This document shows positions 1-64,000 of a stretch of 64,000 nt of DNA, piece by piece. The DNA comes from an uncultured Bacteroidia bacterium (GTDB lineage Bacteria > Bacteroidota > Bacteroidia > Bacteroidales > Prolixibacteraceae), in NCBI GenBank assembly GCA_903902325.1, contig CAIUUO010000158.1, positions 1-64,000 of the forward strand, given 5' to 3'. A program made the position numbers and the translations under genes. How positions within the stretch are numbered: position 1 is the first letter of the stretch; every line of letters begins with the position of its first letter. Below the pieces are notes generated by a model. That model saw only the letters and a program-made list of their open reading frames with translations. It was not told the origin of the DNA and did no database searches.

Positions 1-308
1 ATCTGCCTGGTTTCCAGAATTGTTTTTTGAGGATTTGTGAAGTGAGGAATCTGCCTGGTTTCCAGAATTTTTTTTTGAGGATTTGTGTAGTGAGGAATCT
101 GCCTGGTTTCCAGAATTGTTTTTTGAGGATTTGTGAAGTGAGGAATCTGCCTGGTTTCCAGAATTGTTTTTTGAGGATTTGTGTAGTGAGGAATCTGCCT
201 GGTTTCCAGAATTGTTTTTTGAGGATTTGTGTAGTGAGGAATCTGCCTGATTTCCAGAATTGTTTTTGAGGATTTGTGTAGTGAGGAATCTGCCTGGTTT
301 CCAGTAAT
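1..308. repeat. 48-bp tandem minisatellite, about 6.4 copies
   Basis: A 48-bp unit repeats head to tail at 1, 49, 97, 145, 193 and 241, with a partial copy from 288. Copies differ at a few sites: gaag versus gtag in the middle, the length of the T run, and one base lost in the sixth copy. There are no variable spacers, so this is not a CRISPR array. Because 48 is a multiple of three, one frame stays open for 80 codons, but the resulting 16-residue repeat has no protein character and I do not call it a gene. The array begins at the window edge, so its true length is unknown. The last stretch fades into a diverged copy inside the hairpin at 312-380. Confidence 0.95.
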
Positions 309-311
309 GCC

Positions 312-380
312 TTTCGGGATCGGTGAAGTGAGTAATCCGTATTCTTTCACATAGAACGCTCTATGTGACCTATCCCGAAA
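312..380. repeat. REP-like nested palindrome
   Basis: Outer arms at 312-320 (tttcgggat) and 372-380 (atcccgaaa) are exact reverse complements. An inner stem pairs 347-354 (tcacatag) with 361-368 (ctatgtga) around a 6-base loop. Between the outer arm and the inner stem lies a segment (gtgaagtgagtaatc) that closely matches the core of the adjacent 48-bp minisatellite. The element therefore looks like a mobile palindromic element, part of which was amplified to the left. No T tract follows, so it is not an ordinary terminator. From 381 to 555, up to the glycerol kinase start, I see no gene and no clear consensus promoter. Confidence 0.75.
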
Positions 381-555
381 AATCAGGACAAGTCGTGCCT
401 ATTGTGGTGAAAGGTCTTGATATTTTGACTGATTTTCAAACATGGGAATATTATTTAAAATTTTGTATTTTGCAAGTCATTCTGACAGCAAATGAGTTTG
501 AAATCTGATAACGCTACTCATCCGTATCCATTTCAACTCAATACAAAACTAAACT

Positions 556-2049
556 ATGAAGAAATATATCCTGGCATTCGATCAGGGCACGACGAGTTCG
601 CGTGCCATTGTCTTTGATCACGACGGATTGCCGGTAGCCACTGCACAAAAAGAATTTACCCAGATATATCCCAAACCGGGTTGGGTAGAACACGATCCGG
701 AAGAGATATGGTCGACCCAGGCCGGCGTTGGTATGGAAGCCATTTTCAAGGCTGGAGTGAGCGCCGGCCACATTGCGGCAATTGGCATTACCAACCAGCG
801 GGAAACATCCATTGTTTGGGACAAGAAGACCGGCCGCGCTTTGTACAATGCCATCGTCTGGCAAGACCGGAGAACGGCTGATTATTGCGACCAGTTGAAG
901 AGTGACGGGCATGATCAGATGATCCTGGACAAGACCGGATTGATCCCTGACGCCTATTTCTCTGCCACCAAAATAAAATGGATCCTTGAGAATGTGGCTG
1001 GTGCTCGCGCACTGGCGGTCAAAGGCAGGCTGGCATTTGGAACCATCGACAGCTGGCTGATCTGGAACCTTACGCGCGGTAAGCTGCATATCACCGATGT
1101 TTCCAACGCATCAAGGACGATGCTGTTCAATATTCACACCCTTCAATGGGACAAGGAACTGCTTGAATTATTCGACATTCCGGCATGTATGCTTCCTGAG
1201 GTCAGGTCTTCAAGTGAAGTCTATGGTCATACTGTGGCTCCTTTCCCGTCACCAATTCCCATTTCGGGCATTGCCGGCGACCAGCAGTCTGCCCTTTTCG
1301 GACAGATGTGCATAACCCCCGGAATGGTAAAAAATACTTATGGTACCGGATGTTTCATGATGATGAACATTGGGGACAAACCCATAGAATCCAAAAGTAA
1401 ACTGCTTACCACCATTGCCTGGAAGATTGGGAATGAAGTGACCTATGCCCTCGAAGGAAGTATCTTCATCGGTGGGGCAGTAGTCCAGTGGCTGCGCGAT
1501 AGTTTGGGCGTTATCGTCAAATCAGATGATGTTGAAGAGTTAGCAGCCAAGGTAAAAGACAGCGATGGGGTCTATTTTGTCCCGGCCTTTGCAGGTCTGG
1601 GCGCTCCCTACTGGGACCAGCATGCACGGGGTACACTGACAGGCATCACACGCGGTTCAACGGATGCTCACATTGCCCGTGCGGCAGTAGATAGCATTGC
1701 CTACCAGACTTACGATGTTTTGCTCGCCATGCAAAAGGACTCCGGTGTTACAATCCGGGAGTTGAGGGTTGATGGTGGAGCCACTGTCAATAATGCATTG
1801 CTTCAGTTTCAAGCTGATCTGTTGCAATCCGATGTTGTTCGTCCCATGATTACGGAAACCACTGCTTTAGGAGCAGCCTATCTTGCCGGACTAGCAGTAA
1901 ATTACTGGACAGATATACAGGAAATCAGTACGCAATGGAAACTAGACAGAACCTTTTCTCCGGGCATTCCCGCCAGCGAAACAACGCTGTTAATCAAGGG
2001 CTGGCATCGTGCTGTGAGGGCAGCACAGGCTTGGGCAGCTGAAGATTAA
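556..2049 (+). CDS. glpK: Glycerol kinase
   Basis: Phosphorylates glycerol with ATP to sn-glycerol 3-phosphate in the cytoplasm, the first committed step of glycerol use. The 497-residue length is the normal family length. The N-terminal FGGY-kinase phosphate-binding motif [15 protein letters not shown] is at residues 6-20. [19 protein letters not shown] and the [13 protein letters not shown] loop are all present, as is the ATP-site motif [10 protein letters not shown]. The C-terminal half has the [15 protein letters not shown] region and [11 protein letters not shown] near the end. The start at 556 gives a standard N-terminus ([11 protein letters not shown]). The glycerol facilitator follows 155 bp downstream on the same strand, and the two probably form a glycerol-uptake unit, although a large hairpin lies between them. 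No glycerol-3-phosphate dehydrogenase is present in the window. Confidence 0.97.
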
Positions 2050-2053
2050 AAAC

Positions 2054-2169
2054 AAGTGCCTAAAGTATTTAAAGTGCCTAGAGTGCCTAGAGTTATGGAC
2101 TCCGGACATTTTGGTATGTAGCGTAAGTACTTTAGGCACTTTAAATACTTTAGCGCACTTTAGGCACTT
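2054..2169. repeat. Hairpin built of 9-bp units after glpK
   Basis: The left arm is a phased array of 9-mers (aagtgccta, aagtattta, aagtgccta, gagtgccta) starting 5 bases after the glpK stop. The right arm (2126-2169) is the same kind of array in reverse complement with one extra unit. A perfect 21-bp stem pairs 2060-2080 with 2133-2153. The arms carry no T tail. A sister element lies after glpF. The function is unknown; 3'-end protection or attenuation between glpK and glpF is an inference. Confidence 0.9.
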
Positions 2170-2204
2170 ATTGCCATGAAATACAAATTTTTAATATTGC
2201 GAAT

Positions 2205-2921
2205 ATGAACCCTTTCTTTGGAGAACTTTTTGGAACTGCCATCATTCTTTTGCTGGGCGGAGGTGTTTGCGCCAATGTGTCACTCAATAAAACATACGGT
2301 CACAATGGAGGGTGGATCGTGATCACATTCGGGTGGGCCATCGGCGTCTTCACAGGAGTACTGTTTGCTGCACCAATCAGTGGTGCGCATCTCAATCCTG
2401 CGGTCACTTTGGCGCTGGTATTAGCCGACAAATTTCCAGTTGCACTCCTGCCAGCCTATTTTACGGCGCAACTATTAGGTGCCATGCTGGGTTCCGGAAT
2501 GGTATGGCTGGCCTACAAAAAGCATTTTGATGCGACCACTGACGGTGATACCAAGTTGGGCGTTTTTTGCACGGCTCCCAGTATCCGCAGTTACTGGTTC
2601 AATGTCTTGACTGAAGCCATTGGCACCATGGTTCTGACAATTGCAGTCCTTTATATGGCTGCGCCGGAAGTTGGTCTGGGCGCACTGAATGCCCTGCCTG
2701 TAGCTTTTGTTGTTCTAGGGATTGGTCTTTCGCTGGGTGGTGCGACAGGGTATGCCATCAATCCTGCCAGGGATCTGGGCCCCCGCATCATGCACTTTTT
2801 CTTGCCGATTCCTAACAAGCGCAACAGCGACTGGGGATATTCCTGGGTACCTATCCTTGGGCCGGCTTTGGGAGCTGTTTCGGCTACTGCGCTGTACTTG
2901 ATTTTGAAGAGTTTTAATTAA
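2205..2921 (+). CDS. glpF: Glycerol uptake facilitator (MIP/aquaglyceroporin)
   Basis: Inner-membrane channel for facilitated diffusion of glycerol, expected to feed the kinase encoded just upstream. The 238-residue protein has the six membrane spans of the MIP family and both half-helix NPA boxes: HLNPAVTLAL in the first half and YAINPARDLGPR in the second. The Asp after the second NPA (NPARD) is the residue typical of glycerol facilitators rather than water-specific aquaporins. The N-terminus (MNPFFGELFGTAIILLLGGG) carries the conserved Glu of the first helix. The glpK-glpF order on one strand supports the assignment. A 25-bp-stem hairpin lies immediately downstream. Confidence 0.96.
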   Translation: MNPFFGELFGTAIILLLGGGVCANVSLNKTYGHNGGWIVITFGWAIGVFTGVLFAAPISGAHLNPAVTLALVLADKFPVALLPAYFTAQLLGAMLGSGMVWLAYKKHFDATTDGDTKLGVFCTAPSIRSYWFNVLTEAIGTMVLTIAVLYMAAPEVGLGALNALPVAFVVLGIGLSLGGATGYAINPARDLGPRIMHFFLPIPNKRNSDWGYSWVPILGPALGAVSATALYLILKSFN

Positions 2922-2922
2922 A

Positions 2923-3037
2923 AAGTGCCTAGAGTATTTAAAGTGCCTAGAGTGCCTAAAGTTAGGAACTACGAGCATCATTTGTTCGGAGTTCCTAACT
3001 TTAGGCACTCTAGGCATTCTAGCGCACTTTAGGCACT
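2923..3037. repeat. Hairpin built of 9-bp units after glpF
   Basis: A perfect 25-bp stem pairs 2946-2970 with 2990-3014 around a 19-base loop. The arms use the same 9-mer vocabulary as the element at 2054-2169 (aagtgccta, gagtgccta, aagtattta), and the right flank again ends in agcgcactttaggcactt. It sits between the convergent ends of glpF (+) and the fucosidase gene (-), so it could serve as a bidirectional barrier, but no T tract marks a classical terminator. Confidence 0.9.
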
Positions 3038-3041
3038 TGTA

Positions 3042-4400
3042 CTATTTTAGAATCACCTCAATCACCGGAATTTCTACCGGCGGTTTCAGTACCGGAAGCT
3101 GAAGGTTCAGATTTTTGCTTTCCTCGCCGTTTCCAGTGCGGAATTTGATTTCAGACGCATCATGCAGGAACTGGACGTATTTGACCTTATCCGCCATATT
3201 CTTCAGTTTCAGGTTGCCCATCGGATAGGATAACAGGTGAATGTACAACCTGTTTGTTTTTGAATTGTAGGTTAGCAAGGTGTTGTATGGGACTTCAAAC
3301 TCAGCAGGAGCCTCCGTACAACCATATATTGAACGGTTGTTGTATTTCATCCATTCTCCCATTGCCTTAAGTCTGTCCTGCGCCCTGTAATCAAAAACTC
3401 CGCGGGCGGTTGGTCCGACATTCAGCAACAGGTTTCCGCCCTTGCTTACAGATTCAATCAGCAGTTCAAGCAACTGAGCCGGGCTTTTCCAGCTTGTTTC
3501 ATCGCGGTAGTAACCCCATGATCCGGAGAAAGTCTGGCAGGTCTCCCATGCAACTTTCTGTCCGTTGTGTTCAGGCCATTTCTCTACCTTGTATTGTTCG
3601 GGAGATTCGAAATCCCAACCATAATCCTTGTCTTTCAAGTCGAGGCGATCATCTATAATGATGTTGGGTTGCAGCTGGCGCACCATTTTGAGCAGACCTT
3701 CGGAATCCCAGTCGTCATGGCCCTTGCCATTCTTGCCGGGAAAGGAGAAGTCAAACCAGATGACATCGATTTGGCCATAATTGGTCAACAGTTCCCGAAC
3801 CTGGTTCTTAAGATATTCGCGATATTTGGCCATGTCCTTTCCTTTGTTCAGCCTGGTATAGGCAGAATCTGATTCCTGACGCTGCGGATGAACGCGGTCG
3901 ATGGTATAATCCGGGTGGTGCCAGTCTATCAGTGAATAGTAAAATCCGACTTTCAGACCTTCGGCCCTCAGGGCTTCTACATATTCCTTAACTGCATCCC
4001 TGCCAAATTTGGTATTGATCCCTTTGTAATCTGTGTACTTGGAATCGAAATTGCAGAACCCTTCGTGGTGCTTGGCTGTCAGTACTACATATTTCATGCC
4101 CGCCTCTTTGGCCATCCGTGCCCATTCTTTGGGATTGTAAAGATCAGGATTGTACTCTTCGAAATACTTCTGGTACTGCTCGTTGGTCATCCGTTCGTTG
4201 TTCTTGACCCATTCGTGACGGGCCGGTAATGCATACAAGCCCCAGTGGATAAACATCCCGAAACGGGCATCCGTCCACCACTCCATTCGTTTTTTCTTCT
4301 GTTCAGGGGTTTCTTTCTTGTAATCGAATTGTGCCATGGATTGCATGCACAAAGTCAACAACAATAATCCAATTAAGCTGATTTTCAGTGTTTTTCTCAT
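3042..4400 (-). CDS. Alpha-L-fucosidase, GH29 family, secreted
   Basis: Hydrolyses terminal alpha-L-fucose from glycans by a retaining mechanism; predicted periplasmic or outer-surface enzyme. The protein has 452 residues with a signal peptide (residues 1-24, ending SMAQ). GH29 hallmarks are WWTDARFGMFIHWGLYA (41-57), TAKHHEGFCNFDS (108-120) and the segment IDVIWFDFSF (211-220), whose Asp217 occupies the position of the catalytic nucleophile. The C-terminus is short, with a small beta domain, so this is a single-domain GH29 of ordinary length. The next gene downstream on the strand is the convergent glpF; the thioredoxin-like gene lies 30 bp upstream and may be cotranscribed. Neighbouring GH38 suggests a role in host, algal or microbial glycan degradation. 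Confidence 0.93.
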   Translation of the reverse strand: MRKTLKISLIGLLLLTLCMQSMAQFDYKKETPEQKKKRMEWWTDARFGMFIHWGLYALPARHEWVKNNERMTNEQYQKYFEEYNPDLYNPKEWARMAKEAGMKYVVLTAKHHEGFCNFDSKYTDYKGINTKFGRDAVKEYVEALRAEGLKVGFYYSLIDWHHPDYTIDRVHPQRQESDSAYTRLNKGKDMAKYREYLKNQVRELLTNYGQIDVIWFDFSFPGKNGKGHDDWDSEGLLKMVRQLQPNIIIDDRLDLKDKDYGWDFESPEQYKVEKWPEHNGQKVAWETCQTFSGSWGYYRDETSWKSPAQLLELLIESVSKGGNLLLNVGPTARGVFDYRAQDRLKAMGEWMKYNNRSIYGCTEAPAEFEVPYNTLLTYNSKTNRLYIHLLSYPMGNLKLKNMADKVKYVQFLHDASEIKFRTGNGEESKNLNLQLPVLKPPVEIPVIEVILK

Positions 4401-4430
4401 TTTTTTGTTATATTAGTTTTGGGAATAATA

Positions 4431-5240
4431 TCAATCAAGTTGGGCGAGTAGCTCTTTCTTGCTGATTTGCTTCTTTTCTTTTTCGAAATTTTCCTGGTCT
4501 TTTGTCCCCTTGTAACATTTTGCCAGTACGAAATGCCTGATATCTTCGTAATTGTTGTTGCCTGGCCTGGCTCCTTGTTTGTCCAATTTTTTCAGCGCTT
4601 TCTCTGGTTTGCCATTGTAGACGTCATTAAGGATAGTATATAGGTCTATTTCGCTATTGAACCCTTCATCTTTAGATAATTTCTGTGCTTTTGATAAATA
4701 ATTTTCACAGCACTTTAAAAAGGACCTTTTCAAATTATCGTTCGCAATATCCTTGCCGATGGTTTGGAATGCAAGGCCATAATTGTAATTTGCCATTGGA
4801 TCTTTTTTTGCAGATTCATAAGCCACCGCATATTTATTCAATTCACCCACATTGACCGGAACAGCCTTCAAGATTGTAAGATAGGAATCAGCGCCGCTGA
4901 ATCCGACATTCTCCCATATAACATCACCTGAAGCAGTCGCCAGCACAACTTTCGGAATTGCCTGTGTGTTGTAGGCGATGGCAAGTGTATGATTATTGTC
5001 AAAATCAATTTTTACGCCTACGAAATTCTTGGAGTATGGGACAATTTCAGAACTTTGCCAAAGTTTCTGGTCCATTAAGTTGCACGGACCGCACCAACTG
5101 GCCCAGAAATCCATCACAATTAATTTGTTTGACTCAGAGGCAACCGATTTGGCAGATTCCAGATCATTTAGCCAATAAACCTGTGCCTGTAAATTTACAG
5201 TCACAACGAGAATCAAGAGTAGGAAGAAAGTTTTTTTCAT
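4431..5240 (-). CDS. Secreted thioredoxin-fold protein
   Basis: Predicted periplasmic thiol oxidoreductase of 269 residues. I choose the start at 5240 because it gives a clean signal peptide (MKKTFFLLLILVVTVNLQAQ); a longer frame from 5318 would place non-signal sequence in front. The thioredoxin domain spans roughly residues 25-130 with the active-site motif FWASWCGPC and the cis-Pro region QAIPKV. The C-terminal 130 residues are helical with a TPR-like look (YNYGLAFQTIGKD) and may bind a partner protein. The substrate is unknown. The gene sits 30 bp upstream of the fucosidase gene on the same strand. Confidence 0.88.
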   Translation of the reverse strand: MKKTFFLLLILVVTVNLQAQVYWLNDLESAKSVASESNKLIVMDFWASWCGPCNLMDQKLWQSSEIVPYSKNFVGVKIDFDNNHTLAIAYNTQAIPKVVLATASGDVIWENVGFSGADSYLTILKAVPVNVGELNKYAVAYESAKKDPMANYNYGLAFQTIGKDIANDNLKRSFLKCCENYLSKAQKLSKDEGFNSEIDLYTILNDVYNGKPEKALKKLDKQGARPGNNNYEDIRHFVLAKCYKGTKDQENFEKEKKQISKKELLAQLD

Positions 5241-5410
5241 GGTATAAGGGATTAAATTAGTGATGCCAAGATAGATATTTTCATTCGTACCTACAATGGC
5301 CATGATGAAAAGACCCACCCTAAAGGGAGGTTTTTATGTGCTTTATCATTTGAAAAGTACCCTGGGATGACCGTCGAAATCAATTTCAAAATGATAATAT
5401 TTCATTCATT

Positions 5411-5510
5411 CCCTTTGAGTCCTTCGTGTCACCCTTTGAGTCCTTAGTATTTAAATATAGATCTTACCACTAAGGACTCAAAGGAAAGCACAAAGGATTC
5501 ACAAAGCAAA
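5411..5510. repeat. CACAAAGG-type inverted repeat after GH38
   Basis: A perfect 15-bp stem pairs 5433-5447 (cctttgagtccttag) with 5470-5484. Outside it, degenerate copies of the same words (ccctttgagtccttcgtg on the left, cacaaaggattcacaaag on the right) extend the symmetry. The element lies 14 bases beyond the stop codon of the GH38 gene, on its 3' side. Related elements occur at 8181-8273 and 10702-10811. There is no coding potential in 5241-5523. Confidence 0.8.
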
Positions 5511-5523
5511 TTTAAAGGAGTCT

Positions 5524-8091
5524 TCACTCCTCCAGCAAATTCACCTCTTTGACAATGCCTGTTTTTGGATTCACACGCAGCGTTTTGATTTCATAAGGTC
5601 GGAAGTTGCCTGACCATTTGCGTTTGGCAAAGGCAAGGTCCAGATTTGCGGTCGCAGCATTGCCATTGGTTTCCACACAGCGGATAATCAGGTCTTCACC
5701 GTTCTCGGCATGTTTGACTGCCGAAATGATCACATTTTGCGCATCCACCGACAGGAAGGAGCCTGATTTCGGCAACGTTCCCCTATGGATTCCCTGGTAA
5801 ATTGGAACAAATGGCGCCATAAATTCCTCAGCAATCCTGACAAGATTGCTGTGCTGCCAGTTTCCGACGTGGGGAACCAGAAGCAAGCGGAAAGTCTGGA
5901 TACCCTGATCCTGCCACAAATGCTCCGCTTTCATGTCCAGCACTTTGGGGTTGTGGTGGGCGTAAACTGCCGAACGTGCTACTGATATGCGCAGGTCGTT
6001 TCCGGCTACGCTGTATCCGTATTTGGCATCGTTGAAAACGGCCATTCCGTAATTGCCGGAACTTCTTTTTCCGGTTACGTCAATCCAGCGCTGACCTGGA
6101 TCTTCATCCCCATTGGTTGCCCTGATGATCGTGCCATAGGAAGTTTCATACGTGGCAATGGGTGATTCAACATCTACGGGGAAGCAGAATTTCACCATTT
6201 TCAGATGTTCATGCCAGTCGAGTGTAACAGCCGCTTCCGGATTTTTGGATCCTGCGTACAAAGTCCAGTCGATGGTGAGGATTGAACTGCCATAGGTGGT
6301 GATGGAGCGGATCTTGCCGCGCAATGGTCCCTCTTCCAGTATTTTGACGGTGGCGTTTCCAAATGCGCCAATCTCCTTATTGAACGTCTTGATGTCGTGG
6401 CTCCAGGTATCGCTCGGATCGTCAATGATCACCGCCCTGCATCCGGTATCACCGCCTGCAAACAATTCCTTGCCGGTAGCCTTGTCGAATAGGCCAACAG
6501 AACCATTGTATGAAATATGAAGCTTTACAAATTCATTCTCGATGGTGTTTTCGGATACTTTCACTACTTTTTCGGGTGCTGGATTTTCACCATCCCAAAG
6601 GCGGATCTGGCGGTAGCCCATCGGAGGAACAGACATGCTTACCACCAGTTTCTTGCGGCTGCCAGCTTCGGAGGAACCCGGAGCCCACTGGTGTGGCAGC
6701 ACATTCCCCTTTTCGTCATCCACCCTGGATGACTTGTGCATGGTTCCCCAGTTGTAATCGTATTCCACATTGCCTTTCACTTCCCAGGCATGCGGATTGA
6801 AGACCAGCAGGTATTGTGAATCAGGATCCTCGGTAGAAACTTGCCATTCCAGTTTCTGAACCGCCATAAAGGTCGATTGGTGTGCAACATCGAGGGCATG
6901 GCCGTAACCTTCGCGGGCACTCTGGGAGTGGTCGAAGAGGCTGGAGCCGGCCAGACTATCGTGGAACTGCAGGAAAAGAACCTTGTGCCAGGCAGAAGTG
7001 AAGTCTTCCTTCGGATAATGGGCACCCCAGGCAGCGGAACCAATGGCAGCTACCTTTTCGGCCGTTACAAGTGCGGCTTCAGACTGACGGTTACCTTTTT
7101 TAATTTCACCTTCAGCGGTGTAACAACCCACTGCATGGTGCTGGAGGTCGTCCTTCACTACCGGAAGCTGCATCGTCTTATCTTCCCTTGCCTCCTTGAA
7201 ATAGATTTCCGGAGTACTGTAAACCACGTTAGGCGCTCCTTTTTCTTTGCGGATGTCGTTGATCGAGCTGATGTTGATTTTGGTTGCCCCACCACCGTGG
7301 TCGCCCGCACCGTAATAGGCCATCACATTCCTAAGCGGTTCCTTGGCATAGAGGTTAACGAGGCCTTCCACCTTGCTGTGAACGGAGTTGCTTTCGTTGT
7401 ACCCGAACTGGATCCGATAGGTCATTACCTTGGTACCGTCCGTACCTTCCCACCAAAAGAGGTCGGCAGGTATCGTCTTTTCTTTTAATCCGGGACGCAT
7501 GAAGATGTAATTCTCCATACCCTGCGATTTGATGATCTGCGGAAGATTGCCTGTGTGACCGAATGAATCGGGATTGTAGGCAACTTTTGCCCGGCGGCCT
7601 ATCAGGCGCTGCAACGTGAGCTGACCGTAAAGTCCCTGCCTGACCATGGCTTCCCCCGATGGGATATTCATGTCGGGTTCAACCCACCAGCCACCTACGA
7701 CATTGAAGCGGCCTTCCTCAACGCGCTTGCGGATCTCCTTCAGCATGGCCGGATCATTTTCTGCCACCCACTGGAAAAACTGGGCAGAACTGGCAGTGAA
7801 TTTGAAGTCGGGAGTTTCGTTCATACGATCCAGTGCTGACTGAAAAGTGCTGTGAACTACAGAGATGCCTTCCGACCAGTGCCAGAGCCAAACCGGATCT
7901 ATGTGTGCCTGACCGATCATGTGGACCTTGAATTTGATGGCATCCGCCGACCAGGCAAAGTCTGCCGGAAGGCCATTGGCAAAAAGATTAGTGACCGGTG
8001 CCAGGGCAAGAAGTGCAGTTCCGGAAGCTGTTTGACGGAGAAAAGTTCTGCGCGAGAATTGTGTTTTTGAATTTGAGTTGTTGCTTTCCAT
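5524..8091 (-). CDS. Alpha-mannosidase, GH38 family, Tat-exported
   Basis: Retaining alpha-mannosidase predicted to act outside the cytoplasm on alpha-mannosyl glycans. The 855-residue protein starts with a twin-arginine signal (SRRTFLRQ at 13-20 followed by a hydrophobic run). The GH38 zinc and catalytic landmarks are HIDPVWLWHW from residue 63 (zinc ligands His63 and Asp65) and YNPDSFGHTGN around Asp175, the expected nucleophile and metal ligand. A middle helical domain (about 310-420) and a large C-terminal beta-sandwich region complete the usual architecture, and the length is normal. The Tat route fits a protein that binds its metal before export. It is flanked by repeats on both sides and appears to be a single-gene unit. 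Confidence 0.93.
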   Translation of the reverse strand: MESNNSNSKTQFSRRTFLRQTASGTALLALAPVTNLFANGLPADFAWSADAIKFKVHMIGQAHIDPVWLWHWSEGISVVHSTFQSALDRMNETPDFKFTASSAQFFQWVAENDPAMLKEIRKRVEEGRFNVVGGWWVEPDMNIPSGEAMVRQGLYGQLTLQRLIGRRAKVAYNPDSFGHTGNLPQIIKSQGMENYIFMRPGLKEKTIPADLFWWEGTDGTKVMTYRIQFGYNESNSVHSKVEGLVNLYAKEPLRNVMAYYGAGDHGGGATKINISSINDIRKEKGAPNVVYSTPEIYFKEAREDKTMQLPVVKDDLQHHAVGCYTAEGEIKKGNRQSEAALVTAEKVAAIGSAAWGAHYPKEDFTSAWHKVLFLQFHDSLAGSSLFDHSQSAREGYGHALDVAHQSTFMAVQKLEWQVSTEDPDSQYLLVFNPHAWEVKGNVEYDYNWGTMHKSSRVDDEKGNVLPHQWAPGSSEAGSRKKLVVSMSVPPMGYRQIRLWDGENPAPEKVVKVSENTIENEFVKLHISYNGSVGLFDKATGKELFAGGDTGCRAVIIDDPSDTWSHDIKTFNKEIGAFGNATVKILEEGPLRGKIRSITTYGSSILTIDWTLYAGSKNPEAAVTLDWHEHLKMVKFCFPVDVESPIATYETSYGTIIRATNGDEDPGQRWIDVTGKRSSGNYGMAVFNDAKYGYSVAGNDLRISVARSAVYAHHNPKVLDMKAEHLWQDQGIQTFRLLLVPHVGNWQHSNLVRIAEEFMAPFVPIYQGIHRGTLPKSGSFLSVDAQNVIISAVKHAENGEDLIIRCVETNGNAATANLDLAFAKRKWSGNFRPYEIKTLRVNPKTGIVKEVNLLEE

Positions 8092-8180
8092 TTGTTGTTA
8101 TTAATAGTTGCTTTAAATGTAAGCAATTTCTGCTTTTTTTCAAACTTGTCCAAAATCAGGGATTGATAGAAAATCCAGAT

Positions 8181-8273
8181 TTAACCACAAAGGGCACAAA
8201 GGAAAACAAAGGCCTCAAAGGGTGAATATCCCGTTGTATTACCTTGTGTCCTTCGAGCATCCTTTGTGGTTAA
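8181..8273. repeat. CACAAAGG-type inverted repeat
   Basis: A perfect 13-bp stem pairs 8181-8193 (ttaaccacaaagg) with 8261-8273, and the inner flanks (gcacaaaggaaaaca versus ccttgtgtccttcg) continue an imperfect stem. It lies between the divergent GH38 and blaI genes, so unlike most repeats in this window it is not on the 3' side of a gene. It is the same family as 10702-10811. Confidence 0.85.
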
Positions 8274-8328
8274 ATAAGACATTTGAATCACTTTTTTTTC
8301 GTGAAAATGAGCCCTTTAATATTTTTTA

Positions 8329-8385
8329 ACTAAAACATTTAGTAAATAAACTATAATATATAGTTTTAAAACTAAAAAAAGTAGT
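8329..8385. promoter_or_regulatory. Three phased 15-bp operators upstream of blaI
   Basis: Three 15-bp sites of the form ACTA-N7-TAGT start at 8329, 8350 and 8371, exactly 21 bp apart. They read actaaaacatttagt, actataatatatagt and actaaaaaaagtagt; the first two are fully symmetric around the central three bases. Twenty-one bp is two helical turns, so all three face the same side of DNA. BlaI/MecI dimers are known to bind short dyads at their own promoters, so autoregulation is the natural reading. A near-consensus -7 box (tacattta, 8386-8393) follows the third site, and the blaI start codon is at 8411. Confidence 0.8.
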
Positions 8386-8410
8386 TACATTTACAAAAAC
8401 ATTTACTTCG

Positions 8411-8785
8411 ATGAAACATCTGACAAACAGGGAAGAGGAAATCATGGATATCTTTTGGGAAAAAGGATCCTTGTATGTGAAGGAGATCGTGGATGAGCTG
8501 GCCGATCCGAAGCCGCATTACAACACCATCTCCACCATTGTCCGCGGACTCGAAGAGAAGGGATTCGTGGGTCACGAGCAATTCGGGAACACCTACCGGT
8601 ACATGGCTGTCATTTCGAGGGAGGAGTTCAGCAAGAACACCCTCAAAAACATGGTGGGCAAGTATTTCGACAAATCATACTCCTCCGTCGTTTCGATGTT
8701 CGTACAGGAGGAGAAGATTTCGCTGGAAGAGATTAAGGAGTTGATCCGTCAGGTTGAATCTGCAAAAAAAGAGCGCCATGAATGA
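8411..8785 (+). CDS. blaI: BlaI/MecI-family transcriptional repressor
   Basis: Winged-helix repressor of 124 residues, the standard family size. The N-terminal wHTH runs from LTNREEEIMDIFW to GLEEKGFVGHEQFG, with the recognition-helix region PHYNTISTIVRGLEEKG; the C-terminal helices (about 75-124) are the dimerisation part. In this family, the partner M56 membrane protease triggers inactivation of the repressor in response to a cell-envelope signal. The partner gene follows with an 8-bp overlap (ATGAATGA), which implies translational coupling. Three dyads upstream are the probable operators. No beta-lactamase gene lies nearby, so the regulon probably concerns envelope stress rather than a local resistance gene. 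Confidence 0.95.
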   Translation: MKHLTNREEEIMDIFWEKGSLYVKEIVDELADPKPHYNTISTIVRGLEEKGFVGHEQFGNTYRYMAVISREEFSKNTLKNMVGKYFDKSYSSVVSMFVQEEKISLEEIKELIRQVESAKKERHE

Positions 8786-10616
8786 ATTTATACTGTACCT
8801 GCTGAAGTCAACCATTTGTCTCAGCCTGCTTTACCTGGTCTTCAGTGCGCTGATGCGTAAGGAGTCATTCTTCGCACTCAACCGGATGCTGCTGCTCGCG
8901 ATCGTCCTGTTTTCAATGACAGTGCCGCTGGTGCCGATGCCAGAGATCGTCAGGAGTAATGTTCCTGTTCAATTGATGCCTGCCTTTACAGGAACTGAAA
9001 ACCTGATGCAGGAGTTACCTCAGACAGGAATCCCGGAACCTGTTGAAATCACAACTCCGCGTGCAGCAGTAAAACAACCTGTAGTATTTTCTTTACGACA
9101 ATTGATACAATATGGCTATCTGACCGGATTGCTGGTTACCCTGCTGATTTTGATCCGGGGTATCGTTTCCATTTTTTTACTCTTTCGTAAGGCAAGGACG
9201 GTTCGGATGGAGAATTTCCGACTTCTGATTGTGGACAAGGAGATCCCGGCCTTCTCATTTGGCCGGTTGGTTGTTATTTCAGGAGAAGATTACCGTGATC
9301 ATCAACAGGCGATGCTGGCCCACGAGCAAGCGCATATCCGGCTCAACCATTTTTTCGACCTGTTATTCCTTGAACTTGTGAAAATCATCCATTGGTTCAA
9401 TCCGGTAGTTTACCTGCTTATCCGTGACATGAAGGAGATTCATGAGTTCCAGGCAGACCAATTTAGCCTAAATAAAGGCATTAATGCAACCAAATACCAG
9501 ATGTTAATCATTCAAAAGGGAGTGGGATCGCAAAGATTTGCATTGGCAAACAGTTTCAATCATGGCCGGATCAAGAAGCGGATTGCGATGATCAACCAGC
9601 CGAAATCCGGCAAGAGATGGAGTTGGAAGTTGGTGGTTTTTCTTCCATTGGTGGCTATGATGCTAATGGCTTTTGGGAAACAACTTGAAAATGAAGTTGT
9701 TGTACAGAAACAACGGATTCCGATTAATCAAAAAAGAGCGGTGGTACAACCTATAGTGAATGGCATCAGCAGTGAACAACTTTTAGAATATGAAAACATT
9801 GTAAATAAAATAACAAATGACAAGGGGGTACCAGAAGTCAGTCAACTAACTGATACCGACAAAAAGAGATTGGAAACATTATTTTTATCTATGAACAAGG
9901 AGCAAAGATCAGCCCAAATGGTGATATTCATTCCAAAACCTCCACCTCTACCCAATTCTGTTCCTACACCAGAACAAATGAAAACCTGGGAAGATTCAAT
10001 GATTTATGGTATATGGATCAATGATAAAAGAGTAAATAATTCAGATTTTAAAAAGTATAAGAATACAGACTTTGCAGAGGTTTTTGTTAGTAAACTTGAA
10101 AAGAATGCATTAAATTATGGGAAACACTATTATCAAGTTAATTTAATGACGAATGAATATTATGCAAACTTTCTCAAACGAATGGAATTGGCAGATAAAT
10201 ATTGGATCGCTTCACGGAAGAAAAAAGAAACGACGCAGCTGATATCACCATCGCCTCAATTGAGACTAGAACAGAAAATTGCAAAGGATTCGCTTTCAAT
10301 CAGGACAGAGAATAGCGAAAATGTTGAAATCTTTAGTGCTGATAAAGTTGTATATGATAGCAAAAAGCCTTCAGTAATATATCTTTATAATGCGGAATTA
10401 AGGTACAAGGATACAAAGTTAACTGGGGACTATATAAGATTTAACAAAGACAGCAACCTTGTCGTTGCAACCGGAAGACGGGACTCAACGGGAAATATGG
10501 TAGGAAAACCAGTTTTTACCCAAGGCAAGCAGGAGTTTTCCGCTGCTGAGATAAGATTCAATTTCAAAACAAAGAAGGGTGTCATCTTTGACAACGATAA
10601 ATCCACCAAATTCTAA
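8778..10616 (+). CDS. M56 (BlaR1/MecR1-like) sensor protease with OstA-like C-terminal domain
   Basis: Integral-membrane zinc protease expected to sense an envelope signal and relieve BlaI repression. I use the ATG at 8778 (612 residues), which overlaps the blaI stop; a TTG at 8754 would add 8 residues. Membrane helices lie near 5-25, 35-53, 112-136 and 288-303. The protease site is HEQAH (182-186) with the downstream acidic ligand region KEIHEFQAD (219-227). After residue about 310 the sequence is extracytoplasmic, more AT-rich, and has no BlaR1 penicillin-binding domain. Residues about 513-612 resemble the N-terminal OstA/LptA-like module of Bacteroidota LptD proteins: strands such as YLYNAELRYKDTKLTGDYI, then GRRDSTGNMVGKPVFTQG and FNFKTKKGVIFDN. 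The fusion assignment is by eye. Confidence 0.88.
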   Translation: MNEFILYLLKSTICLSLLYLVFSALMRKESFFALNRMLLLAIVLFSMTVPLVPMPEIVRSNVPVQLMPAFTGTENLMQELPQTGIPEPVEITTPRAAVKQPVVFSLRQLIQYGYLTGLLVTLLILIRGIVSIFLLFRKARTVRMENFRLLIVDKEIPAFSFGRLVVISGEDYRDHQQAMLAHEQAHIRLNHFFDLLFLELVKIIHWFNPVVYLLIRDMKEIHEFQADQFSLNKGINATKYQMLIIQKGVGSQRFALANSFNHGRIKKRIAMINQPKSGKRWSWKLVVFLPLVAMMLMAFGKQLENEVVVQKQRIPINQKRAVVQPIVNGISSEQLLEYENIVNKITNDKGVPEVSQLTDTDKKRLETLFLSMNKEQRSAQMVIFIPKPPPLPNSVPTPEQMKTWEDSMIYGIWINDKRVNNSDFKKYKNTDFAEVFVSKLEKNALNYGKHYYQVNLMTNEYYANFLKRMELADKYWIASRKKKETTQLISPSPQLRLEQKIAKDSLSIRTENSENVEIFSADKVVYDSKKPSVIYLYNAELRYKDTKLTGDYIRFNKDSNLVVATGRRDSTGNMVGKPVFTQGKQEFSAAEIRFNFKTKKGVIFDNDKSTKF

Positions 10617-10701
10617 CTCCGTTGGTGTATCCCTTGCATAACCCCCAGTACCAAAATTGATCTTCCTAAAATATCGTGAACCAGTATAATTTGTAAAAAC
10701 A

Positions 10702-10811
10702 TTTTACCACAAAGGACCCAAAGGAAAACACGAAGGTCTCAAAGGTTGAATGTTCCGCTTTTACTTTTACTTTGTGTCCTTCTTTCATCCTTTGTGCCCT
10801 TTGTGGTAAAA
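10702..10811. repeat. CACAAAGG-type inverted repeat in a 450-bp gap
   Basis: A perfect 14-bp stem pairs 10702-10715 (ttttaccacaaagg) with 10798-10811; the inside flanks keep the same words (cacgaaggtctcaaagg versus tttgtgtccttctttcatcc). It is the same family as 8181-8273. The gap 10617-11069 otherwise contains no convincing gene; from about 10830 to 11069 it is AT-rich leader sequence for the next gene without a TAnnTTTG element that I would trust. Confidence 0.85.
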
Positions 10812-11069
10812 AATGAATCATTTGACATGCTTTGTTTATCTCCGCTACCGATATCCTTTACTTCCCATGCGCCTCAAAACATTAATTGTAGGTTAATTTT
10901 TGCCTGTTTGCCCACTATTCAGCCATTATTCATAACCTATCCGACATATTATCGTTAATATAGTCAAATGATTGTCTGACTGTTCGGATAGTCATCTTAT
11001 TCGGCTTAATTTACTTGAATGGACATGCTGAATAATCCTTTTTTTGGTAACTATTCGTAACAAGGCAAT

Positions 11070-14000
11070 ATGGCAATTATCGTAGCGATCCGGCACAATA
11101 CCTCCTACCAGTATGATCACCTGATCAACATGGGGCCCCACGTCATAAGGCTGAAACCCGCTCCGCACAGCCGGACAAAGATTCACTCCTATTCGCTGGA
11201 TATTGAACCCAAAGAACATTTCATCAACTGGCAGCAGGATTCGTTCGGCAACTATCTGGCCCGCGTGGTGATGCAGGACAAGGTAAAGGAATTCAAAGTG
11301 GCCGTGGAGGTTGTTGCAGAAATGACTGTCATCAACCCTTTCGATTTTTTCGTGGAGGAATATGCGGATAAGTTTCCCTTTCAATATGAAGACCAGGACG
11401 TCAAGGAGCTCGCACCCTATTTCGAAATCATCGAAAAGGGTCCTTTGCTCCTGGAATGGATCAGAAAAGTTGAAAAATTCAAGGGTCTCAACATCGTCGA
11501 CTTCCTGGTCGCCGTGAATCAGGAGCTCAACAGGGAGATCAACTATACGGTCAGGATGGAGCCAGGGGTCTTCACCTGCGAGGAGTCGCTGCAGAAAAAG
11601 CTGGGCTCCTGCCGCGATTCGGCCTGGTTACTTGTACAAACCATGCGGCATCTGGGTCTGGCCGCCCGCTTCGTTTCGGGTTACCTGGTGCAGTTGAAAG
11701 CCGACCAAAAGGCCATCGACGGCCCATCCGGTACCGAAAAGGATTTTACGGATTTACATGCCTGGTGCGAAGTCTATATTCCAGGCGCCGGCTGGATCGG
11801 TCTGGATCCGACTTCCGGATTACTGGCTGGAGAGGGACATATCCCTTTGTGCTGTACGCCGGCACCTTCGAGCGCCGCGCCTATTTCGGGTGCGATTGAG
11901 GCTTGCGAAGTGGAATTCTTCCACAGCAATGAAGTAATCAGGATCCATGAGGATCCGCGCGTAACGAAGCCTTACAGCGATCAGCAATGGGCGGAGATCA
12001 TGGCGCTTGGAGATCAGGTCGATAAGAAACTGGAAGCCGGAGATGCCAGGCTGACCATGGGTGGCGAACCCACTTTTGTTTCGATCGACGACATGGAGTC
12101 GGATCAATGGAATACCGCTTACGATGGGAAGGAGAAACAGCAACTGGCGAACAAATTGATCCATAAACTGAGCGAAAATTTTGGCAAGGGCGGCTTGTTC
12201 CACTACGGTCAGGGCAAATGGTATCCGGGTGAACCCACTCCGCGCTGGCAGATGGCACTCTACTGGCGGAAAGACGGAAAACCTGTCTGGAAGGAGAAAA
12301 ATTGGCTGGCCGATTTCAGCATGGATTACCAGTACACCTTCGAAGATGCCGGAAAATTCATGGCTCATCTGGCCAAATGGCTTGGAGTGGCTGAAAACAA
12401 CATCACACCCGGTTACGAAGATGCCTTTTATTACCTGTGGACAGAGCGCAAACTTCCTGTAAATATCGATCCTCACAACATCGATCTAAAAGAATCTCTC
12501 GAACGAAAAACACTGATGGAGCAACTGGACCGGGGCATGGAGCATCCAGCGGGTTTTGTGCTTCCCTTGCAATGGGCTTACCAAAAAAACAGCTGGATCA
12601 GTTGCCCCTGGGAGTTTCGGGGCGGCAAGATGATGCTGATACCCGGCAATTCACAGATGGGTTACAGGTTGCCGCTCGATTCCCTTCCGCACGTGCCAGA
12701 ATCTAAACGTCCCAGGCCCATTGAACGCAGTCCGTTTGAAGATACTGCACCACTTGCCGATTTTCATGCCCTGGTACAGGAACGGTACAATGCAATGCCT
12801 GACTATTCAATTCCCGAAGAGATGCTCTTTCCGAAAGAATATGATCAAACTGATCCTGAAGAGGCAAAAAAGAACAAAAACAAGCATCTCCCTTTCCAGG
12901 AGGAGAAGGAGAAAAAACAAGAGTACAAGCCACTTTATGACCTGTTCACGATACGGACGGCATTGGTTTCAGAAATACGTGACGGAAAGATCCATCTCTT
13001 CCTTCCACCCTGTGATATGATTGAGCATTACCTGGATCTGCTGGCAGCCATCGAGCTGACTGCTTCGGAATTGAAGATACCGGTCGTGGTGGAAGGTTAT
13101 GCTCCGCCAACTGACAAGCGGATTGAAAAGTTGATGGTGACTCCAGACCCCGGAGTGATTGAGGTGAACATCCATCCGGCGAAATCCTGGAAAGAGGTGG
13201 TCAACAACTACAATATCCTCTTCGAATCTGCGCTGGAAAGCCGGCTCGGATCGGAAAAATTCATGCTCGACGGAAAACACACGGGTACCGGCGGCGGGAA
13301 CCACATCACCCTTGGCGGTGTGACACCATCCGATTCGCCTTTGCTGCGCAGGCCAGATCTGTTGCGGAGTATGCTGGCTTTCTGGCAGCACCATCCCGGA
13401 TTGTCCTACCTGTTTTCCACGGCCTTTGTGGGATCGACCAGCCAGGCGCCGCGGGTGGATGAAGGCAGACAGGAAATGTTGTACGAACTTGAGATTGCCT
13501 TTGCCCAGATTCCCGATCCGGGAGCGGGTGAGGTACCTTTCTGGCTTGTTGACAGGCTTTTCAGAAACCTGCTGATCGACCTGACGGGAAACACGCACCG
13601 GGCAGAGTTTTGCATCGACAAGCTTTATTCTCCCGATTCATCTACCGGAAGGCTGGGCATTCTGGAGTTGCGCGGTTTCGATATGCCGCCCAACAAACAG
13701 ATGTGCCTCGTTCAGTTGCTGCTGATCAGGACGCTCGTATCGTGGTTCTGGGAGAAACCCTACAAAGGCAAGCTCGTTCGCTGGGGAACGGAATTGCACG
13801 ACAAATTCCTGACCCATCATTTCGTACGTGAGGACCTGAAAGATGTGGTCAGTCAGCTGAATGAGGCGGGATATATCTTCGACATCAACTGGCTGGAACC
13901 GTTTTTTGAATTCAGGTTTCCGCACATCGGTCGGGTAAAATTCAAGGATGTTGAGCTCAGCCTGCGTTCGGCCATTGAGCCGTGGAATGTGCTGGGGGAG

Positions 14001-14546
14001 GAAATGTCTAGTTCAGGAACGGCCCGCTTTGTAGATTCCTCGGTAGAAAGGATTGAGGTAAAGGCGATAGGATTGACAGGTGAGCGGTATGCAGTTTTGT
14101 GCAATGGCATGCGGATTCCGATGGCCAATACGGGTACGAAAGGCGAGTACGTGGCATCCGTCAGGTACCGGGCATGGCAACCTCCATCTGCCTTGCATCC
14201 CAACCTGGGCGTCGATACGCCACTCGTGCTTGATATTTTTGATCTGTGGACAGGCAAATCGGTGGCGGGTTGTACCTACCATGTGTTCCATCCCGGAGGA
14301 AGATCCTACGATTCCTTTCCTGTCAATAGTTTCGAGGCGGAAGGCAGGCGTGTCTCCAGGTTTTACAATGAGAACCACACGCAGGGCGTATTGACACCCA
14401 AAGAAGAGGTTAGCAAGGAGATTCGGAGGTATATTGTAGAATTAGAATCTGAAACCAATCAGAGAGTCGTGCTTTCCCCGAAAATCATCGAACCGGATCC
14501 TGAATATCCGCATACCTTCGATCTTCGCAAGTACAAATTGAAATAG
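11070..14546 (+). CDS. Transglutaminase-like / DUF2126 fusion protein
   Basis: Large cytoplasmic protein of 1158 residues, the usual size of this family. Residues about 1-290 form a bacterial transglutaminase-like cysteine-hydrolase domain: Cys181 in GSCRDSAW, His230 in DLHAWCEVY and Asp246 in GLDPTSG give a complete catalytic triad. The remainder is DUF2126. It carries LTMGGEPTFVSIDD near 330 and the GS-like glycine-rich stretch TGTGGGNHITLGG near 740, consistent with the proposal that DUF2126 is an amide-forming ligase related to glutamine synthetase. It is transcribed toward the Anbu/transglutaminase/alpha-E/ATP-grasp genes at 14702-18677, its usual genomic partners. The predicted role is synthesis or trimming of a peptide or amide product; the actual substrate is unknown. 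Confidence 0.92.
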   Translation: MAIIVAIRHNTSYQYDHLINMGPHVIRLKPAPHSRTKIHSYSLDIEPKEHFINWQQDSFGNYLARVVMQDKVKEFKVAVEVVAEMTVINPFDFFVEEYADKFPFQYEDQDVKELAPYFEIIEKGPLLLEWIRKVEKFKGLNIVDFLVAVNQELNREINYTVRMEPGVFTCEESLQKKLGSCRDSAWLLVQTMRHLGLAARFVSGYLVQLKADQKAIDGPSGTEKDFTDLHAWCEVYIPGAGWIGLDPTSGLLAGEGHIPLCCTPAPSSAAPISGAIEACEVEFFHSNEVIRIHEDPRVTKPYSDQQWAEIMALGDQVDKKLEAGDARLTMGGEPTFVSIDDMESDQWNTAYDGKEKQQLANKLIHKLSENFGKGGLFHYGQGKWYPGEPTPRWQMALYWRKDGKPVWKEKNWLADFSMDYQYTFEDAGKFMAHLAKWLGVAENNITPGYEDAFYYLWTERKLPVNIDPHNIDLKESLERKTLMEQLDRGMEHPAGFVLPLQWAYQKNSWISCPWEFRGGKMMLIPGNSQMGYRLPLDSLPHVPESKRPRPIERSPFEDTAPLADFHALVQERYNAMPDYSIPEEMLFPKEYDQTDPEEAKKNKNKHLPFQEEKEKKQEYKPLYDLFTIRTALVSEIRDGKIHLFLPPCDMIEHYLDLLAAIELTASELKIPVVVEGYAPPTDKRIEKLMVTPDPGVIEVNIHPAKSWKEVVNNYNILFESALESRLGSEKFMLDGKHTGTGGGNHITLGGVTPSDSPLLRRPDLLRSMLAFWQHHPGLSYLFSTAFVGSTSQAPRVDEGRQEMLYELEIAFAQIPDPGAGEVPFWLVDRLFRNLLIDLTGNTHRAEFCIDKLYSPDSSTGRLGILELRGFDMPPNKQMCLVQLLLIRTLVSWFWEKPYKGKLVRWGTELHDKFLTHHFVREDLKDVVSQLNEAGYIFDINWLEPFFEFRFPHIGRVKFKDVELSLRSAIEPWNVLGEEMSSSGTARFVDSSVERIEVKAIGLTGERYAVLCNGMRIPMANTGTKGEYVASVRYRAWQPPSALHPNLGVDTPLVLDIFDLWTGKSVAGCTYHVFHPGGRSYDSFPVNSFEAEGRRVSRFYNENHTQGVLTPKEEVSKEIRRYIVELESETNQRVVLSPKIIEPDPEYPHTFDLRKYKLK

Positions 14547-14563
14547 CTATCAATTCATTTTTT

Positions 14564-14654
14564 CTTTGCGGCCCTCTGCGTCTTCTTTGCGAACTCTGCG
14601 GTTGAAAATTCTTAACCGCAAAGTTCGCCGAGTTTTTCGCAGAGAACCGCAGAG
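14564..14654. repeat. CGCAGAG-type inverted repeat between convergent genes
   Basis: The inner stem pairs 14589-14603 (gcgaactctgcggtt) with 14614-14628 at 14 of 15 positions around a 10-base loop. Outer arms 14564-14580 and 14638-14654 share most bases in reverse complement (ctttgcggccctctgcg). It begins 18 bases after the stop of the DUF2126 gene and lies 48 bases from the stop of the convergent Anbu gene, so it could separate the two transcripts. Confidence 0.85.
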
Positions 14655-14701
14655 TAATTCATTTACATCCCGATCGGGATTTGATGATTTTAAAATATTG
14701 G

Positions 14702-15406
14702 TTAGTCTTCAAAATGCAGAAATTCTGGAAGTTCGTTGGCGGCATCCACCAGTTTCTGGTTCCAAAGGACCGACGTACCTTTTAGTTCCTCCTCCGTTTT
14801 ACGCAATTGCTGAATCTCGAAAGATCCGTTTTTGTAGAGCGCAAAGTCAATCGGAAAATCAACATCACTCGCATTTTTAAGTGTTGCGTCGAACGAGAGA
14901 TAGGCTACCTTGATGGCCAGGTCGAAGCTGATTTCTTCGTGCAAAAGCCTGCGAAGGATCGATTTTCCAAAACCTGTATTGCCGATAACGGTGTAGGGCG
15001 ATTCTTCTGAGGCCTCCACCCAGTTTCCTTCCGGGAAGATCAAGAATATCGCTGATCCCTTGTCTTTGCTGCATTGGCCTCCGATGATAAAATGTGCATC
15101 GAAGAAAAATTTGCTTTGCAGAAGTGGTTCGAGGTCCTCGCTGCGCACCTGCTTGACCGCCTTGCCAATCAGGTTGGCTACTTTGTACAATTTGTCAGGT
15201 GTCTGGTTGGGAAGATCGTCTTCGAACAGGTGGATCACCTTGTCGCGTATCGACCGCAGTCCCGACGACATGATGAAAAATGAGTTTCCGCCTTCCTCGA
15301 AAGTCTGGATTTTTTTGGAAGTCGAGACTCCGAGTCCGCTGCTTATCCGGGTATCCGAAAGGGCGACGACCCCTGTTTTACTTTTAATTGCGACACAAAA
15401 TGTCAT
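14702..15406 (-). CDS. Anbu-type proteasome-like protease
   Basis: HslV/proteasome-beta-related N-terminal nucleophile hydrolase of 234 residues. The start at 15406 is chosen because it yields MTFCVAIKSKTGVVALSDTR, where removal of Met exposes Thr2 as catalytic nucleophile, as in Anbu proteins; the longer open frame to 15598 runs through the neighbouring transglutaminase gene. Conserved features are ALSDTRISSG, the FFIMSSGLRSIRD segment and GGQCSKDKGSAIFLIFPEGN (about 130-150). The gene follows the transglutaminase gene with a 2-bp gap, and the whole neighbourhood is the known Anbu context. Likely role: degradation or maturation of the product made by the adjacent ligases; no natural substrate is established to my knowledge. 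Confidence 0.93.
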   Translation of the reverse strand: MTFCVAIKSKTGVVALSDTRISSGLGVSTSKKIQTFEEGGNSFFIMSSGLRSIRDKVIHLFEDDLPNQTPDKLYKVANLIGKAVKQVRSEDLEPLLQSKFFFDAHFIIGGQCSKDKGSAIFLIFPEGNWVEASEESPYTVIGNTGFGKSILRRLLHEEISFDLAIKVAYLSFDATLKNASDVDFPIDFALYKNGSFEIQQLRKTEEELKGTSVLWNQKLVDAANELPEFLHFED

Positions 15407-15408
15407 AA

Positions 15409-16254
15409 TTATTGATTGGTTACAGTTACTGAATGAATACTTTTTTGCATGCCTGCCGATTCGAGCACTCCAATGATCGGACTGCAGTCGGTGAAATCGG
15501 TGCCATGAGCGATCTTGATGTAATGATGGTCTGCAAGCAGGTCGTTGGTCGAATCGAAGCCAATCCATCCAAGTTCCGGAATGAGCGTTTCCACCCACGC
15601 ATGAAGTTGGCCTGTGCCTACAAAACCTGCACCCTGGTCGAGATATCCGCTCACATAGCGTGCAGGTATTTTATTTTGGCGGCAGACTGAAATAAACAGG
15701 TGTGCATAATCCTGGCAAACACCTCTCCGAATTTTCAAAACCTCCTCAATAGGTGTATTTACGTCGGTGCTTTCTGGTGAATAAACCAGCAGTTGAAAAA
15801 TAAAGGAGTTCAAACTTACCAGATAGTCGAATATCTGAATTTCACCGGCATAAGCAGGGAAAGGAATTTCAGTTTCTGCAGGCATTCTGGTGAGCTGCGT
15901 TGGCTGAAGAAAAAGATAGTTGTCAATCTGAAAATCCAGCGAATAGATCAGTTCAAACTCAGTTGCGGGATCCAGCGGACTCAGGTAGAAGGGATTGATG
16001 TCCTCCTTCAGAATTTTCGCAGTCAGTTTAAACATGAACTCAGTGAAGGGTTTGCCGATGTAGTAGTTTAGGGTATCAAACCCGAAAATATTTTTTGAGC
16101 GGTGTGCCTCCTGGTCTTCCGAGCAAAAAAACTTTAAATCGAGTACTTTTTGCTGTGAATTGGAATCAGGTATGACAAGCAACTGAAAATTTGCTTTTCT
16201 AACTGGTGACTCGTACTTGTTTTCAATAAAATATTCCAAAAAAAACTCATGCAT
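15409..16254 (-). CDS. Transglutaminase-like cysteine hydrolase
   Basis: Cytoplasmic 281-residue protein with an N-terminal beta domain and a C-terminal transglutaminase core. The triad is visible as Cys in RRGVCQDYAHLF, His in GQLHAWVETLIPE and Asp in GWIGFDSTNDLL. Such proteins usually cleave or transfer amide bonds rather than cross-link proteins. The start at 16254 overlaps the stop of the alpha-E gene by one base, and the Anbu gene starts 2 bp after its stop, so the genes are tightly coupled. It is smaller than, but homologous in its core to, the N-terminal domain of the DUF2126 fusion at 11070. Together they give the cluster two separate transglutaminase active sites. Confidence 0.93.
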   Translation of the reverse strand: MHEFFLEYFIENKYESPVRKANFQLLVIPDSNSQQKVLDLKFFCSEDQEAHRSKNIFGFDTLNYYIGKPFTEFMFKLTAKILKEDINPFYLSPLDPATEFELIYSLDFQIDNYLFLQPTQLTRMPAETEIPFPAYAGEIQIFDYLVSLNSFIFQLLVYSPESTDVNTPIEEVLKIRRGVCQDYAHLFISVCRQNKIPARYVSGYLDQGAGFVGTGQLHAWVETLIPELGWIGFDSTNDLLADHHYIKIAHGTDFTDCSPIIGVLESAGMQKSIHSVTVTNQ

Positions 16255-17192
16255 TAGAAAGAGAGGTATTTTTTTTCAAATTCAGATCCTATTTCTATGA
16301 CCTTATCCTGGGTGTTGTTTAACAAGCCGTAAATATCATCTTTATATTCGTCAAATGAAAGATAGCGGAATTGTTCCACGAGTTTTCCAATTTTAAAGCT
16401 GATGGTATTGGAATCCCTGCTTTCATTCCGGCTGATTTTTTCCTCATATCTTCTGATTCCGTTCAAAGAATAGGCAATGGAGCGCGGGCAGTGAGGGTTG
16501 AGCAACAAAAATTCCATCACCTGTTCCCGGTTTGGAATTGTACGGTAGAATTTTTTGTTCATGTCAAAAGCCTCCATGCAGCGCAGCATGGTGGTCCATT
16601 CGAAACTCATTTCTGTAACAGAATGACCTGCCTGTTCAATCTTATAAATGTCATGCAGTTTGGAATTGATGATCCTGATGATCTGTATGACGCGTTCGAT
16701 GTACATACCTATCAGGATGATGGCCCATTCGCCGTCGTGCATCAGGGTACCATAAATTTTACTGCTGAGTATGGATGTCTGGTCCAGAATCAACTGGGTA
16801 AAATCATAAAAGCCTGTAGACAGATAGGTATCCTGGGGATAGCTGGTAACGAGGTGATAATATTTATTGATGGATTCCCAAAGGTCAGTTGATATGGCGT
16901 TGCGCGCGCCGCGTGCATTTTCACGGGCGAAAGTGATGTTGCTGATGATCGAATTGGAGTTTTGTAAATCCAATCCGATCTTGAACAATACATCTTTCTC
17001 CGTTATATTTTCCATGTCAAAAATCCCTGCCATGTAAAGTATCGATTCCAGAACGAAATTTCTGTCGTATGTTTTTAGAATGGGAGCATCCAGTGAAGAA
17101 AAATACTGCACCCTGCTATAGCGGGCAAAATGTTCGGCCCGTTCGATGTAACGACCCATCCAATATAAGTTGTTTGCTACTCTTGATAACAT
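16254..17192 (-). CDS. Alpha-E domain protein (DUF403)
   Basis: All-helical protein of 312 residues, normal for the family. The N-terminus MLSRVANNLYWMGRYIERAEHFAR is the signature of alpha-E proteins, and GISxxRSI-type conserved helices are represented by HCPRSIAYSLNGI in the C-terminal half. Alpha-E proteins have no proven enzymatic activity; they occur almost always beside the permuted ATP-grasp ligase and transglutaminase and probably form a complex with them. Here it sits 21 bp downstream of the ATP-grasp gene and overlaps the transglutaminase gene by one base, which supports one operon starting at 18677. Confidence 0.94.
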   Translation of the reverse strand: MLSRVANNLYWMGRYIERAEHFARYSRVQYFSSLDAPILKTYDRNFVLESILYMAGIFDMENITEKDVLFKIGLDLQNSNSIISNITFARENARGARNAISTDLWESINKYYHLVTSYPQDTYLSTGFYDFTQLILDQTSILSSKIYGTLMHDGEWAIILIGMYIERVIQIIRIINSKLHDIYKIEQAGHSVTEMSFEWTTMLRCMEAFDMNKKFYRTIPNREQVMEFLLLNPHCPRSIAYSLNGIRRYEEKISRNESRDSNTISFKIGKLVEQFRYLSFDEYKDDIYGLLNNTQDKVIEIGSEFEKKYLSF

Positions 17193-17213
17193 GTTTTTTG
17201 CTTTTTATGACTG

Positions 17214-18677
17214 TTAATCCAATACCCATGTATCCTTTGACCCGCCCCCCTGTGATGAGTTGACGATTAGGTTTCCCTTCTTAAGGGCTACGCGGGTCAG
17301 TCCACCCTTCAGGATATATTCCTTGTCCTTGCCCATCAGGCAAAAAGTCCGGAGGTCGATATGCCGTGGTTCAAATTCCTTGCTCTCTTCAATAAAGGTG
17401 GCATGTACAGAAAGACTCATGATGGGTTGGGCAATGTATTTCCGTGGGTTGGATTTGATCCTGACTTTCACTTCCTCGATCTGCTCCCTGGTCAGGGTGG
17501 TACCTATAGTTATTCCGTATCCTCCCGATTCGTCGACTGGCTTGACCACAAGTTGGTCGATGTTTTCAAGTACATATTTGCATTCCGACTCCTTCTCACA
17601 ATGGTAGGTCAGTACATTGTTCAGGATCGGTTCTTCATTCAGGTAGTATTTGATGATGTCGGGAACATAATGGTAGACAGCCTTGTCATCGGCAACACCG
17701 GTTCCAGGGGCATTGGCCAGGGTTACGTTTCCGGCCCTATAGGCATTCATCAATCCGGGCACTCCGAGCATGGAATCTTTTCTGAAACACAGCGGATCAA
17801 TAAACTCATCGTCCACTCTTCTGTAAATGACATCAACCCTGGTTGGTCCAAAGATGGTCTTCATGTAGACGAAGTTTTTCTCGACAAACAGATCCCTTCC
17901 TTCCACAAGCGGTATGCCCATTTTTTGGGCGAGAAAAGAATGCTCAAAATAGGCAGAGTTGTACATTCCAGGTGTAACTACGACAATCGTTGGAACCTCT
18001 GTGTTTTTTGGCTTAACAGATTTCAAAATCTCAAGCAATTCTTCAGGGTATTGATAGATAGTCTTGGTTTTCAGCTTAGTGAACAGATCGAAAAGCGATT
18101 TTTTTAATGCCACTCGATTCGATAATACATAGCTTACGCCTGAAGGACATCTAAGGTTGTCTTCGAGTATGTAATACTGACCATCTGTATGCTTGATCAG
18201 GTCTGTACCTGAAATGTGTGTGTAAATACCACCTTCGGGTTTGAAATCAACCATCTCCTTCAGGTAATTCTTCGATGAAAATATCAGATCTGCCGGTACT
18301 ATTTTGTCTTTCAGTATCAGCTTTTTATGGTAGAGATCGTCCAAAAAATAATTGATAGCCTTGTTTCGCTGGATCACACCCCGTTCAAGCTGCATCCATT
18401 CCTGGCTGGGAATAATGCGTGGAAACAAGTCAAAAGGGAATATCCTTTCATCCGGTTTTTTGTCCTCGGCGTACACGGCGAAGGTGATTCCCTGATTAAA
18501 AAACGAAGTTTTTACATCGTTGTTGATCCGCTCAAAGTCGGTGAGACTAAATTGATTGAATGTTTCAACGATGCTCCTGTAGTGCTCTTTTGGTTCTCCC
18601 GACGTTTGGAAGACTTCATCGTAATGAGCATCTTCCTGTCTGTAGGAATCCAGTATTCCCTTTAAATGCTGTTTCAT
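17214..18677 (-). CDS. Circularly permuted ATP-grasp ligase (DUF404/DUF407 type)
   Basis: Predicted ATP-dependent carboxylate-amine ligase of 487 residues, first gene of the minus-strand Anbu operon. The N-terminal part contains RGVIQRNKAINYFLDDLYH, then the permuted ATP-grasp core: DLIKHTDGQYYILEDNLRCPSG (the metal-binding end, with acidic and Asn residues), RRVDDEFIDPL, NAPGTGVADDKAVYHYVPD and VVKPVDESGGYGITIG. The protein ends RVALKKGNLIVNSSQGGGSKDTWVLD, the usual conserved tail. The family is thought to make short peptide or amide products or to modify proteins; the substrate is not known. The neighbouring alpha-E and transglutaminase genes are its constant partners. Confidence 0.94.
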   Translation of the reverse strand: MKQHLKGILDSYRQEDAHYDEVFQTSGEPKEHYRSIVETFNQFSLTDFERINNDVKTSFFNQGITFAVYAEDKKPDERIFPFDLFPRIIPSQEWMQLERGVIQRNKAINYFLDDLYHKKLILKDKIVPADLIFSSKNYLKEMVDFKPEGGIYTHISGTDLIKHTDGQYYILEDNLRCPSGVSYVLSNRVALKKSLFDLFTKLKTKTIYQYPEELLEILKSVKPKNTEVPTIVVVTPGMYNSAYFEHSFLAQKMGIPLVEGRDLFVEKNFVYMKTIFGPTRVDVIYRRVDDEFIDPLCFRKDSMLGVPGLMNAYRAGNVTLANAPGTGVADDKAVYHYVPDIIKYYLNEEPILNNVLTYHCEKESECKYVLENIDQLVVKPVDESGGYGITIGTTLTREQIEEVKVRIKSNPRKYIAQPIMSLSVHATFIEESKEFEPRHIDLRTFCLMGKDKEYILKGGLTRVALKKGNLIVNSSQGGGSKDTWVLD

Positions 18678-18985
18678 ATTGTACAGTTTTTCAGGTTTAG
18701 GTGAACGATCTAAGTGTAATGAAATATAAATCTTAACCTTTCATAAAGATACAATAATAGTATTATTTATATCAAAAAGACAACAATATTTATAAAATAA
18801 TGTAAAATTAACACAATTGCCATAAAATATAAGACTTCAGCATCATTTCATTTCTGTTGCCTCTACCAATGGAATGTTCTATCAATTGAACAGGCAATGA
18901 TCCTAATGACCGGCAAATGGGTACCCTGATACAGGGTCCATTCAAGTAGGTTCAGGACATATATAACAGGGTAGTGCTCCTCAGT

Positions 18986-19015
18986 TTGCAGGAATGGCAG
19001 AGATATGTACCTTTG
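18986..19015 (+). promoter_or_regulatory. Consensus Bacteroidota promoter for the C40 peptidase gene
   Basis: TTG at 18986-18988 and TACCTTTG at 19008-19015 are separated by exactly 19 bases and match the TTG-N19-TAnnTTTG consensus of the Bacteroidota primary sigma factor. Transcription would start near 19022, leaving a leader of about 57 bases before the ATG at 19079. The rest of the 401-bp gap (18678-19078) is AT-rich, especially 18720-18830, and must also hold the promoter of the divergent ATP-grasp operon; I see no gene in it. Confidence 0.7.
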
Positions 19016-19078
19016 TAAAAAGACTCTGAAGTACGCAGTTATCCAAATCAGCTTCAATCGGGTCATAACAATTCTACT

Positions 19079-19594
19079 ATGATTAAACTAATATCCCTTT
19101 TTGTAATGATGTTCCTACTGACGCTTACTGGTCAGTCAAACAGCACTTTACCCAATGGAGAGGGAGATCAGGATAACCTAGAGGTTTCTTCCATCAGCAG
19201 GGAAGCGTTGATCACTTTTGCCAGACAATTTTTGGGTACACCCTACCACTATGCCAGCAGCAGTCCGACAAAAGGCTTCGATTGTTCGGGGTTTGTCAAC
19301 TTTGTTTTCAGGAATTTTAAGGTAGCGCTACCCAGAAGTTCAACTGAATTTAAAAATATGGGACGAAGTTTGAAACCTGAGGAATTCAAGGCCGGTGATG
19401 TAATCGTTTTCAAAAGTTTTAAGAACAAAGCCAGAATTGGCCATGTTGGGATCATTTGTGAAGCCGATGGCATGCACTCCAAGTTTATTCATTCCTCTTC
19501 AGGCCACAAAATGGGAGTCGTCGTCAGCGATTTGGGATCACCCAATTATTCCAAACGGTTTTACAGGTGCGTGGATGTGCTGGCGGGCAAATAA
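19079..19594 (+). CDS. NlpC/P60 (C40) cell-wall peptidase, secreted
   Basis: Predicted gamma-D-glutamyl-diamino acid endopeptidase acting on peptidoglycan peptides in the periplasm. The protein has 171 residues with an N-terminal signal sequence (MIKLISLFVMMFLLTLTGQS). The C40 catalytic set is complete: Cys69 in KGFDCSGFV, His122 in RIGHVGII and a third polar residue, probably His138 in SKFIHSSS. It has no SH3b or LysM domain, so targeting must come from elsewhere. A consensus promoter directly upstream and the absence of a same-strand neighbour suggest a monocistronic gene. Confidence 0.93.
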   Translation: MIKLISLFVMMFLLTLTGQSNSTLPNGEGDQDNLEVSSISREALITFARQFLGTPYHYASSSPTKGFDCSGFVNFVFRNFKVALPRSSTEFKNMGRSLKPEEFKAGDVIVFKSFKNKARIGHVGIICEADGMHSKFIHSSSGHKMGVVVSDLGSPNYSKRFYRCVDVLAGK

Positions 19595-19623
19595 GGTCTG
19601 CATATGCGGTAAAATATTTCCCC

Positions 19624-19658
19624 AATTTGTAATTTGTAATTTTTAATCTGTAATTATC
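19624..19658. repeat. Heptamer tandem array
   Basis: Five 7-bp units in register: aatttgt, aatttgt, aattttt, aatctgt, aattatc. The array overlaps the stop codon and last codons of the minus-strand propeller gene (stop at 19643-19645), so the repeat contributes the C-terminal residues of that protein. It is one of several 7- to 9-bp arrays in the window. Confidence 0.7.
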
Positions 19659-21895
19659 TCCAGATACCTCGCCATCCAGTATGGCCACAACCAGAACACT
19701 GGATCACGTTCCTGGTGAGGGTCCCCGCTGATGGCTGCCCAGGGGTTCTTGTCCCAGCGGACTGTTGATCTTTCACTGGCGGGAGGAAGGTCAGATATCT
19801 GTATTTCCTCCAGAATGGGGCTTCTTACAATTCTTACATCCTCACGCAGCGTATGGTCAATGGTCCAGTCGACAAGATCCAGTGGCGCATCCCTTAGAAA
19901 ATCAATGGTTTGTTTTGTGTTGACCTTTTTGCCCGTTGCGAGGGCATAGGACAGGTTGTTGATGAGGTTCTCGCCGGATGGCTGGTGCTTCATCCATTCG
20001 TCAATCAACTGTCCATAATATGCCTTCAATGCCGGATCTTTCTCATATTTCAGCAGGATGGGGAAGAGGTAACCCTCCAGGGTCCTGTCGAAATAGATCT
20101 GCCACGCCGGATTTTTGGCATTTAACTGGCGTGTGTTGTCGAGGTATCCCTCCTTTTCTATCAAATGACGATATGCCTCTTCATACTTGTCATTTCCGGT
20201 GATGTGGAAGGTAAGTTTCAGGAATGCGAGCAATTCAAACGAGTTGAGGCTTTTTTCGGAGGCCCAGTCTGGATCCCGGTTCAGTTGATCGGGAGACCAG
20301 ACCGACCAATGCGTGTGTGTCCCGTCGATATCCACCAGGTTGAAATTGGTTTCCAATAGTTTGTCGATTATCTTGCTGACATGTTTTCTGATCAGGAAAC
20401 GTTCCTCTTCGCCCGCTGCATATTCGTAATAGAAGAAGTAGCCCATCATGTGGCCATCCATCTCGTCGCTGCTGGTATCTCCCTTCCAGAGCCACTTTCC
20501 GTAGGCCGATTTGCGCCAGCGCTCTTCAACCGGCTTGTAACGCGGATCCTCGACCAGTTGTTCGGCGAGTTGCTGTGGTGTATAGGTGCGGTTGGAATCG
20601 TTGACTTTTTTCCAGTCAGCAGGGACAATGGTGCGGGCAAAGAATCCATCCGTACCAGTTACTTCCTGCAGTAGGCAGAGGAAATCAAAGGCCTTGCGGG
20701 CTTTCAACCTGGCATCTTCGCTTTTGGTTACCGCATACCTGAAACTCTCCATGGCGAGATACCCGCCTGTATATTCACCATCGTTGTCATCGTCCGTATT
20801 GTGCCAGGTGGCAGTGTCTCCCGCAACTTCGAGGTGCAGGATTCCGCAAATACATGGAGCCCGGATGTGCTTTCTCATCAGTTGCCCGTAAAACTTCTGT
20901 TCCTTTTCGGCCAATGTCATTTTTTGCCGGGCAATCAGGCTGACTCCCTTGTCTGTGGCAATCCACGCGTTGCCTTTCAGGTCAAATGCCACCGAATTCA
21001 CATGGTTGTCGGGGAGCCATCGCTTGCTAAAGCGCAGCGAATGGGTGAAATCCCTGTTGAAACGAACGACCCCCACATCTGTGCCAATCCACATGGTGCC
21101 ATCCGGCGACTGGCGGATACACCTTACTACCGCGGAAGGCAGGCCTTCTTTTGGTGTCAGGGTTTTGAAAAGAACATTGTTTTTACGTATGGCTATTCCG
21201 CCCAGGCTCCCAACCCACAAATCACCATTGGGACCAAATGAGAGGGCTTTGGCATAAGCGCTGATCAATTCCCCGGTATTCTGGTATAAGTCGGTTTTTA
21301 CATCCTGGCAGGCGTACAGTCCGGCATCTGTTGCTATCCACAACTTGCCTTTTTCGTCGATTGTTGCATCCCGTATTCCCTTTGAAATCTTTATATTCAC
21401 CGTTTCCCATTTAGGGTAATTAAGTTTCCATACCCCGTTTGGTCCCAGTGCATAAGCCTGCGACCCTTTGCTGCATACTACTGAAATTGGACCGTTGACG
21501 CCAGGTTCCTTTTTTAGAACAGATTCCTGGTAAGAAAAGAGTCCGTTCCAGGTCCCAAGCAATACCGTTCCATTTTCGCAAACTACCACCGAATAAGCCG
21601 GACCTCTTTCTTCCCCTGTAATGACAGGATGCCAATCCCTTGAATCATCGCTTTTCCGAAATATGCCATCTGCTGTAGCTATCCAGATATTTTGGGACTG
21701 ATCTACCGCGATGCTGCGTACTTCATTGGCCTTTGGATCGCTTCCTACCTTGAAAGCCGAATGGATCTCCTGGATAAATAATGTATCCTTGACAGGCAGA
21801 CTTGCCTCTGTGGATGAAGGATGCGGATTCTGCAGGCATGAACAGCATAGCATCATCATGGCAAGTAGAGTTGCCAGTTTTATGGTTTTTTGCAT
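19643..21895 (-). CDS. Propeller lipoprotein fused to a helical (toroid-like) domain
   Basis: Predicted outer-membrane or periplasmic lipoprotein of 750 residues. The signal peptide ends at a lipobox-like LCCSC with Cys20 as the likely lipidated residue. Residues about 45-320 hold repeated blades of the two-component-regulator propeller type (for example QNIWIATADGIF, GKLWIATDAGLY, GTMWIGTDVGVV, GNAWIATDKGVS). Unlike hybrid sensor proteins, no membrane helix or kinase follows. Instead, residues about 340-750 are helical with Trp- and Tyr-rich segments (DDDNDGEYTGGYLAMESFRYA, DEMDGHMMGYFFYYEYA) resembling an (alpha/alpha) barrel of a glycan-active or glycan-binding protein. I do not recognise a named family for the C-terminal half. 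No operon partner is evident. Confidence 0.85.
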   Translation of the reverse strand: MQKTIKLATLLAMMMLCCSCLQNPHPSSTEASLPVKDTLFIQEIHSAFKVGSDPKANEVRSIAVDQSQNIWIATADGIFRKSDDSRDWHPVITGEERGPAYSVVVCENGTVLLGTWNGLFSYQESVLKKEPGVNGPISVVCSKGSQAYALGPNGVWKLNYPKWETVNIKISKGIRDATIDEKGKLWIATDAGLYACQDVKTDLYQNTGELISAYAKALSFGPNGDLWVGSLGGIAIRKNNVLFKTLTPKEGLPSAVVRCIRQSPDGTMWIGTDVGVVRFNRDFTHSLRFSKRWLPDNHVNSVAFDLKGNAWIATDKGVSLIARQKMTLAEKEQKFYGQLMRKHIRAPCICGILHLEVAGDTATWHNTDDDNDGEYTGGYLAMESFRYAVTKSEDARLKARKAFDFLCLLQEVTGTDGFFARTIVPADWKKVNDSNRTYTPQQLAEQLVEDPRYKPVEERWRKSAYGKWLWKGDTSSDEMDGHMMGYFFYYEYAAGEEERFLIRKHVSKIIDKLLETNFNLVDIDGTHTHWSVWSPDQLNRDPDWASEKSLNSFELLAFLKLTFHITGNDKYEEAYRHLIEKEGYLDNTRQLNAKNPAWQIYFDRTLEGYLFPILLKYEKDPALKAYYGQLIDEWMKHQPSGENLINNLSYALATGKKVNTKQTIDFLRDAPLDLVDWTIDHTLREDVRIVRSPILEEIQISDLPPASERSTVRWDKNPWAAISGDPHQERDPVFWLWPYWMARYLEIITD

Positions 21896-22034
21896 GTGAA
21901 TGAAAATAGTAGTAGTGACAATAAATTACAGTTTGCAAATTACTGATTAAAAATTGAGATAGTAAAACGGATACGTTGGGTTATAGGAATAAATTCATTA
22001 ATTTCAATCTCCCTTTCGACCTTACTTCTGAATT

Positions 22035-24059
22035 ATGAGATTTCTGTTTCTGTGCATTCTATTCACGCTCTTTTTTGGCAAACACTCCTTTTCACAATCG
22101 TTTACTGATAGCAATTTACCCATTGTCATCATTCGCACCGACAAGGGTATAGAGATTCCTGACGAGCCTAAAATTCCAGCCTCCATGAAGGTCATCTTCA
22201 ACGGTCAGGGTAAACGAAACTATTTAACTGACCAGAATAGTACCGGAAGCCTTAACTACAATGGCAAGATCATGATCGAAATTAGGGGGTCTTCCACTCA
22301 GTCGCTTCCCAAGAAGCAGTATGGCCTTACAACGGTAAAAGCAGACAATGTGACCAATAACAATGTCAGTCTGCTTGGGATGCCTTCTGAAAATGACTGG
22401 ATCCTCAATGGACTTGGCTTTGACCCTTCGCTCATCAGGGATTACCTGAGTTACAACCTTTCAAGGATGATGGGAAATTACGCAAGCAGAACTGTATTTT
22501 GTGAAGTGTTGATTAATGATGATTATAAGGGGTTGTATGTTCTACAGGAAAAGATCAAAGCCGGTGGCGATCGGGTTGATGTAACCAAGATCGGAATTGC
22601 CGACAACTATCTGCCGGAACTTTCGGGAGGGTATATCACCAAAGCAGACAAAGCGGAAGGGGATCCTGTTGCTTTTATGCTGCAGGGAAATGCACTCGAA
22701 CAAGGTGTAACCTATATTCATGATTTGCCAAAACCAGAAAATGCAACAACGGAGCAAACGGCCTATATCCACAATGTTTTTGATGCTTTGCGCATTGCGG
22801 CTCGTGACGGTAACAGTTCGATGAAGGATGGATATCCGTCGATCATCGATGTCGCCTCTTTTGTAGATTTTATCCTGATCAATGAGTTTGCAAGCAATGT
22901 GGATGCCTACCAGTTCAGCACCTTTTTTCACAAGGACAGGAATGGAAAACTACGGGCCGGACCCATTTGGGATTTTAATCTTACATATGGAAATGACCTT
23001 TTTATATGGAATTTTGACAGAAGCAAATCAAATGTCTGGCAATTTTCAAACGGAGACAATGAAGGTTCCAGTTTCTGGAAAGATCTTTACAAAAACGATA
23101 AATTTAAGTGTCAGTTGGCAAAGAGATGGCATGAACTGACCGCACAAAACGCCCCTCTAAATATGGGGCAAATCACATCCTTTCTGGATCAGACTGATCA
23201 GGTTATTGCTGAAGCCGTAGTCAGGGAAAAGAGCAGATGGAATACTTTTGTCAGCCATTCACTTGAGGTTGGTCAGGTCGAGAAATTCATCAATGATCGA
23301 ACTGAATGGATGAATAGCAATCTTATTACGGATCAGGTCTGTTATGAGGAATTTATTCCTTCCCTCACTATTTCAAAAATTATGTACAACCCTGCTGTTA
23401 CAACCGAGTTTCCGAAAAGCAACGATAGTGAGTTTATAGAGATCACAAACAACAGCAACAAACTAGTCGATTTGTCGGGCATATACTTTGGTGGGACGGG
23501 TTTAGTATACCAATTTCCATTGGGAGCGGCCATAGTGGCCAATTCCAAAATCTATCTTGCCGCCAATTCAACCACATTTGAGAGTAAGTACAAGATCAAA
23601 CCCTTTGGACAGTATACAAGAAATCTATCAAATTCCTCAGAGCAGCTGCTTCTCTTGGAAGGTTTAGGTAATAAAATTGATGAGGTTATTTATTCAGCGA
23701 GTGCCCCGTGGCCAAATGCCAACGGGAATGATTATTACCTGCAACTGAAAAACCTTGATTCTGATAATAGTCAGTCTGGAAATTGGTTGGCAAGTAACCT
23801 GTCTCTACCCGCAATGGGACCCGTCAAAGCGGCAAGATTGGAATATTTTCCCAATCCTGTACAAAACGAACTGACAATCAAGTCAATGGATGTCATAAAT
23901 CAACTCTGTGTATACAGTGAACAGGGACAGATCGTTCAGCTGTCATTCCCTTATACCACCAATTACTTTTTGGAAATGGGACAGTTGGTGGCAGGACTCT
24001 ATTTTGTCAGGATTCAGACACCATCTAATAGTTTTACTTTGAAGATTATCAGGCAATAA
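22035..24059 (+). CDS. CotH kinase-like protein with lamin-tail domain and T9SS sorting domain
   Basis: Predicted cell-surface or secreted protein of 674 residues. After a signal peptide (residues 1-21, ending SFSQ) comes a CotH-type atypical kinase domain (about 50-400): IEIRGSSTQSLPKKQYGL, MPSENDWILNG, GLYVLQEKIK, GGYITKADK and the motif AGPIWDFNLTYGN with the probable metal-binding Asp. Residues about 445-600 form a lamin-tail domain (SKIMYNPAV, SEFIEITNNSN, DLSGIYFGG). The last 75 residues are a type A T9SS sorting domain (YFPNPVQNELTI, ending GLYFVRIQTPSNSFTLKIIRQ). Known CotH proteins phosphorylate spore-coat proteins; the target here is unknown. The sorting domain is direct evidence that the organism has a type IX secretion system. 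Confidence 0.93.
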   Translation: MRFLFLCILFTLFFGKHSFSQSFTDSNLPIVIIRTDKGIEIPDEPKIPASMKVIFNGQGKRNYLTDQNSTGSLNYNGKIMIEIRGSSTQSLPKKQYGLTTVKADNVTNNNVSLLGMPSENDWILNGLGFDPSLIRDYLSYNLSRMMGNYASRTVFCEVLINDDYKGLYVLQEKIKAGGDRVDVTKIGIADNYLPELSGGYITKADKAEGDPVAFMLQGNALEQGVTYIHDLPKPENATTEQTAYIHNVFDALRIAARDGNSSMKDGYPSIIDVASFVDFILINEFASNVDAYQFSTFFHKDRNGKLRAGPIWDFNLTYGNDLFIWNFDRSKSNVWQFSNGDNEGSSFWKDLYKNDKFKCQLAKRWHELTAQNAPLNMGQITSFLDQTDQVIAEAVVREKSRWNTFVSHSLEVGQVEKFINDRTEWMNSNLITDQVCYEEFIPSLTISKIMYNPAVTTEFPKSNDSEFIEITNNSNKLVDLSGIYFGGTGLVYQFPLGAAIVANSKIYLAANSTTFESKYKIKPFGQYTRNLSNSSEQLLLLEGLGNKIDEVIYSASAPWPNANGNDYYLQLKNLDSDNSQSGNWLASNLSLPAMGPVKAARLEYFPNPVQNELTIKSMDVINQLCVYSEQGQIVQLSFPYTTNYFLEMGQLVAGLYFVRIQTPSNSFTLKIIRQ

Positions 24060-24068
24060 AATCTCGGG

Positions 24069-24203
24069 TTATTTTTCTGCTATCTCGAATTCGGGCAATA
24101 CCCCTTTTTGCAGTTTATCGCTGGGGATGTAATAGCGAATTAAGGCATTGCCATTCAGTTTGATATTTTGGATATATATTTTTGAGTGAGACCATGTATT
24201 CCA
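24069..24203 (-). pseudogene. Decayed C-terminal fragment resembling GH92
   Basis: On the minus strand about 44 codons ending at a TAA (24069-24071) read TWSHSKIYIQNIKLNG followed by RYYIPSDKLQKGVLPEFEI. This resembles the C-terminus of GH92 mannosidases; the intact GH92 protein in this window has NIYIQKAELNG followed by SYIRHDDIQNGGELVLHM at the same place. An in-frame stop lies just upstream (24201-24203), and no start codon or upstream domain remains. The fragment has the ragged ends expected of a gene remnant. The alternative is chance similarity in a 177-bp spacer. Confidence 0.4.
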
Positions 24204-24236
24204 TTACCTGTCAGGTTAATCTGGAATTAACAGGGA

Positions 24237-25046
24237 TTATTTTATTCCATAGTGGTCACGCAAAATTTTACTGAAGAGTTTTCCCGGAAGGATGTATTTA
24301 ATGACAACAGCCAGTTTCTGTTCAAAGGAAGCAATGATGTAATTATGCCTTGGGTTTGAACGTTCCACTATTTTGACAAGTTTTTTGGCCAAAATGACAG
24401 GTGACCAGCCTTTCGACTCGTCGTTCTCAATGATGGAGAGTGTATTGGCGAACTGTGCCTGGTAGGGATCACCTTCACCGGTAGGGGCAAGAAATCCTCT
24501 GCGGTTGGCAGAGTTACTGGTGTGGAAATCACCCGGATTGATGACCACCACTTTGATGTTGAATTCATTGACTTCCATTCGGAGCGCTTCACTGAAACCT
24601 TCGATGGCAAACTTTCCAGCCGAATATATTCCCTGGTAAGGAAGACCCATCAGTCCTCCGATAGAACTGAAATTGATTATCAATCCTCCGCCTTGTTTGC
24701 GCATGACCGGCAAAACCAACTGAGTGAGTTGAACCACTCCCAGAAAGTTGGTATTCATCGAGAGTTTCACAGTATCAAATGGCATTGTTTCGATTGGACC
24801 GCCCGTATGCATTCCGGCATTGTTGATCAGTACGTCGATCCTGTTCTCATTTTTAAGTACTTCATCAACGGCTGAAACAATGGTGGCACCATCGGCAAGG
24901 TCCATTTTCAGAACTTTCACCGAAGGGTCGGTTTCGGTTTCTTTACGTACAGTGCCATAGACTGTGTGACCTTGTCTGGCCAGCAGGATGGCCGTTTCCT
25001 TGCCGAAACCGGATGAGATGCCCGTGATAAGGATTACTTTTTTCAT
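24237..25046 (-). CDS. Short-chain dehydrogenase/reductase
   Basis: NAD(P)-dependent oxidoreductase of 269 residues, classical SDR fold. The cofactor motif GISSGFG is at residues 9-15, NNAGMHTGGP follows strand 4, and the catalytic set is Ser in INFSSIGG with YSAGK (Tyr and Lys). The Arg in GTVRKE after strand 2 suggests NADPH preference. It lies 166 bp downstream of the serine-palmitoyltransferase-like gene on the same strand; reduction of 3-ketosphinganine is therefore a possible role, but the sequence alone does not show it, and the gap holds a heptamer array rather than tight coupling. Confidence 0.9.
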   Translation of the reverse strand: MKKVILITGISSGFGKETAILLARQGHTVYGTVRKETETDPSVKVLKMDLADGATIVSAVDEVLKNENRIDVLINNAGMHTGGPIETMPFDTVKLSMNTNFLGVVQLTQLVLPVMRKQGGGLIINFSSIGGLMGLPYQGIYSAGKFAIEGFSEALRMEVNEFNIKVVVINPGDFHTSNSANRRGFLAPTGEGDPYQAQFANTLSIIENDESKGWSPVILAKKLVKIVERSNPRHNYIIASFEQKLAVVIKYILPGKLFSKILRDHYGIK

Positions 25047-25063
25047 ATTTGAGCGCCTAAAGT

Positions 25064-25209
25064 GATTTTGATAATTTTTGATTTTCGATTTTGGATTTTG
25101 GATTGCTGTTAATTCATCATTGAAGCAAATAATTCACATTATATTGTTTTTATGAAACAGAGAATTCGGGGGGACTGTATTCCAAAACTGAAAATTGAAA
25201 ATCGACAAT
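25064..25209. repeat. Heptamer array folded as an imperfect inverted repeat
   Basis: The left arm (25064-25105) is a run of gattttg/gattttc units; the right arm (25182-25209) is the reverse complement type (ccaaaactgaaaattgaaaatcg). The right end stops 3 bases from the stop codon of the serine-palmitoyltransferase-like gene, so the element is on the 3' side of that gene and upstream of the SDR gene. It is part of the 7- to 9-bp array class. Confidence 0.7.
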
Positions 25210-25212
25210 ATT

Positions 25213-26400
<1,188 letters not shown>

Positions 26401-26429
26401 TTATTCTGTAAAGTTTATTTTTGAGTTGC

Positions 26430-26437
26430 CAAATATA
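26430..26437 (-). promoter_or_regulatory. -7 promoter element of the spt gene
   Basis: On the minus strand the bases read TATATTTG, a perfect TAnnTTTG match, placing the transcription start about 26 bases before the ATG at 26397. No TTG is present at the expected -33 distance, so only half of the consensus is supported. Confidence 0.5.
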
Positions 26438-26521
26438 GCAAAAATGAAAAGTTAAATGACCGATTTGAATATTTATTCACACTTTTCGATGGTTATTTAA
26501 CCGGTTTCTGCGAGATAATTT

Positions 26522-28270
26522 TCAGAGTTTAAGCGTTTTAACAATATTTCCTGCTTTTCGTGAAATATAATTGACTTTTACTTCACCTTTCCCTTCCACA
26601 AGAAACTGGTATTCTGAATAACCGTAACTGGGAACAGAAGTATAAATAATCTCGGGTTTGTGTTCCTGGTAACTTATTTTGTTGGTTCTGATATCGGTTA
26701 TTTTGCCTGAAGCGACCACCTTGGCTCCGGTCACTTTAAGCATATCCGGTGTATAAAGTTTTGTGCTCATTGCCTTGCTTGACATAGAAGGTAATCCTTT
26801 CTCATTTTTAAGACGGATTCTTACCTGATGAAGATTTTTACCAATCTCTTTCACATCAAAGATTTCCATGCTGATCTCCGGAGTCTGTTCCGCGGCATAC
26901 AATACCACCATGGCATTCCTGTGAACCAGATCGGGTAGCATGAAAGGATGGGGCAAACGGCCGCTCATCTTCACCCAACCACCGATTTCTATGTCACCAT
27001 AGGTTGGATGTTTAAATGGCTTCCACGGTTTGTAAAGCTCATTTAGTCCGAGGTAATCGTTGAATTTAAGCTGTTCCCTGCTCTCTTCAGGATTGCCTCC
27101 CCGCCTGGACGAACTGCTTTCCGAATCGGAAGCTGGTGTCAAAGGTTTGTTGATATTATCCCGGTAGGTCTCCTGGCTTCTCATAAAAAGCTCGCCGACG
27201 AAGGTATAGGATCCTTCCAGAAAAAACATGTGCGAATCGGAATCACCATGCGTATCGTACAGATCGTAAGAAGGCTGGTAAACAGTACCCGGAGTGATTT
27301 TGGTGGCATTTTTGCCGATCAGATCGTAAACTGCCACATCTCGTGGATCGACCTTTTCTTCTTTGATGGAAGGAGCCCGGAGCCACATTCCGCCCGAATT
27401 GTGAAAGGCGAAATTGACAATGATATTGGGACGCTGATGGATGTAGGCCGCAATAGCTTTGATGCCCAATGCTTCAAGCGGAAAACTGCCTGCCCCGCTT
27501 TGTACGTAATTGGGTTGCCAGTCGTAACCCCAGTTGCGGTTAGCGTCGAAATAACCTTCTCCATCCTCATTGATTTTTCCGTCGCCGTCATTGTCGATAC
27601 CCTCTTCCCCTAAAAGCGTCCATTCGCCTTTTTCTCCGGGTTTGACGGGAATCATCAACCTGTTGTCTTCAGGATCCGTTTTATAATTTCCCAGCGGATC
27701 TTTGATACGCATCATGCATATATTTCCATCTCCGTCGAGGTCGTCAGGGCCATCCTCGTCGACCAATCCATCCCGGTCGTCATCCTTTGGGATCCTGAAA
27801 CTTCGGTCAGAACTGGATGTTTGGGCATCCTTGAAAAAGTGGTACCTGCCATCCACATTGACTACAGGAATAATGTAATAAGCATTTTTGTCAACCACTT
27901 TGGTGATTTTATCATTGTCACTATATTTGGTCAGCAGCATATTGGCGAAGTACAGACATACTTCACCTGCCTGTATCTCATTCCCATGAATGTTCCCGTC
28001 AATGTACACTCCCGGTTTTGTGAGAGGTTCCCCGGTTTTTGGATTGTTGATGGTGAGCGCATATATTTCACGCCCCTCTTCGCTTTTACCAACCAGGTCA
28101 AGTTTAGTCAATTGGGGATAGGTACTGTGCAACAGTTTCAACGCCTCAACCACGTCTTCATAAGTATAATACCTGTCGAAACGGAGCGGTATTTCAATTT
28201 TATCCTTGTTTTCGGCCACTACCATGAAGGTCAATAAGCAGCATGCAACGATGGTAAATATCTTTTTCAT
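26522..28270 (-). CDS. M14 zinc carboxypeptidase, secreted
   Basis: Predicted exported metallocarboxypeptidase of 582 residues with a signal peptide (about 1-20). The M14 zinc-binding pair is present as His95 and Glu98 in DGNIHGNEIQAGE; the third ligand is probably the His in NFAFHNSGG, and FVGELF carries a Glu in the expected catalytic region. Between them are two Asp-rich, calcium-site-like inserts (DDDRDGLVDEDGPDDLDGDG and DNDGDGKINEDG). The C-terminal 150 residues form a beta-sandwich. The gene follows its paralogue at 28273 with a 2-bp gap, so the two are cotranscribed and probably work together. Substrate unknown. Confidence 0.92.
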   Translation of the reverse strand: MKKIFTIVACCLLTFMVVAENKDKIEIPLRFDRYYTYEDVVEALKLLHSTYPQLTKLDLVGKSEEGREIYALTINNPKTGEPLTKPGVYIDGNIHGNEIQAGEVCLYFANMLLTKYSDNDKITKVVDKNAYYIIPVVNVDGRYHFFKDAQTSSSDRSFRIPKDDDRDGLVDEDGPDDLDGDGNICMMRIKDPLGNYKTDPEDNRLMIPVKPGEKGEWTLLGEEGIDNDGDGKINEDGEGYFDANRNWGYDWQPNYVQSGAGSFPLEALGIKAIAAYIHQRPNIIVNFAFHNSGGMWLRAPSIKEEKVDPRDVAVYDLIGKNATKITPGTVYQPSYDLYDTHGDSDSHMFFLEGSYTFVGELFMRSQETYRDNINKPLTPASDSESSSSRRGGNPEESREQLKFNDYLGLNELYKPWKPFKHPTYGDIEIGGWVKMSGRLPHPFMLPDLVHRNAMVVLYAAEQTPEISMEIFDVKEIGKNLHQVRIRLKNEKGLPSMSSKAMSTKLYTPDMLKVTGAKVVASGKITDIRTNKISYQEHKPEIIYTSVPSYGYSEYQFLVEGKGEVKVNYISRKAGNIVKTLKL

Positions 28271-28272
28271 GA

Positions 28273-30117
28273 TTAACCTCCAATCTTAATTTGTTTAACT
28301 TCCGGATTAAAAGTAACCGATTCGATGTGGGCCTCTAGAATAGTTTTCTTGTCTGTTTTGATGGTGAAGGTAATCTTCCTGACCTGGTTGCCACCAAAAT
28401 CACCGAGAGGTGTTCGTTTGTAGCCTTCCAGAAATTCGAGGTTTTCACCTTCCAGAATGAGAATGACGGGCGCCGGTTGTTTGTTCCTGGATCCCATGGC
28501 AGTAGGATAGGGAAGAACGCCTTTGTTTTCAACGAAAAATTCAAGCCTGTAAACACCGGCTCCCAGGTCTGTCACAACTTCCTTCATCAAATGCAGATCC
28601 GGAAGTTTCGTTGAGAGGGTTAGGAGCCAGGGCAGTTGGGCCTTGCAAAGTGAGTCGATTTTTGTCGGTGGAGGAGTGGATGTGACAAACGGCACAATTC
28701 CTCCGATTTCGACTTTGCCCAGGGAGGGATGGTTAAATGGCTGCCATTTTACAAAGCCCTCTCCCTTCAGTTTATTGTCGATGTACGCCATTATGTTTTT
28801 GTCCTTGTCGTCTGTTACTACAGTTCTGGAGGTCGGATCCCGCTGAAATGACTCCCTTGTTCTTGGCTCTGCAGGCTTTACAGGAGGTGTAAACAGGTTC
28901 ATACTGAACGATGGAACACCCAAATGGTAATAAGCCCAAAGTTCGAAAGAACCATCCTTGTCGGGATCTGCGACCATCCTGTCTGTAGAACATCCCCTGG
29001 CTTTTAGGTAGGCCTTGTATTTATCCGAAAAATCGGAATAAAATTTCAGGTCTTCCTCCATGGGATTGACTGCGGCACCCAGTCCAAGCATGTCAATAAT
29101 GGTTTCTGCCGTCATTTCCCTTCCTGGACGGCTAGGCATAGACGATTTGAACAATTCAACTACCTCGGCCATCGTAAAGGTCTTTTCAGGATCAACGCCC
29201 AGACGGCTGGCAAATCGGGCAGGCACCTTGATGCTCTCCATATTTGCTCCGCCTTTGCGCCCAACTCGTGGCGTGGCCATGCAAAAGTCTGATGTACCAA
29301 GCGTATATGCCATCAATATTTCCGGATGACTGTATACAAATTTCATGATGCCGTATACTTCAGGTGCCTGACCGGGCCATAATCCGGTTTCTTTCAAATT
29401 TGATTTGAAAAGATGCGGAAAGTTGATGCCAACATTGATGCCGCCGGGTCCGTCTTCATTGATCTCACCATCGCCATCGTTATCAATACCTTCAGGGTAG
29501 ATTTTGTATTTTCCCCTTTCGCCTTTTGACGGATCCGCCTTAACCATGATTCTTGGATCCTTATCTGAAACGATGAAGGTTCCTTCCGGGTCTTCAACCC
29601 TCATCTGGGTGATCCAGCCATCACCGTTCAGGTCGTCAGGTCCGTCTTCATTAATCTGGTCATCCTTGTCGTCGTTCACCTCAAAATCATTGACAGTTCG
29701 CTCCCATTTTACCTTGGAGAAATATCCGACCGTAGCATCAGGATTTGGCAAAGGAAGAATAAACCATTTGACATTTTGGGTGTACCTCACAGAGTCGAGC
29801 AGCATTTTGGCGAGATAAAGGGCTCCTTCTGTAGAAAGTGGTGTCTTACCTTCAAAATTTGCTCCAACAAATATGGCGGGTACATTTTTAAGCTCCTTGC
29901 CTATTTCAAGAACATTGATAGGTTCACCGCCAGGACTCTGCGCGATCTGGTGGATGGCGGTTCTTGAAGGAGATTTCTCCTGTAGTGATAGCAATGCTTT
30001 CTGGACCTCAGCATTTGTTTTGTACTTATCGAAAGTAATCCCTGTTTGGGCAAAAAGAGTTGAATAAAATGCAATAAGTAAAAGTACCCACAAAGTGCTA
30101 TGAATTTTTTTTGACAT
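28273..30117 (-). CDS. M14-like protein that has lost the zinc site
   Basis: Paralogue of the adjacent carboxypeptidase, 614 residues with a signal peptide (1-24, ending LFAQ). The shared architecture includes both Asp-rich inserts (NDDKDDQINEDGPDDLNGDG and DNDGDGEINEDGPGG). However, the place of the zinc motif reads GANFEGKTPLSTEGALYLA, with no HxxE. The position of the third zinc His reads AYTLGTSDF, and the catalytic Glu region reads PSFSMNLF. All active-site elements are gone while the frame is intact, which points to a maintained non-catalytic protein, perhaps a binding or scaffolding partner of the active enzyme 2 bp downstream. It is the first gene of the pair. Confidence 0.9.
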   Translation of the reverse strand: MSKKIHSTLWVLLLIAFYSTLFAQTGITFDKYKTNAEVQKALLSLQEKSPSRTAIHQIAQSPGGEPINVLEIGKELKNVPAIFVGANFEGKTPLSTEGALYLAKMLLDSVRYTQNVKWFILPLPNPDATVGYFSKVKWERTVNDFEVNDDKDDQINEDGPDDLNGDGWITQMRVEDPEGTFIVSDKDPRIMVKADPSKGERGKYKIYPEGIDNDGDGEINEDGPGGINVGINFPHLFKSNLKETGLWPGQAPEVYGIMKFVYSHPEILMAYTLGTSDFCMATPRVGRKGGANMESIKVPARFASRLGVDPEKTFTMAEVVELFKSSMPSRPGREMTAETIIDMLGLGAAVNPMEEDLKFYSDFSDKYKAYLKARGCSTDRMVADPDKDGSFELWAYYHLGVPSFSMNLFTPPVKPAEPRTRESFQRDPTSRTVVTDDKDKNIMAYIDNKLKGEGFVKWQPFNHPSLGKVEIGGIVPFVTSTPPPTKIDSLCKAQLPWLLTLSTKLPDLHLMKEVVTDLGAGVYRLEFFVENKGVLPYPTAMGSRNKQPAPVILILEGENLEFLEGYKRTPLGDFGGNQVRKITFTIKTDKKTILEAHIESVTFNPEVKQIKIGG

Positions 30118-30309
30118 CAGAAAAGTGTTAGAAATGAATCTTCAGTTACGTCAGTTTTTCCTGATGTGAAAGTAAAAGATAAATTGTAAACATTTGAATT
30201 TTATAGATTTTTTTTTTGATTCTGAGTGTCATTTAAAAATAAATTGTAGTTTAACGCAAAGATTTCACGAAAATTGGTTTCCAATGACTTAAGGATTTGA
30301 TGGTTTAAA

Positions 30310-31293
30310 ATGGTATTTATGCACAGATTTTTAATATTGATTTCATTACTGTTTTTTTCTGCTCAGCTGCTCTTCTCGCAGCCCGGCGATTCAATTGTAT
30401 CGCGGAGATACCATGAATTATCAGCAAGTTGGGACAATGATGCTCTCATGAACACTGATTATTATTACACCCAGGGTTTAATGACTCAAATTGTTCTTCC
30501 TTGTCTTGAAAAAAATCCAATCAACCATTTATTTTTTCATATAAAAAATGCCAGAAATTACTTTGGTTTCGCGGTTGCTCAGGAGATGTTTACTCCTATT
30601 AATATAGAAGATACATTGATTATTTCCAATGATCGTCCTTATGCCGGCGTATTGTATGTAAGGAGTTTAAAAGTTTCAAATTGCCAGGGAGTAAGATTGA
30701 AATTTACTTCCGAGTTTGACTTGGGCATTCTGGGCTCTGCTTCAGGTGCTGGTTATGTCCAGAAGACCATTCATGAGATCAATGGATTGATACCCCCAAA
30801 TGGATGGTCTTACCAGATTCAAAATATGCCATATATCAATTACAATGTAATGATTGATAAAGGAATAGCTGAAAGTCCTGGATTTTCGGAATTACTTTAT
30901 TCAGCCAAAGCTCGCATTGGTACCATTTATGATGATATACAGTTTGGATTGAAAGTCAGAACCGGATTGATAAACAGTTATTTTGATGGAGTAACCATAC
31001 AGGACAGGTCATTGAATTCACACAGAGATATTCAGGCTTATTTTTATGGAGGAGCCAGTGGAAAAGCAGTTCTTTACAATACACTGCTTACTGGAGGCAT
31101 GTTTTCTTCAGGCAATCCGCATGTGTTGAATTATGATGAAATGTCCCATTTCGTGTACTCCTGCAACATGGGTATTTTCCTCGCATACAAGGGAGTAGGA
31201 GCAAAGTTTGAATTTTTTGGACAGTCGCCTGAGTTTGCAGGTGGACTATACCATGGTTGGTTCACAACGGCTGCTGTAATAAGTTTCTATTGA
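30310..31293 (+). CDS. LpxR-like lipid A deacylase (DUF2219), outer membrane
   Basis: Predicted outer-membrane beta-barrel of 327 residues that removes the 3'-acyloxyacyl chains from lipid A. A signal peptide occupies about residues 1-23 (an ATG at 30319 would also serve). The LpxR-type hallmarks are the N-terminal SWDNDALMNTDYYYTQGL, with the conserved Asp and Asn residues, and NDRPYAGVLYVRSL, followed by amphipathic strands and a C-terminus ending in aromatic residue plus Tyr. No other envelope-modification gene is adjacent. It is divergent from the M14 pair. Confidence 0.88.
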   Translation: MVFMHRFLILISLLFFSAQLLFSQPGDSIVSRRYHELSASWDNDALMNTDYYYTQGLMTQIVLPCLEKNPINHLFFHIKNARNYFGFAVAQEMFTPINIEDTLIISNDRPYAGVLYVRSLKVSNCQGVRLKFTSEFDLGILGSASGAGYVQKTIHEINGLIPPNGWSYQIQNMPYINYNVMIDKGIAESPGFSELLYSAKARIGTIYDDIQFGLKVRTGLINSYFDGVTIQDRSLNSHRDIQAYFYGGASGKAVLYNTLLTGGMFSSGNPHVLNYDEMSHFVYSCNMGIFLAYKGVGAKFEFFGQSPEFAGGLYHGWFTTAAVISFY

Positions 31294-31406
31294 GGTAAAC
31301 CACAAGGAACAATGGGTTTAAGTGAAAAAGACTTAAAGGAAGAAAGTTCTGATCTGTGTTTCCTTGAATCTGGATCCCTTAACCTGAAACTTTCAACGCA
31401 CCACTT

Positions 31407-32072
31407 TTACCTCTTTATCCCGTTCGGAGCCTTGAGATTATCATCCAGCCATTTGCTTATCTGTTGCAGCCCTGTCACGGCAGAAGTGTCGTTGGGACGG
31501 ATGATCATTGCCTGTTGAAACAAAATCTTGGCATCGGCATGACTGTTATTGTAAAGTTTGGACCAGGCAAGCATAATCACTGAATCGTAATCAAGAGGGT
31601 ATAGGTTAACCACCTTTTCAAACAGATTGGTAGCCGATTTGTAATCCTTGCGATTATAAAAAATTACCCCAAGCCAATAGTTTGCAGTGGTATTCAAAGG
31701 GTCTATTTTCAGTATCTCCAGATATTGTTCTTTCACTTTTTCCCAGTTTTCGACCGCACTGAGCGGCTTGATGCAACCAAATTTTGCTTCAATCGCATAG
31801 GGTTTTAGTGATATGGCTTTTTTATAATAGGAGATGGACTCGCCATACTGTTTGGCAAGATAATTGAGCCATCCCAACCGGACGTTTGAGATGTAATTAT
31901 CCGCCTGATAAATTGCTTTCATTTCATTGATGGCGGTGCTATAGTTGTTCTGATTCTCAGCAATATAACTTTTGCTGAATGCCGACTGTAATTCATTAAT
32001 GTTCTGAGCTTCCAGCGGAATAGCTATCAAGATAATAGCTGCAACAATCAGTAATTTCTTTAAAGTTTCCAT
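31407..32072 (-). CDS. Exported tetratricopeptide repeat protein
   Basis: 221 residues with a signal peptide (1-22, ending EAQ) and about four to five TPR units (for example VRLGWLNYLAKQYGESISYYKKA, TTANYWLGVIFYNRKDYKSA). TPRs mediate protein contacts; no enzymatic motif is visible. The start overlaps the upstream TPR-barrel gene by 13 bp, and it is the last gene of the eight-gene minus-strand run 40188-31407. Its dependence on translational coupling suggests it works with the TPR-barrel protein in the periplasm. Confidence 0.85.
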   Translation of the reverse strand: METLKKLLIVAAIILIAIPLEAQNINELQSAFSKSYIAENQNNYSTAINEMKAIYQADNYISNVRLGWLNYLAKQYGESISYYKKAISLKPYAIEAKFGCIKPLSAVENWEKVKEQYLEILKIDPLNTTANYWLGVIFYNRKDYKSATNLFEKVVNLYPLDYDSVIMLAWSKLYNNSHADAKILFQQAMIIRPNDTSAVTGLQQISKWLDDNLKAPNGIKR

Positions 32073-33205
32073 TTTATTCCTCCTGAATATGAATATTGAT
32101 AATAGAATTTATTTGCCGTGCTATTTTCTATTTCCTGCTGATCAAAGGTGAAATTTCCCGACAATACAAGATGCTTTCCCAAAAACCATGCCAAAGTAAG
32201 GCCTGTTCTGAATACAGATGGGTCTGTCGAATTGTATACGTAAAGCGCGTTGGTCGTGTTGTAATTTTTAAGATTGCCCAAGGTAATATTTCCTTCTGCC
32301 CATAAATTACCTATGCATTTTAATCCGGCAGTCTCTGCAAAGATTGTACGGCAAACAGAATTTTCAATCATACCGGCAACTGCGCTTGTAAAGTACATAT
32401 TTGATTTCCCAGGTAAAACGAACCCGGCCTGAAATCCATATTGCTGGGTTGTAGCTTGAGCAGATTGCAGAAGAGATGCATTTGCTTCCAGATTGAAGCG
32501 GTTCAATTGGGATGAAATTGCCATTAAACCAAGATTTGCGGGATAATTTGTATTCCCGACAGTGGTAAACAACCTGTGAAAGGCCGTTTTGATCTGCCAG
32601 GCGGGGACGATGGCTATTTTGAGGATTGCAAGGTATTCAGGTTGTTGTGTAAGTGTATTGCTTATATTCTGTTCATAATAGGAGTATGCCTGATAAAGGG
32701 ATACCCTGTAGCCAAGTTCTGTATTGATCCCTGCCCTGTAATAAATTTGGTTGGAACGGGTTGTTTCCTGATTGGTTTTCAGATTGATTTCAGTATCAAC
32801 TGACTCAACCGGATTATATTTTTGGATACCAAGTCTATTTGCTGAATCGTAGGAAAGAATTCCGGCGTAATAGCGGGTGTTCATGAACCCTGCATTTAGA
32901 CTTGAATAGTAAAGATATTCTCTTGAGATATTATCGGACTGATCAAACGATAATGCTTTTTCATATTGGTTCTTTGCGGCATAATAATCGCCTGAAATGA
33001 AATAGGCGTAGCCTGCACGTTGGCGCATAAATTTCGAGTCAATGTCTTGCTTGAATGCTTCTTTTGTCAGTTCAATCAGATTTTTCCAGTCACCTTTCAG
33101 GTAATACTGATAAGAGAGGCTATCGGCTTGCTGGAAACTGAGTTTGACCTGCGAAAATGAAGCCAACGGGATAAATAGAAGAAGAATTACAATATATCTG
33201 CACAT
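32060..33205 (-). CDS. TPR plus outer-membrane beta-barrel protein
   Basis: 381 residues with a signal peptide (1-18, ending ASFSQ). The first third contains two or three TPRs (MRQRAGYAYFISGDYYAAKNQYEKA); the remaining 250 residues are alternating amphipathic strands (GINTELGYRVSLYQAYSYYEQ, FYYQYSYSGGIKWKL at the end) typical of an outer-membrane barrel with the soluble TPR part facing the periplasm. I do not recognise a named family. It overlaps the urea-transporter/M23 gene upstream by 19 bp and the TPR gene downstream by 13 bp, so these three are tightly linked. Role: possibly an outer-membrane exit or anchor for the pathway. Confidence 0.8.
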   Translation of the reverse strand: MCRYIVILLLFIPLASFSQVKLSFQQADSLSYQYYLKGDWKNLIELTKEAFKQDIDSKFMRQRAGYAYFISGDYYAAKNQYEKALSFDQSDNISREYLYYSSLNAGFMNTRYYAGILSYDSANRLGIQKYNPVESVDTEINLKTNQETTRSNQIYYRAGINTELGYRVSLYQAYSYYEQNISNTLTQQPEYLAILKIAIVPAWQIKTAFHRLFTTVGNTNYPANLGLMAISSQLNRFNLEANASLLQSAQATTQQYGFQAGFVLPGKSNMYFTSAVAGMIENSVCRTIFAETAGLKCIGNLWAEGNITLGNLKNYNTTNALYVYNSTDPSVFRTGLTLAWFLGKHLVLSGNFTFDQQEIENSTANKFYYQYSYSGGIKWKL

Positions 33206-35400
33206 TTTGCCTCAATTGTTATTTTTTTATTCTGGTACGTAAACTCTTCAATACGATTGTTTTTCAAAGTGATGGATCCTATACTTTCCCGATGGATCCT
33301 GCCATATACGGTGAGATTGATATTTGAGAGAAGCGTCAGGGATGATGGATTTCCAGCATCATCCTTTGCAATTGGTTTAATCGTAAATAAGGCACGAATT
33401 CGATTGGAGAAAGGAGCAACAAAATCATAAAGCCAGAGAATCCCATTTTTATTGAAGATCGAGGTTAATGGCAATTCATCCTTGACCTCGACATTTTCGT
33501 AATATCCCAGTAGGACTTTGTATGCTGTGAGATAGAAATAGTAGAGCAGGGAGTTTTTATTGCCATAGAAGGCAGTAAAATAGAAAATATTCCCATCATT
33601 AAAATAATAAGCAGTACTTTCTGTCTCGGCACAATAGAGGTATCGATAGTTGAGTGCATCGGTGAATGCCTCCCACTGCTCGGATTTTTCAACTCTTTTA
33701 GTATTTGTATAGTTAAATTGAAAGGAAGTATTTGGTTGGATGGTAAATGCGTTATTCAACAGGGAATGGGTATGTACATCCGTAATCATTTCACCTTCGT
33801 CAGGATTGGAAAAAGAAGAAAGAATCTCTGAGTTGTTATCTGCTTTCAGATAGCAGGCAAAAGGATAATTGATTGTTTTAGCACCGGCTATAGGTGATGA
33901 TTGCACCTGAAAGTGAATGTGGGGCTGATGAGAACGTCCTGAATTTCCACAATTTGCCAGAATATCCCCCCTTTTCACCGTGTCTCCCTTGGCCACTTTG
34001 AAGGACCCTTTCCGCAAATGAGAGAGCTGTGTGTACAGGCCTGGTAAATGCCTGATGATAATTGTATTCCCCCAGTTGTTGACTGTGTCGGTTTTCCCGA
34101 TTTCATTGTCACAGATCTGATCGGTGATCTCTTCAACGATACCATCTGCAGGCGCCAGCACCGGTTTATTGTAACAGTAGTAATGTTCACAAAGCAAACC
34201 AGTGGATGTATAACTTTTCATTTCTTCATCCAGAAGGATGAAATCGTAGGCAAATTTCCATTCGCCTTTGTGGGTAAATTTCCCGTCATGGCCCTGACTC
34301 ACAATCCATTTCCCCCAAAAAGGGAGGTGCAATGGGAAATAATTCATCTGAGAAAGCCTTATTTTATTGTTTTGATAGGTATAAAGGTTCGTTTCCGGAG
34401 AGTAGTGCTGGAAAGGAGTCAATACAAGGCCTGAAGGGTTTTTTCTCATCATCAGGAAGTAGAGAAAAAGGATCGTGACGAGTGAAAAGGGGAGAGAAAA
34501 AACAGGCAGTTGAATTTCACCGAATAGTTTGGTCAGCGACAGTAAGACCACAGAGGTGAGCGGTACGAGTAAAAATGTCCAGAAGTACGATCGGCCTGAA
34601 GGTACAACGAAGAATCCTCCGACAGCAAGTGCAGTCATGATGTAATTGGCACCAATGTTGTAATAGGAGAAACCTGCTGTATCAGATCCCGTAAATGTGG
34701 CGAAAAGATAGGCGGACAGGAAACCAATGACAGAAAGTGAGAAGGCGATTCTTGAACTGATCAGCAGTAAAACGGCGATTAAAAGGCCCGACAGGATGTT
34801 ATTCTGGAAGAAAACGGAACTCAGCGATCTTAAGTAGGTATCGGCAAGGTTGTTGATAGAGAGGCTATTAATTGATTGAAGGAAATTAACAAGATGGCTT
34901 CCCCCAACTGCATAGGCTTCATTGATCCAATAAATATTTCGGTGCGTAAGACCGAGGTTCTCAAAGGTCGCAGAGGGAAGCACAATCACCCAAAATCCGA
35001 GCACGAAGGGAACACTAAGGAAGGGTAAACCATATTTTCCAAACCATCCGCTTAAGGTAACAGAAAGAATTAGGGTTAAAAGTACCCCCAACAGTAGCAG
35101 ACTGAAATATACCAATCCAGGATCAAAAAAAGTTCCCATCCCAAGTCCAAACAGCAAGGCATTGAAACTATATATCCCTTTTTTTATCAGAATCTTGTCA
35201 AACCCCATGGCGCTTGCAACTAAAACTGATGTCAGAACTGCGGTCAATCCACTCAATCCCGCGTAAAAATTAAAAAAAGTCAGAATCAAAATACCAAATG
35301 CAAACAACCTGCTGTTCAAAAAGAAAACGATGGAATAACTGCTCAGCACTGCTGGCAGAATATTTTCTTTCAACGAAGTTATATGTCGGGTTATTTGCAT
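33187..35400 (-). CDS. Urea-transporter-like membrane domain fused to an M23 peptidase domain
   Basis: 737 residues. Residues 15-318 contain about ten hydrophobic segments and the urea-transporter signature IYSFNALLFGLGMG (77-90), with a second-half counterpart near 245-262 (YYNIGANYIMTALAVGG). Residues about 360-510 are a LytM/M23 domain with its metal-site residues: His377 and Asp386 in THKGEWKFAYDF, His461 in QLSHL and HIH (494-496). PADGIV and DTVKRGDILANCGNSG are typical lipoyl-like M23 strands. The last 220 residues are beta-rich and unassigned. The M23 part would lie in the periplasm. Substrate of the channel part may be urea, another amide or the product of the adjacent enzymes. Confidence 0.88.
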   Translation of the reverse strand: MQITRHITSLKENILPAVLSSYSIVFFLNSRLFAFGILILTFFNFYAGLSGLTAVLTSVLVASAMGFDKILIKKGIYSFNALLFGLGMGTFFDPGLVYFSLLLLGVLLTLILSVTLSGWFGKYGLPFLSVPFVLGFWVIVLPSATFENLGLTHRNIYWINEAYAVGGSHLVNFLQSINSLSINNLADTYLRSLSSVFFQNNILSGLLIAVLLLISSRIAFSLSVIGFLSAYLFATFTGSDTAGFSYYNIGANYIMTALAVGGFFVVPSGRSYFWTFLLVPLTSVVLLSLTKLFGEIQLPVFSLPFSLVTILFLYFLMMRKNPSGLVLTPFQHYSPETNLYTYQNNKIRLSQMNYFPLHLPFWGKWIVSQGHDGKFTHKGEWKFAYDFILLDEEMKSYTSTGLLCEHYYCYNKPVLAPADGIVEEITDQICDNEIGKTDTVNNWGNTIIIRHLPGLYTQLSHLRKGSFKVAKGDTVKRGDILANCGNSGRSHQPHIHFQVQSSPIAGAKTINYPFACYLKADNNSEILSSFSNPDEGEMITDVHTHSLLNNAFTIQPNTSFQFNYTNTKRVEKSEQWEAFTDALNYRYLYCAETESTAYYFNDGNIFYFTAFYGNKNSLLYYFYLTAYKVLLGYYENVEVKDELPLTSIFNKNGILWLYDFVAPFSNRIRALFTIKPIAKDDAGNPSSLTLLSNINLTVYGRIHRESIGSITLKNNRIEEFTYQNKKITIEAKCADIL

Positions 35401-35456
35401 AAGTGACTTGCTTTAGAAATCCAGGGATATCGTTAACATTGTTTATTTGGGTTGAA

Positions 35457-36818
35457 TTACGATGGCGTATCTTTTTTTAAATACGCTGGGATTTGCTCTG
35501 CTGACTCTATATAGTCAAGTGTTTCCGCTTTTCTGATCAGATGTGAATGACCCTCCTGATCCAAAAGAACTACGTTAGGCCTCAGGGTGATGAATTGCAT
35601 CCATTGTGTCATGTTGTATGCGCCAACCCTGTGGACGACCAGATGGTCTCCCTTCTGAAGCAAAGGGAGCGTGATGTTTTCGCTGATGATGTCAATGTTC
35701 ATGCAAAGAGGTCCGTATAGTACTGTTTCTTCCGTATATTGTCCGCCATCCTGTGCGGGACTGATCTTAAAGTCATACCAGAAAGATGTGAACAATGTAT
35801 TTACACCAAAGTCGAGTATAGTAGATCTTCTGCCGTCAGAAAGGCGTTTGTTGGCCAATACAGTGCCTAGCAAAAAACCCGCATCATCAATCAAGGCCCT
35901 CCCCGTCTCAAGAATGAGCAATGGAAGTTCATCCTGTCTGAACCCGAAATCCAGAATTGCCCCAGTAATTGCATCTGCAAACTGGTCGATGGTTGGAACT
36001 GTATCAACACCTGGCAGATAAGAACCTTTCAGGGTATTGCTGGATGGAAAACCTCCTCCCATATCCAGATACTGAATGGTTTTGTTATGCTTTTCTTTGA
36101 TGTTCCGCAACAAATCGCACAATTTGACAGCTGCAATGGCATAGGCTCCGGTTTCCAGCATGAAGGTACCTATGTGGCAGTGTAACCCGACCAGATTCAG
36201 GTTCTCACAATTTATGATCCTTGTAATGGCATTCCATGCTTGTCCGTTTTCGTAATTGAAACCAAAACGATCCCATTTGGGATAAATGCCTGTATCCATG
36301 TTAACCCGGATGGCTACCCTTGGTTTCAGCTGAAACTCCTCACTTAGTTTAATGAGCGAGTAAAGTTCATCAAAATGATCAATGTGTATGAGTGAATTAT
36401 TTCGGGCTGCTTTAACCAACTGTTCATCAGTTTTATCGGGCCCGTTAAAAATAATCTTGTTTCCTGGCACACCATTCCCCAGTGCCTTTTCATATTCGAA
36501 ACCCGAAACTACTTCTGCCCATGAACCCTCTTGGTGGAAAATTTTACAAACGGCATTCAAATAATTTGTTTTATATGACCAAGCAAATTGAATTTTGGGA
36601 TATCGGGTTTTAAATACCCTGACTGCATGTTGGTAATTGCGTCTGATCTGTTTCTCTGAGATGACAAACAGGGGCGATCCGTATTGCCGGATAAGCTCTT
36701 TTACGCCTACCCCTTCAAGATGTGTTACCACCTCATTCTTTAACTGTGAACCAAATTTATTGCTAAAACCGGTATTCAGCTTTTTGATGATCGGCCTCTC
36801 ATATTTCAGTTTTTCCAT
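35457..36818 (-). CDS. Fold-III PLP-dependent decarboxylase (DapDC/ODC-like)
   Basis: 453 residues, alanine-racemase-fold PLP enzyme related to diaminopimelate and ornithine decarboxylases. Lys83 in FAWSYKTNYL binds PLP; VVSGFEYEKAL and KIIFNGPDKTDEQL are the usual barrel loops; HCHIGT supplies the His near the cofactor; GGGFPSSNT binds the phosphate. In the C-terminal domain Cys372 in YGPLCMNID is the catalytic Cys of the family, and HRVGAYN the conserved GAY loop. The substrate-specificity loop does not let me name the amino acid. True lysA is normally near lysine genes; here neighbours are an ATP-grasp ligase and PqqD-like protein, so a secondary pathway is more likely. Confidence 0.88.
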   Translation of the reverse strand: MEKLKYERPIIKKLNTGFSNKFGSQLKNEVVTHLEGVGVKELIRQYGSPLFVISEKQIRRNYQHAVRVFKTRYPKIQFAWSYKTNYLNAVCKIFHQEGSWAEVVSGFEYEKALGNGVPGNKIIFNGPDKTDEQLVKAARNNSLIHIDHFDELYSLIKLSEEFQLKPRVAIRVNMDTGIYPKWDRFGFNYENGQAWNAITRIINCENLNLVGLHCHIGTFMLETGAYAIAAVKLCDLLRNIKEKHNKTIQYLDMGGGFPSSNTLKGSYLPGVDTVPTIDQFADAITGAILDFGFRQDELPLLILETGRALIDDAGFLLGTVLANKRLSDGRRSTILDFGVNTLFTSFWYDFKISPAQDGGQYTEETVLYGPLCMNIDIISENITLPLLQKGDHLVVHRVGAYNMTQWMQFITLRPNVVLLDQEGHSHLIRKAETLDYIESAEQIPAYLKKDTPS

Positions 36819-36861
36819 CGTAAAATAAATTCATTTTCAAATAGTGGTTTGTACTTGTTCC

Positions 36862-36981
36862 GGGATTCGGGATACGGGTTACGGGTTACGAGAAAATCAT
36901 GATCTAAACTTTTTTTACTTTTTCCTTTTTCCTTTATCCTTTTTACTTTTTCCTTTATCCTTTATCCTTTTTCCTTTTTTA
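36862..36981. repeat. Two heptamer arrays between decarboxylase and ATP-grasp genes
   Basis: The first array (36862-36889) has four units: gggattc, gggatac, gggttac, gggttac. The second (36919-36981) has nine pyrimidine-rich units: tttttcc, tttttcc, tttatcc, tttttac, tttttcc, tttatcc, tttatcc, tttttcc, tttttta. The last unit contains the stop codon of the minus-strand ATP-grasp gene. In the transcript of that strand the second array is a purine tract directly after the stop. Confidence 0.85.
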
Positions 36982-38049
36982 CAACTCTCCCATTCCAGAT
37001 ATTTTCTGAAATTCACCTACCTCAACGATCATATCCCACGAATAGCGGATAAACATTTTACCTGCTACGTAATCCTTGAACGGCTCAACTTTTTCTCCCA
37101 GTGCCATTTTTACCAGTGTTGCAGGCTGATTCTGGCCAGCTGCGGCCGTCAGGTAAATCCAGGCAGGGAAACGTGGATTTACCTCCATGATATAGGCTTT
37201 TCCGTCGTTTGTCTGCATTACCTCCAGTTCACAACCGCCCCTCCATTTAGTTGCCGTGATGAATTGGTGTGCAAGATCAATAAATGAACTCTCTTCGATC
37301 GTAATACCTGCCCATGCCTTCCCTTTGTCCGTGATAAAAAGTTTTCGCATGGGAATGATACTGATAGCATTGCCTTTCCCGTCGCCAAGAATCGCAATAT
37401 TTATCTCTGTCCCTTTGATAAACTGCTGTGCAATAATGGGTAATCCCCATTTTGCCTGCAATTGCAAGAATGCTTTTTGTGCATCATCCTTTGAATTGAC
37501 AATGATGGCATCATAATATTTTCCTTTGATGACCAATGGATAATCAAGTTCGTCGGCTGCCTTGGTTAGATCAGATATTTGATGAATAAGGCGATCTTCT
37601 GGTATCAGAAATTTGTGCTTCTTGCCAAATTTGAAAAGCATAGTCTTGTGCCTTGCTTCAAATTGCCCCAGATCCGGCAGAAAAGTATGGATGCCCATAT
37701 TATTCAGGTCATCGCTTAATTTAATGAAACTGAATAGTTCTGCATCGAAATTGGGTATGATCAGATCGATTTTTTCCTGTTCATGTATGTACTTCAGCCT
37801 ATGCAGCAAATTTTCTGTTCCTGCCGGAGGATAAGGAATCTGGTAGGCCTTGTCAACCAGATCATGCATGTATATTCCCGGTTCAAGCGGTTCATAACTG
37901 AGGCCAATAATTCGGACATCGAAATCAGGACATTCCCGAATGGCACGAAGGACAGCTACGCCAGGACCCGGGCTGTCGATGGCATTTAGTCCGGTGACGG
38001 CAATCACCAGTTTTCTCCTGGTGGAGGTATTTGTAGTTTCAGTTTTCAT
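36979..38049 (-). CDS. ATP-grasp ligase (carbamoyl-phosphate-synthase-like)
   Basis: 356-residue protein with a Rossmann-like N-terminal preATP-grasp region (LVIAVTGLNAIDSPGPGVAVLRA, then LIIPNFDAELFSF) and an ATP-grasp core. Core markers are DYPLVIKGKYYDA, with the Lys that binds ATP phosphates; IIAQQFIKGTEINIAILGDG; and CELEVMQTNDGKAYIMEVNPRFPAW, with the metal-binding Glu and Asn. It should join a carboxylate to an amine or similar nucleophile through an acyl phosphate. The start overlaps the PqqD-like gene by 11 bp, a sign of translational coupling. Substrates cannot be read from sequence. Confidence 0.9.
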   Translation of the reverse strand: MKTETTNTSTRRKLVIAVTGLNAIDSPGPGVAVLRAIRECPDFDVRIIGLSYEPLEPGIYMHDLVDKAYQIPYPPAGTENLLHRLKYIHEQEKIDLIIPNFDAELFSFIKLSDDLNNMGIHTFLPDLGQFEARHKTMLFKFGKKHKFLIPEDRLIHQISDLTKAADELDYPLVIKGKYYDAIIVNSKDDAQKAFLQLQAKWGLPIIAQQFIKGTEINIAILGDGKGNAISIIPMRKLFITDKGKAWAGITIEESSFIDLAHQFITATKWRGGCELEVMQTNDGKAYIMEVNPRFPAWIYLTAAAGQNQPATLVKMALGEKVEPFKDYVAGKMFIRYSWDMIVEVGEFQKISGMGEL

Positions 38050-38284
38050 CCAATAAATTGTAATCTCTCAGTTGGGACATGAAATCTTCCAGATCACGTT
38101 CAAACTGGTTTTTTTCAACATCATATCGGGATGCAATTACTTCGATAATTTCCTGCCGGGACTTGTCTTCTTTCAATTGAGTCAATATTTCCGATCCAAT
38201 CGGATTGGAAGAGAAAGAGTCACCGGATGCCGGATTGAAAATAAAACCCGCCTCGCTTGTTGCAATATTTCTCTTGAATCTCAT
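38039..38284 (-). CDS. PqqD-family peptide chaperone-like protein
   Basis: 81-residue protein with the PqqD/RiPP-recognition-element fold pattern: a beta hairpin (AGFIFNPASGDSFSSNPIG), then helices (SEILTQLKEDKSRQEIIEVIASRYDV and QFERDLEDFMSQLRDYNLL). PqqD proteins bind precursor peptides and present them to a modifying enzyme. No radical SAM gene is present; the partner here is evidently the ATP-grasp ligase, whose start codon it overlaps by 11 bp. No short precursor-peptide gene is visible in the 48-bp or 160-bp gaps of the run, so the peptide, if any, is encoded elsewhere or the protein has another binding role. Confidence 0.8.
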   Translation of the reverse strand: MRFKRNIATSEAGFIFNPASGDSFSSNPIGSEILTQLKEDKSRQEIIEVIASRYDVEKNQFERDLEDFMSQLRDYNLLDEN

Positions 38285-38332
38285 AGTAATGGTTGATTTA
38301 GAATAGTATAGTAGGTTTGGAAGGTCAGAGAT

Positions 38333-39052
38333 CTATAAATAAAAGGTTTTATCCAAAAATTTCTGAAAATTGTCCTTGTATTGTTCCCCGATGGGGATGT
38401 AAATTTTTTCGTCAAAGATAATCCTGTTCCTTTCTATTATCTTAACCTGGCTCAGGTTGACGATAAAAGACCGGTGAACGCGCATAAAAAGGTTCTCTGG
38501 AAGTTCTGACTCAATATTTTTCATCCGCATCAGTGTAGTTACAGGCTTATCTTTGATCAGGTGTATGACAATGTATTCATTGGAGCCCTCAATGTATTTA
38601 ATATCAGCCATATGAATCCTGATTAACCTGTGCTCCGCTTTTACAAAGAGGTAATCCTGTGTCGGCTGGACAACGTCGGCTGGTTTGTTGTTCAGGTCGA
38701 ACCAGGCTTTGGCTTTATTGGCAGATTTCAAAAACAGAACATAACTGATCGGTTTTAGCAAATAGTCAAGTGCGTCGACCTGAAAGCCTTCGATGGCATA
38801 TTCACTGTAAGCTGTCGTGAAAATGACAGGAATTTTCTTTTCCAGCGACTTTACAAAGTCCATCCCGTTCAGGTCAGGCATGTTGATATCTACAAAAAGA
38901 AGGTCAATTTTTCCATCCCTCACACACTCAAGTGCTTGAAAAGCATTGGAGCAAAGGGCAACAGTTTCGAGAAAAGGAGTTTTCTCGATATAAGTTCCAA
39001 TTTGTTTCAGGGCAAGAGGTTCGTCATCTATTGCCAGGCATCTAATCTTCAT
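38333..39052 (-). CDS. LytTR-family response regulator
   Basis: 239 residues: receiver domain (1-120) with Asp9-Asp10, phosphoacceptor Asp55 in LLFVDINMPDLNG, Thr in VIFTTAYSEYA and Lys in YLLKPIS; then a LytTR DNA-binding domain (about 140-239) with FVKAEHRLIRIHMADIKYIEG and FMRVHRSFIVNL. It follows the sensor kinase by 20 bp on the same strand and precedes the PqqD-like gene by 48 bp. Cognate partner of the kinase at 39073; LytTR proteins bind direct repeats, which I did not locate with confidence. Confidence 0.95.
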   Translation of the reverse strand: MKIRCLAIDDEPLALKQIGTYIEKTPFLETVALCSNAFQALECVRDGKIDLLFVDINMPDLNGMDFVKSLEKKIPVIFTTAYSEYAIEGFQVDALDYLLKPISYVLFLKSANKAKAWFDLNNKPADVVQPTQDYLFVKAEHRLIRIHMADIKYIEGSNEYIVIHLIKDKPVTTLMRMKNIESELPENLFMRVHRSFIVNLSQVKIIERNRIIFDEKIYIPIGEQYKDNFQKFLDKTFYL

Positions 39053-39072
39053 GACTCAATTATTTTATTATA

Positions 39073-40188
39073 TTATTCTATTGGGACACTTAAAAATACG
39101 TGGAACTCATCCTCTTTTTCTGCGATGTCGAATTGGTAATTTTTTCCAAAAAGGAGTTCCAGACTTTTCTTGATATTGGTTAAACCAATGCCCGAATACA
39201 TGTTCCCCGAATCTTTTATTTTTCCGTTTTTGCTGTTTTTGATGATACAATTCAAACGGTTTTCATTTATATCCAGACTGAACAATACGAAAGATTCATT
39301 CTGATAACTTACGCCATGTTTGAAAGCATTTTCGAGCAAAGAGATAAACAGCATCGGAGGCATCTGAATCTCAGGGATCTTTTTGGGAATATCCAGTGTA
39401 ATGGTTACATGCTCCGAAAACCTCAGTTTCATCAGAGAGATATAACTTTCGATAAATCCAATTTCCTTGGCAAGACTTGTATTCCCGTGGGCCGTATCAT
39501 AGAGCAGGTACCGCATCATGGTAGAGAGGCGAATGACTGCACCTTTGGCATCTTCAGCGTTGATATCGATCAATGAGTGGATATTATTCAGCGTATTCAT
39601 GAAGAAGTGCGGACTAACCTGATGTCTGAGGAAAGCCAGTTCGCTTTTAAGCTGTTCTTTTTCAAGATCCTTTCGACGGTCATCCGCGATTAGCCATTGT
39701 CCGATCACTTTAAAAGTCGAACTACTTCCTACAATGAGGAATGAAATGGTCACATTCGCGACCACCAACAGCGAAAAGGAGTCATAATCTGATTTCCTGG
39801 AGAGTTTGTAACCAATTGGGGCAGGCATCCCCGAACCCAGTTCCATTGGAATGCCTGATCCGAGGTCCATCGGAGGCATGGCCAGGGGCGTTGGGAAAAG
39901 AAGGGCATTCAATAAGATACCTGCTACGGTCATGCCTGCAATCAGAAGAATGGCAGATAGAATATACGATTTGTATTTTTGTGTAATCAGATATTTGGGA
40001 ATCAATACTGATATATTGATTGCGAAGATCAGGAAGAAACCAAAGATGCGCAGCCATTCAGATAACAATTTCTGCCAGTCGAGTGAACTGTAGCCCCACT
40101 GGTTGAAGAATGGAATGGAGAAAATTCCCAGCCAGATAACCCCGAAAAGCAGAAACTCAATGACCTCTATTTTGATTGATTTGTTCAT
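39073..40188 (-). CDS. LytS/YehU-type sensor histidine kinase
   Basis: 371 residues with four membrane helices (about 11-29, 46-65, 75-98, 137-158) and a cytoplasmic His_kinase plus ATPase region. The phosphoacceptor is His194 in RHQVSPHFFMNTLNNIHSL; the N box is LLENAFKHGV and the G region SGIGLTNIKKSLELLFG. The loop between helices 3 and 4, predicted outside the membrane, is rich in Met, Pro and Gly with an internal near-duplication (MDLGSGIP, MELGSGMP). It pairs with the LytTR regulator 20 bp downstream. A perfect -7 element precedes the gene, making it the likely first gene of the run that includes the PqqD/ATP-grasp/decarboxylase genes. Confidence 0.94.
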   Translation of the reverse strand: MNKSIKIEVIEFLLFGVIWLGIFSIPFFNQWGYSSLDWQKLLSEWLRIFGFFLIFAINISVLIPKYLITQKYKSYILSAILLIAGMTVAGILLNALLFPTPLAMPPMDLGSGIPMELGSGMPAPIGYKLSRKSDYDSFSLLVVANVTISFLIVGSSSTFKVIGQWLIADDRRKDLEKEQLKSELAFLRHQVSPHFFMNTLNNIHSLIDINAEDAKGAVIRLSTMMRYLLYDTAHGNTSLAKEIGFIESYISLMKLRFSEHVTITLDIPKKIPEIQMPPMLFISLLENAFKHGVSYQNESFVLFSLDINENRLNCIIKNSKNGKIKDSGNMYSGIGLTNIKKSLELLFGKNYQFDIAEKEDEFHVFLSVPIE

Positions 40189-40217
40189 GCGGGACCGATA
40201 TCTTTACGAATTGTAAA

Positions 40218-40225
40218 CAAAGATA
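40218..40225 (-). promoter_or_regulatory. -7 promoter element of the sensor kinase operon
   Basis: The minus strand reads TATCTTTG, a perfect TAnnTTTG match, about 30 bases upstream of the start codon at 40188. The -33 TTG is not seen at the expected distance. The divergent GH92 gene starts at 40451. Confidence 0.5.
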
Positions 40226-40323
40226 AAATTCAGGATACAGAAATAATGTGAAATCAATAAAAAGCTCATTTTCATCAACAAATAAGAACTTATCATCAGT
40301 GATTCGTTGAACGATAAGATCAT

Positions 40324-40358
40324 GTGAATATGTGGAAAGGTGAAAATGTGGAAATGTT
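40324..40358. repeat. 8-bp tandem array between divergent genes
   Basis: Four units with period 8: gtgaatat, gtggaaag, gtgaaaat, gtggaaat, then a partial gttg. It lies in the 262-bp gap between the divergent kinase and GH92 genes and is therefore not on the 3' side of a gene. No inverted partner is seen. Confidence 0.65.
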
Positions 40359-40450
40359 GCAGCAATTTGTCTGTTAAAAATTGAAATTGGTGCTCCGGAT
40401 TTGGAGAAAAGAGGTAAAATTGTCATGAATTAACTACTAACTAACTCATC

Positions 40451-42685
40451 ATGGCCAAAACAATTGTTTTGTATCTTTTGATGTTACTCATTTTTATGGC
40501 CTGCATCCAAAAGGAGGATGTGAAACTGATCACTTTTGTCAACCCAATGATAGGGACTGATGAGGACGGTCATACATTTCCCGGAGCCATTGTTCCGTTC
40601 GGAATGGTACAACTTAGTCCTGACAACGGAGATCATGGTTACAACTGGTGCAGCGGTTATCATTATACGAGCCGCCATATTCAAGGTTTTAGTCATACCC
40701 ATTACAGTGGAACGGGAGCGGAAAGCTTGTGCGACATTTCTGTTTTTCCAATCGTAAATAGGAGCCCGACTCCTGAATCCATCAGGAGCGACTTTTCCCA
40801 CCAGGATGAAAAATCATCACCGGGATACTATGCGGTTACCCTGAAGAGCTTTGACATCAGGGCCGAATTGACAGCCACCGTCCACTGTGGATTGCACAGG
40901 TACACCTTACCCGATAGCAGAAATGCCCTGTTAAGGGTAGATCTTGGGTTTGGGAATGGAGCCGAAGCAAGGGTTGGGCACAATGGCGATGAGCCCCTTG
41001 AGTGCTATTTCAGGAAGTTGGATGATCAAACCATTGTCGGATTTCGCCGGTCTATGGGGTTTGTTGGCGAGAGATATGTGTACTTTGCCTTGAAAACAAG
41101 CATGAAATTTGAAGAAGTTACACTTTTTGCCGATGGAATTCAGGTAAAATCGGAGAGCGAGGCAACCGCCGTCCGACTGAATAGCTATCTCTCTTTCCCA
41201 GCAAGCAAAGCCGGTGAGCAACTTCTGGTAAAAGTTGCCATCAGTTCGGCTTCTGTAGAAGGAGCTCAGGCCGGATTGCTGGAGATACCCGACTGGAATT
41301 TTGATGCAGTCAAAAGGAATGCGGAAGCTGCCTGGGAACATGAACTTGAGAAGATCACTGTCACTTCAGATGACAAAGCCTTTAAGGAAACCTTCTATAC
41401 GGCAGTTTACCACAACTATTTTGCCCCCTTCCGTTTCGACGATGCGCTTGGCCAATATACAGGGGCTGACAAGAAAGTGTATGGCGGTAAAAATATATAT
41501 ACCCTAAATTCCTTATGGGATACATTCAGGGCTACAGCGCCGCTTTTTACCCTGACCCAGACAGAACGACTTCCAGATATCATCAATTCGTATTTGGCAT
41601 TTTACAGACAGCACGGATTGTTGCCTTCGTGGGAATTGTATTTCGATGAGGCCAATGTCATGCCGGGCTACCATGCCGTTCCCATCATCGCGGATGCCAT
41701 TCTCAAAGGAGTAAGAGGCTTCGATTATCAGGCTGCCTTTGAAGCGATGAAGGCAACTGCGAACCAGGATATCCGCGAATCGGACCATTATCGCAAATAT
41801 GGCTATGTGCCGGATGACCTGGATCCCCGTCAGCGCGGCGTTTCCAAAACAGTTGAATACGCGTTTGACGACTGGTGCATTGCCATGGTCGCCAAAAAAA
41901 TGGGTTCATTGGCTGATTATAACAACTTTATCAAGAGAAGCGGCTACTGGAAGAATGTATTTGATCCTGCAACAGGCTTTGTCCGTCCCAAAAATGCCAA
42001 AGGAGAATGGATGCTGCCTTTCGATCCGCGGGAATCCATAGGCTTTCAGGAAGGGAATGCCTGGATTTATACCTGGTATGTACCGCAGGACATTTATGGC
42101 CTCGTAGCTGCGATGGGAGGTGCTTCCCGTTTTGATCAAAAACTGGATTCCCTCTACAATGGACCGGTAAAGTCAGGCAATCAATCCGGCAATATTGGTT
42201 ATTTTGGACTTTCGGAATTTTCCAACGAGCCGAGCCACCATGTGCCCTACTTGTACTCCTTCGTCGGCAAGCCTTGGAAAACAGCTGAGAAGGTGAATCA
42301 CATTCTTACGGAATTTTATAGTAACAAGCCCAATGGCCTGTGCGGTAACGATGATTGTGGTCAAACCAGCGCCTGGTATGTGCTCAGTTCCCTAGGATTT
42401 TATCCGGTTAATCCGGTAGGTGGAGAATATGTACTTGGTACCCCGATGGCTGCAAAATCTGATATTTTACTTGATGGTGCAAAGCATTTTGTGATCAGGG
42501 CTGAAACCCTAAGCAAGCAGAATATTTACATTCAAAAAGCAGAACTCAATGGATTATCCTATACGAAGTCTTATATTCGACACGACGACATACAAAATGG
42601 TGGTGAACTGGTTTTGCATATGGACAGCAAACCATCGGATACCTGGGGAACCAGACCGGAAGATAGGCCGGGGAGGGGGATGTGA
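40451..42685 (+). CDS. GH92 alpha-mannosidase lipoprotein
   Basis: Calcium-dependent exo-alpha-mannosidase of 744 residues, inverting family GH92. The N-terminus is a lipoprotein signal (LLIFMACIQKED; Cys19 or so is the lipidated residue), placing the enzyme in the periplasm or on the cell surface. Family motifs are VNPMIGTDEDGHTFPGA, PFGMVQLSPDN, HIQGFSHTHYSGTG, LNSLWDTFRATAPL, NEPSHHVPYLY and GNDDCGQTSAWYVLSSLGFYPVNP, the last with the metal- and acid-residues region. The length is normal. Together with GH38 and GH29 it suggests use of mannose- and fucose-containing glycans, although no SusC/SusD pair lies in the window. Confidence 0.95.
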   Translation: MAKTIVLYLLMLLIFMACIQKEDVKLITFVNPMIGTDEDGHTFPGAIVPFGMVQLSPDNGDHGYNWCSGYHYTSRHIQGFSHTHYSGTGAESLCDISVFPIVNRSPTPESIRSDFSHQDEKSSPGYYAVTLKSFDIRAELTATVHCGLHRYTLPDSRNALLRVDLGFGNGAEARVGHNGDEPLECYFRKLDDQTIVGFRRSMGFVGERYVYFALKTSMKFEEVTLFADGIQVKSESEATAVRLNSYLSFPASKAGEQLLVKVAISSASVEGAQAGLLEIPDWNFDAVKRNAEAAWEHELEKITVTSDDKAFKETFYTAVYHNYFAPFRFDDALGQYTGADKKVYGGKNIYTLNSLWDTFRATAPLFTLTQTERLPDIINSYLAFYRQHGLLPSWELYFDEANVMPGYHAVPIIADAILKGVRGFDYQAAFEAMKATANQDIRESDHYRKYGYVPDDLDPRQRGVSKTVEYAFDDWCIAMVAKKMGSLADYNNFIKRSGYWKNVFDPATGFVRPKNAKGEWMLPFDPRESIGFQEGNAWIYTWYVPQDIYGLVAAMGGASRFDQKLDSLYNGPVKSGNQSGNIGYFGLSEFSNEPSHHVPYLYSFVGKPWKTAEKVNHILTEFYSNKPNGLCGNDDCGQTSAWYVLSSLGFYPVNPVGGEYVLGTPMAAKSDILLDGAKHFVIRAETLSKQNIYIQKAELNGLSYTKSYIRHDDIQNGGELVLHMDSKPSDTWGTRPEDRPGRGM

Positions 42686-42687
42686 TA

Positions 42688-42751
42688 ATTCGACGATTCG
42701 ACGATTCGACAATTCGACAATTCGATAATTCGACAATTTGACAAATTGATA
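42688..42751. repeat. 8-bp tandem array after GH92
   Basis: Eight units with period 8: attcgacg twice, attcgaca twice, attcgata, attcgaca, atttgaca, aattgata. It begins 2 bases after the GH92 stop codon. The unit attcgaca differs from the heptamers elsewhere, but the placement right after a stop codon is the same. The remaining bases up to 42819 are AT-rich leader for the WG-repeat gene. Confidence 0.9.
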
Positions 42752-42819
42752 ATGGTGCAATTCGTTCTATTTCAGGATATTTCAAAATATTTCTATTTAT
42801 TTCAACTTATTTCCAAAGT

Positions 42820-43251
42820 ATGAAGATATTACTGATAATATGTCTAATTCTATCCGGCATGGTTGCTCATGCCCAACTTACTCCATTTTTTTCATCCTAT
42901 AACGGTAAATATGGATACAAGGATGGTTCAGGCAATATAGTTGTGGTTCCACATTATGATCTTGCCTATCCATTTTTTGAAGGAAGGGCAGCCGTAAGGG
43001 AGGCCGGCAAATATGGCTATCTGGATGAAAACGGGAGAGAGGTTGTTACTCCAAAGTACAATTTCACCTGGCGGTTCATTGGAGGTTATGCTACCGTGAA
43101 ACTGGGTGACAAATTTGGGTTTATCGATAAAACAGGGAAAGAGGTGGTGCCTCCTTCCTACGAGGATGCCAACAACTTCCATGGAGGTTGCTGCTACAAG
43201 GGAATGGCTCATGTGAAAGAGAAGGGAAAATGGAAAATCATTACCCTGTAA
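42820..43251 (+). CDS. Secreted WG-repeat protein
   Basis: 143 residues with a signal peptide (1-19, ending AHAQ). About three WG-type beta repeats follow: KYGYKDGSGNIVVVPHYDLA, KYGYLDENGREVVTPKYNFT and KFGFIDKTGKEVVPPSYEDA, each with the pattern G[YF]-[KLI]D-x-x-G-x-x-V-[VT]-P. WG repeats are common in Bacteroidota extracytoplasmic proteins; no enzymatic function is known. It stands alone downstream of GH92 and is convergent with the SDR gene at 43255, with 3 bp between the two stops. Confidence 0.88.
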   Translation: MKILLIICLILSGMVAHAQLTPFFSSYNGKYGYKDGSGNIVVVPHYDLAYPFFEGRAAVREAGKYGYLDENGREVVTPKYNFTWRFIGGYATVKLGDKFGFIDKTGKEVVPPSYEDANNFHGGCCYKGMAHVKEKGKWKIITL

Positions 43252-43254
43252 AAG

Positions 43255-43977
43255 CTACGGATTCATCCTGTTGAAAGCATTCTCCATCTCTTCCTGACTG
43301 GCTTTTGCCATCATGGCGCTCATTCCGAAAGTCAGTTTGGTCTTTCTCTCACTGAGTTGCGTAAAGATGGATTCGATGAATTCAGAGACCGGTGGATAAC
43401 CGTCGTGCAGTCCTTTTCCACCCAGATCGGTGTTCAAAGCAGGTGGTATGATTTCAATGACTTCAATATTCCGCTTCTGTAGTATTTTCCGGAGGGAAGT
43501 TGTAAAGGAGTGGAGAAAGGATTTGGTGGCACAATAAACAGACATACGAACCATAGGAACAAAGGCTAAACCCGAAGTTACATTCATGATCGTATCCAGA
43601 TTGTCAAGCTTTAGAAACAGTGAGGTCAGATGGAGGGGCGCCTCAACATTGATGGCTATTTCCTGTTTGGCTTTCCGGAAGAAATCATCTTCCGCCACTA
43701 CGGTCCGTTGCTGGATTCCGGCGTTGTTGATCAAAACATTCAAATCCTTGTGGTTATCCCTGATCCATTCGAAGAGTGAAACCCTTTCAGCTTCATTCTC
43801 CAGATCTGCCTGCCGGGTGATCACGGAAGGCAATTTTAGTTTTACCTCCTCCAGTACATCGGCCCTTCTGCCGCAAATGATGACTTTATTGCCTTCCTGA
43901 ACAAACCGTTCTGTTAAACCGAGACCGATGCCCGTTGCACCACCCGTAATCAATATTGTATTATCTGCTAATCTCAT
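43255..43977 (-). CDS. Short-chain dehydrogenase (DltE-like)
   Basis: 240-residue classical SDR. Cofactor motif GGATGIGLGL (12-21), NNAGIQQRT after strand 4, and catalytic residues in MNVTSGLAF and YCATKSFLHSF (Tyr and Lys). The Arg-Arg in CGRRAD suggests NADPH. Its sequence style (ADNTILITGGATGIG) is that of DltE-like SDRs of unknown substrate. The start codon follows directly on the stop of the 71-residue membrane protein gene, and the LuxR-type regulator is next upstream, so this SDR is probably the output gene of that small regulatory unit. Confidence 0.9.
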   Translation of the reverse strand: MRLADNTILITGGATGIGLGLTERFVQEGNKVIICGRRADVLEEVKLKLPSVITRQADLENEAERVSLFEWIRDNHKDLNVLINNAGIQQRTVVAEDDFFRKAKQEIAINVEAPLHLTSLFLKLDNLDTIMNVTSGLAFVPMVRMSVYCATKSFLHSFTTSLRKILQKRNIEVIEIIPPALNTDLGGKGLHDGYPPVSEFIESIFTQLSERKTKLTFGMSAMMAKASQEEMENAFNRMNP

Positions 43978-44193
43978 TTATCTCATTTTAAAAGTTTCTA
44001 TCTTATCTTTTTTTAATTGCCTTTGATACCTGTACCATTGGGTTCCAAAAACGAAAGCCAATATTACTAAAATAATTCCTGCCAGTTGATGGTCGTGCCA
44101 TAGCCAGGTCACCTGTTCAATTTTAAAGGTAAAGGCTACCGAGAAGAGTGCACACATAATTGTTGCCGACATAAACAGATTTCTGGTTTTCAT
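43978..44193 (-). CDS. Small two-helix membrane protein, paralogue of the LuxR anchor
   Basis: 71 residues with two hydrophobic segments (about 8-23 and 37-54) and a basic C-terminus. It aligns without gaps to residues 28-64 of the LuxR-type protein encoded 111 bp upstream: V19/V30, F21/F32, F23/F34, W30/W41, W32/W43, D34/D45, IILV 40-43/51-54 and W53/W64 are identical. It is therefore a free copy of that protein's membrane module without the DNA-binding domain. It is cotranscribed with the SDR gene (0-bp gap). Function unknown; binding to the tethered regulator is an inference. Confidence 0.8.
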   Translation of the reverse strand: MKTRNLFMSATIMCALFSVAFTFKIEQVTWLWHDHQLAGIILVILAFVFGTQWYRYQRQLKKDKIETFKMR

Positions 44194-44304
44194 TTTTTTG
44201 ATTTTAAAGTGAACTGCAAAGATCTCCTGTTTATTTGAGCTTTCAGGGTGGAGGAAGGTTGAAAAAGGGTTGAAAAAGGGTGGATAATTTCTACGGATTT
44301 GAGG

Positions 44305-44778
44305 TTACTTGTGATTATTCAGGTCGTTAAACCGTTTCAGCTGCTTTCGTGTATCGACTCTTAAGGTTTTGTAAAGTTTATTGATGTGAGTCTTAAGTGT
44401 GCTCAATTCAATGTTTAATTCGTTCATGATTTCCTTGTTGGTCTTTCCTTTCATGATTAAGTCAAAAACCTCTCTTTGTCTTGACGACAGTTCTTCCAAA
44501 TGACTTTCTGTATTTTCCTGGTCTGCGGTCGTCTCGTCTTTTATTCGCTGTATCAGATTGAATGTCTTCTTTTTTTCTATCTGGACCCATATCAGGGCAA
44601 TCACGATTAATAGAAATACCAGGATGATTGCAAGATGCACATTGTCTTTCCATATCCACTCTGTCGTTGAATTTGTGAAGCGGAAACTGACAGTCATGCA
44701 GAGAAGAAAAATAGCAAGTATTGCCAGATTCCTCTGGTAGCGGAACAATAAGTCGGCGAGGTAATTGATGATTTTCAT
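44305..44778 (-). CDS. Membrane-tethered LuxR-type transcriptional regulator
   Basis: 157 residues from the start at 44778 (a longer frame from 44829 lacks support). Two membrane helices (about 18-33 and 48-66) are followed by a cytoplasmic linker and a C-terminal LuxR/GerE helix-turn-helix (94-150) with LSSRQREVFDLIMKGKTNKEIMNELNIELSTLKTHINKLY in pieces matching the family. There is no receiver domain, so the signal must act through the membrane module or by release. The next gene downstream encodes a separate copy of the membrane module. The gene could regulate its own operon with the 71-residue protein and SDR. Confidence 0.87.
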   Translation of the reverse strand: MKIINYLADLLFRYQRNLAILAIFLLCMTVSFRFTNSTTEWIWKDNVHLAIILVFLLIVIALIWVQIEKKKTFNLIQRIKDETTADQENTESHLEELSSRQREVFDLIMKGKTNKEIMNELNIELSTLKTHINKLYKTLRVDTRKQLKRFNDLNNHK

Positions 44779-44861
44779 GTTTGGCGAAGGCTGGATTCGT
44801 TTGCAATTCCAGAATTTTCTTTTCAGCAATAAAGCTCAGTATCGGATTAACAGCATACGAT

Positions 44862-45497
44862 TCAAAACATGTAGTTTTCTGGGTTCTCCTTAAATTCCCT
44901 GAGGGTAATTACCTTTCCATACCGGCCGTCTGTGATGGTGGCAAGAACTGCAGTCTGAACATCTTCTGCCCTGACGGTTTTGTCGCCGAATTTTAAATCC
45001 CGGGTTGCACAGGCATCTCCGACAACTATGCATTCAAATCCATAATCGTGGGCCGCACGTACGGCCCCTTCGAGGCACATCTGGGTTTGCATTCCGATCA
45101 CAACAAGCCTTTCGACCTTGTTGCTTTGCAGGTATTCAAGCAGATCTGTCTTTTTAAAACTATTGACATCTTCCTTCGTAATGACTCTCTCTCCGGCAAT
45201 CGGAGCCACATTGGCATGTATTTCAAATCCTTTTTTCGATTTGTGGCGGACATGAACCACCAGTTGTTTCTTTTCCCTGAAGATTTGAAGAACCTCTTTG
45301 GCGGCCAGACTTGCTTCTTCTGCATGAACGAGACCCGGCCCTTCTCCCGGGAAATAGAAATTTTGAATATCAACTATCAGCAAGGCTGTTTTCATTGTTT
45401 TTTTTTCGGTTTGACCTATTCCTGAAAAAGTCAAAAGAATCAAGGTGATGATCAGGTAAAAATGCTTTTTCTGCAGAGAATAGGTGTTTGCTTTCAT
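44862..45497 (-). CDS. Isochorismatase-like cysteine hydrolase, exported
   Basis: 211 residues; the first 30 form a signal sequence (YLIITLILLTFSGIGQ), unusual for this normally cytoplasmic family. An internal ATG (MKTALLIVDIQ) would give a cytoplasmic protein without the signal and cannot be excluded. The catalytic triad is Asp in LIVDIQNFYF, Lys in NSFKKTDLL and Cys in GMQTQMCLEGAVR. VVGDACATRD is the usual following strand. Members hydrolyse amides such as nicotinamide or N-carbamoyl compounds. The upstream neighbours are unrelated stand-alone genes, so the substrate remains open. Confidence 0.88.
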   Translation of the reverse strand: MKANTYSLQKKHFYLIITLILLTFSGIGQTEKKTMKTALLIVDIQNFYFPGEGPGLVHAEEASLAAKEVLQIFREKKQLVVHVRHKSKKGFEIHANVAPIAGERVITKEDVNSFKKTDLLEYLQSNKVERLVVIGMQTQMCLEGAVRAAHDYGFECIVVGDACATRDLKFGDKTVRAEDVQTAVLATITDGRYGKVITLREFKENPENYMF

Positions 45498-45618
45498 ATT
45501 TTCATCTTTTAACTTAAACCGTAGCCTTACGATTGAATGCTAAAATTATATATTTTTTTATAAAAGTATCTTTTGCATCATCACCCTTGACAGATTCTCA
45601 AACTCGTTCATCAATCTT

Positions 45619-46056
45619 CTAAACATAAACCCAGTCATGATTTCCGGATTCGGCATATTTTTTAAAATTGTCCATAATTGCCTGCCAGCCCGCCTGCTGT
45701 AATTCAATCGGGTTTGATGTTTCGGCTTCAAATGTTTCAGTGATTTTTGTCAGCCCGCCAATAGACTCAAAGACTATTTTCACCTTTCTGTCGTCCCCAA
45801 GGGTGTACTCGATGAGTTTGCATGCTTCAACCTGGTCATATATGCCGTAGAAATCAAATCCGAAACTCCCGTCTTTGGCCTCCATTCTGGAAGAGAAATG
45901 ACCTCCTGGCACAGGATTATTTTCGGCCTTCGTGGTGTGCCAGTCGGCGGATGCAAAATTCCACTTGACAATATCTTCAGGGGTTGTCCAAAGTTTCCAT
46001 ACCTTGTCAACAGAAACTTCAACTGTAGTTTCAATGGTTAAAAAGATTGGCTTCAT
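45619..46056 (-). CDS. SRPBCC (AHSA1-like) protein
   Basis: 145 residues from the start at 46056; the longer frame from 46107 would run into the preceding VOC gene. The START-like fold is evident from IETTVEVSVDKVWKLWTTPEDI, FASADWHTTKAENNPVPGG, GFDFYGIYDQVEACKLIEY and the C-terminal helix QQAGWQAIMDNFKKYAES. Such proteins bind hydrophobic ligands or act as Hsp90 co-chaperone-like factors. It lies 10 bp after the VOC gene on the same strand; the two families are often paired in Bacteroidota. Confidence 0.88.
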   Translation of the reverse strand: MKPIFLTIETTVEVSVDKVWKLWTTPEDIVKWNFASADWHTTKAENNPVPGGHFSSRMEAKDGSFGFDFYGIYDQVEACKLIEYTLGDDRKVKIVFESIGGLTKITETFEAETSNPIELQQAGWQAIMDNFKKYAESGNHDWVYV

Positions 46057-46066
46057 GAACGTACGA

Positions 46067-46507
46067 TTATTGTTTTGATACATAATTAAACATCCACTGC
46101 ACACCAAATTGATCAGTCAGTTTACCGCAATAGGCACCCCAAAACGTATCCTGGAGTTCCATGGTAACCTGACCCCCTTCAGCCAATGCATCAAAAAGGC
46201 TTTTGGTATCTTTCCGGGTATCAGGTTCCAGACAGAGATGGACATTGTCGCCGATATTCAATTTAAATCCCATGAATTCGGGGGCATCAGTGGCCATAAG
46301 GATATGGCCCCCCAATATAGGCAGTTCAATGTGCATAACCAGATTCTTGACTTCATCAGACATTGGCGGCATTCCTTCTGAGGCAGGGATATCCTTGAAA
46401 CGCGATATACCACCTCCTGTAAATTCACCTCCGAAAATGGATTGGTAGAACAGGAAGGCCTCCTCAGATTTATTTGTGAAATTCAAATAGGTACAAGTAC
46501 GAGCCAT
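46067..46507 (-). CDS. VOC-family (PhnB-like) protein
   Basis: 146 residues from the start at 46507, which gives the usual N-terminus CTYLNFTNKSEEAFLFYQSIFGG; an ATG at 46528 would add 7 residues. The vicinal-oxygen-chelate fold is shown by the paired beta-alpha-beta-beta-beta units, for example HIELPILGGHILMATDAPE and DTFWGAYCGKLTDQFGVQWMFN. PhnB-like members have no settled function and are annotated as glyoxalase-related. Linked to the SRPBCC gene 10 bp downstream. Confidence 0.88.
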   Translation of the reverse strand: MARTCTYLNFTNKSEEAFLFYQSIFGGEFTGGGISRFKDIPASEGMPPMSDEVKNLVMHIELPILGGHILMATDAPEFMGFKLNIGDNVHLCLEPDTRKDTKSLFDALAEGGQVTMELQDTFWGAYCGKLTDQFGVQWMFNYVSKQ

Positions 46508-46560
46508 GGCAAAAATATTTATTGCCATTTTACGATTGGGAGAGGAATGTGGTTTCTTTT

Positions 46561-48051
46561 TTAATCGTTTCTTCCAAATAATTTTGTCAGTTCAAGCAGT
46601 TTACTGCCGTGGATTTTATCCAATAGCGCCGGATTCATCCTCCAAAGCCAGTTGCCTTTGATGGTGCCGGGTATATTCATTCTGGCTGTGGCAGCCAATC
46701 CGAGGATGTCCTGCATCGGGATGATTGCCATTTGGGCAACTGACTCTTCCGTCTTCCTGATAAGGTCCCAACTGTCAGGTTTTTCGGTTCCCAGGTAGGC
46801 TTGTACTTTTTTGTATTCACTCTTTTTGAGCGATTGCAACCATCCGTTGGCCGTATTGTTGTCATGTGTACCTGTGTATGCCACAAAATTGGAGGAGTAA
46901 TTGTGTGGCAGGTGGGTGTTCTTTGCTCCATCCGAAAAAGCAAACTGGAGCACCTTCATCCCCGGAAGGTCATATTTATTCCTCAACTCACCGACTTCTT
47001 CCGTTATCAAACCAAGATCTTCGGCTACGATGGGCAAGGAACCCAATTGTTGCTGAAGTTTCTGAAGCATTTCATCCCCGTTGGCTTTCATCCAGTTTCC
47101 GTTGATGGCTGTTTTTTCTTTTGCAGGTATAGCCCAGAATGATTCAAGTCCACGGAAGTGATCAATCCTGACAAGGTCGTACATCTGCAGGTTGAAGTGT
47201 AAACGCGCCATCCACCATTCATAACCCTGCTGCTTCATCCGGTCCCAGTCGAACAGTGGATTGCCCCACAATTGACCCGTCTTGCTGAAATAGTCGGGCG
47301 GAACTCCTCCTACAAGTGTGGGTTGTTGCTGGTCGTCAAGTAAAAAAAGTTTTTGATTGCTCCAAACATCCGAGCTATTGTAGGAAACATAAAGCGGAAT
47401 ATCCCCAAAAATTTTGATGTCCTTGCTGTTGGCGTATTTTTTCAAGGCAAACCATTGCTTGAAAAAGATGTATTGAAGGTAGCGGTTAAAATCTACTGTT
47501 TCCCTGTAAAGGGTATAATTGGTCAGAACAGCTGTTTCTTCGCGCAGTTTTAAAGATTCTTCCCACTCGCTCCAGTTGGCTCCCGGCAGGTGAGTCCTGC
47601 AAGCATCGAAAAGCGACCAGGATTCTAGCCACCACCAGTTCCAGTTCCAGAACTGACAATAGTCTTTTGAATCAAATCCTCCTGAGGCAGAAAAACTATC
47701 GTATGCTGATTTCAGCACTTTCTCCCTAAAAGGAATAACAGTTTTAAAGTTGATTTTATCGGCTTGGAAATCTTTTGGAACAGACAATTTTATTTTCGAT
47801 AGCCACCCATCCCTGACTAAAAAGTCCAGGTCGATCAGGTCTGGATTTCCCGCAAATGCGGAATAGGCCTGATAAGGTGAATGGCTCCAATCAGTCGGAC
47901 CTAATGGCAGGATTTGCCATACCTTCTGACCTGCCAGGTTGAGCCAATCTACAAATTTGTATGCTTCGGCTCCCAGTGAACCAATTCCGTATTTTCCCGG
48001 CAGGGAAGAGGGGTGGAGTAAAACTCCGGAGAGTCGTTTGTTGAATATCAT
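46561..48051 (-). CDS. malQ: 4-alpha-glucanotransferase (GH77)
   Basis: Disproportionates maltodextrins by transferring alpha-1,4-glucan segments; cytoplasmic. 496 residues, the short single-domain form. Motifs are SGVLLHPSSLPGKYGIGSLG near the N-terminus, QILPLGPTDWSHSPYQAYSAFAGNP, DIPLYVSYNSSDVW, the catalytic regions RIDHFRGLESFW and AEDLGLITEEV, and AYTGTHDNNTANGW. It is not linked to other maltose genes here. Confidence 0.95.
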   Translation of the reverse strand: MIFNKRLSGVLLHPSSLPGKYGIGSLGAEAYKFVDWLNLAGQKVWQILPLGPTDWSHSPYQAYSAFAGNPDLIDLDFLVRDGWLSKIKLSVPKDFQADKINFKTVIPFREKVLKSAYDSFSASGGFDSKDYCQFWNWNWWWLESWSLFDACRTHLPGANWSEWEESLKLREETAVLTNYTLYRETVDFNRYLQYIFFKQWFALKKYANSKDIKIFGDIPLYVSYNSSDVWSNQKLFLLDDQQQPTLVGGVPPDYFSKTGQLWGNPLFDWDRMKQQGYEWWMARLHFNLQMYDLVRIDHFRGLESFWAIPAKEKTAINGNWMKANGDEMLQKLQQQLGSLPIVAEDLGLITEEVGELRNKYDLPGMKVLQFAFSDGAKNTHLPHNYSSNFVAYTGTHDNNTANGWLQSLKKSEYKKVQAYLGTEKPDSWDLIRKTEESVAQMAIIPMQDILGLAATARMNIPGTIKGNWLWRMNPALLDKIHGSKLLELTKLFGRND

Positions 48052-48151
48052 GGGTTAAAAATAGAAATAATTATTGTTTATAGGAGTAACAAATTTGTAA
48101 CTCCCTCGTATTAAACTATGAATGTTTATATTCATTCTAAATAATTTCAAC

Positions 48152-48817
48152 ATGAAAAATTTACTTCTTATTTTAATTCTATTAGTTATGGAAAACACAG
48201 CATTTGCGCAGTTTACCCAGGAACCTTTACCATACGCCTTCGATGCTCTCGAACCTTCGATTGACAAAGCGACCATGGAAATACATTATGGCCGTCACCA
48301 CAAAGCCTATGTCGACAATCTGAACAAGGCTGTAGTTGGAGCGCCTCAGGAAAAAATGTCGCTTCTGGATTTACAAAAATCAATTACCGCCGAAACACCT
48401 GCCCCAATTCGTAACAACGGAGGAGGAGTCTGGAATCACACTTTCTTCTTCAACGGCATGGCTCCGAAGGCAGGCGGTGAGCCCAAGGGTAAACTTGGCG
48501 AAGATATCAAAGCCACCTGGGGAAGTTTTGATCACTTCAAGGAAGAATTCAAGAAGGCTGCACTTGGCCGTTTCGGATCAGGATGGGTGTGGCTAAGCGT
48601 CAACAACGGCAAACTTGTGATACAGTCTACCCCAAATCAGGATAATCCCCTGATGCCCGTTTCAGAGGCAAAAGGCATTCCGGTTCTTAGTCTGGATGTT
48701 TGGGAACATGCCTACTACCTGAAATACCAGAACAAACGTGCCGATTATACTGATGCCTACTGGAATGTAGTAAATTGGGAACGTTCAAACGATTTATATG
48801 TGAAAGCCCTCAAATAG
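48152..48817 (+). CDS. sod: Superoxide dismutase (Fe/Mn), exported
   Basis: 221 residues from the ATG at 48152, which gives a signal peptide ([20 protein letters not shown]); a frame from 48122 adds ten residues of no signal character. The metal ligands are His in [17 protein letters not shown], His in [10 protein letters not shown], and Asp and His in [16 protein letters not shown]. Both GSGWVWL and the C-terminal YWNVVNW are conserved. Fe versus Mn cannot be decided by eye. The export signal implies a periplasmic enzyme against extracellular superoxide. A strong terminator follows. Confidence 0.93.
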
Positions 48818-48834
48818 ATGTCAATTCAGCTGGA

Positions 48835-48869
48835 AGAACGGCTCATTCGTGAGTCGTTCTTTTTTTTTT
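48835..48869 (+). terminator. Intrinsic terminator with a TTCG loop
   Basis: The stem agaacggctca / tgagtcgttct pairs over 11 bp with one G-T wobble around a TTCG tetraloop, and nine or more T residues follow. It lies 17 bases after the sod stop codon. This is the best classical terminator in the window. Confidence 0.92.
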
Positions 48870-48924
48870 GCTGAACGGATGCATGTAAAGACAAACCGGA
48901 TTATCAACAACTTAAATTAACAAA

Positions 48925-51108
48925 ATGAAAAAATCAATCCTTTTTTTTGCATTTGTGACTTGCAGTTTATTTGCTGTTGCCCAGTTCAAATATCCTGCAA
49001 CCAAAAAAATTGAAGTCAGCGACACCTATTGGGGTACGACCTACAAGGATCCCTACCGGTGGCTCGAAGAAATGAAGGACTCAAGTGTAGTCAAGTGGTT
49101 TAAAAAACAGTCAGATCTTACCAATTCCGTGATGAATAGTATATCTGGACGTGATGAATTAATTGCTGAGTGGAAGAAGCTTGACAAGTTGCAGCCTCCG
49201 GTATTTTATGCCCCGCTGATAGAAAATGGCAGGGTTTTTTACCAGAAGAGAATGCCGGGAGAAAAGGTAAGTAAAGTGTACTACAGGGAAAATAAGGATG
49301 CTGCTGAACAACTGCTATTTGATCCGCTGAATTATATCAAAGGCAGGACATTGTCTGTTCAGCAGCTGGTTCCCAGTTTTGATGGAAAAAAATTGGCTAT
49401 TTCCTATTCAGAAAGTGGCGCTGAGGTTTCCATCATCAAGGTATTGAATGTAGAGACCAAAAAATTCCTGCAGGATTCGATCTATCCGACAGCCGGTGTA
49501 AACGGCTGGACTTTCGATAACAAAGCCTTGCTTTACATCTGGTTAAAATCTGCAGATAATGCTGATCCTACCGCACGTCTCAATACCAAGACCAAACTTC
49601 ACCTGGTCGGGACAGATACAAAGAAGGACATTGATTTCTTCAGTAATGCCAGTTATCCATCCCTGAAAATTGATCCGAGTGCCTATCCTTTTGCCTCGCT
49701 GAGCAGAGATTCCAGGAATTATATTTTTGCAGGAGAGAGCAGCGTACAAAATGAAATGAAACTGTATTATGCCCCGATCTCTGAATTCAACTCCGGAAAA
49801 ATCAACTGGAAAGTCTTGTGCACGACCGATGATAAGCTTGTGAGGGGTATGGAAATCATCGGAGATAAAGTCTATGCTGTTACCTACAACGGAGCGAAAA
49901 ACTACAAGCTGGTATCAACGGATCTGAAGAAGCCGGACTGGAAAAACGCGAAAACCGTGGCTGCAGAAAAGAAACAAACGCTCGAAACCATTACGCACAG
50001 CAAAGATTATCTGATTCTTACCTACAGTGATGGAATCAACAGCCATTTGTATAAATTCAACCTCAAAGATGAAAAGATCACGGAAATAAAGTTGCCATTC
50101 TCCGGTTCAGCATCCATAACCTGCCTGGATACCAAAACCAATGACTGTCTTTGCAACATTACCTCATGGAACAAACCCTTCACGGAATATGCCTATGATG
50201 CAGCAACAGATAAGTTTGCACCAAGCAAATTCAATCAACCGCCTGTATATCCGGATGCCTACAAGGATCTTGTTGTCGAAGAAACTGAAGTAAAGGGTCA
50301 TGATGGTGCCATGATTCCTCTTTCCATCATTTATAAAAAAGGATTGAAGAAAGACGGTTCCAATGTTTGCCTTTTGGACAGTTATGGAGCTTATGGTTAC
50401 AGCATGACACCTTATTTCAATGTCAGGGAAAACTCATTGGCCGTGAAAGGGGTCGTAGTTGCCATTCCTCATGTACGCGGGGGCAGTGAAAAGGGCGAAG
50501 ATTGGTACAAAGCAGGATTTAAGACAACCAAACCGAATACCTGGAAGGATTTTATCAGTTGTGCAGAATATCTGATTGCCAACGGCTATACTTCCTCTTC
50601 CAAACTAGCTGGAACGGGTACAAGTGCCGGAGGTATTCTGATCAGCAGAGCCATTACGGAGCGGCCTGATCTGTTTGCAGCGGCTATTTGCAATGTTGGG
50701 TGTGCCAACGCGCTCAGGCTTGAATTTGGCGCCAATGGGCCAGTAAACATCCCAGAATTCGGTACCGTAAAGGATAGTGTTGAGTGCAAGGCGCTTTATG
50801 TCATGGATGGCATGCAACACGTCGTGGATAAAACAAAATACCCGGCCGTAATTTGTGTTACCGGTTGGAATGACCCGCGGGTAATTGCCTGGCAACCTGG
50901 TAAATTTGCAGCAGCCCTGCAAAACTCATCGGTTTCAGATAAGCCGGTGCTGCTGAAAGTTAATTACGACAATGGTCATTTCACGGAAGACAAAGATGTT
51001 ACATTTGCCAATTTTGCCGACCAGTTTGCCTTTGTGATGTGGCAATGCGGGCATCCGGATTTCCAGTTGAAGGCCAATAGCGCCCCTGAATTCAGGAGAA
51101 AGAGATGA
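48925..51108 (+). CDS. Prolyl oligopeptidase (S9A), secreted
   Basis: Serine peptidase of 727 residues cleaving after proline in short peptides. Signal peptide 1-19 (ending VAQ). The N-terminal YPATKKIEVSDTYWGTTYKDPYRWLEE is the S9A signature, followed by the propeller (about 75-430) and the alpha/beta-hydrolase domain. Catalytic residues are Ser567 in AGTGTSAGGIL, Asp in GWNDPRV and His in NYDNGHF. HVRGGSEKGEDWYKAG is conserved. The nucleophile elbow reads GTSAGG where GGSNGG is more usual; the Ser and Gly pattern is preserved. Expected to act in the periplasm on imported peptides. Confidence 0.94.
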   Translation: MKKSILFFAFVTCSLFAVAQFKYPATKKIEVSDTYWGTTYKDPYRWLEEMKDSSVVKWFKKQSDLTNSVMNSISGRDELIAEWKKLDKLQPPVFYAPLIENGRVFYQKRMPGEKVSKVYYRENKDAAEQLLFDPLNYIKGRTLSVQQLVPSFDGKKLAISYSESGAEVSIIKVLNVETKKFLQDSIYPTAGVNGWTFDNKALLYIWLKSADNADPTARLNTKTKLHLVGTDTKKDIDFFSNASYPSLKIDPSAYPFASLSRDSRNYIFAGESSVQNEMKLYYAPISEFNSGKINWKVLCTTDDKLVRGMEIIGDKVYAVTYNGAKNYKLVSTDLKKPDWKNAKTVAAEKKQTLETITHSKDYLILTYSDGINSHLYKFNLKDEKITEIKLPFSGSASITCLDTKTNDCLCNITSWNKPFTEYAYDAATDKFAPSKFNQPPVYPDAYKDLVVEETEVKGHDGAMIPLSIIYKKGLKKDGSNVCLLDSYGAYGYSMTPYFNVRENSLAVKGVVVAIPHVRGGSEKGEDWYKAGFKTTKPNTWKDFISCAEYLIANGYTSSSKLAGTGTSAGGILISRAITERPDLFAAAICNVGCANALRLEFGANGPVNIPEFGTVKDSVECKALYVMDGMQHVVDKTKYPAVICVTGWNDPRVIAWQPGKFAAALQNSSVSDKPVLLKVNYDNGHFTEDKDVTFANFADQFAFVMWQCGHPDFQLKANSAPEFRRKR

Positions 51109-51206
51109 GTTGTGAATTAATTAATGCGAAAGTGGAGATCAGAAACCACATTATAAACGAGGCGTCTCCGAAAAGCCAAATGAGTAGGGAAAATAAAATT
51201 CACATT

Positions 51207-51479
51207 ATGCCTAAATATGTAATTGAAAGAGAAATTCCGGGAGCAGGAAAACTGACGTCCGAACAATTAAAGGCCATATCGCAAACCTCTTGTGGCGTTT
51301 TAAGTAATTTAGGTCCTCAGATCCAATGGGTACAAAGTTATGTGACAGCGGATAAAATCTATTGCATCTATAATGCACCAAACGAGGAAATGGTTCGTGA
51401 GCATGCGCGGCAGGGAGGTTTTCCAGCTAATTCAGTTAGCGAGGTATCAACAATCATTGATCCGGTAACTGCAGAATAG
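51207..51479 (+). CDS. DUF4242-type small protein
   Basis: 90 residues from the start at 51207. The frame is open back to 51105, overlapping the peptidase stop, but that extension lacks similarity. The protein (MPKYVIEREIPGAGKLT, then YVTADKIYCIYNAPNEEMVREHA) fits the DUF4242 pattern of small ferredoxin-like-fold proteins; some relatives are described as metal-binding. It ends in front of a bidirectional terminator. Confidence 0.8.
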   Translation: MPKYVIEREIPGAGKLTSEQLKAISQTSCGVLSNLGPQIQWVQSYVTADKIYCIYNAPNEEMVREHARQGGFPANSVSEVSTIIDPVTAE

Positions 51480-51538
51480 AGGTATTGATTGAGTACACGA
51501 TTCAAATCCAAAGATTATATTGGAAGTGATTAAAAAAG

Positions 51539-51575
51539 AAGGCCGTTCACATGGTTGTGAACGGCCTCTTTTTTA
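51539..51575. terminator. Bidirectional intrinsic terminator
   Basis: The stem aaggccgttcac / gtgaacggcctc pairs over 11 bp around a 6-base loop, with T6 on the right for the plus strand and an A-rich stretch on the left (aaaaaag) that gives T residues on the minus strand. It sits between the convergent DUF4242 and TonB genes. Confidence 0.9.
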
Positions 51576-51601
51576 TCATCCAATACAGGATAATCCTGAA
51601 T

Positions 51602-52378
51602 TTATTGCAGTTTGAAACTGATAGGAACGGTATAGGATACCCTAACAGGTACACCACGTTGTTTACCGGGTTTCCATTTGGGCAGTGTAGAAACTACACG
51701 CAAAGCTTCCTGATCGAGAGATGCATCCACACCTCGGGCAATCTTGGCATTTGAAACGGATCCGTCCTTGTTTACAACAAAGGTGACGAAAACTTTTCCC
51801 TGGATACCGTTTTCCTGAGCTACAGTTGGATATACAATGGCCTTGGCTATGTAAGTTCGGAGGGCTAGTTCACCGCCGGGGAATTCCGGCATCTCCTCAA
51901 CCACAACAAATACTTGCTGTTCCTCCTTTTCCTGTACCTCTTCGTGTTTTTCCTCTACGACTTCCACTACCTCCTTGTTGACGGTTGTTGAGACCTGTTC
52001 ATCGGAAATCAGCAATTTACTTTGATCTTCGACTTTCACAGAGTCAACAATAACTGGGGCAACGTACTTAACAACTGTTTGTTGTTCAGCAGGTGGCGGT
52101 GGTGGTGGCGGTGGCGGTGGCGGTGCTTCCTCCTTCTGAAGGTCATTGGCCATTTCGGCAATAACTTCTTTTGCATCCCTTGCTTTTTGTCTCGCCTGAT
52201 TGCTTGCCCGGATATAGGGAACAATTACAACCGTACCAAGGATAAATATGCCGATCATCAAAGAGATCAGAACAACACGGTTGTACTTTTTCCTAATCTG
52301 ATATGCACCATATTCCTTGTTTCTATTTTCGAAGACTGTGTCATCGAAAGTGGGAATGAACTGTTTATCTTGTACCAT
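51602..52378 (-). CDS. tonB: TonB-family energy transducer
   Basis: 258 residues that couple the inner-membrane ExbB/ExbD motor to outer-membrane receptors. The N-terminus FENRNKEYGAYQIRKKYNR is typical of Bacteroidota TonB, followed by one membrane helix (about 32-50), a run of twelve prolines in a periplasmic spacer, and the TonB C-terminal domain (about 165-258; EFPGGELALRTYIAKAIVYP, GKVFVTFVVNKDGS, RVSYTVPISFKLQ). It is the last gene of the ExbB-ExbD-ExbD-TonB set and stops just before a shared terminator. Confidence 0.95.
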   Translation of the reverse strand: MVQDKQFIPTFDDTVFENRNKEYGAYQIRKKYNRVVLISLMIGIFILGTVVIVPYIRASNQARQKARDAKEVIAEMANDLQKEEAPPPPPPPPPPPAEQQTVVKYVAPVIVDSVKVEDQSKLLISDEQVSTTVNKEVVEVVEEKHEEVQEKEEQQVFVVVEEMPEFPGGELALRTYIAKAIVYPTVAQENGIQGKVFVTFVVNKDGSVSNAKIARGVDASLDQEALRVVSTLPKWKPGKQRGVPVRVSYTVPISFKLQ

Positions 52379-52390
52379 ACGTGTCTATCT

Positions 52391-53053
52391 TTATTTTTTA
52401 GCTGTAGGTGAAGAAGTTGCAGGCATTCCGAGGGCATGTTCAACCATACCTTCTTCTATCCAGTTGATGTCAGTTACAATGTACCGTGCAATTCCCACAA
52501 TTGACATTTCATCGATGATATCGACAAAATTCTTATATCTTGCTTTCTTGTAGAATTTGATCAGTACAATTGGGCCGGTATCATCATCTTTTTTGAGTTG
52601 ACGAATGGCTGACTGCAAAGAATCCTGTTTTATATTCAATTTACCGGAAATGACATCCTGTTGGAACTGTTCAATCTTTTTAAAGAGAGCCCTGTTTCTA
52701 TCCAAAAGAACTTGTCGGATACCTGTTGCACTGAAGTTGGTTTCCTGTAGTGGAACCAATGCGGCAGGATCAGGTTTACCCGGATACCAGTATACTTTGT
52801 CGTTTGGACCAACAATGATGTTAAGGGTACGGCTGTCAGCAATCTTGGGAGGTTCAACTTTTTCGTTTTTCTTGATTTTCTCAGGCAAAACGATTTCCAT
52901 GACCTTAGGTTTGCTAAAAGCAGTCGTAAGCATGAAGAACGTGATCAGCAGACACATAAGGTCCACCATCGGCGTCATGTCTATCGCGGTTGAATGTTTT
53001 TTAGGTTTTTTCTTCCCGCCCTTGTGTTTATCTTCTTGTATAATTTCTGCCAT
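52391..53053 (-). CDS. exbD: ExbD/TolR-like protein (second copy)
   Basis: 220 residues. A single membrane helix (about 28-48) carries the proton-path Asp in IDMTPMVDLMCLLITFFML, as in the paralogue upstream. The periplasmic part is longer than in E. coli ExbD (about 140 residues for the whole protein there) with an inserted region around 85-150. It follows the first ExbD by 4 bp and precedes TonB by 12 bp. Confidence 0.94.
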   Translation of the reverse strand: MAEIIQEDKHKGGKKKPKKHSTAIDMTPMVDLMCLLITFFMLTTAFSKPKVMEIVLPEKIKKNEKVEPPKIADSRTLNIIVGPNDKVYWYPGKPDPAALVPLQETNFSATGIRQVLLDRNRALFKKIEQFQQDVISGKLNIKQDSLQSAIRQLKKDDDTGPIVLIKFYKKARYKNFVDIIDEMSIVGIARYIVTDINWIEEGMVEHALGMPATSSPTAKK

Positions 53054-53057
53054 GGTA

Positions 53058-53699
53058 CTACTTTTTAGCGTCTTTAGCGTCTACTACTTCAACCTTCTCA
53101 AGGCTGGTTATCAGGCTGAACCTGTTCACATTCTTATCCTGCAGAATATCGAGCACCTTTTTAACAAGGGGGTATTCAACACTACCGTCACCTTTGATCA
53201 ACGCACTTACAGTAGGGTTAACCTGGCGGGAAAAGAGTACCCACAAGGCCATCTGGTTGTCAGTTGAATCAATAGGGATTCCTTTTTGAAAACGGTCTCT
53301 TTCTTTGGAATCTTTAGCTGCAAGGTATGCTTTGAAATCTTTTATGTTTACTCCAAATGGTGCGGAGTTCTTTTCAAAGTAACGCAGTTCTTCCGGGGTG
53401 AATACAATATTGTATCTCTTTCCCATTTCCTCCAGGATCTTGGGTCTGAAATGCAAGATGGTATCCGGGCCATTGTCTACATTGAAAAATACCCTGTTAT
53501 CTGATGCTATTGTCACAGTCATGATATTGGCATCAGGGGTCTTTTTTTCAGATACAGAAAATGGCACGTCGACTTTAGCCGGTTCAGCAGGCCTCATTGT
53601 AGCTGTCAACATGAAAAATGTCAGCAGCAACGAAAACAGGTCCACCATCGGCGTCATGTCAACATGGGGCGATTTATGTGGTATTTTAATCTTTGGCAT
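53058..53699 (-). CDS. exbD: ExbD/TolR-like protein (first copy)
   Basis: 213 residues. The membrane helix with VDMTPMVDLFSLLLTFFML holds the essential Asp; the periplasmic portion resembles the next gene. Two ExbD paralogues per cluster are normal in Bacteroidota and imply a heteromeric ExbB-ExbD motor. It follows the ExbB gene by 48 bp. Confidence 0.94.
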   Translation of the reverse strand: MPKIKIPHKSPHVDMTPMVDLFSLLLTFFMLTATMRPAEPAKVDVPFSVSEKKTPDANIMTVTIASDNRVFFNVDNGPDTILHFRPKILEEMGKRYNIVFTPEELRYFEKNSAPFGVNIKDFKAYLAAKDSKERDRFQKGIPIDSTDNQMALWVLFSRQVNPTVSALIKGDGSVEYPLVKKVLDILQDKNVNRFSLITSLEKVEVVDAKDAKK

Positions 53700-53747
53700 G
53701 CGATAATTTTAATTTTTTTATAAACCAAAAGAATTAAACCCAGACGA

Positions 53748-54563
53748 TTATTTCCTGATTCTGGCTGCGAATGTCTGAGTTAGGCTAAAGCCTGCCTCAT
53801 CAATTTTGAAGGTGAAACCGTCAATTTGTGATGAGAAATAGTTGTAGAAAATGATGGCCAATGTTGAGCCAGTGATACCGAATGCCGTGTTGATCAAAGC
53901 TTCAGAAATACCTGTCGCCAATGCAAGTGCGTCAGGAGCGCCTGCCTGTGCAAGTGCCATGAAAGCGCGGATCATACCAAGTACAGTTCCGATCAAACCG
54001 ATCAATACAGAGATAGAAGCAAGGGTTGACAGAATAACCATGTTTTTGGAAAGCATAGGCAATTCCAATGCGGAGGCTTCTTCCAATGCTTGTTTCATGG
54101 AAGTGATCTTCTGATCTTTTTCAAGACTTTTGTCATTCTCGAGGTCTCTGTAACGAAGTAAACCTGCTTTCACAACATTGGCCAATGAACCTTGTTGTTT
54201 GTCGCATACTGTGATAGCTTCTTCAACCTTATCCTTGGAAGTTAAGCTCTGAATATCTGCAACAAATGTGTCGAGACTGCCTTTGCCTTTTACCTTGTAC
54301 AAAGTAATCGCCCTTTCAAAAATGAAAATAATAAGGACCAGAATACATGTCATCAAAACGGGAACAATTGGACCTCCTTTAAACAGTGTACCCATTAAGT
54401 TCCCTGGAAGTGGTGTTCCTTTTGGATTTCCGCCTTCAAAGTTAACTGGGCTACCCATGACATTCGTGTACAGGAAGTACGCTACCAAAAATGCAATAAG
54501 AATTGCACCTAATGCAAAAAATGACTCGAACATTTTTTTGAATGAACCTGAATTTTTACTCAT
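53748..54563 (-). CDS. exbB: ExbB/TolQ/MotA-like motor protein
   Basis: 271 residues with three membrane helices: about 14-33, 63-82 and the conserved C-terminal pair around 168-190 and 210-235. The MotA/TolQ core is recognisable as STLASISVLIGLIGTVLGMIRAF and SEALINTAFGITGSTLAIIFYN. An N-terminal extra helix is typical of the phylum. First gene of the motor set; TPR and PstS-like genes lie upstream on the same strand. Confidence 0.95.
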   Translation of the reverse strand: MSKNSGSFKKMFESFFALGAILIAFLVAYFLYTNVMGSPVNFEGGNPKGTPLPGNLMGTLFKGGPIVPVLMTCILVLIIFIFERAITLYKVKGKGSLDTFVADIQSLTSKDKVEEAITVCDKQQGSLANVVKAGLLRYRDLENDKSLEKDQKITSMKQALEEASALELPMLSKNMVILSTLASISVLIGLIGTVLGMIRAFMALAQAGAPDALALATGISEALINTAFGITGSTLAIIFYNYFSSQIDGFTFKIDEAGFSLTQTFAARIRK

Positions 54564-54632
54564 CTTTTTAATTGTTTTCGTGGTTAAATGAAACTTATTT
54601 GAATCTCTATTTTTTGTCTGTTGATTCCTTAT

Positions 54633-56831
54633 TTATTCTTTGGCCAGTGTAACACTGTAAATCCGTTTGGCCGTTACCGGGATTTCGACCGTTTTGTAGC
54701 CCTTTGCACCGACAACAAGAATGGTGGAGGCTTCCGGCATAGTGAACTTGTATTCTCCTTTGGCTGTTGTCCAGGCTTCCGCAGCGGTATCCTTGACCCT
54801 CACGGAGGCGCCTCCGATCGGCATGCCGGAACTGTCCTTGATTATTCCGGTGATTTCGTTCGGGTTGGCTTTGGGTTTTGCACTGGTCTGCAACTGCTGG
54901 ATATACTGGATAGAAGATTTTGCAGGTGCATTGGTAGGATCCAAGGCAAGGATCTTGCTGTAATATTCTGACGCCTTACCATATTCACCCATCTGCATGT
55001 ATAGAGTGGCCATCGAATTGTATGCCTGCATCACCATATCTTTGTTCTTTGGGTCAAGGTTCGCCATTCGGTTGTAATAGGCCCTTGCCACATCGTAATT
55101 TTTGGATTGCAATGCACTGTATCCGAGGTAGCGTAACGCATCAAAGATCTCGGTAGCATATTTGACTGAGTCTGAAGAAGCTTTGGCGATCAGCGCTGAA
55201 AATTTCTGCTTCCCAATACCAAGTTTGGAGTCAGGATCTTTGGCCGAAGCATTTCTGGCGCTCCATAAGTAGCCTTGCATTTGATCGGGATATTTGGTTA
55301 TCATCTGGTTCAGCACTTCATCTGCCTTGTCATACTCTTTCCCTTGATAGTATGCCTTCCCAATTTGAAGGTAGTTATCCTCGCTGTCTTTTCCTTTTGA
55401 AAGCAAGCGCTTCCAAGTTTCAGCAGCTTCGTTGTAGTGTCTGTGATTGTAGAATGCGTTTGCTTTTTCCTGAATCAGGTTGGCATCCTCGTCACCAAAA
55501 GTAATCGCTTTCTCATACGCCTCGTGAGCTTTGGCAAGATCTTTCTCTATGGTATTAACATTATTTTGCAGATCGTTTACTTTGGCCGCAAGAGGCGCTT
55601 CATTCACTTTTTCTTTCTCCTTGGCCGCGCCTTTCAAAGACTCATTCTTTTCCTTGACTGCGGTCAGTTCTGCATTGGCTTTGTCAAGTTCAACCAGCAA
55701 TTTTGGATAATTCAGATTCTTTTTCATCAGAATCCTTGCATAATAGACATAGTCTTTTTTGAGAAATCTGTCCGCAGGTAAGTTCGCAAAAAGACGGTCC
55801 ATATAGACCAATGCCTGTGGATAGTTGCCCATTTCGTAGGAAGAGTAACCGGCAATACGGTTCAGGTAGGTCCTCGATTTGTCGACTGCAAATATGTCCT
55901 CCACATTTTTGATTACCTCGGCATAATTTTTCGAATAGAAAAGGGCATTCACATAACGAATCTTAGCGGGGATGTTCTGATTGGTCAATTTCAGGTAAGT
56001 CTGAAAATAATCAACGGATTCTTTCAAGCGACCAGCCATGGAATATAGCTGACCAAGTTCACGATAGGCAGGAGCATAATTCTTGTCCAGAGCAATTGCC
56101 TGTTCATAATAAGGGATGGCTGCCATCAGATTCCGGCCTTTAAAATAGATGCTTCCGATTTTCATGTTGGCTATCGGCGATTTCAGATCAATGTCCTGTG
56201 CCTTGTTGTAATTCTTGATGGCTACTGAACCATTGTTTACAAGCAGGTAAATATCACCAGCAATAATATAAATCTCTCCATTTTTCTGGTCAATGTTCAC
56301 GGCCTCACGTACATTTGGTAAGGCAAGGGCAGTATCCACACGATCGAATACAATGTAGGATTCAGCAAGTTTTGCAAGGGTATAGGCATATTCCTGCGGG
56401 TTTGGAATCTTGGACACCTTTTTGTACGGAGGTAAAAAGCTTTTTGCTTTCGCCCTCATTTGGGTGGCCGTTTGCAGGTCGCCCTGATAGGCAGCAACCT
56501 TTGCCAATCCAACATAATTCAAAGGATCATTTGGATTCAGCGAAATTCCCTTTTCAAATTGCTGCTTCGCTTCTACAGCTGTTGTTTTTAGCGAGTTGGA
56601 AATCGAGTCGGCGAAGAAGTTCAGGAGGGCGTTCTCTCCAAGTCTGTAAAAGACCTTGCTCGATGGTGCGCTCTTAGCCAGATTTGTCAGAATCTGTTCC
56701 GCTTTGTCATATTGTTCATTATTGGCTGCGGTGATCGCTTCTTCCAATGTTTGGGCCTTCAACCCTGCGACACTGCATAGTACCAGAAGTGAAATGATTA
56801 CAGAAGTTTTTTTAAAAAAATGATTGATCAT
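54633..56831 (-). CDS. TPR protein with carboxypeptidase-regulatory-like C-terminus
   Basis: 732 residues with a signal peptide (1-26, ending LKAQ). Ten or more TPR units cover residues about 30-640 (for example NDPLNYVGLAKVAAYQGDLQ, YAPAYRELGQLYSMAGRLKES, ATLYMQMGEYGKASEYYSKI), with a coiled-coil-prone Lys/Glu stretch around 385-430. The last 80 residues are a carboxypeptidase-regulatory beta domain (ITGIIKDSSGMPIGGASVRV). Periplasmic or outer-membrane-associated. It sits between the PstS-like and ExbB genes, so it may connect the TonB motor to the envelope; this is inference. Confidence 0.9.
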   Translation of the reverse strand: MINHFFKKTSVIISLLVLCSVAGLKAQTLEEAITAANNEQYDKAEQILTNLAKSAPSSKVFYRLGENALLNFFADSISNSLKTTAVEAKQQFEKGISLNPNDPLNYVGLAKVAAYQGDLQTATQMRAKAKSFLPPYKKVSKIPNPQEYAYTLAKLAESYIVFDRVDTALALPNVREAVNIDQKNGEIYIIAGDIYLLVNNGSVAIKNYNKAQDIDLKSPIANMKIGSIYFKGRNLMAAIPYYEQAIALDKNYAPAYRELGQLYSMAGRLKESVDYFQTYLKLTNQNIPAKIRYVNALFYSKNYAEVIKNVEDIFAVDKSRTYLNRIAGYSSYEMGNYPQALVYMDRLFANLPADRFLKKDYVYYARILMKKNLNYPKLLVELDKANAELTAVKEKNESLKGAAKEKEKVNEAPLAAKVNDLQNNVNTIEKDLAKAHEAYEKAITFGDEDANLIQEKANAFYNHRHYNEAAETWKRLLSKGKDSEDNYLQIGKAYYQGKEYDKADEVLNQMITKYPDQMQGYLWSARNASAKDPDSKLGIGKQKFSALIAKASSDSVKYATEIFDALRYLGYSALQSKNYDVARAYYNRMANLDPKNKDMVMQAYNSMATLYMQMGEYGKASEYYSKILALDPTNAPAKSSIQYIQQLQTSAKPKANPNEITGIIKDSSGMPIGGASVRVKDTAAEAWTTAKGEYKFTMPEASTILVVGAKGYKTVEIPVTAKRIYSVTLAKE

Positions 56832-56849
56832 TTTGGCAAAATATTAAAG

Positions 56850-57818
56850 TTATTTCTTTATCTGTATTAAACGAATAGGCATTGTGGCAGGAACCAGTCC
56901 TGACTTGAGAATGATCCTTTGTCCCTGCTCTGCAGCACACCAGGAAATAAAACCAGAACCCAGTCCTTTGAAGCTTTCGCGGGAGACCAGGTTGATTGTT
57001 CTTGTAAAGGGATAACTTTTGTCATAAATTGCCCCTTGCTCAGGCCGGAAATAGGATCCCGGGCTCAGTACCTGATGGGAAACCGCTGCTATCTTAATCT
57101 TATTGGTAAAAGAACGACAGGTGGAATCATTTTTATCGCAAATCCAGTTGACACTGACAAAACCGATCGCATTTGTATTTTTTGCCACATAGTCAATCAC
57201 TTCATTGTTACTCTTCAGCGAGTAGAAATTAGTCGGTAATTGGGAGCCAAGTTTAAATTCATCCCTGAAATAGCGGATGTTGGCAGATTTTTCGTTGTCG
57301 AAAACTGCAACCATTTTACCCAGCTTGGAAGAGGAATTGATCTGTTTCCAGTCATTCAATTTGCCTGTAAAAAGATCATTGACATTATTGTAAGTAAAAA
57401 GGGAATCCTTATTTTCCTTGTTGAGTACCAGAGCGATCGCATCAAATGCGATGGCTGTTGTCCGGACAATTATCTGCGTATTGAGGAGTAACTCTTTTTG
57501 TTGCGCGGAAGGTTCCCAGGCAGTAACTACAACTCTAACCGAATCTTTAAGAAAAGCTGAAATCAAATCTTTTTCCGGCAGATAGGTCGGCGCAATGTGG
57601 GCATAATTGTATAGGGCGGTGAAAGTGGCAATTTCGGCTTCGGTGATAGGCTGAAAGGATTCATCTGCCATAATTTTGATGTTCCCCCTGGTTGGGGTTT
57701 CTTCGATTACCCTGGGCTTGTTGTTTGCACATTGAATGCCAAGCACAAGCACAATCATAACGCCTGTGATAGCGAAGCCAACGGACCTCAGATCCTTGTA
57801 TGTATCAAACAATTTCAC
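56850..57818 (-). CDS. PstS-like substrate-binding protein in a TonB cluster
   Basis: 322 residues with an N-terminal membrane or lipoprotein signal (about 13-30, with Cys30 in GIQCANN). The PstS-like type II periplasmic binding fold is suggested by NIKIMADESFQPITEAEIATF, IAFDAIALVLNKENKD, FTGKLNDWKQI and IGFVSVNWICD. The usual phosphate-ABC partner genes (pstA, pstB, pstC) are absent. Its location just upstream of the TPR/ExbB/ExbD/TonB genes suggests the protein works with that system rather than with an ABC permease. Confidence 0.85.
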   Translation of the reverse strand: MKLFDTYKDLRSVGFAITGVMIVLVLGIQCANNKPRVIEETPTRGNIKIMADESFQPITEAEIATFTALYNYAHIAPTYLPEKDLISAFLKDSVRVVVTAWEPSAQQKELLLNTQIIVRTTAIAFDAIALVLNKENKDSLFTYNNVNDLFTGKLNDWKQINSSSKLGKMVAVFDNEKSANIRYFRDEFKLGSQLPTNFYSLKSNNEVIDYVAKNTNAIGFVSVNWICDKNDSTCRSFTNKIKIAAVSHQVLSPGSYFRPEQGAIYDKSYPFTRTINLVSRESFKGLGSGFISWCAAEQGQRIILKSGLVPATMPIRLIQIKK

Positions 57819-58020
57819 AAGTAGTTTAATAAATGATTAAAAAAACGTTGCAATAATAATAAATCAAATTTGTTAAAAGACAATTAATTAAAACATTCTT
57901 ATTTTTTTTTTAGGTGAACTGTTTAGATTTCAAATTGAAACAGTCCAAAACCCATATAAAATTTAGACCGAATTTAAATTAAGTACAGAAGAAGGATTCC
58001 AGATCTTGGTAAATCGGCTA

Positions 58021-58245
58021 TCAATTATCGTCCGTGCTAAAAAAATTATCTTTAATTTTTTGGTAGGAAAGGAATATCCGATAGCAGCCATAAATCACAA
58101 GCGGTGTAGCAAAGATTACTTTAAGTGCCTTGTCAGCATTAATCATTGGAGAATATAAAATAACATAGGCCAGACCGAAGTAAAAAAAGATCATCAACGT
58201 ACTGACGATCGTCATGACTTTATCATAGAGTCTTCTACCACTCAT
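58021..58245 (-). CDS. Small two-helix membrane protein
   Basis: 74 residues, hydrophobic segments about 12-30 and 40-58 (TLMIFFYFGLAYVILYS, VIFATPLVIYGCYRIFL). No named family recognised. It lies 202 bp upstream of the PstS-like gene on the same strand and may open the TonB-cluster transcription unit. The gap 57819-58020 between them is very AT-rich and shows no gene. Confidence 0.75.
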   Translation of the reverse strand: MSGRRLYDKVMTIVSTLMIFFYFGLAYVILYSPMINADKALKVIFATPLVIYGCYRIFLSYQKIKDNFFSTDDN

Positions 58246-58298
58246 TTTTGGTTATTGTTTATCGACGTAAATATATAAAAAAATCAAAGACAAAAAAT

Positions 58299-60395
58299 TT
58301 ACTTCAACCAGCGATCAAGCCAATTAAAGAATACCCTTTGCCACAAAATTCCGTTCTGCGCCTGCAGAATCCAATGGTTTTCGTCCGGGAAAAGCAGCAA
58401 CTCGGCCGGAATGTTTTTCAACCTCGCCGAATTGAAAGCTCCCATGCCTTGCGTGTAAGGAATCCTGTAATCTCTTTCCCCGTGAATCACCAGCATGGGT
58501 GTATCCCAGTTCTGGACAAGTTTGTGCGGAGAGAAGTTTTTATAGGTATTCTGGGCTACGGCATTTTTGGTATCCCAGTAGGATCCGCCATTATCCCAAT
58601 TTGTGAACCACATCTCTTCTGTGGTCGAATACATGGCTTCCAGGTTAAAGATTCCGCTATGGGATATAAATGCTTTGAATCTTCCCTGGTGGATACCTGC
58701 CAGGTAATAGATGGAGTAACCGCCGTAACTGGCACCTACTGCGCCAAGTTTGTTCTTGTCGACATATGGTTCCGCCGCAAGCGTATCGATGGCAGTGAGG
58801 TAATCCTTCATGTTCTGGCCACCATAGTCGCCCGAGATCTGTTCATTCCATTCCTGCCCGAAGCCGGGTAATCCGCGACGGTTGGGCGCGATGATGATGT
58901 AATTGTTGGCTGCCATGATTTGAAAGTTCCAGCGGTACGACCAAAACTGACTGACAGTCGACTGAGGGCCGCCTTCGCAAAACAACAGGGCAGGATATTT
59001 CTTCTTCGCATCGAAATGAGGCGGATATATGATCCAGGCACGCATCTTTTTGTTGTCGGTAGTGGTTATCCATCTGCTCTCAACTTTACCAATAGTTAAC
59101 TGGTCCAGAATACCCTTGTTCACGGCAGTGAGGGGTTTGTCGAGGCCTGTCTTGGGATCGACCAGGTACAATTCTGCCGGTTGTGACATAGATACTTTTG
59201 AAGCTACAAGTTTGTCGCCAGCCGGAGCGACACTCTGGTAATTGTGAATCCCATCCGTGATTCTTGTTATTTTGCGTGAGGCAAGATCGAGTTTGAATAT
59301 TTCATCCGTTGCATATATATCCGAAATAAACCAAAGGGTCTTGCTGTCGTTCGACCAAATCGGGTTTTGAATATTCTGGTCAAACCCTGCCGAAAGATCT
59401 TCTTTTTTTCCGGTAGCCAGGTCGGCAATAAATAATCTAAGCTTATCGGCTTCATACCCGTCGCGTGCCATGCTTTCCCAGGCGATTTTTTTACCATCGG
59501 GCGAGAATACAGGATCCTGATCGTAACCCATCATTCCCTCAGTGAGGTTTTTGGTTGTTCCGTTTTCCAGATTGTAGATGTAAATATCTGAATTTGTCGA
59601 GAGGGCATACTCTTTTCCAGCTTTCTTCTTGCAGGTATAGGCCAGCATTTTACCATCCGCGCTCCAGGCAATCTGTTCACTGCCACCGTTGGGTTTCAGG
59701 GGTGAGTCGTAGCGTTCACCCGGCTGAAGGTCCTTGTTGTCACTTAAGCCGCTCTCGGTGTAGGTGGCCACGAAGACATGCTGGTAGGTCCCGTCGCTCC
59801 AGGTATCCCAATGACGGTACATGATGTCGTCGTACAACCGGGCATTGGCGAGCGGAAGGTCAGGGTATTTGTCGTGCACATCCTGATCAAGCTTCACGGT
59901 TCCAATGTAAAAGATATGTTTCAGATCAGGGGCATATTTGAAACCCGAAATGCCATCTTTCACTTTTGAGATCTGAACGGGAGCTGTTCCGTCCGGATTG
60001 ATTTCCCAAAGTTGCGGATCTCCTGAAGCAGTAGAAATGTATCCGATTTTCTTGCCATCCGGGCGCCATGCAGCCTCAGATTCTTTTTCAGGCGTATCCG
60101 TGATGCGAATGCTTTGACCTCCTTCTGCAGGAACCAGGTAGAGATCCCGGTAGGATTTGTTTTCAGCTATATTGAACCAGGTAACATCGTACAAAACGGT
60201 TTTACCATCCGGAGATACCTGGGCTGAACCGATGCGGCCGAATGACCAGAGCACTTCCGGAGTCATCAGGTCACTTTTCAGATTGGGTGTTTCTGGGAGA
60301 AAATTCTTTTTGACAGGTTGCTTGTCAGTGGGACTACCAGCCAATATAACCGGAGTTGTGGACAAAAGAAAAAGAGCTAAAATGAGAGTCTTCAT
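58299..60395 (-). CDS. S9 family peptidase (dipeptidyl/acylaminoacyl-peptidase-like), secreted
   Basis: 698 residues with signal peptide 1-19. An N-terminal propeller with TolB-like repeats (SPDGKTVLYDV, RPDGKKIGYI, SADGKMLAYT, SPDGKKIAWES) covers about 45-430. The C-terminal alpha/beta-hydrolase domain has Ser556 in GASYGGYS, Asp in HGERDYRIP and His in DENHWIL, a complete catalytic triad. Predicted to remove dipeptides or acyl-amino acids from peptides in the periplasm. Monocistronic or lead gene; the downstream small membrane protein is 53 bp away on the same strand. Confidence 0.93.
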   Translation of the reverse strand: MKTLILALFLLSTTPVILAGSPTDKQPVKKNFLPETPNLKSDLMTPEVLWSFGRIGSAQVSPDGKTVLYDVTWFNIAENKSYRDLYLVPAEGGQSIRITDTPEKESEAAWRPDGKKIGYISTASGDPQLWEINPDGTAPVQISKVKDGISGFKYAPDLKHIFYIGTVKLDQDVHDKYPDLPLANARLYDDIMYRHWDTWSDGTYQHVFVATYTESGLSDNKDLQPGERYDSPLKPNGGSEQIAWSADGKMLAYTCKKKAGKEYALSTNSDIYIYNLENGTTKNLTEGMMGYDQDPVFSPDGKKIAWESMARDGYEADKLRLFIADLATGKKEDLSAGFDQNIQNPIWSNDSKTLWFISDIYATDEIFKLDLASRKITRITDGIHNYQSVAPAGDKLVASKVSMSQPAELYLVDPKTGLDKPLTAVNKGILDQLTIGKVESRWITTTDNKKMRAWIIYPPHFDAKKKYPALLFCEGGPQSTVSQFWSYRWNFQIMAANNYIIIAPNRRGLPGFGQEWNEQISGDYGGQNMKDYLTAIDTLAAEPYVDKNKLGAVGASYGGYSIYYLAGIHQGRFKAFISHSGIFNLEAMYSTTEEMWFTNWDNGGSYWDTKNAVAQNTYKNFSPHKLVQNWDTPMLVIHGERDYRIPYTQGMGAFNSARLKNIPAELLLFPDENHWILQAQNGILWQRVFFNWLDRWLK

Positions 60396-60513
60396 TTTTT
60401 GTATTTTTTTGCAAATGTAACAGGTTTTGAACGGATGGAAATGATAAAATGCAGGATATGCAATAAAATACTTTTGTAACAGTTCTAAGAGGTATTTCTA
60501 TTTGAATCTCAAC

Positions 60514-61206
60514 TTAATAGTTTATCGAAAGTGGTAAATCTGTGTTCTTTCCATCGTAATCCGTGTATCGAAGGATAAAATCTGTTTGATGCTGCCCAAT
60601 CAGCTTATACGGAGTGAGATTGAAGCTGATGATTCCCGGCGACCTGTAATTTTGGTGATCACCTCCAGCGTTGTGACGGAATTCGAAGACATAGGGATGG
60701 TCTGTCCCATTTCCTCCGGCATTTTTGACCAGATTGATAGCATGAACCGATCCATTCGTGAAATAGCTAAAATTGACTGTCAGGATACTATCTCCTGAAA
60801 CCCACGATTCGCGGATTGCGACGGGATCGTTGCCAATACTGTCGTTGTTTGTTGCTGTTAAACGGATGATATTTTTGAAGAGAATGTCGCGGATCCCATC
60901 GATCCTTCCATAGAAAGTCTTTTGATTGACATCACTGATTTTTTCTTCATAAGGTGAAAAAGTGACCTGGACCCTTTGCCCGGAAGAAAGTTCAATTCCC
61001 AGGGGTATTGTGGCGACAGGGATAAGCTGGTCGCCATTATCGAGGTGAATAATATAACTGGAATCTGCTGAATTGATATATTTTCCAACTACGCCAAATG
61101 ATACCATCTGGTCACCATTGGCAAAGCGATCGCTCTCTTTGTTGCACGCACCGAGCAACAGGATGCTGGCTAAAATGGGCAGAAGATAAATTGTTGAAAT
61201 CTTCAT
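60514..61206 (-). CDS. NigD-like lipoprotein
   Basis: 230 residues with a lipoprotein signal (ILLLGACNKE; Cys21). The body is a beta-sandwich in two parts, with GKYINSADSSYIIHLDNGDQL, RVQVTFSPYEEKISDV and ISFNLTPYKLIG resembling NigD-like proteins, known from bacteroides bacteriocin-associated nig loci but widely distributed. No bacteriocin gene is near, so the name only indicates the family. Located 118 bp upstream of the S9 peptidase gene on the same strand. Confidence 0.82.
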   Translation of the reverse strand: MKISTIYLLPILASILLLGACNKESDRFANGDQMVSFGVVGKYINSADSSYIIHLDNGDQLIPVATIPLGIELSSGQRVQVTFSPYEEKISDVNQKTFYGRIDGIRDILFKNIIRLTATNNDSIGNDPVAIRESWVSGDSILTVNFSYFTNGSVHAINLVKNAGGNGTDHPYVFEFRHNAGGDHQNYRSPGIISFNLTPYKLIGQHQTDFILRYTDYDGKNTDLPLSINY

Positions 61207-61576
61207 GGTTGCTTAGTTATGATTATATGAGTAAGAAAGAACTGGATGGCTAAAGGTTGCGTAGAAAAACCAGCATTTACATTTATTTAAGAGAAATTAT
61301 AAGTTATTAATCCCAAAATTCGGGCTATTGTGGTTGTAAACTTGAAATTTTGGGGGTTCCTGTTTCCAGGTACCGCCTTTTTTGTCATCAACTTTGTTTT
61401 GTGAATTTCATGTTCAGGAATTTTTGGATCAAAGGGATCATTTCTTTTTAAAAAGACAGTCATGCGGAAGTATACCCTTAATCTGTTAATATTTAGTGGT
61501 AACTTCGGTGGTTTTAAACCATTTCGATCATCGTATGTCAATAATCATGTACAAGTAATCATCTAATTTCCAAATT
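61207..61576. other. 370-bp gap without recognised gene
   Basis: AT-rich spacer between the divergent NigD-like and YncE-like genes. It holds one 84-codon minus-strand frame (61287..61541) without protein-like composition, and a short palindrome ggttttaaacc at 61510-61520. I see no consensus promoter on either strand and no tandem array. Confidence 0.6.
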
Positions 61577-62602
61577 ATGAATTCAAAATTTGCAGGCATT
61601 TTGGTGCTTTTCGTTGCGATGAGTTTTACCCTCACCGCCCAGACAAAAACTTCAGGGTACAAAATTGCGAACAAAGTCAGTCTGCCGGGCGAAGGCGGAT
61701 GGGATTACCTCGCGGTGGATGAAACAAATGGCCGTCTTTTCGTTTCCCATGGAAATGTTGTCAATGTTGTCGATTTAAAAACCAAGACCCTTTGCGGTAC
61801 CATTGAAGACACAAAGGGTGTTCACGGCATCACATTCGCAGATGATCTTAACAAGGGGTATATCAGCGACGGCAGGGATTCCACGGTCACTGTTTTTGAT
61901 CTCATGACGATGAATAAGATGGGTAAAATCAAGGTGACGGGTGCTAATCCGGATTGCATCATGTACGATAAATTTTCGCAATGCGTTTTTACTTTCAATG
62001 GGAGAAGTTCCAATGCAACGGTAATAGATGCCAAAACGCATAAGGTAAAGGCAACCATTCCTCTCGATGGAAAACCCGAATTTGCACAGACTGACGGTAA
62101 AGGGAATGTATATGTAAACATTGAAGACAAGAGTAAAATATCCGTGATTAATGCCATTACCTGCAAAGTAGAGAAAAACTGGCCGCTTGCCCCGGGTGAA
62201 GAGCCAAGCGGGCTTGCACTGGACAATGTAAATCACAGATTATTTGCCGTCTGCAGCAACAAACTGATGATGGTGATGAATGCCGAAAACGGAAAAATAG
62301 TTGCACAGCTGCCTATTGGCGACAGGTGTGACGGAGTTGCCTTTGATCCTGGAAAGAAAAGGGCTTACAGTTCCAACGGCGAGGGAACCATGACCGTTGT
62401 TCAGCAGGTGAGCAAGGATGAGTACAAGGTACTGGAGAATTTTCCGACGCAAAAAAGTGCGAGAACCATTGCTGTAGATAAGAAAACAGGCAATTTGTAT
62501 TTATCAACAGCAGAATTTGAAGCGCAGGATCCTTCCTCCAAACAACGCCCTGCAGTCAAACCAAATTCATTTACAATTTTGGAGATTCAATGTCTTAAGT
62601 AA
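61577..62602 (+). CDS. YncE-like secreted beta-propeller protein
   Basis: 341 residues with a signal peptide (1-21, ending TAQ). Seven-bladed propeller of the YncE/NHL type with repeated blades such as RLFVSHGNVVNVVDLKT, GYISDGRDSTVTVFDLMT, CVFTFNGRSSNATVIDAKT, GNVYVNIEDKSKISVINAI and HRLFAVCSNKLMMVMNAE. No catalytic residues are seen; binding of a ligand or nucleic acid has been proposed for YncE proteins. Single gene followed by an ICMT-like gene 32 bp later on the same strand, the two possibly sharing a transcript. Confidence 0.9.
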   Translation: MNSKFAGILVLFVAMSFTLTAQTKTSGYKIANKVSLPGEGGWDYLAVDETNGRLFVSHGNVVNVVDLKTKTLCGTIEDTKGVHGITFADDLNKGYISDGRDSTVTVFDLMTMNKMGKIKVTGANPDCIMYDKFSQCVFTFNGRSSNATVIDAKTHKVKATIPLDGKPEFAQTDGKGNVYVNIEDKSKISVINAITCKVEKNWPLAPGEEPSGLALDNVNHRLFAVCSNKLMMVMNAENGKIVAQLPIGDRCDGVAFDPGKKRAYSSNGEGTMTVVQQVSKDEYKVLENFPTQKSARTIAVDKKTGNLYLSTAEFEAQDPSSKQRPAVKPNSFTILEIQCLK

Positions 62603-62607
62603 ATTTG
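62579..62607 (+). promoter_or_regulatory. Possible promoter of the ICMT-like gene
   Basis: TTG at 62579-62581 and TAAATTTG at 62600-62607, spaced 18 bases, match the Bacteroidota consensus closely. The element straddles the end of the YncE-like gene, 28 bases upstream of the ATG at 62635. Confidence 0.55.
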
Positions 62608-62634
62608 CATAACTTTTGATTTGAATTCTGACAA

Positions 62635-63327
62635 ATGGAGCGTGCGTTTTTAGAGACAATATTTCTTTGTGGAGTAGATTTGCTCATCCTTTTGGAGATA
62701 TACTATCTTCAGAACTTTGGTGCCGATAAAAAAATATTGAATGTTCAAAAGAAAAAGCGCACGTTCCTTTTTATTATGATACTTGGTATACAGGTTATTC
62801 CATTTATCTATATTTTTTCAATTGACTTTGGGCGAACTGATTATCATCTTTGGCGATGGCTCAGTTTTCCCGTCACTTTTTGCTACCTGTTTTTTATCTG
62901 GCTATTTATTAAAGCGCTTACGGATATTGGAAAGTGGTGGGCTCCCGGACAGGAACTAAAGGAAGATCTTGAATTGGTCAAATCGGGCGCTTATTTTTAT
63001 GTCCGTCACCCGATGTACACAGCTTTGATTGGAATTTCCGCATGCCAGATATTCATGATTCAAAACTGGATCGCCGGTCCGGCCTCTGTGTTGCTCGTGA
63101 CCCCCTTCATCATCTATCAAATCAGAAGGGAAGAATTTCTGCTGATAAAATTCTTTGGAGATGATTACCGCGAATACATCCGTGATACAGGTATGCTTTG
63201 GCCGAAAGAAGATAAGATGCCTTTTCTCCGAAGGGTTTTACGGCAGTTAATGCATCAGATTTTGATAGGACTTGGTAAACTCTGGAAGATGGTGATCGGG
63301 TCTTTGAAAAGGAAATCGGCAGTTTAG
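62635..63327 (+). CDS. Isoprenylcysteine carboxyl methyltransferase-like membrane protein
   Basis: 230 residues with about five membrane helices (for example near 4-25, 43-63, 78-98, 135-165). The conserved ICMT/PEMT core is VKSGAYFYVRHPMYTALIG, with RHPMY as the S-adenosylmethionine-binding signature, followed by RREEFLLIKFFGDDYREYI. The bacterial substrates of this family are unknown. The stop overlaps the convergent ClpS-like gene by 4 bp. Confidence 0.88.
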   Translation: MERAFLETIFLCGVDLLILLEIYYLQNFGADKKILNVQKKKRTFLFIMILGIQVIPFIYIFSIDFGRTDYHLWRWLSFPVTFCYLFFIWLFIKALTDIGKWWAPGQELKEDLELVKSGAYFYVRHPMYTALIGISACQIFMIQNWIAGPASVLLVTPFIIYQIRREEFLLIKFFGDDYREYIRDTGMLWPKEDKMPFLRRVLRQLMHQILIGLGKLWKMVIGSLKRKSAV

Positions 63328-63605
63328 TGGATGGCCGCCTTTAAATCCCTGGCCGAAAGTGCCCTTCTTATTGGCAGAAGGCTCTTCTTGCTGCCTCTCT
63401 TTACTTCGCATTTCTGTTTGTAATGAACAAGATAAGTGCACTGGATAGCTTGAACACGTTCCATGTTGCAGATTTCCATCAGAGCTTCAATGACGTAATT
63501 GAAAGTATGATAGTCATCATTATATAAAACGAGAGAGCTTTCTTTCCCTGTTCCCCTGGAATCCTTTGGGTCTTTGCGGACAGACTTCTCAGTATCTTGC
63601 TTCAT
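63324..63605 (-). CDS. clpS: ClpS-like protease adaptor
   Basis: 93 residues. The ClpS core starts with the conserved strand LVLYNDDYHTFNYVIEAL; the NDD(Y/H) motif contacts the N-degron, and the following helices (AIQCTYLVHYKQKCEVKRG) bind the ClpC/ClpA N-domain. ClpS presents N-end-rule substrates to ClpCP. The C-terminal helix is typical. The first 22 residues are charged and disordered, as usual for the N-terminal extension needed for delivery. Confidence 0.9.
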   Translation of the reverse strand: MKQDTEKSVRKDPKDSRGTGKESSLVLYNDDYHTFNYVIEALMEICNMERVQAIQCTYLVHYKQKCEVKRGSKKSLLPIRRALSARDLKAAIH

Positions 63606-63643
63606 CCCTGTTGTTTAAAGTACAGAGTACAAATTAAATAAAA

Positions 63644-64000
63644 TTATTTTCCACCTGCAAGTTTAATTGCTTCGTTCACTTTTATCCTTGCTCCGTCGAG
63701 ATAGGCGGCAATAAAAGCATCTTTAACTCCTTCGGATACCATTTGTTCCCTCAGTTTGACTGCTTCTGCATAGATTGCTAGTGCACCCACCGTGTAAATG
63801 ACGTTGTTTTTTGAGTCAGAGTATCTCTCGACAGTCATTTGTTTGCTGATTTTTGCTTTAGCTTTCCTGAAGGCAGTTGACATCAGGTCATTTTTAAAAG
63901 AACCGATCTGAACCTTAAAGACAGGACTTCCAGCCTGGGAACTTTGAGTCGGTTTTTCAACGGGAGGTTCAACAGGTTTTGAAGCGACAATTGGAACGGC
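63644..64000 (-). CDS. SPOR-domain protein, 5' part beyond the window
   Basis: The minus-strand frame stays open from 63644 to the window edge. It reads through an ATG at 63883 and continues as PVFKVQIGSFKNDL, so the ATG is internal, not the start. The visible 118 residues are a Pro-rich linker (EPPVEKPTQSS) and a SPOR domain: PVFKVQIGSFK, VIYTVGALAIYAEAVKLREQM and DAFIAAYLDGARIKVNEAI. SPOR domains bind denuded peptidoglycan at division sites. The N-terminal part, presumably with a signal or membrane segment, lies outside the window. Confidence 0.85.
   Translation of the reverse strand, partial: AVPIVASKPVEPPVEKPTQSSQAGSPVFKVQIGSFKNDLMSTAFRKAKAKISKQMTVERYSDSKNNVIYTVGALAIYAEAVKLREQMVSEGVKDAFIAAYLDGARIKVNEAIKLAGGK

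Follow-up and report, generated by a model that had tools for sequence, protein, structure and literature searches.

How Bacteroidota detect faults in the assembly of their outer membrane is, to our knowledge, poorly known. The locus described here raises a related question, namely, what a membrane protease of the BlaR1 type might sense when its C-terminus resembles a piece of LptD. The window, meaning the whole analyzed stretch of 64,000 nucleotides, belongs to genome G000, and the comparison set comprised 8 genomes of its genus and 140 of its family. A blaI-type repressor gene (8411..8785, + strand; 124 aa; Pfam Penicillinase_R 112.9 bits, E 1.4e-32) is followed by an M56 (BlaR1-type) sensor protease gene (8778..10616, + strand; 612 aa; Peptidase_M56 43.2 bits, cut-off 31), a single open frame running from the ATG at 8778 to the stop codon at 10614-10616. 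Its first 8 bp overlap the end of blaI, in agreement with the coupling to BlaI proposed in a preliminary description of this DNA. The pair lies between genes for a GH38 alpha-mannosidase (5524-8091, - strand) and a DUF2126/transglutaminase protein (11070-14546, + strand), with no LPS gene and no beta-lactamase among the direct neighbors and no Rfam match between 7900 and 11200. Similar inverted repeats of the ACCACAAAGG...CCTTTGTGGT type, with arms of 24-30 nt lying ~65 nt apart, flank the pair at 8164-8290 and 10702-10811 and are perhaps a small mobile repeat.

The M56 protein can be divided into three parts. The membrane-protease part (residues 1-305; 8778..9692, + strand), delimited by hydropathy, model helices and orthologue identity, is 53-59% identical to its orthologues. 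Hydropathy gives transmembrane (TM) candidates at residues 4-22, 37-55, 108-126, and 285-303, also present as helices in the low-confidence full-length model, and places the protease between TM3 and TM4; a fifth maximum, 197-215, falls inside the protease part. The HEQAH (HExxH) zinc motif at residues 182-186 (9321..9335, + strand) is invariant across the three fusions described below. If the BlaR1 layout holds, with the orientation taken from BlaR1, residues 306-612 would be extracytoplasmic. The middle region (residues 306-511; 9693..10310, + strand) contains a proline-rich stretch and low-confidence helices and is hardly conserved, the window fusion sharing 10-19% identity with the other two over residues 306-492; by eye, the middle regions of G002, G003, and G004 are alike and that of the window genome differs. 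The C-terminus is formed by an LptD N-terminal (OstA/LptA) beta-jellyroll module (residues 512-612; 10311..10613, + strand), assigned from homology, Pfam and models, within which the stretch 10318-10613 corresponds to residues 514-612.

The preliminary description had placed an OstA/LptA-like domain at residues ~513-612, and both profile and pairwise comparisons support it. On the last 120 residues alone, LptD_N (PF03968) scores 24.2 bits (E 4.1e-5), above the gathering score of 20.4. Within the whole M56 protein the score drops to 18.1 bits, under the cut-off, and routine annotation would therefore overlook the module. NCBIfam LptA also matches the C-terminus with an E of 2.6e-7, far under its equivalog cut-off. 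The LptD of the same genome aligns to residues 497-604 with 44% identity (E 7.1e-25), and LptD proteins from six genomes of the genus, this one included, are 46-53% identical to the module, sharing with it the words DSTG..VGKPV and NF.TKKG (NFKTKKG in the window).

The predicted fold agrees with this assignment. AlphaFold2, with an alignment of 55 sequences (54 of 80 loci plus the window domain), predicts an all-beta OstA domain of 11 strands with a pLDDT of 81 and a pTM of 0.71. The full-length model (29 sequences, overall pLDDT 60.8) also has a confident domain at residues ~512-612, mostly with pLDDT >90, next to a poorly predicted middle region. LptD rows were present in the alignments of both models and helped the fold prediction; judged on sequence, the LptD homology stands without them. 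The top VIA-align match of the domain model is LptA (2r19), with a Z of 12.1 and an rmsd of 2.2 over 90 residues, as expected for the beta-jellyroll anticipated earlier. Lpt proteins (LptA, LptH, LptC, LptD, LptB2FG) are named in 30 of the best 32 PDB rows; the other two, 4q35 and 5x5y, have plain titles and are presumably LptDE and LptB2FG. LptC is matched with a Z of 9.9. Foldseek (best E 2.9e-3, probability 1.00) agrees with VIA-align. Neither of the outcomes that would have spoken against the preliminary description, a lack of significant OstA/LptA matches or a fold other than a beta-jellyroll, was observed. The whole-LptD architecture is absent, as the window protein stops at residue 612 without an outer-membrane barrel.

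A chance resemblance to LptD was rejected given the E value against the genome's own LptD, the LptA fold match, and the selection and conserved columns reported below. An assembly artefact or a frame-shifted LptD was also rejected, since the frame ends naturally and the fusion recurs, as the preliminary description had thought worth checking, in G003 and G002, whose diverged M56 parts are 53-57% identical to that of the window.

That description had also remarked on a missing penicillin sensor. No penicillin-binding (class-D-like) domain was found in the window M56 with Pfam or NCBIfam at E values up to 1, and the match of the generic BlaR1 model is confined to residues 184-331; we therefore do not class the protein as BlaR1 proper. 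The absence stands, but it is not what makes this protein odd, because TonB_C is carried by 43 of 63 M56 proteins surveyed in relatives (3 of 66 dropped as duplicates; frames cut by locus ends make all of these counts lower bounds). Other Pfam domains in the same survey are CarbopepD_reg_2 (15), Plug (10), ExbD (2), and POTRA, GldM, and LptD_N (1 each). The oddity is the OstA module itself, which has no counterpart in the close orthologues, where TonB_C occupies that place.

The OstA module is under purifying selection. Between G000 and G003, the differences at codon positions 1/2/3 are.29/.18/.57 in the module and.25/.14/.52 in the protease part, compared to a near-neutral.58/.59/.68 in the middle region, and amino acid identity is 53%, 68%, and 19%, respectively. 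The third-position excess in the module is significant against both G003 (p 1.2e-7) and G002 (p 2.6e-7), and that in the middle region is marginal (p 0.044). Among the 23 columns conserved in LptD (>=80% of rows), the window module retains 18 and that of G003 retains 17.

Within the genus, the M56-OstA fusion is present in three of 8 genomes (G000, G003, and G002). In G004 and G001 the orthologue of the M56 protein terminates in TonB_C, for which the G001 match is weak (E 0.012), and the remaining three genomes have no close orthologue. The OstA query found a match in 132 of the 140 family genomes. The matches examined are LptD except for the three fusions; among them, no fusion was seen in the 132 family genomes outside the genus. 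Apart from some short frames, the matches listed have the length of LptD frames, and an M56-OstA protein of ~900 aa might go unnoticed in this size range. In nine short frames (G021, G026, G162, G138, G104, G128, G022, G085, and G124) the match lies near the N-terminus; they are LptD-like, mostly cut at contig ends, and without M56. An M56 profile search of 30 family OstA loci retrieved only two known fusions, and in a wider contig search 79 of the best 80 matches (of 196) lacked M56, JAPLDT010000011.1 being the G003 fusion. For the best 30 M56 loci phylum-wide, the listing covered 25 of 31 families and contained neither LptD_N nor POTRA. Pairwise similarity was the basis for calling the fusions in G002 and G003, as neither gives a Pfam LptD_N match at E values up to 0.1, and the G002 copy is strongly diverged (32-37% identity, branch 1.75).

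Two trees bear on the origin of the module. In the OstA tree (57 rows, 108 columns), the window and G003 copies are firmly joined (100/97), the fused trio is weakly grouped (80/30), and the fused copies group with the LptD of the genus (90/85) inside a 17-row clade with named Prolixibacteraceae (100/98). In the M56 tree (32 of 63 rows), the three OstA-bearers are scattered among TonB_C orthologues, and the AU test does not reject a common clade for them (p 0.128). The simplest reading is a single capture from LptD within the genus, followed by swapping or loss of C-terminal ends.

Upstream of blaI, three tandem palindromes ACTA-N7-TAGT (8329-8343, 8350-8364, and 8371-8385, together 8329..8385) are spaced with a 21-bp period and form a predicted BlaI operator. 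They are the only exact matches in the 64 kb, against 0.30 expected, and none of 100 shuffles reached three; a reversed-pattern control (283 sites/strand) is a poor control for a palindrome and was set aside in favor of the shuffles. The tandem palindrome is found at one place each in the five of 8 genus genomes with this blaI-M56 pair and is absent from the other three. It precedes blaI in four of these five; the G003 copy is located close to the end of a different contig (C95). In G003, the triple operator (L206, G003:C95:1-400) is therefore separated from blaI (L037:1-230) by a contig break. Repeat-like sequence occurs close to the end of each of the two contigs, which suggests that the contigs adjoin, possibly with a repeat array between operator and blaI. 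The palindromes are probably BlaI operators, and BlaI probably controls its own operon.

Single ACTA-N7-TAGT sites occur in the genome at chance level, with 18 in 4.79 Mb including the three of the operon. Examination of 12 of the other 15 sites, mostly inside frames, yielded neither a wider regulon nor an LPS or lpt gene preceded by a predicted operator, and the motif was not found in the examined stretch before lptD. One site (L201:1501-1515; G000:C202:43441-43455) lies 93 bp before a gene that we take to be lipid A acyltransferase-like; it is not conserved in the 6 congeners examined and is probably due to chance.

We are practically certain of the homology and fold, of the selection that maintains the module, of its repeated occurrence within the genus, of BlaI as its partner, and of the conserved tandem palindrome before blaI.

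The OstA fusion does not stand alone, as pieces of other outer-membrane machines are likewise attached to the M56-BlaI chassis. A second M56 protein of the window genome (G000:C203:307-1806, L001; 500 aa) ends in two POTRA domains (E 4.5e-18), which match Bacteroidota-type BamA structures (9hj3 and 9hiv, E 1.3e-18) and align with 31% identity to residues 335-490 of the genome's own BamA, just before the barrel. Such M56-POTRA proteins were found in at least 10 of the 140 family genomes (loci L001, L236-L243, and L245), every one beside blaI, with intact frames in nine (G000, G121, G136, G135, G157, G101, G099, G092, and G086) and a frame cut by the contig end in G128. The match in G135 crosses two stop codons; its 493-aa frame nevertheless contains both parts. 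In G000 and members of the G121 type blaI is located downstream, whereas G157, G101, and others have it upstream. Larger frames with Plug and POTRA were observed in G062 (L244) and G066 (L246), the latter also with TonB_C and cut at the contig start. Both frames are cut and perhaps headed by M56; G062 is probably an M56-Plug-POTRA protein, its M56 being matched by a custom profile only. A third M56 protein of the window genome carries TonB_C, Plug, and CarboxypepD_reg, and an M56 protein of G031 (L233:743-2248, G031:C442), with blaI upstream, carries GldM_3rd (E 9e-16) and GldM_4th (E 2.8e-17), domains that belong to type 9 secretion/gliding. The linker comprises ~200 residues in the window M56 and ~20-30 in the G000 POTRA and GldM proteins; because these lengths differ so greatly, the proteins cannot all reach the outer membrane by one common geometry. 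We also observed three tandem M56 genes in G059 (G059:C11, L216:1811-7855); their C-terminal ends differ, and two of the three have almost the same protease part. The 30 phylum-wide M56 loci (L265-L294) showed HEAT repeats (2), DUF4097 (2, among them L265), and peptidase M23 (1) at E values up to 0.01.

What the OstA module would do can be approached from the E. coli Lpt bridge, which consists of jellyrolls joined C-to-N and ends in the periplasmic domain of LptD (PMC8727689). The same paper states that a correctly placed LptD jellyroll is required to recruit LptA, that LptA is unstable if the bridge is unassembled, so that its stability reports bridge assembly, and that impaired transport causes LPS to accumulate at the inner membrane (PMC8727689). 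For BlaR1, PMC7593790 describes a signal received by the outer domain, which leads through the cytoplasmic protease to BlaI cleavage. The window genome encodes a separate OstA_2/LptA-like protein (E 1e-42) besides LptD. We propose that the sensor of the M56 protein is a barrel-less copy of the N-terminal jellyroll of the cell's own LptD, which would be held in the periplasm by TM4 and the linker. There it could take the free edge of LptA, as the LptD jellyroll does, or LPS-laden bridge pieces; it would compete with LptD for LptA, or capture such pieces when LptD is missing or jammed. A broken, blocked or overloaded Lpt bridge would then leave this decoy occupied, and occupancy would be signaled via TM4 to the cytoplasmic M56 protease, which would cut BlaI and free the operator.

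This chain as a whole, in which the M56-BlaI pair senses the Lpt machine through an LptD-type module, is a tentative reading that we hold to be plausible while stopping just short of calling it probable. In its favor are the homology to the genome's own LptD together with the Lpt fold, the constraint on the module and its retained columns next to a near-neutral middle region, the place of the fused copies beside genus LptD in the tree, the presence of both OstA_2 and LptD in the genome, the palindromes in all five genomes with the blaI-M56 pair, the parallel fusions with BamA POTRA and GldM domains, and the E. coli findings on the C-to-N bridge, on LptA recruitment by the LptD jellyroll, and on LptA stability (PMC8727689). 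It is weakened by the lack of an LPS or lpt gene behind the predicted operator at the sites covered, by the scatter of the OstA-bearers in the M56 tree, by the shortness of the module, which lacks the rest of LptD, and by the divergence of the G002 copy. The module is also not essential to the circuit, since TonB_C takes its place in close orthologues that share the operator and BlaI.

Some of these observations could be explained differently. The OstA end might be a passive, replaceable tail acquired through recombination, with the membrane part or the middle region doing the sensing; the TonB_C or TonB_C-like tails of genus orthologues that share the BlaI and operator are consistent with this, as is the failure of the OstA-bearers to form one clade. 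A passive tail sits poorly with purifying selection that acts on the module and hardly on the middle region (G000 versus G003), with the retention of 18 of the 23 LptD-conserved columns, and with the outer-membrane machine modules borne by other M56 proteins, and we consider it unlikely. The layout of a jellyroll on an inner-membrane protein also resembles that of LptC, which the model matches in fold, and the protein could accordingly be a working part of LPS transport, an LptC-like docking point at the inner membrane for which M56 is a mere anchor. An intact M56 domain with HEQAH, the blaI overlap, and the operator all speak against this, and an occurrence in three of 8 genomes is too patchy for an essential component, making such a role very improbable.

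A further alternative keeps the module as the sensor and changes its ligand: the jellyroll groove would bind LPS, or another lipid, directly, and the signal would come from LPS piling up at the inner membrane, not from the condition of LptA or of the bridge. PMC8727689 describes Lpt jellyrolls as forming a hydrophobic lumen that shields the acyl chains of LPS, and the accumulation upon compromised transport that it reports would supply such a signal; the matches of the OstA model to LptA, LptC, and LptD fit as well. Against this, the closest parallel is the M56-BamA POTRA protein, and POTRA is a protein-docking rather than a lipid-binding module, which favors docking to the machine. We judge direct binding of LPS improbable and continue to prefer sensing of the Lpt bridge through a decoy module.

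If this reading is extended to the Bacteroidales M56-BlaI family, represented here by a lineage that its named relatives place in the Prolixibacteraceae, its members would be envelope surveillance systems, each using as bait a copy, barrel-less or partial, of the periplasmic piece of one outer-membrane machine, with occupancy reporting whether that machine is assembled or jammed. The LptD jellyroll would serve to watch LPS export, BamA POTRA4-5 the assembly of barrels, GldM domains type 9 secretion/gliding, and TonB_C and plug domains TonB-dependent uptake. We put this generalization forward as a possibility that is still rather doubtful. Should the sensor be a copy of a machine part, the protease-repressor pair would give a testable route in which the bait names the watched machine, and the recurrence of Lpt, Bam, GldM, and TonB pieces turns a lone odd fusion into a possible general rule. 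The pattern suggests that bacteria may watch their outer-membrane machines with borrowed parts, a beta-lactam-type signaling chassis being re-aimed through domain capture.

Publications on M56 with LptD or OstA yielded no M56-OstA/LptD fusion, and no M56-POTRA fusion was found among the matches listed. The literature searched for GldM with BlaR1 gave no publication, and that on BlaR1/M56 in Bacteroidetes and on M56 with TonB contained nothing on these fusions. Compared to the BlaR1/MecR1-BlaI/MecI systems (MEROPS M56), the window pair shares the HExxH membrane protease, the adjacent BlaI-type repressor, and the palindromes before the repressor gene; its four predicted TM segments, with the protease before the last of them, would fit the BlaR1 layout, in which case the C-terminus would be extracytoplasmic. 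It differs in having an LptD-type jellyroll in place of the class-D-beta-lactamase-like penicillin sensor and neighbors without a beta-lactamase.

Its module is 44-53% identical to genus LptD (PF03968 LptD_N; Bacteroidota) and has the same fold and words, but it lacks the barrel and the remainder of LptD and sits on a polytopic membrane protease rather than in the outer-membrane translocon. The same M56-BlaI chassis is found in Bacteroidota M56 proteins that end in TonB_C, Plug or CarboxypepD_reg, whereas the sensor module of the window protein comes from LptD and not from TonB or TonB-dependent receptors. The M56-POTRA proteins of the window genome and of 9 other family genomes are alike in their blaI neighbor and in placing a barrel-proximal periplasmic part at the C-terminus; they differ in using the last two POTRA domains of BamA, in their short linker, in the downstream blaI of G000, and in their occurrence in more genera. 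The M56-BlaI chassis is already known, and the LptD-type sensor class is new.

Follow-up and report, generated by a model that had tools for sequence, protein, structure and literature searches.

Borosins carry their core peptide and the enzyme that modifies it on one polypeptide, and in the LysW/LysX amino-group carrier system an ATP-grasp ligase loads a small substrate onto the side chain of a protein carrier. The butirosin proteins BtrI/BtrJ/BtrK bring together an ATP-grasp ligase and a PLP decarboxylase of fold III. The substrate of BtrK is a carrier-bound glutamyl group (PMC8503589). RREs of the PqqD type ordinarily serve peptides (PMC7470986), and lasso RREs recognise the motif [Y/W]xxPx[L/V/I/F/A] (PMC13381572). 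RREs serve as genome-mining handles for peptide natural products; here we describe a cassette whose RRE appears to serve an enzyme. Our literature search found no published account of this gene combination, of an RRE together with a decarboxylase or of an enzyme tagged in this manner, nor any described function for the cassette.

The window analysed is a stretch of 64,000 nucleotides from an uncultured bacterium of the Prolixibacteraceae (contig CAIUUO010000158.1). The initial annotation reported a run of eight genes on its minus strand, and recomputed ORF coordinates bear out both their positions and their intergenic distances (20, 48, -11, 160, 56, -19 and -13 bp). The family assignments were likewise upheld: His_kinase, Response_reg plus LytTR, PqqD, ATP-grasp, Orn/DAP/Arg decarboxylase, urea transporter plus Peptidase_M23, and TPR. 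Six of these genes, encoding PqqD, the ATP-grasp ligase, the decarboxylase, the urea-transporter/M23 fusion (UT-M23), a TPR-barrel protein and a TPR protein, form a cassette kept throughout Bacteroidota. The proposed neighbourhood test, whether PqqD, ATP-grasp and decarboxylase genes occur together, came out favourably: PqqD is found at 179 of the 181 ATP-grasp loci whose upstream sequence is long enough and the decarboxylase at 118 of 121, while UT-M23 follows at 96/103, a member of the TPR-barrel family at 81/91 and the 221-aa TPR protein at 43/47. In a phylum-wide set of 148 genomes, the same 14, together with the window's own, contain the decarboxylase, the ATP-grasp enzyme and the UT channel. 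The gene order is far above chance, because the cassette core is kept where ATP-grasp identity falls to 39-45%. The cassette occurs in 121 of 295 genomes sampled within the order and in 35 of 395 phylum-wide, and a search for plasmid carriage gave no match. One locus (L134) was rejected as a member, its ATP-grasp enzyme being 29% identical and the cassette absent. At some relatives' loci, an HMA/AraC regulator and a DUF2202 gene are neighbours.

The two remaining genes of the run encode a LytS-type sensor kinase (39073..40188) and a LytTR response regulator (38333..39052). Regulation by this pair had been taken as a feature of the pathway, a claim that does not hold, as the pair is limited to near relatives (4 of the 110 loci with enough upstream sequence to score it, plus the window). 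Other loci have a LuxR-type, an AraC or some other regulator in its place, and we consider the pair a local regulator outside the conserved cassette.

The decarboxylase (453 aa; 35457..36818; PF02784 and PF00278) starts with a leader-like tag at residues 3-23 (36750..36812; K-L-K-Y6-E-R-P9-I-I11-K-K-L-N-T-G17-F-S-N-K21-F-G23), followed by a variable linker (residues 24-33) and by the enzyme proper from about residue 34. The pattern [Y/F]-E-x-P-x-[ILVM]...K21-F-G heads the decarboxylase in all 170 paired loci, with [YF]6 and P9 in 170/170, Lys21 (codon 36756..36758) in 169/170, Gly23 in 167/170, and E, F and G near-universal; the sole Lys21 exception is one metagenome contig. The tag fits the YxxPx[LVI] motif bound by lasso-type RREs, and the LysA paralogues examined are devoid of it. 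A structure prediction, one of two that are only moderate because their alignments, drawn from the window and related loci, had six rows each (mean pLDDT 69 and 71), gives a disordered tag (pLDDT around 27 over residues 1-20) and an enzyme that from about residue 31 up to 170 lies mostly above 80.

The PqqD protein (38039..38284; PF05402, E 3.4e-14) has as its sole sequence relatives in the PDB the lasso RREs TbiB1, TfuB1 and chain B of 9x90, and its 81 aa are in keeping with the PqqD-fold domain of about 80-90 aa that characterises discrete YxxP-binding RREs. Its predicted YxxP-binding residues are N27, D64, F68, L72 and L77. In the alignment with 9x90, N27 corresponds to G42 of PbaB1 (N33 of LppB), D64 to Q79 (D70 of LppB) and F68 to F83, and the LppB-type contact residues N33 and D70, as well as the pocket-dividing F74, all have counterparts in PqqD. 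Across the 170 paired loci, N27 is present in 170, Asp or Asn at position 64 in 136 and F68 in 157. A LysW-like role, where PqqD would be a carrier modified at its own C-terminus, was rejected on finding this C-terminus variable.

Tag residue 6 and PqqD residue 64 change together. Tyr6 is paired with Asp or Asn64 in 136 of 137 loci, whereas Phe6 is accompanied by Tyr, Ser, Ala or His64 in 33/33 and never by Asp or Asn; PqqD proteins with other residues than these two at position 64 are those of the Phe6 loci plus one, and the single breach of the rule is a locus combining Tyr6 with His64. This pair ranks first of 35,076 by MI-APC (z 12.4). When mapped on the tree, the 7 changes at tag residue 6 all coincide in branch and direction with changes at PqqD64 (8 in total), for a null expectation with a mean of 0.13 and a maximum of 3 in 20,000 draws, and the Jaccard index with the PqqD64 changes is 0.875 for tag residue 6 and 0.20 for the next decarboxylase column. 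An equivalent contact is present in the crystal structure of LppB with its leader (PMC13381572). Because of the motif, the matching RRE pocket and this covariation, the peptide held by PqqD is most likely the N-terminal tag of the decarboxylase itself, and the earlier picture of an unseen product that is ligated and then decarboxylated has to be changed in this respect.

The tag also shows coupling to the ATP-grasp carboxylate-amine ligase (356 aa; 36979..38049), for which Foldseek returned 2pn1 as the best match, then biotin carboxylases and the L-amino-acid ligases 4wd3 and 3vot. The pair formed by tag residue 19 and ATP-grasp residue 294 ranks first of 154,956 (z 11.5), and among the 100 highest-ranking pairs between the decarboxylase and the ATP-grasp enzyme, 17 involve tag residues 15-23, for an expected 2.0. 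Residue 294 lies in the metal-site motif E289-x-N291-P-R293-F294, close to the metal-binding Asn. Since few changes are inferred on the tree for this pair (4 and 2, with 2 in common), the coupling could be lineage inheritance. Lys21, being near-invariant, offers no covariation of its own.

Taken together, we favour, with a probability of about 0.72, an RRE-guided system with an enzyme as its client, where PqqD would bind the tag and present Lys21 to the ATP-grasp ligase; acylation, decarboxylation in cis and release of the product are steps that we infer from there. Residues 3-14 would be bound in the manner of a lasso leader, with Tyr or Phe in pocket 1, a kink at Pro and Ile in pocket 2, as homology, residue mapping and covariation suggest. 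Binding would then offer residues 15-23, Lys21 included, to the ATP-grasp active site, a step for which the covariation comprises few independent events.

A tentative alternative, possible although not the one we prefer, is that the tag acts as a scaffold and stays chemically unchanged: PqqD would clip it, the decarboxylase would be brought to the ATP-grasp ligase, and a free intermediate would pass between two enzymes that both have small-molecule relatives (FslC and LysA; L-amino-acid ligases). Lys21, together with Gly23, might then only dock. This accounts for the tag, the RRE and all the covariation, but the top coupling falls on residue 294, within the metal-site motif rather than on a peripheral surface, and a single Lys kept in 169/170 exceeds what a docking patch needs.

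Peptides being the usual clients of PqqD-type RREs (PMC7470986), PqqD could instead serve a precursor encoded elsewhere and modified by the decarboxylase or the ATP-grasp enzyme, and draft genomes could hide a distant small gene. We find this very improbable. In 93 loci there is no conserved small sense-strand ORF with the tag motif near the cassette, and the conserved groups of small ORFs are only antisense shadow ORFs, so a separate precursor gene was rejected. A DNA pattern of the tag, run on 149 genomes, gave 44 matches and 0 control matches, and every match read was a decarboxylase gene; moreover, PqqD64 tracks decarboxylase residue 6. The initial annotation was thus right that no precursor peptide is visible as a separate gene, but a leader motif does head the decarboxylase. 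The first 23 residues of this enzyme look and evolve like a RiPP recognition tag, so that the missing precursor peptide appears, we think, to be the enzyme's own N-terminus. As the motif sits on a 453-aa enzyme, this is not the short precursor gene of a RiPP, whose core becomes the product.

The identity of the decarboxylase bears on another reading. As described earlier, its PLP Lys83 and Cys372 are kept, with at least 97% conservation across 105 homologues. Its best NCBIfam model is the N-citrylornithine decarboxylase FslC, at 236 bits and below the cut-off of 500, and its best PDB relative is FslC as well (7kh2, 3.5e-62), with 7ru7/2j66 also related. The LysA diaminopimelate decarboxylase model TIGR01048 gives 219, under its cut-off of 297.9, and a separate LysA-like gene exists in the same genome (contig 111). 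DAP decarboxylases have CES at the position of the GPxCM common to this enzyme and FslC, and GPxCM in place of CES suggests an acylated substrate. A rhizoferrin-like siderophore pathway, in which the ligase would join citrate or another acid to free ornithine or lysine and the FslC-like enzyme would decarboxylate the product, draws on these FslC matches and on the HMA/AraC regulator and DUF2202 neighbours; nevertheless, we judge it quite unlikely, given the FslC score, a ligase that is ATP-grasp and not an NIS synthetase, the absence of any recognised siderophore receptor or exporter within the cassette, and an RRE and a tag that would be left unexplained. Finally, conserved N-termini can aid folding or oligomerisation, but the notion that the tag is simply a structural element common to this decarboxylase subfamily, unrelated to PqqD, is hardly credible and already disfavoured in view of its predicted disorder (in a model from six sequences), the variable linker that sets it apart, its absence from the LysA paralogues examined and its covariation with PqqD at the position that crystal structures predict.

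Returning to the RRE-guided system with an enzyme client, the ATP-grasp ligase would most likely load Lys21 with an amino acid, joined as an amide through the latter's side-chain carboxylate, and the PLP enzyme would decarboxylate the tethered group, in a way reminiscent of BtrJ/BtrK handling glutamate on a carrier. In the weakest step, UT-M23 and the exported TPR and barrel proteins would release and move a small product. UT-M23 (33187..35400) combines a channel of urea-transporter fold (PF03253, E 1.1e-51) with an M23 metallopeptidase (PF01551, E 3.4e-16) whose Zn and catalytic residues H377, D386, H461, H494 and H496 are intact, and kept in 66-67 of 70. The urea transporter equivalog TIGR03441 scores 119.9 for a cut-off of 274.6, and of the Gln/Glu pair of the pore, Gln is retained in 58/70 while the Glu site is Ala or Ser in 64/70. 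A natural split of both domains at one locus (L118) was rejected, as it looks like a frameshift rather than separate genes. A cytoplasmic M23 domain, which the proposed release would need, is only hinted at by positive flanking residues; Cys409, conserved in the family, and Cys484, partly conserved, could equally form a periplasmic disulfide. Next come an exported 381-aa protein with a signal-like N-terminus, TPR repeats and a probable outer-membrane barrel (32060..33205), of which the PDB search recognised the TPR part only, and an exported TPR protein of 221 aa (31407..32072). Passage of the product through the fused channel and the outer membrane, as originally suggested, may be envisaged. 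The complete carrier-lysine pathway, with an RRE-guided ATP-grasp enzyme loading an amino acid on Lys21, decarboxylation by the same polypeptide on a flexible arm, cleavage of the isopeptide by M23 on the cytoplasmic side and export by the UT-fold channel, is doubtful as a whole.

If the RRE does serve an enzyme, docking of a leader onto an RRE would be a general means of delivering protein clients to the enzymes that modify them, and where an RRE gene seems to lack a precursor, the leader may in some cases sit unnoticed on an enzyme encoded next to it. The proposal can be made precise residue by residue, its predictions concerning Tyr6/Asp64, Lys21 and residue 294 of the ATP-grasp ligase.

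Compared with the known systems, this cassette shares with BtrI/BtrJ/BtrK the pairing of ATP-grasp and fold-III PLP decarboxylase, 7ru7/2j66 being related to the cassette enzyme, but has no acyl carrier protein, a Lys of the decarboxylase's own tag being the proposed carrier. FslC (7kh2), the closest solved enzyme and also with GPxCM, differs in that the partner here is ATP-grasp and not an NIS synthetase, and that the cassette holds an RRE and a YxxP tag. LysW/LysX use a C-terminal Glu as acceptor, where a Lys is proposed here; carrier and next enzyme would also form one fusion protein, and an RRE would be needed. As in borosins, a RiPP substrate segment would be embedded within an enzyme, although it would be handled by an RRE and a ligase that are separate proteins, with no self-methylation. 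Neither a lasso B2 protease nor an asparagine-synthase-like cyclase was recognised among the cassette genes, and the PF00733 matches of this genome lie on other contigs. With the discrete lasso RREs (TbiB1, 5v1u/5v1v; TfuB1, 6jx3; PbaB1, 9x90) and LppB (PMC13381572), PqqD has in common the PqqD/wHTH fold, the pocket with Asn and Asp and a YxxPx[L/V/I] ligand, yet this ligand would be the N-terminus of a conserved decarboxylase instead of a short precursor peptide.

The initial annotation described eight minus-strand genes; their coordinates were rechecked and the computed gaps proved identical, each family assignment was borne out by Pfam, and at least 97% of the 105 homologues compared carry the PLP Lys83 and Cys372 of the decarboxylase. 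Six of these genes form a conserved cassette, as is strongly supported by the neighbours of the fetched loci, which were scored with profiles built from the cassette's own family, counting only loci with enough sequence. The suggested co-occurrence of PqqD, ATP-grasp and decarboxylase holds, with PqqD at 179/181 ATP-grasp loci and the decarboxylase at 118/121, and these are joined by UT-M23, a urea-transporter-fold channel fused to an M23 metallopeptidase domain (96/103), the TPR-barrel (81/91) and the TPR gene (43/47). One miss in these counts comes from L134, rejected as a cassette member since its ATP-grasp is unrelated; for two further loci, L168 and L176, the genome does have a tagged decarboxylase, on another contig. 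The ATP-grasp has homologues in 66 of 140 family genomes, in 121 of 295 genomes from the order and in 35 of a 395-genome sample of the phylum. In a set of 148 genomes drawn from across the phylum, three components share the same 14 genomes plus the window's own: the decarboxylase (identity of 49% or more), the ATP-grasp and the channel portion of UT-M23.

The LytTR kinase and regulator, previously regarded as part of a regulated pathway with these genes, do not belong to this conserved set: they lie upstream at just 4 of 110 loci, and LuxR-type or AraC regulators are found instead at other cassette loci. An AraC-family regulator replaces the pair upstream in L048 (10904-11620, with a heavy-metal-associated-like domain ahead of it), L051, L054 (243-833) and L003 (2969-3571). 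An extra gene for a secreted protein of 259-284 aa lies within or just past the cassette in L043, L044, L046 (13341-14132), L048, L049, L051 and L054, with a type IX secretion C-terminal sorting domain in the L046 protein, which was the one tested; the window contains no such extra type IX-sorted gene. DUF2202 proteins, often multicopy, adjoin the cassette in L042-L044, L046-L048, L055 and L056, the last two also having a DUF4405 membrane protein nearby. In the window, the surroundings are a neighbouring pair of genes for M14 zinc carboxypeptidases of 582 and 614 aa (26522-30117, minus strand) and an LpxR-type outer-membrane protein gene facing the cassette end (30310-31293, plus strand).

The decarboxylase bears a leader-like N-terminal tag, a strongly supported feature, wherein conserved residues 3-23 are followed by a variable linker (24-33) and then by the enzyme. 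Across the 170 paired loci, position 6 holds Tyr in 137 and Phe in 33, position 9 is always Pro and position 11 always Ile/Leu/Val/Met, with Lys at position 21 in 169 and Gly at position 23 in 167. At 27-31% identity, LysA-like enzymes from this phylum can be aligned only beyond about residue 25-41; the tag is absent from all 16 examined, the window genome's own included. Scanning 149 genomes with a degenerate DNA version of the tag gave 44 matches (reversed control, 0), most of them adjoining an ATP-grasp gene; the five that were read are decarboxylases, some on other contigs. AlphaFold, run on a six-row alignment, gave a pLDDT below 50 for residues 1-28 and mostly above 80 for the core past residue 30, until about residue 170. 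Tagged decarboxylase and ATP-grasp gene lie on separate contigs in the draft assemblies G590 (L144, L176) and G559 (L156, L168), so the pair may be retained in a genome without adjacency.

The 81-aa PqqD, the sole PqqD-family match in the window's genome, is the expected reader of this tag, and we put the probability that it binds there at roughly 0.9. Lasso and related RREs read the motif [Y/W]xxPx[L/V/I/F/A] (PMC13381572), and a search of PDB sequences with the window PqqD, at E up to 1, returned lasso RREs only: TbiB1 (2.1e-7), TfuB1 and 9x90 chain B. The alignment with the latter equates N27, invariant in the cassette family, with PbaB1 G42 (LppB N33), D64 with PbaB1 Q79 (LppB D70) and F68 with PbaB1 F83. 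The crystal structure of LppB shows a hydrogen bond between D70 and the leader Tyr, with N33 holding the kink at Pro; mutants of these residues weakened or abolished complex formation (PMC13381572). Assignment of the window PqqD to the YxxP-RRE type is strongly supported.

If PqqD binds the tag, loss of the Tyr hydroxyl should free PqqD position 64. Of the 137 loci with Tyr6, 136 have Asp/Asn64, and all 33 with Phe6 have Tyr/Ser/Ala/His64, a pattern first noticed in 97 loci; the pair ranked 2 of 36,693 PqqD-decarboxylase pairs in the first set and 1 of 35,076 in the larger one (z 12.4). A tree made with the tag and ATP-grasp column 294 left out shows 7 changes at residue 6, each on the same branch and in the same direction as one of the 8 changes of PqqD64 (random placement: mean 0.13 shared branches, maximum 3 in 20,000), with a Jaccard index of 0.875 against 0.20 for the next best of 386 decarboxylase columns. 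A stricter count leaves just 4 well-supported independent pairs, all concordant in most pairings, a number too small to reach 0.05. These alignments strongly support a specific coevolution of PqqD and tag at a known contact. The sole PqqD64 change unmatched at residue 6, in L172, reads as Tyr6 with His64.

The M23 domain of UT-M23 retains its Zn and catalytic residues. In the channel, two positions correspond to the urea-binding Glu and Gln of the pore in the solved bacterial transporter. The one aligned with the Glu is Ala/Ser in 64 of 70 proteins; at the other, 58 of 70 retain Gln but the window protein has Ile, so the solute is not necessarily urea. Residues 317, 319 and 321, after the last hydrophobic stretch, are Lys/Arg in 84, 93 and 56%, under the positive-inside rule a weak indication that the M23 domain is in the cytoplasm, an odd location for a wall peptidase but one compatible with a Lys-bound product being released on that side. 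In L118 (9922-12195), from a one-contig genome, the cassette is intact except that UT and M23 fall in two frames that overlap, which looks like a frameshift. L289 (335 aa) is a relative of the M23 domain that stands alone, with several hydrophobic segments at its N-terminus: a membrane-tethered form of the same M23 subtype that lacks the urea-transporter fold. The N-termini of the barrel and TPR proteins are signal-like.

The 356-aa ligase probably engages the tag as well. Tag residue 19 and ligase residue 294, which directly follows the metal-site motif E289-x-N291-P-R293, are the top decarboxylase-ATP-grasp pair in the smaller set (z 8.7) and rank 1 of 154,956 in the larger (z 11.5), with the caution that on the tree residue 19 changes only 4 times and residue 294 only 2. 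A meeting of the ligase active site with tag residues near Lys21 is supported, if less firmly. The nearest folds, carbamoyl-phosphate-synthase-like 2pn1, biotin carboxylases and L-amino-acid ligases, make an amide on an amine plausible chemistry. The ligase may acylate Lys21, for which we judge the chances slightly below even; more tentatively, the decarboxylase would act in cis on the tethered group, and it is rather unlikely that M23 would then release the product in the cytoplasm, ahead of export. Tag residues 3-14 contribute 3 of the top 10 PqqD pairs (0.3 expected) and residues 15-23 contribute 17 of the top 100 ligase pairs (2.0 expected), a division between a leader half facing the RRE and a following half facing the modifying enzyme that would match the arrangement of RiPP pathways.
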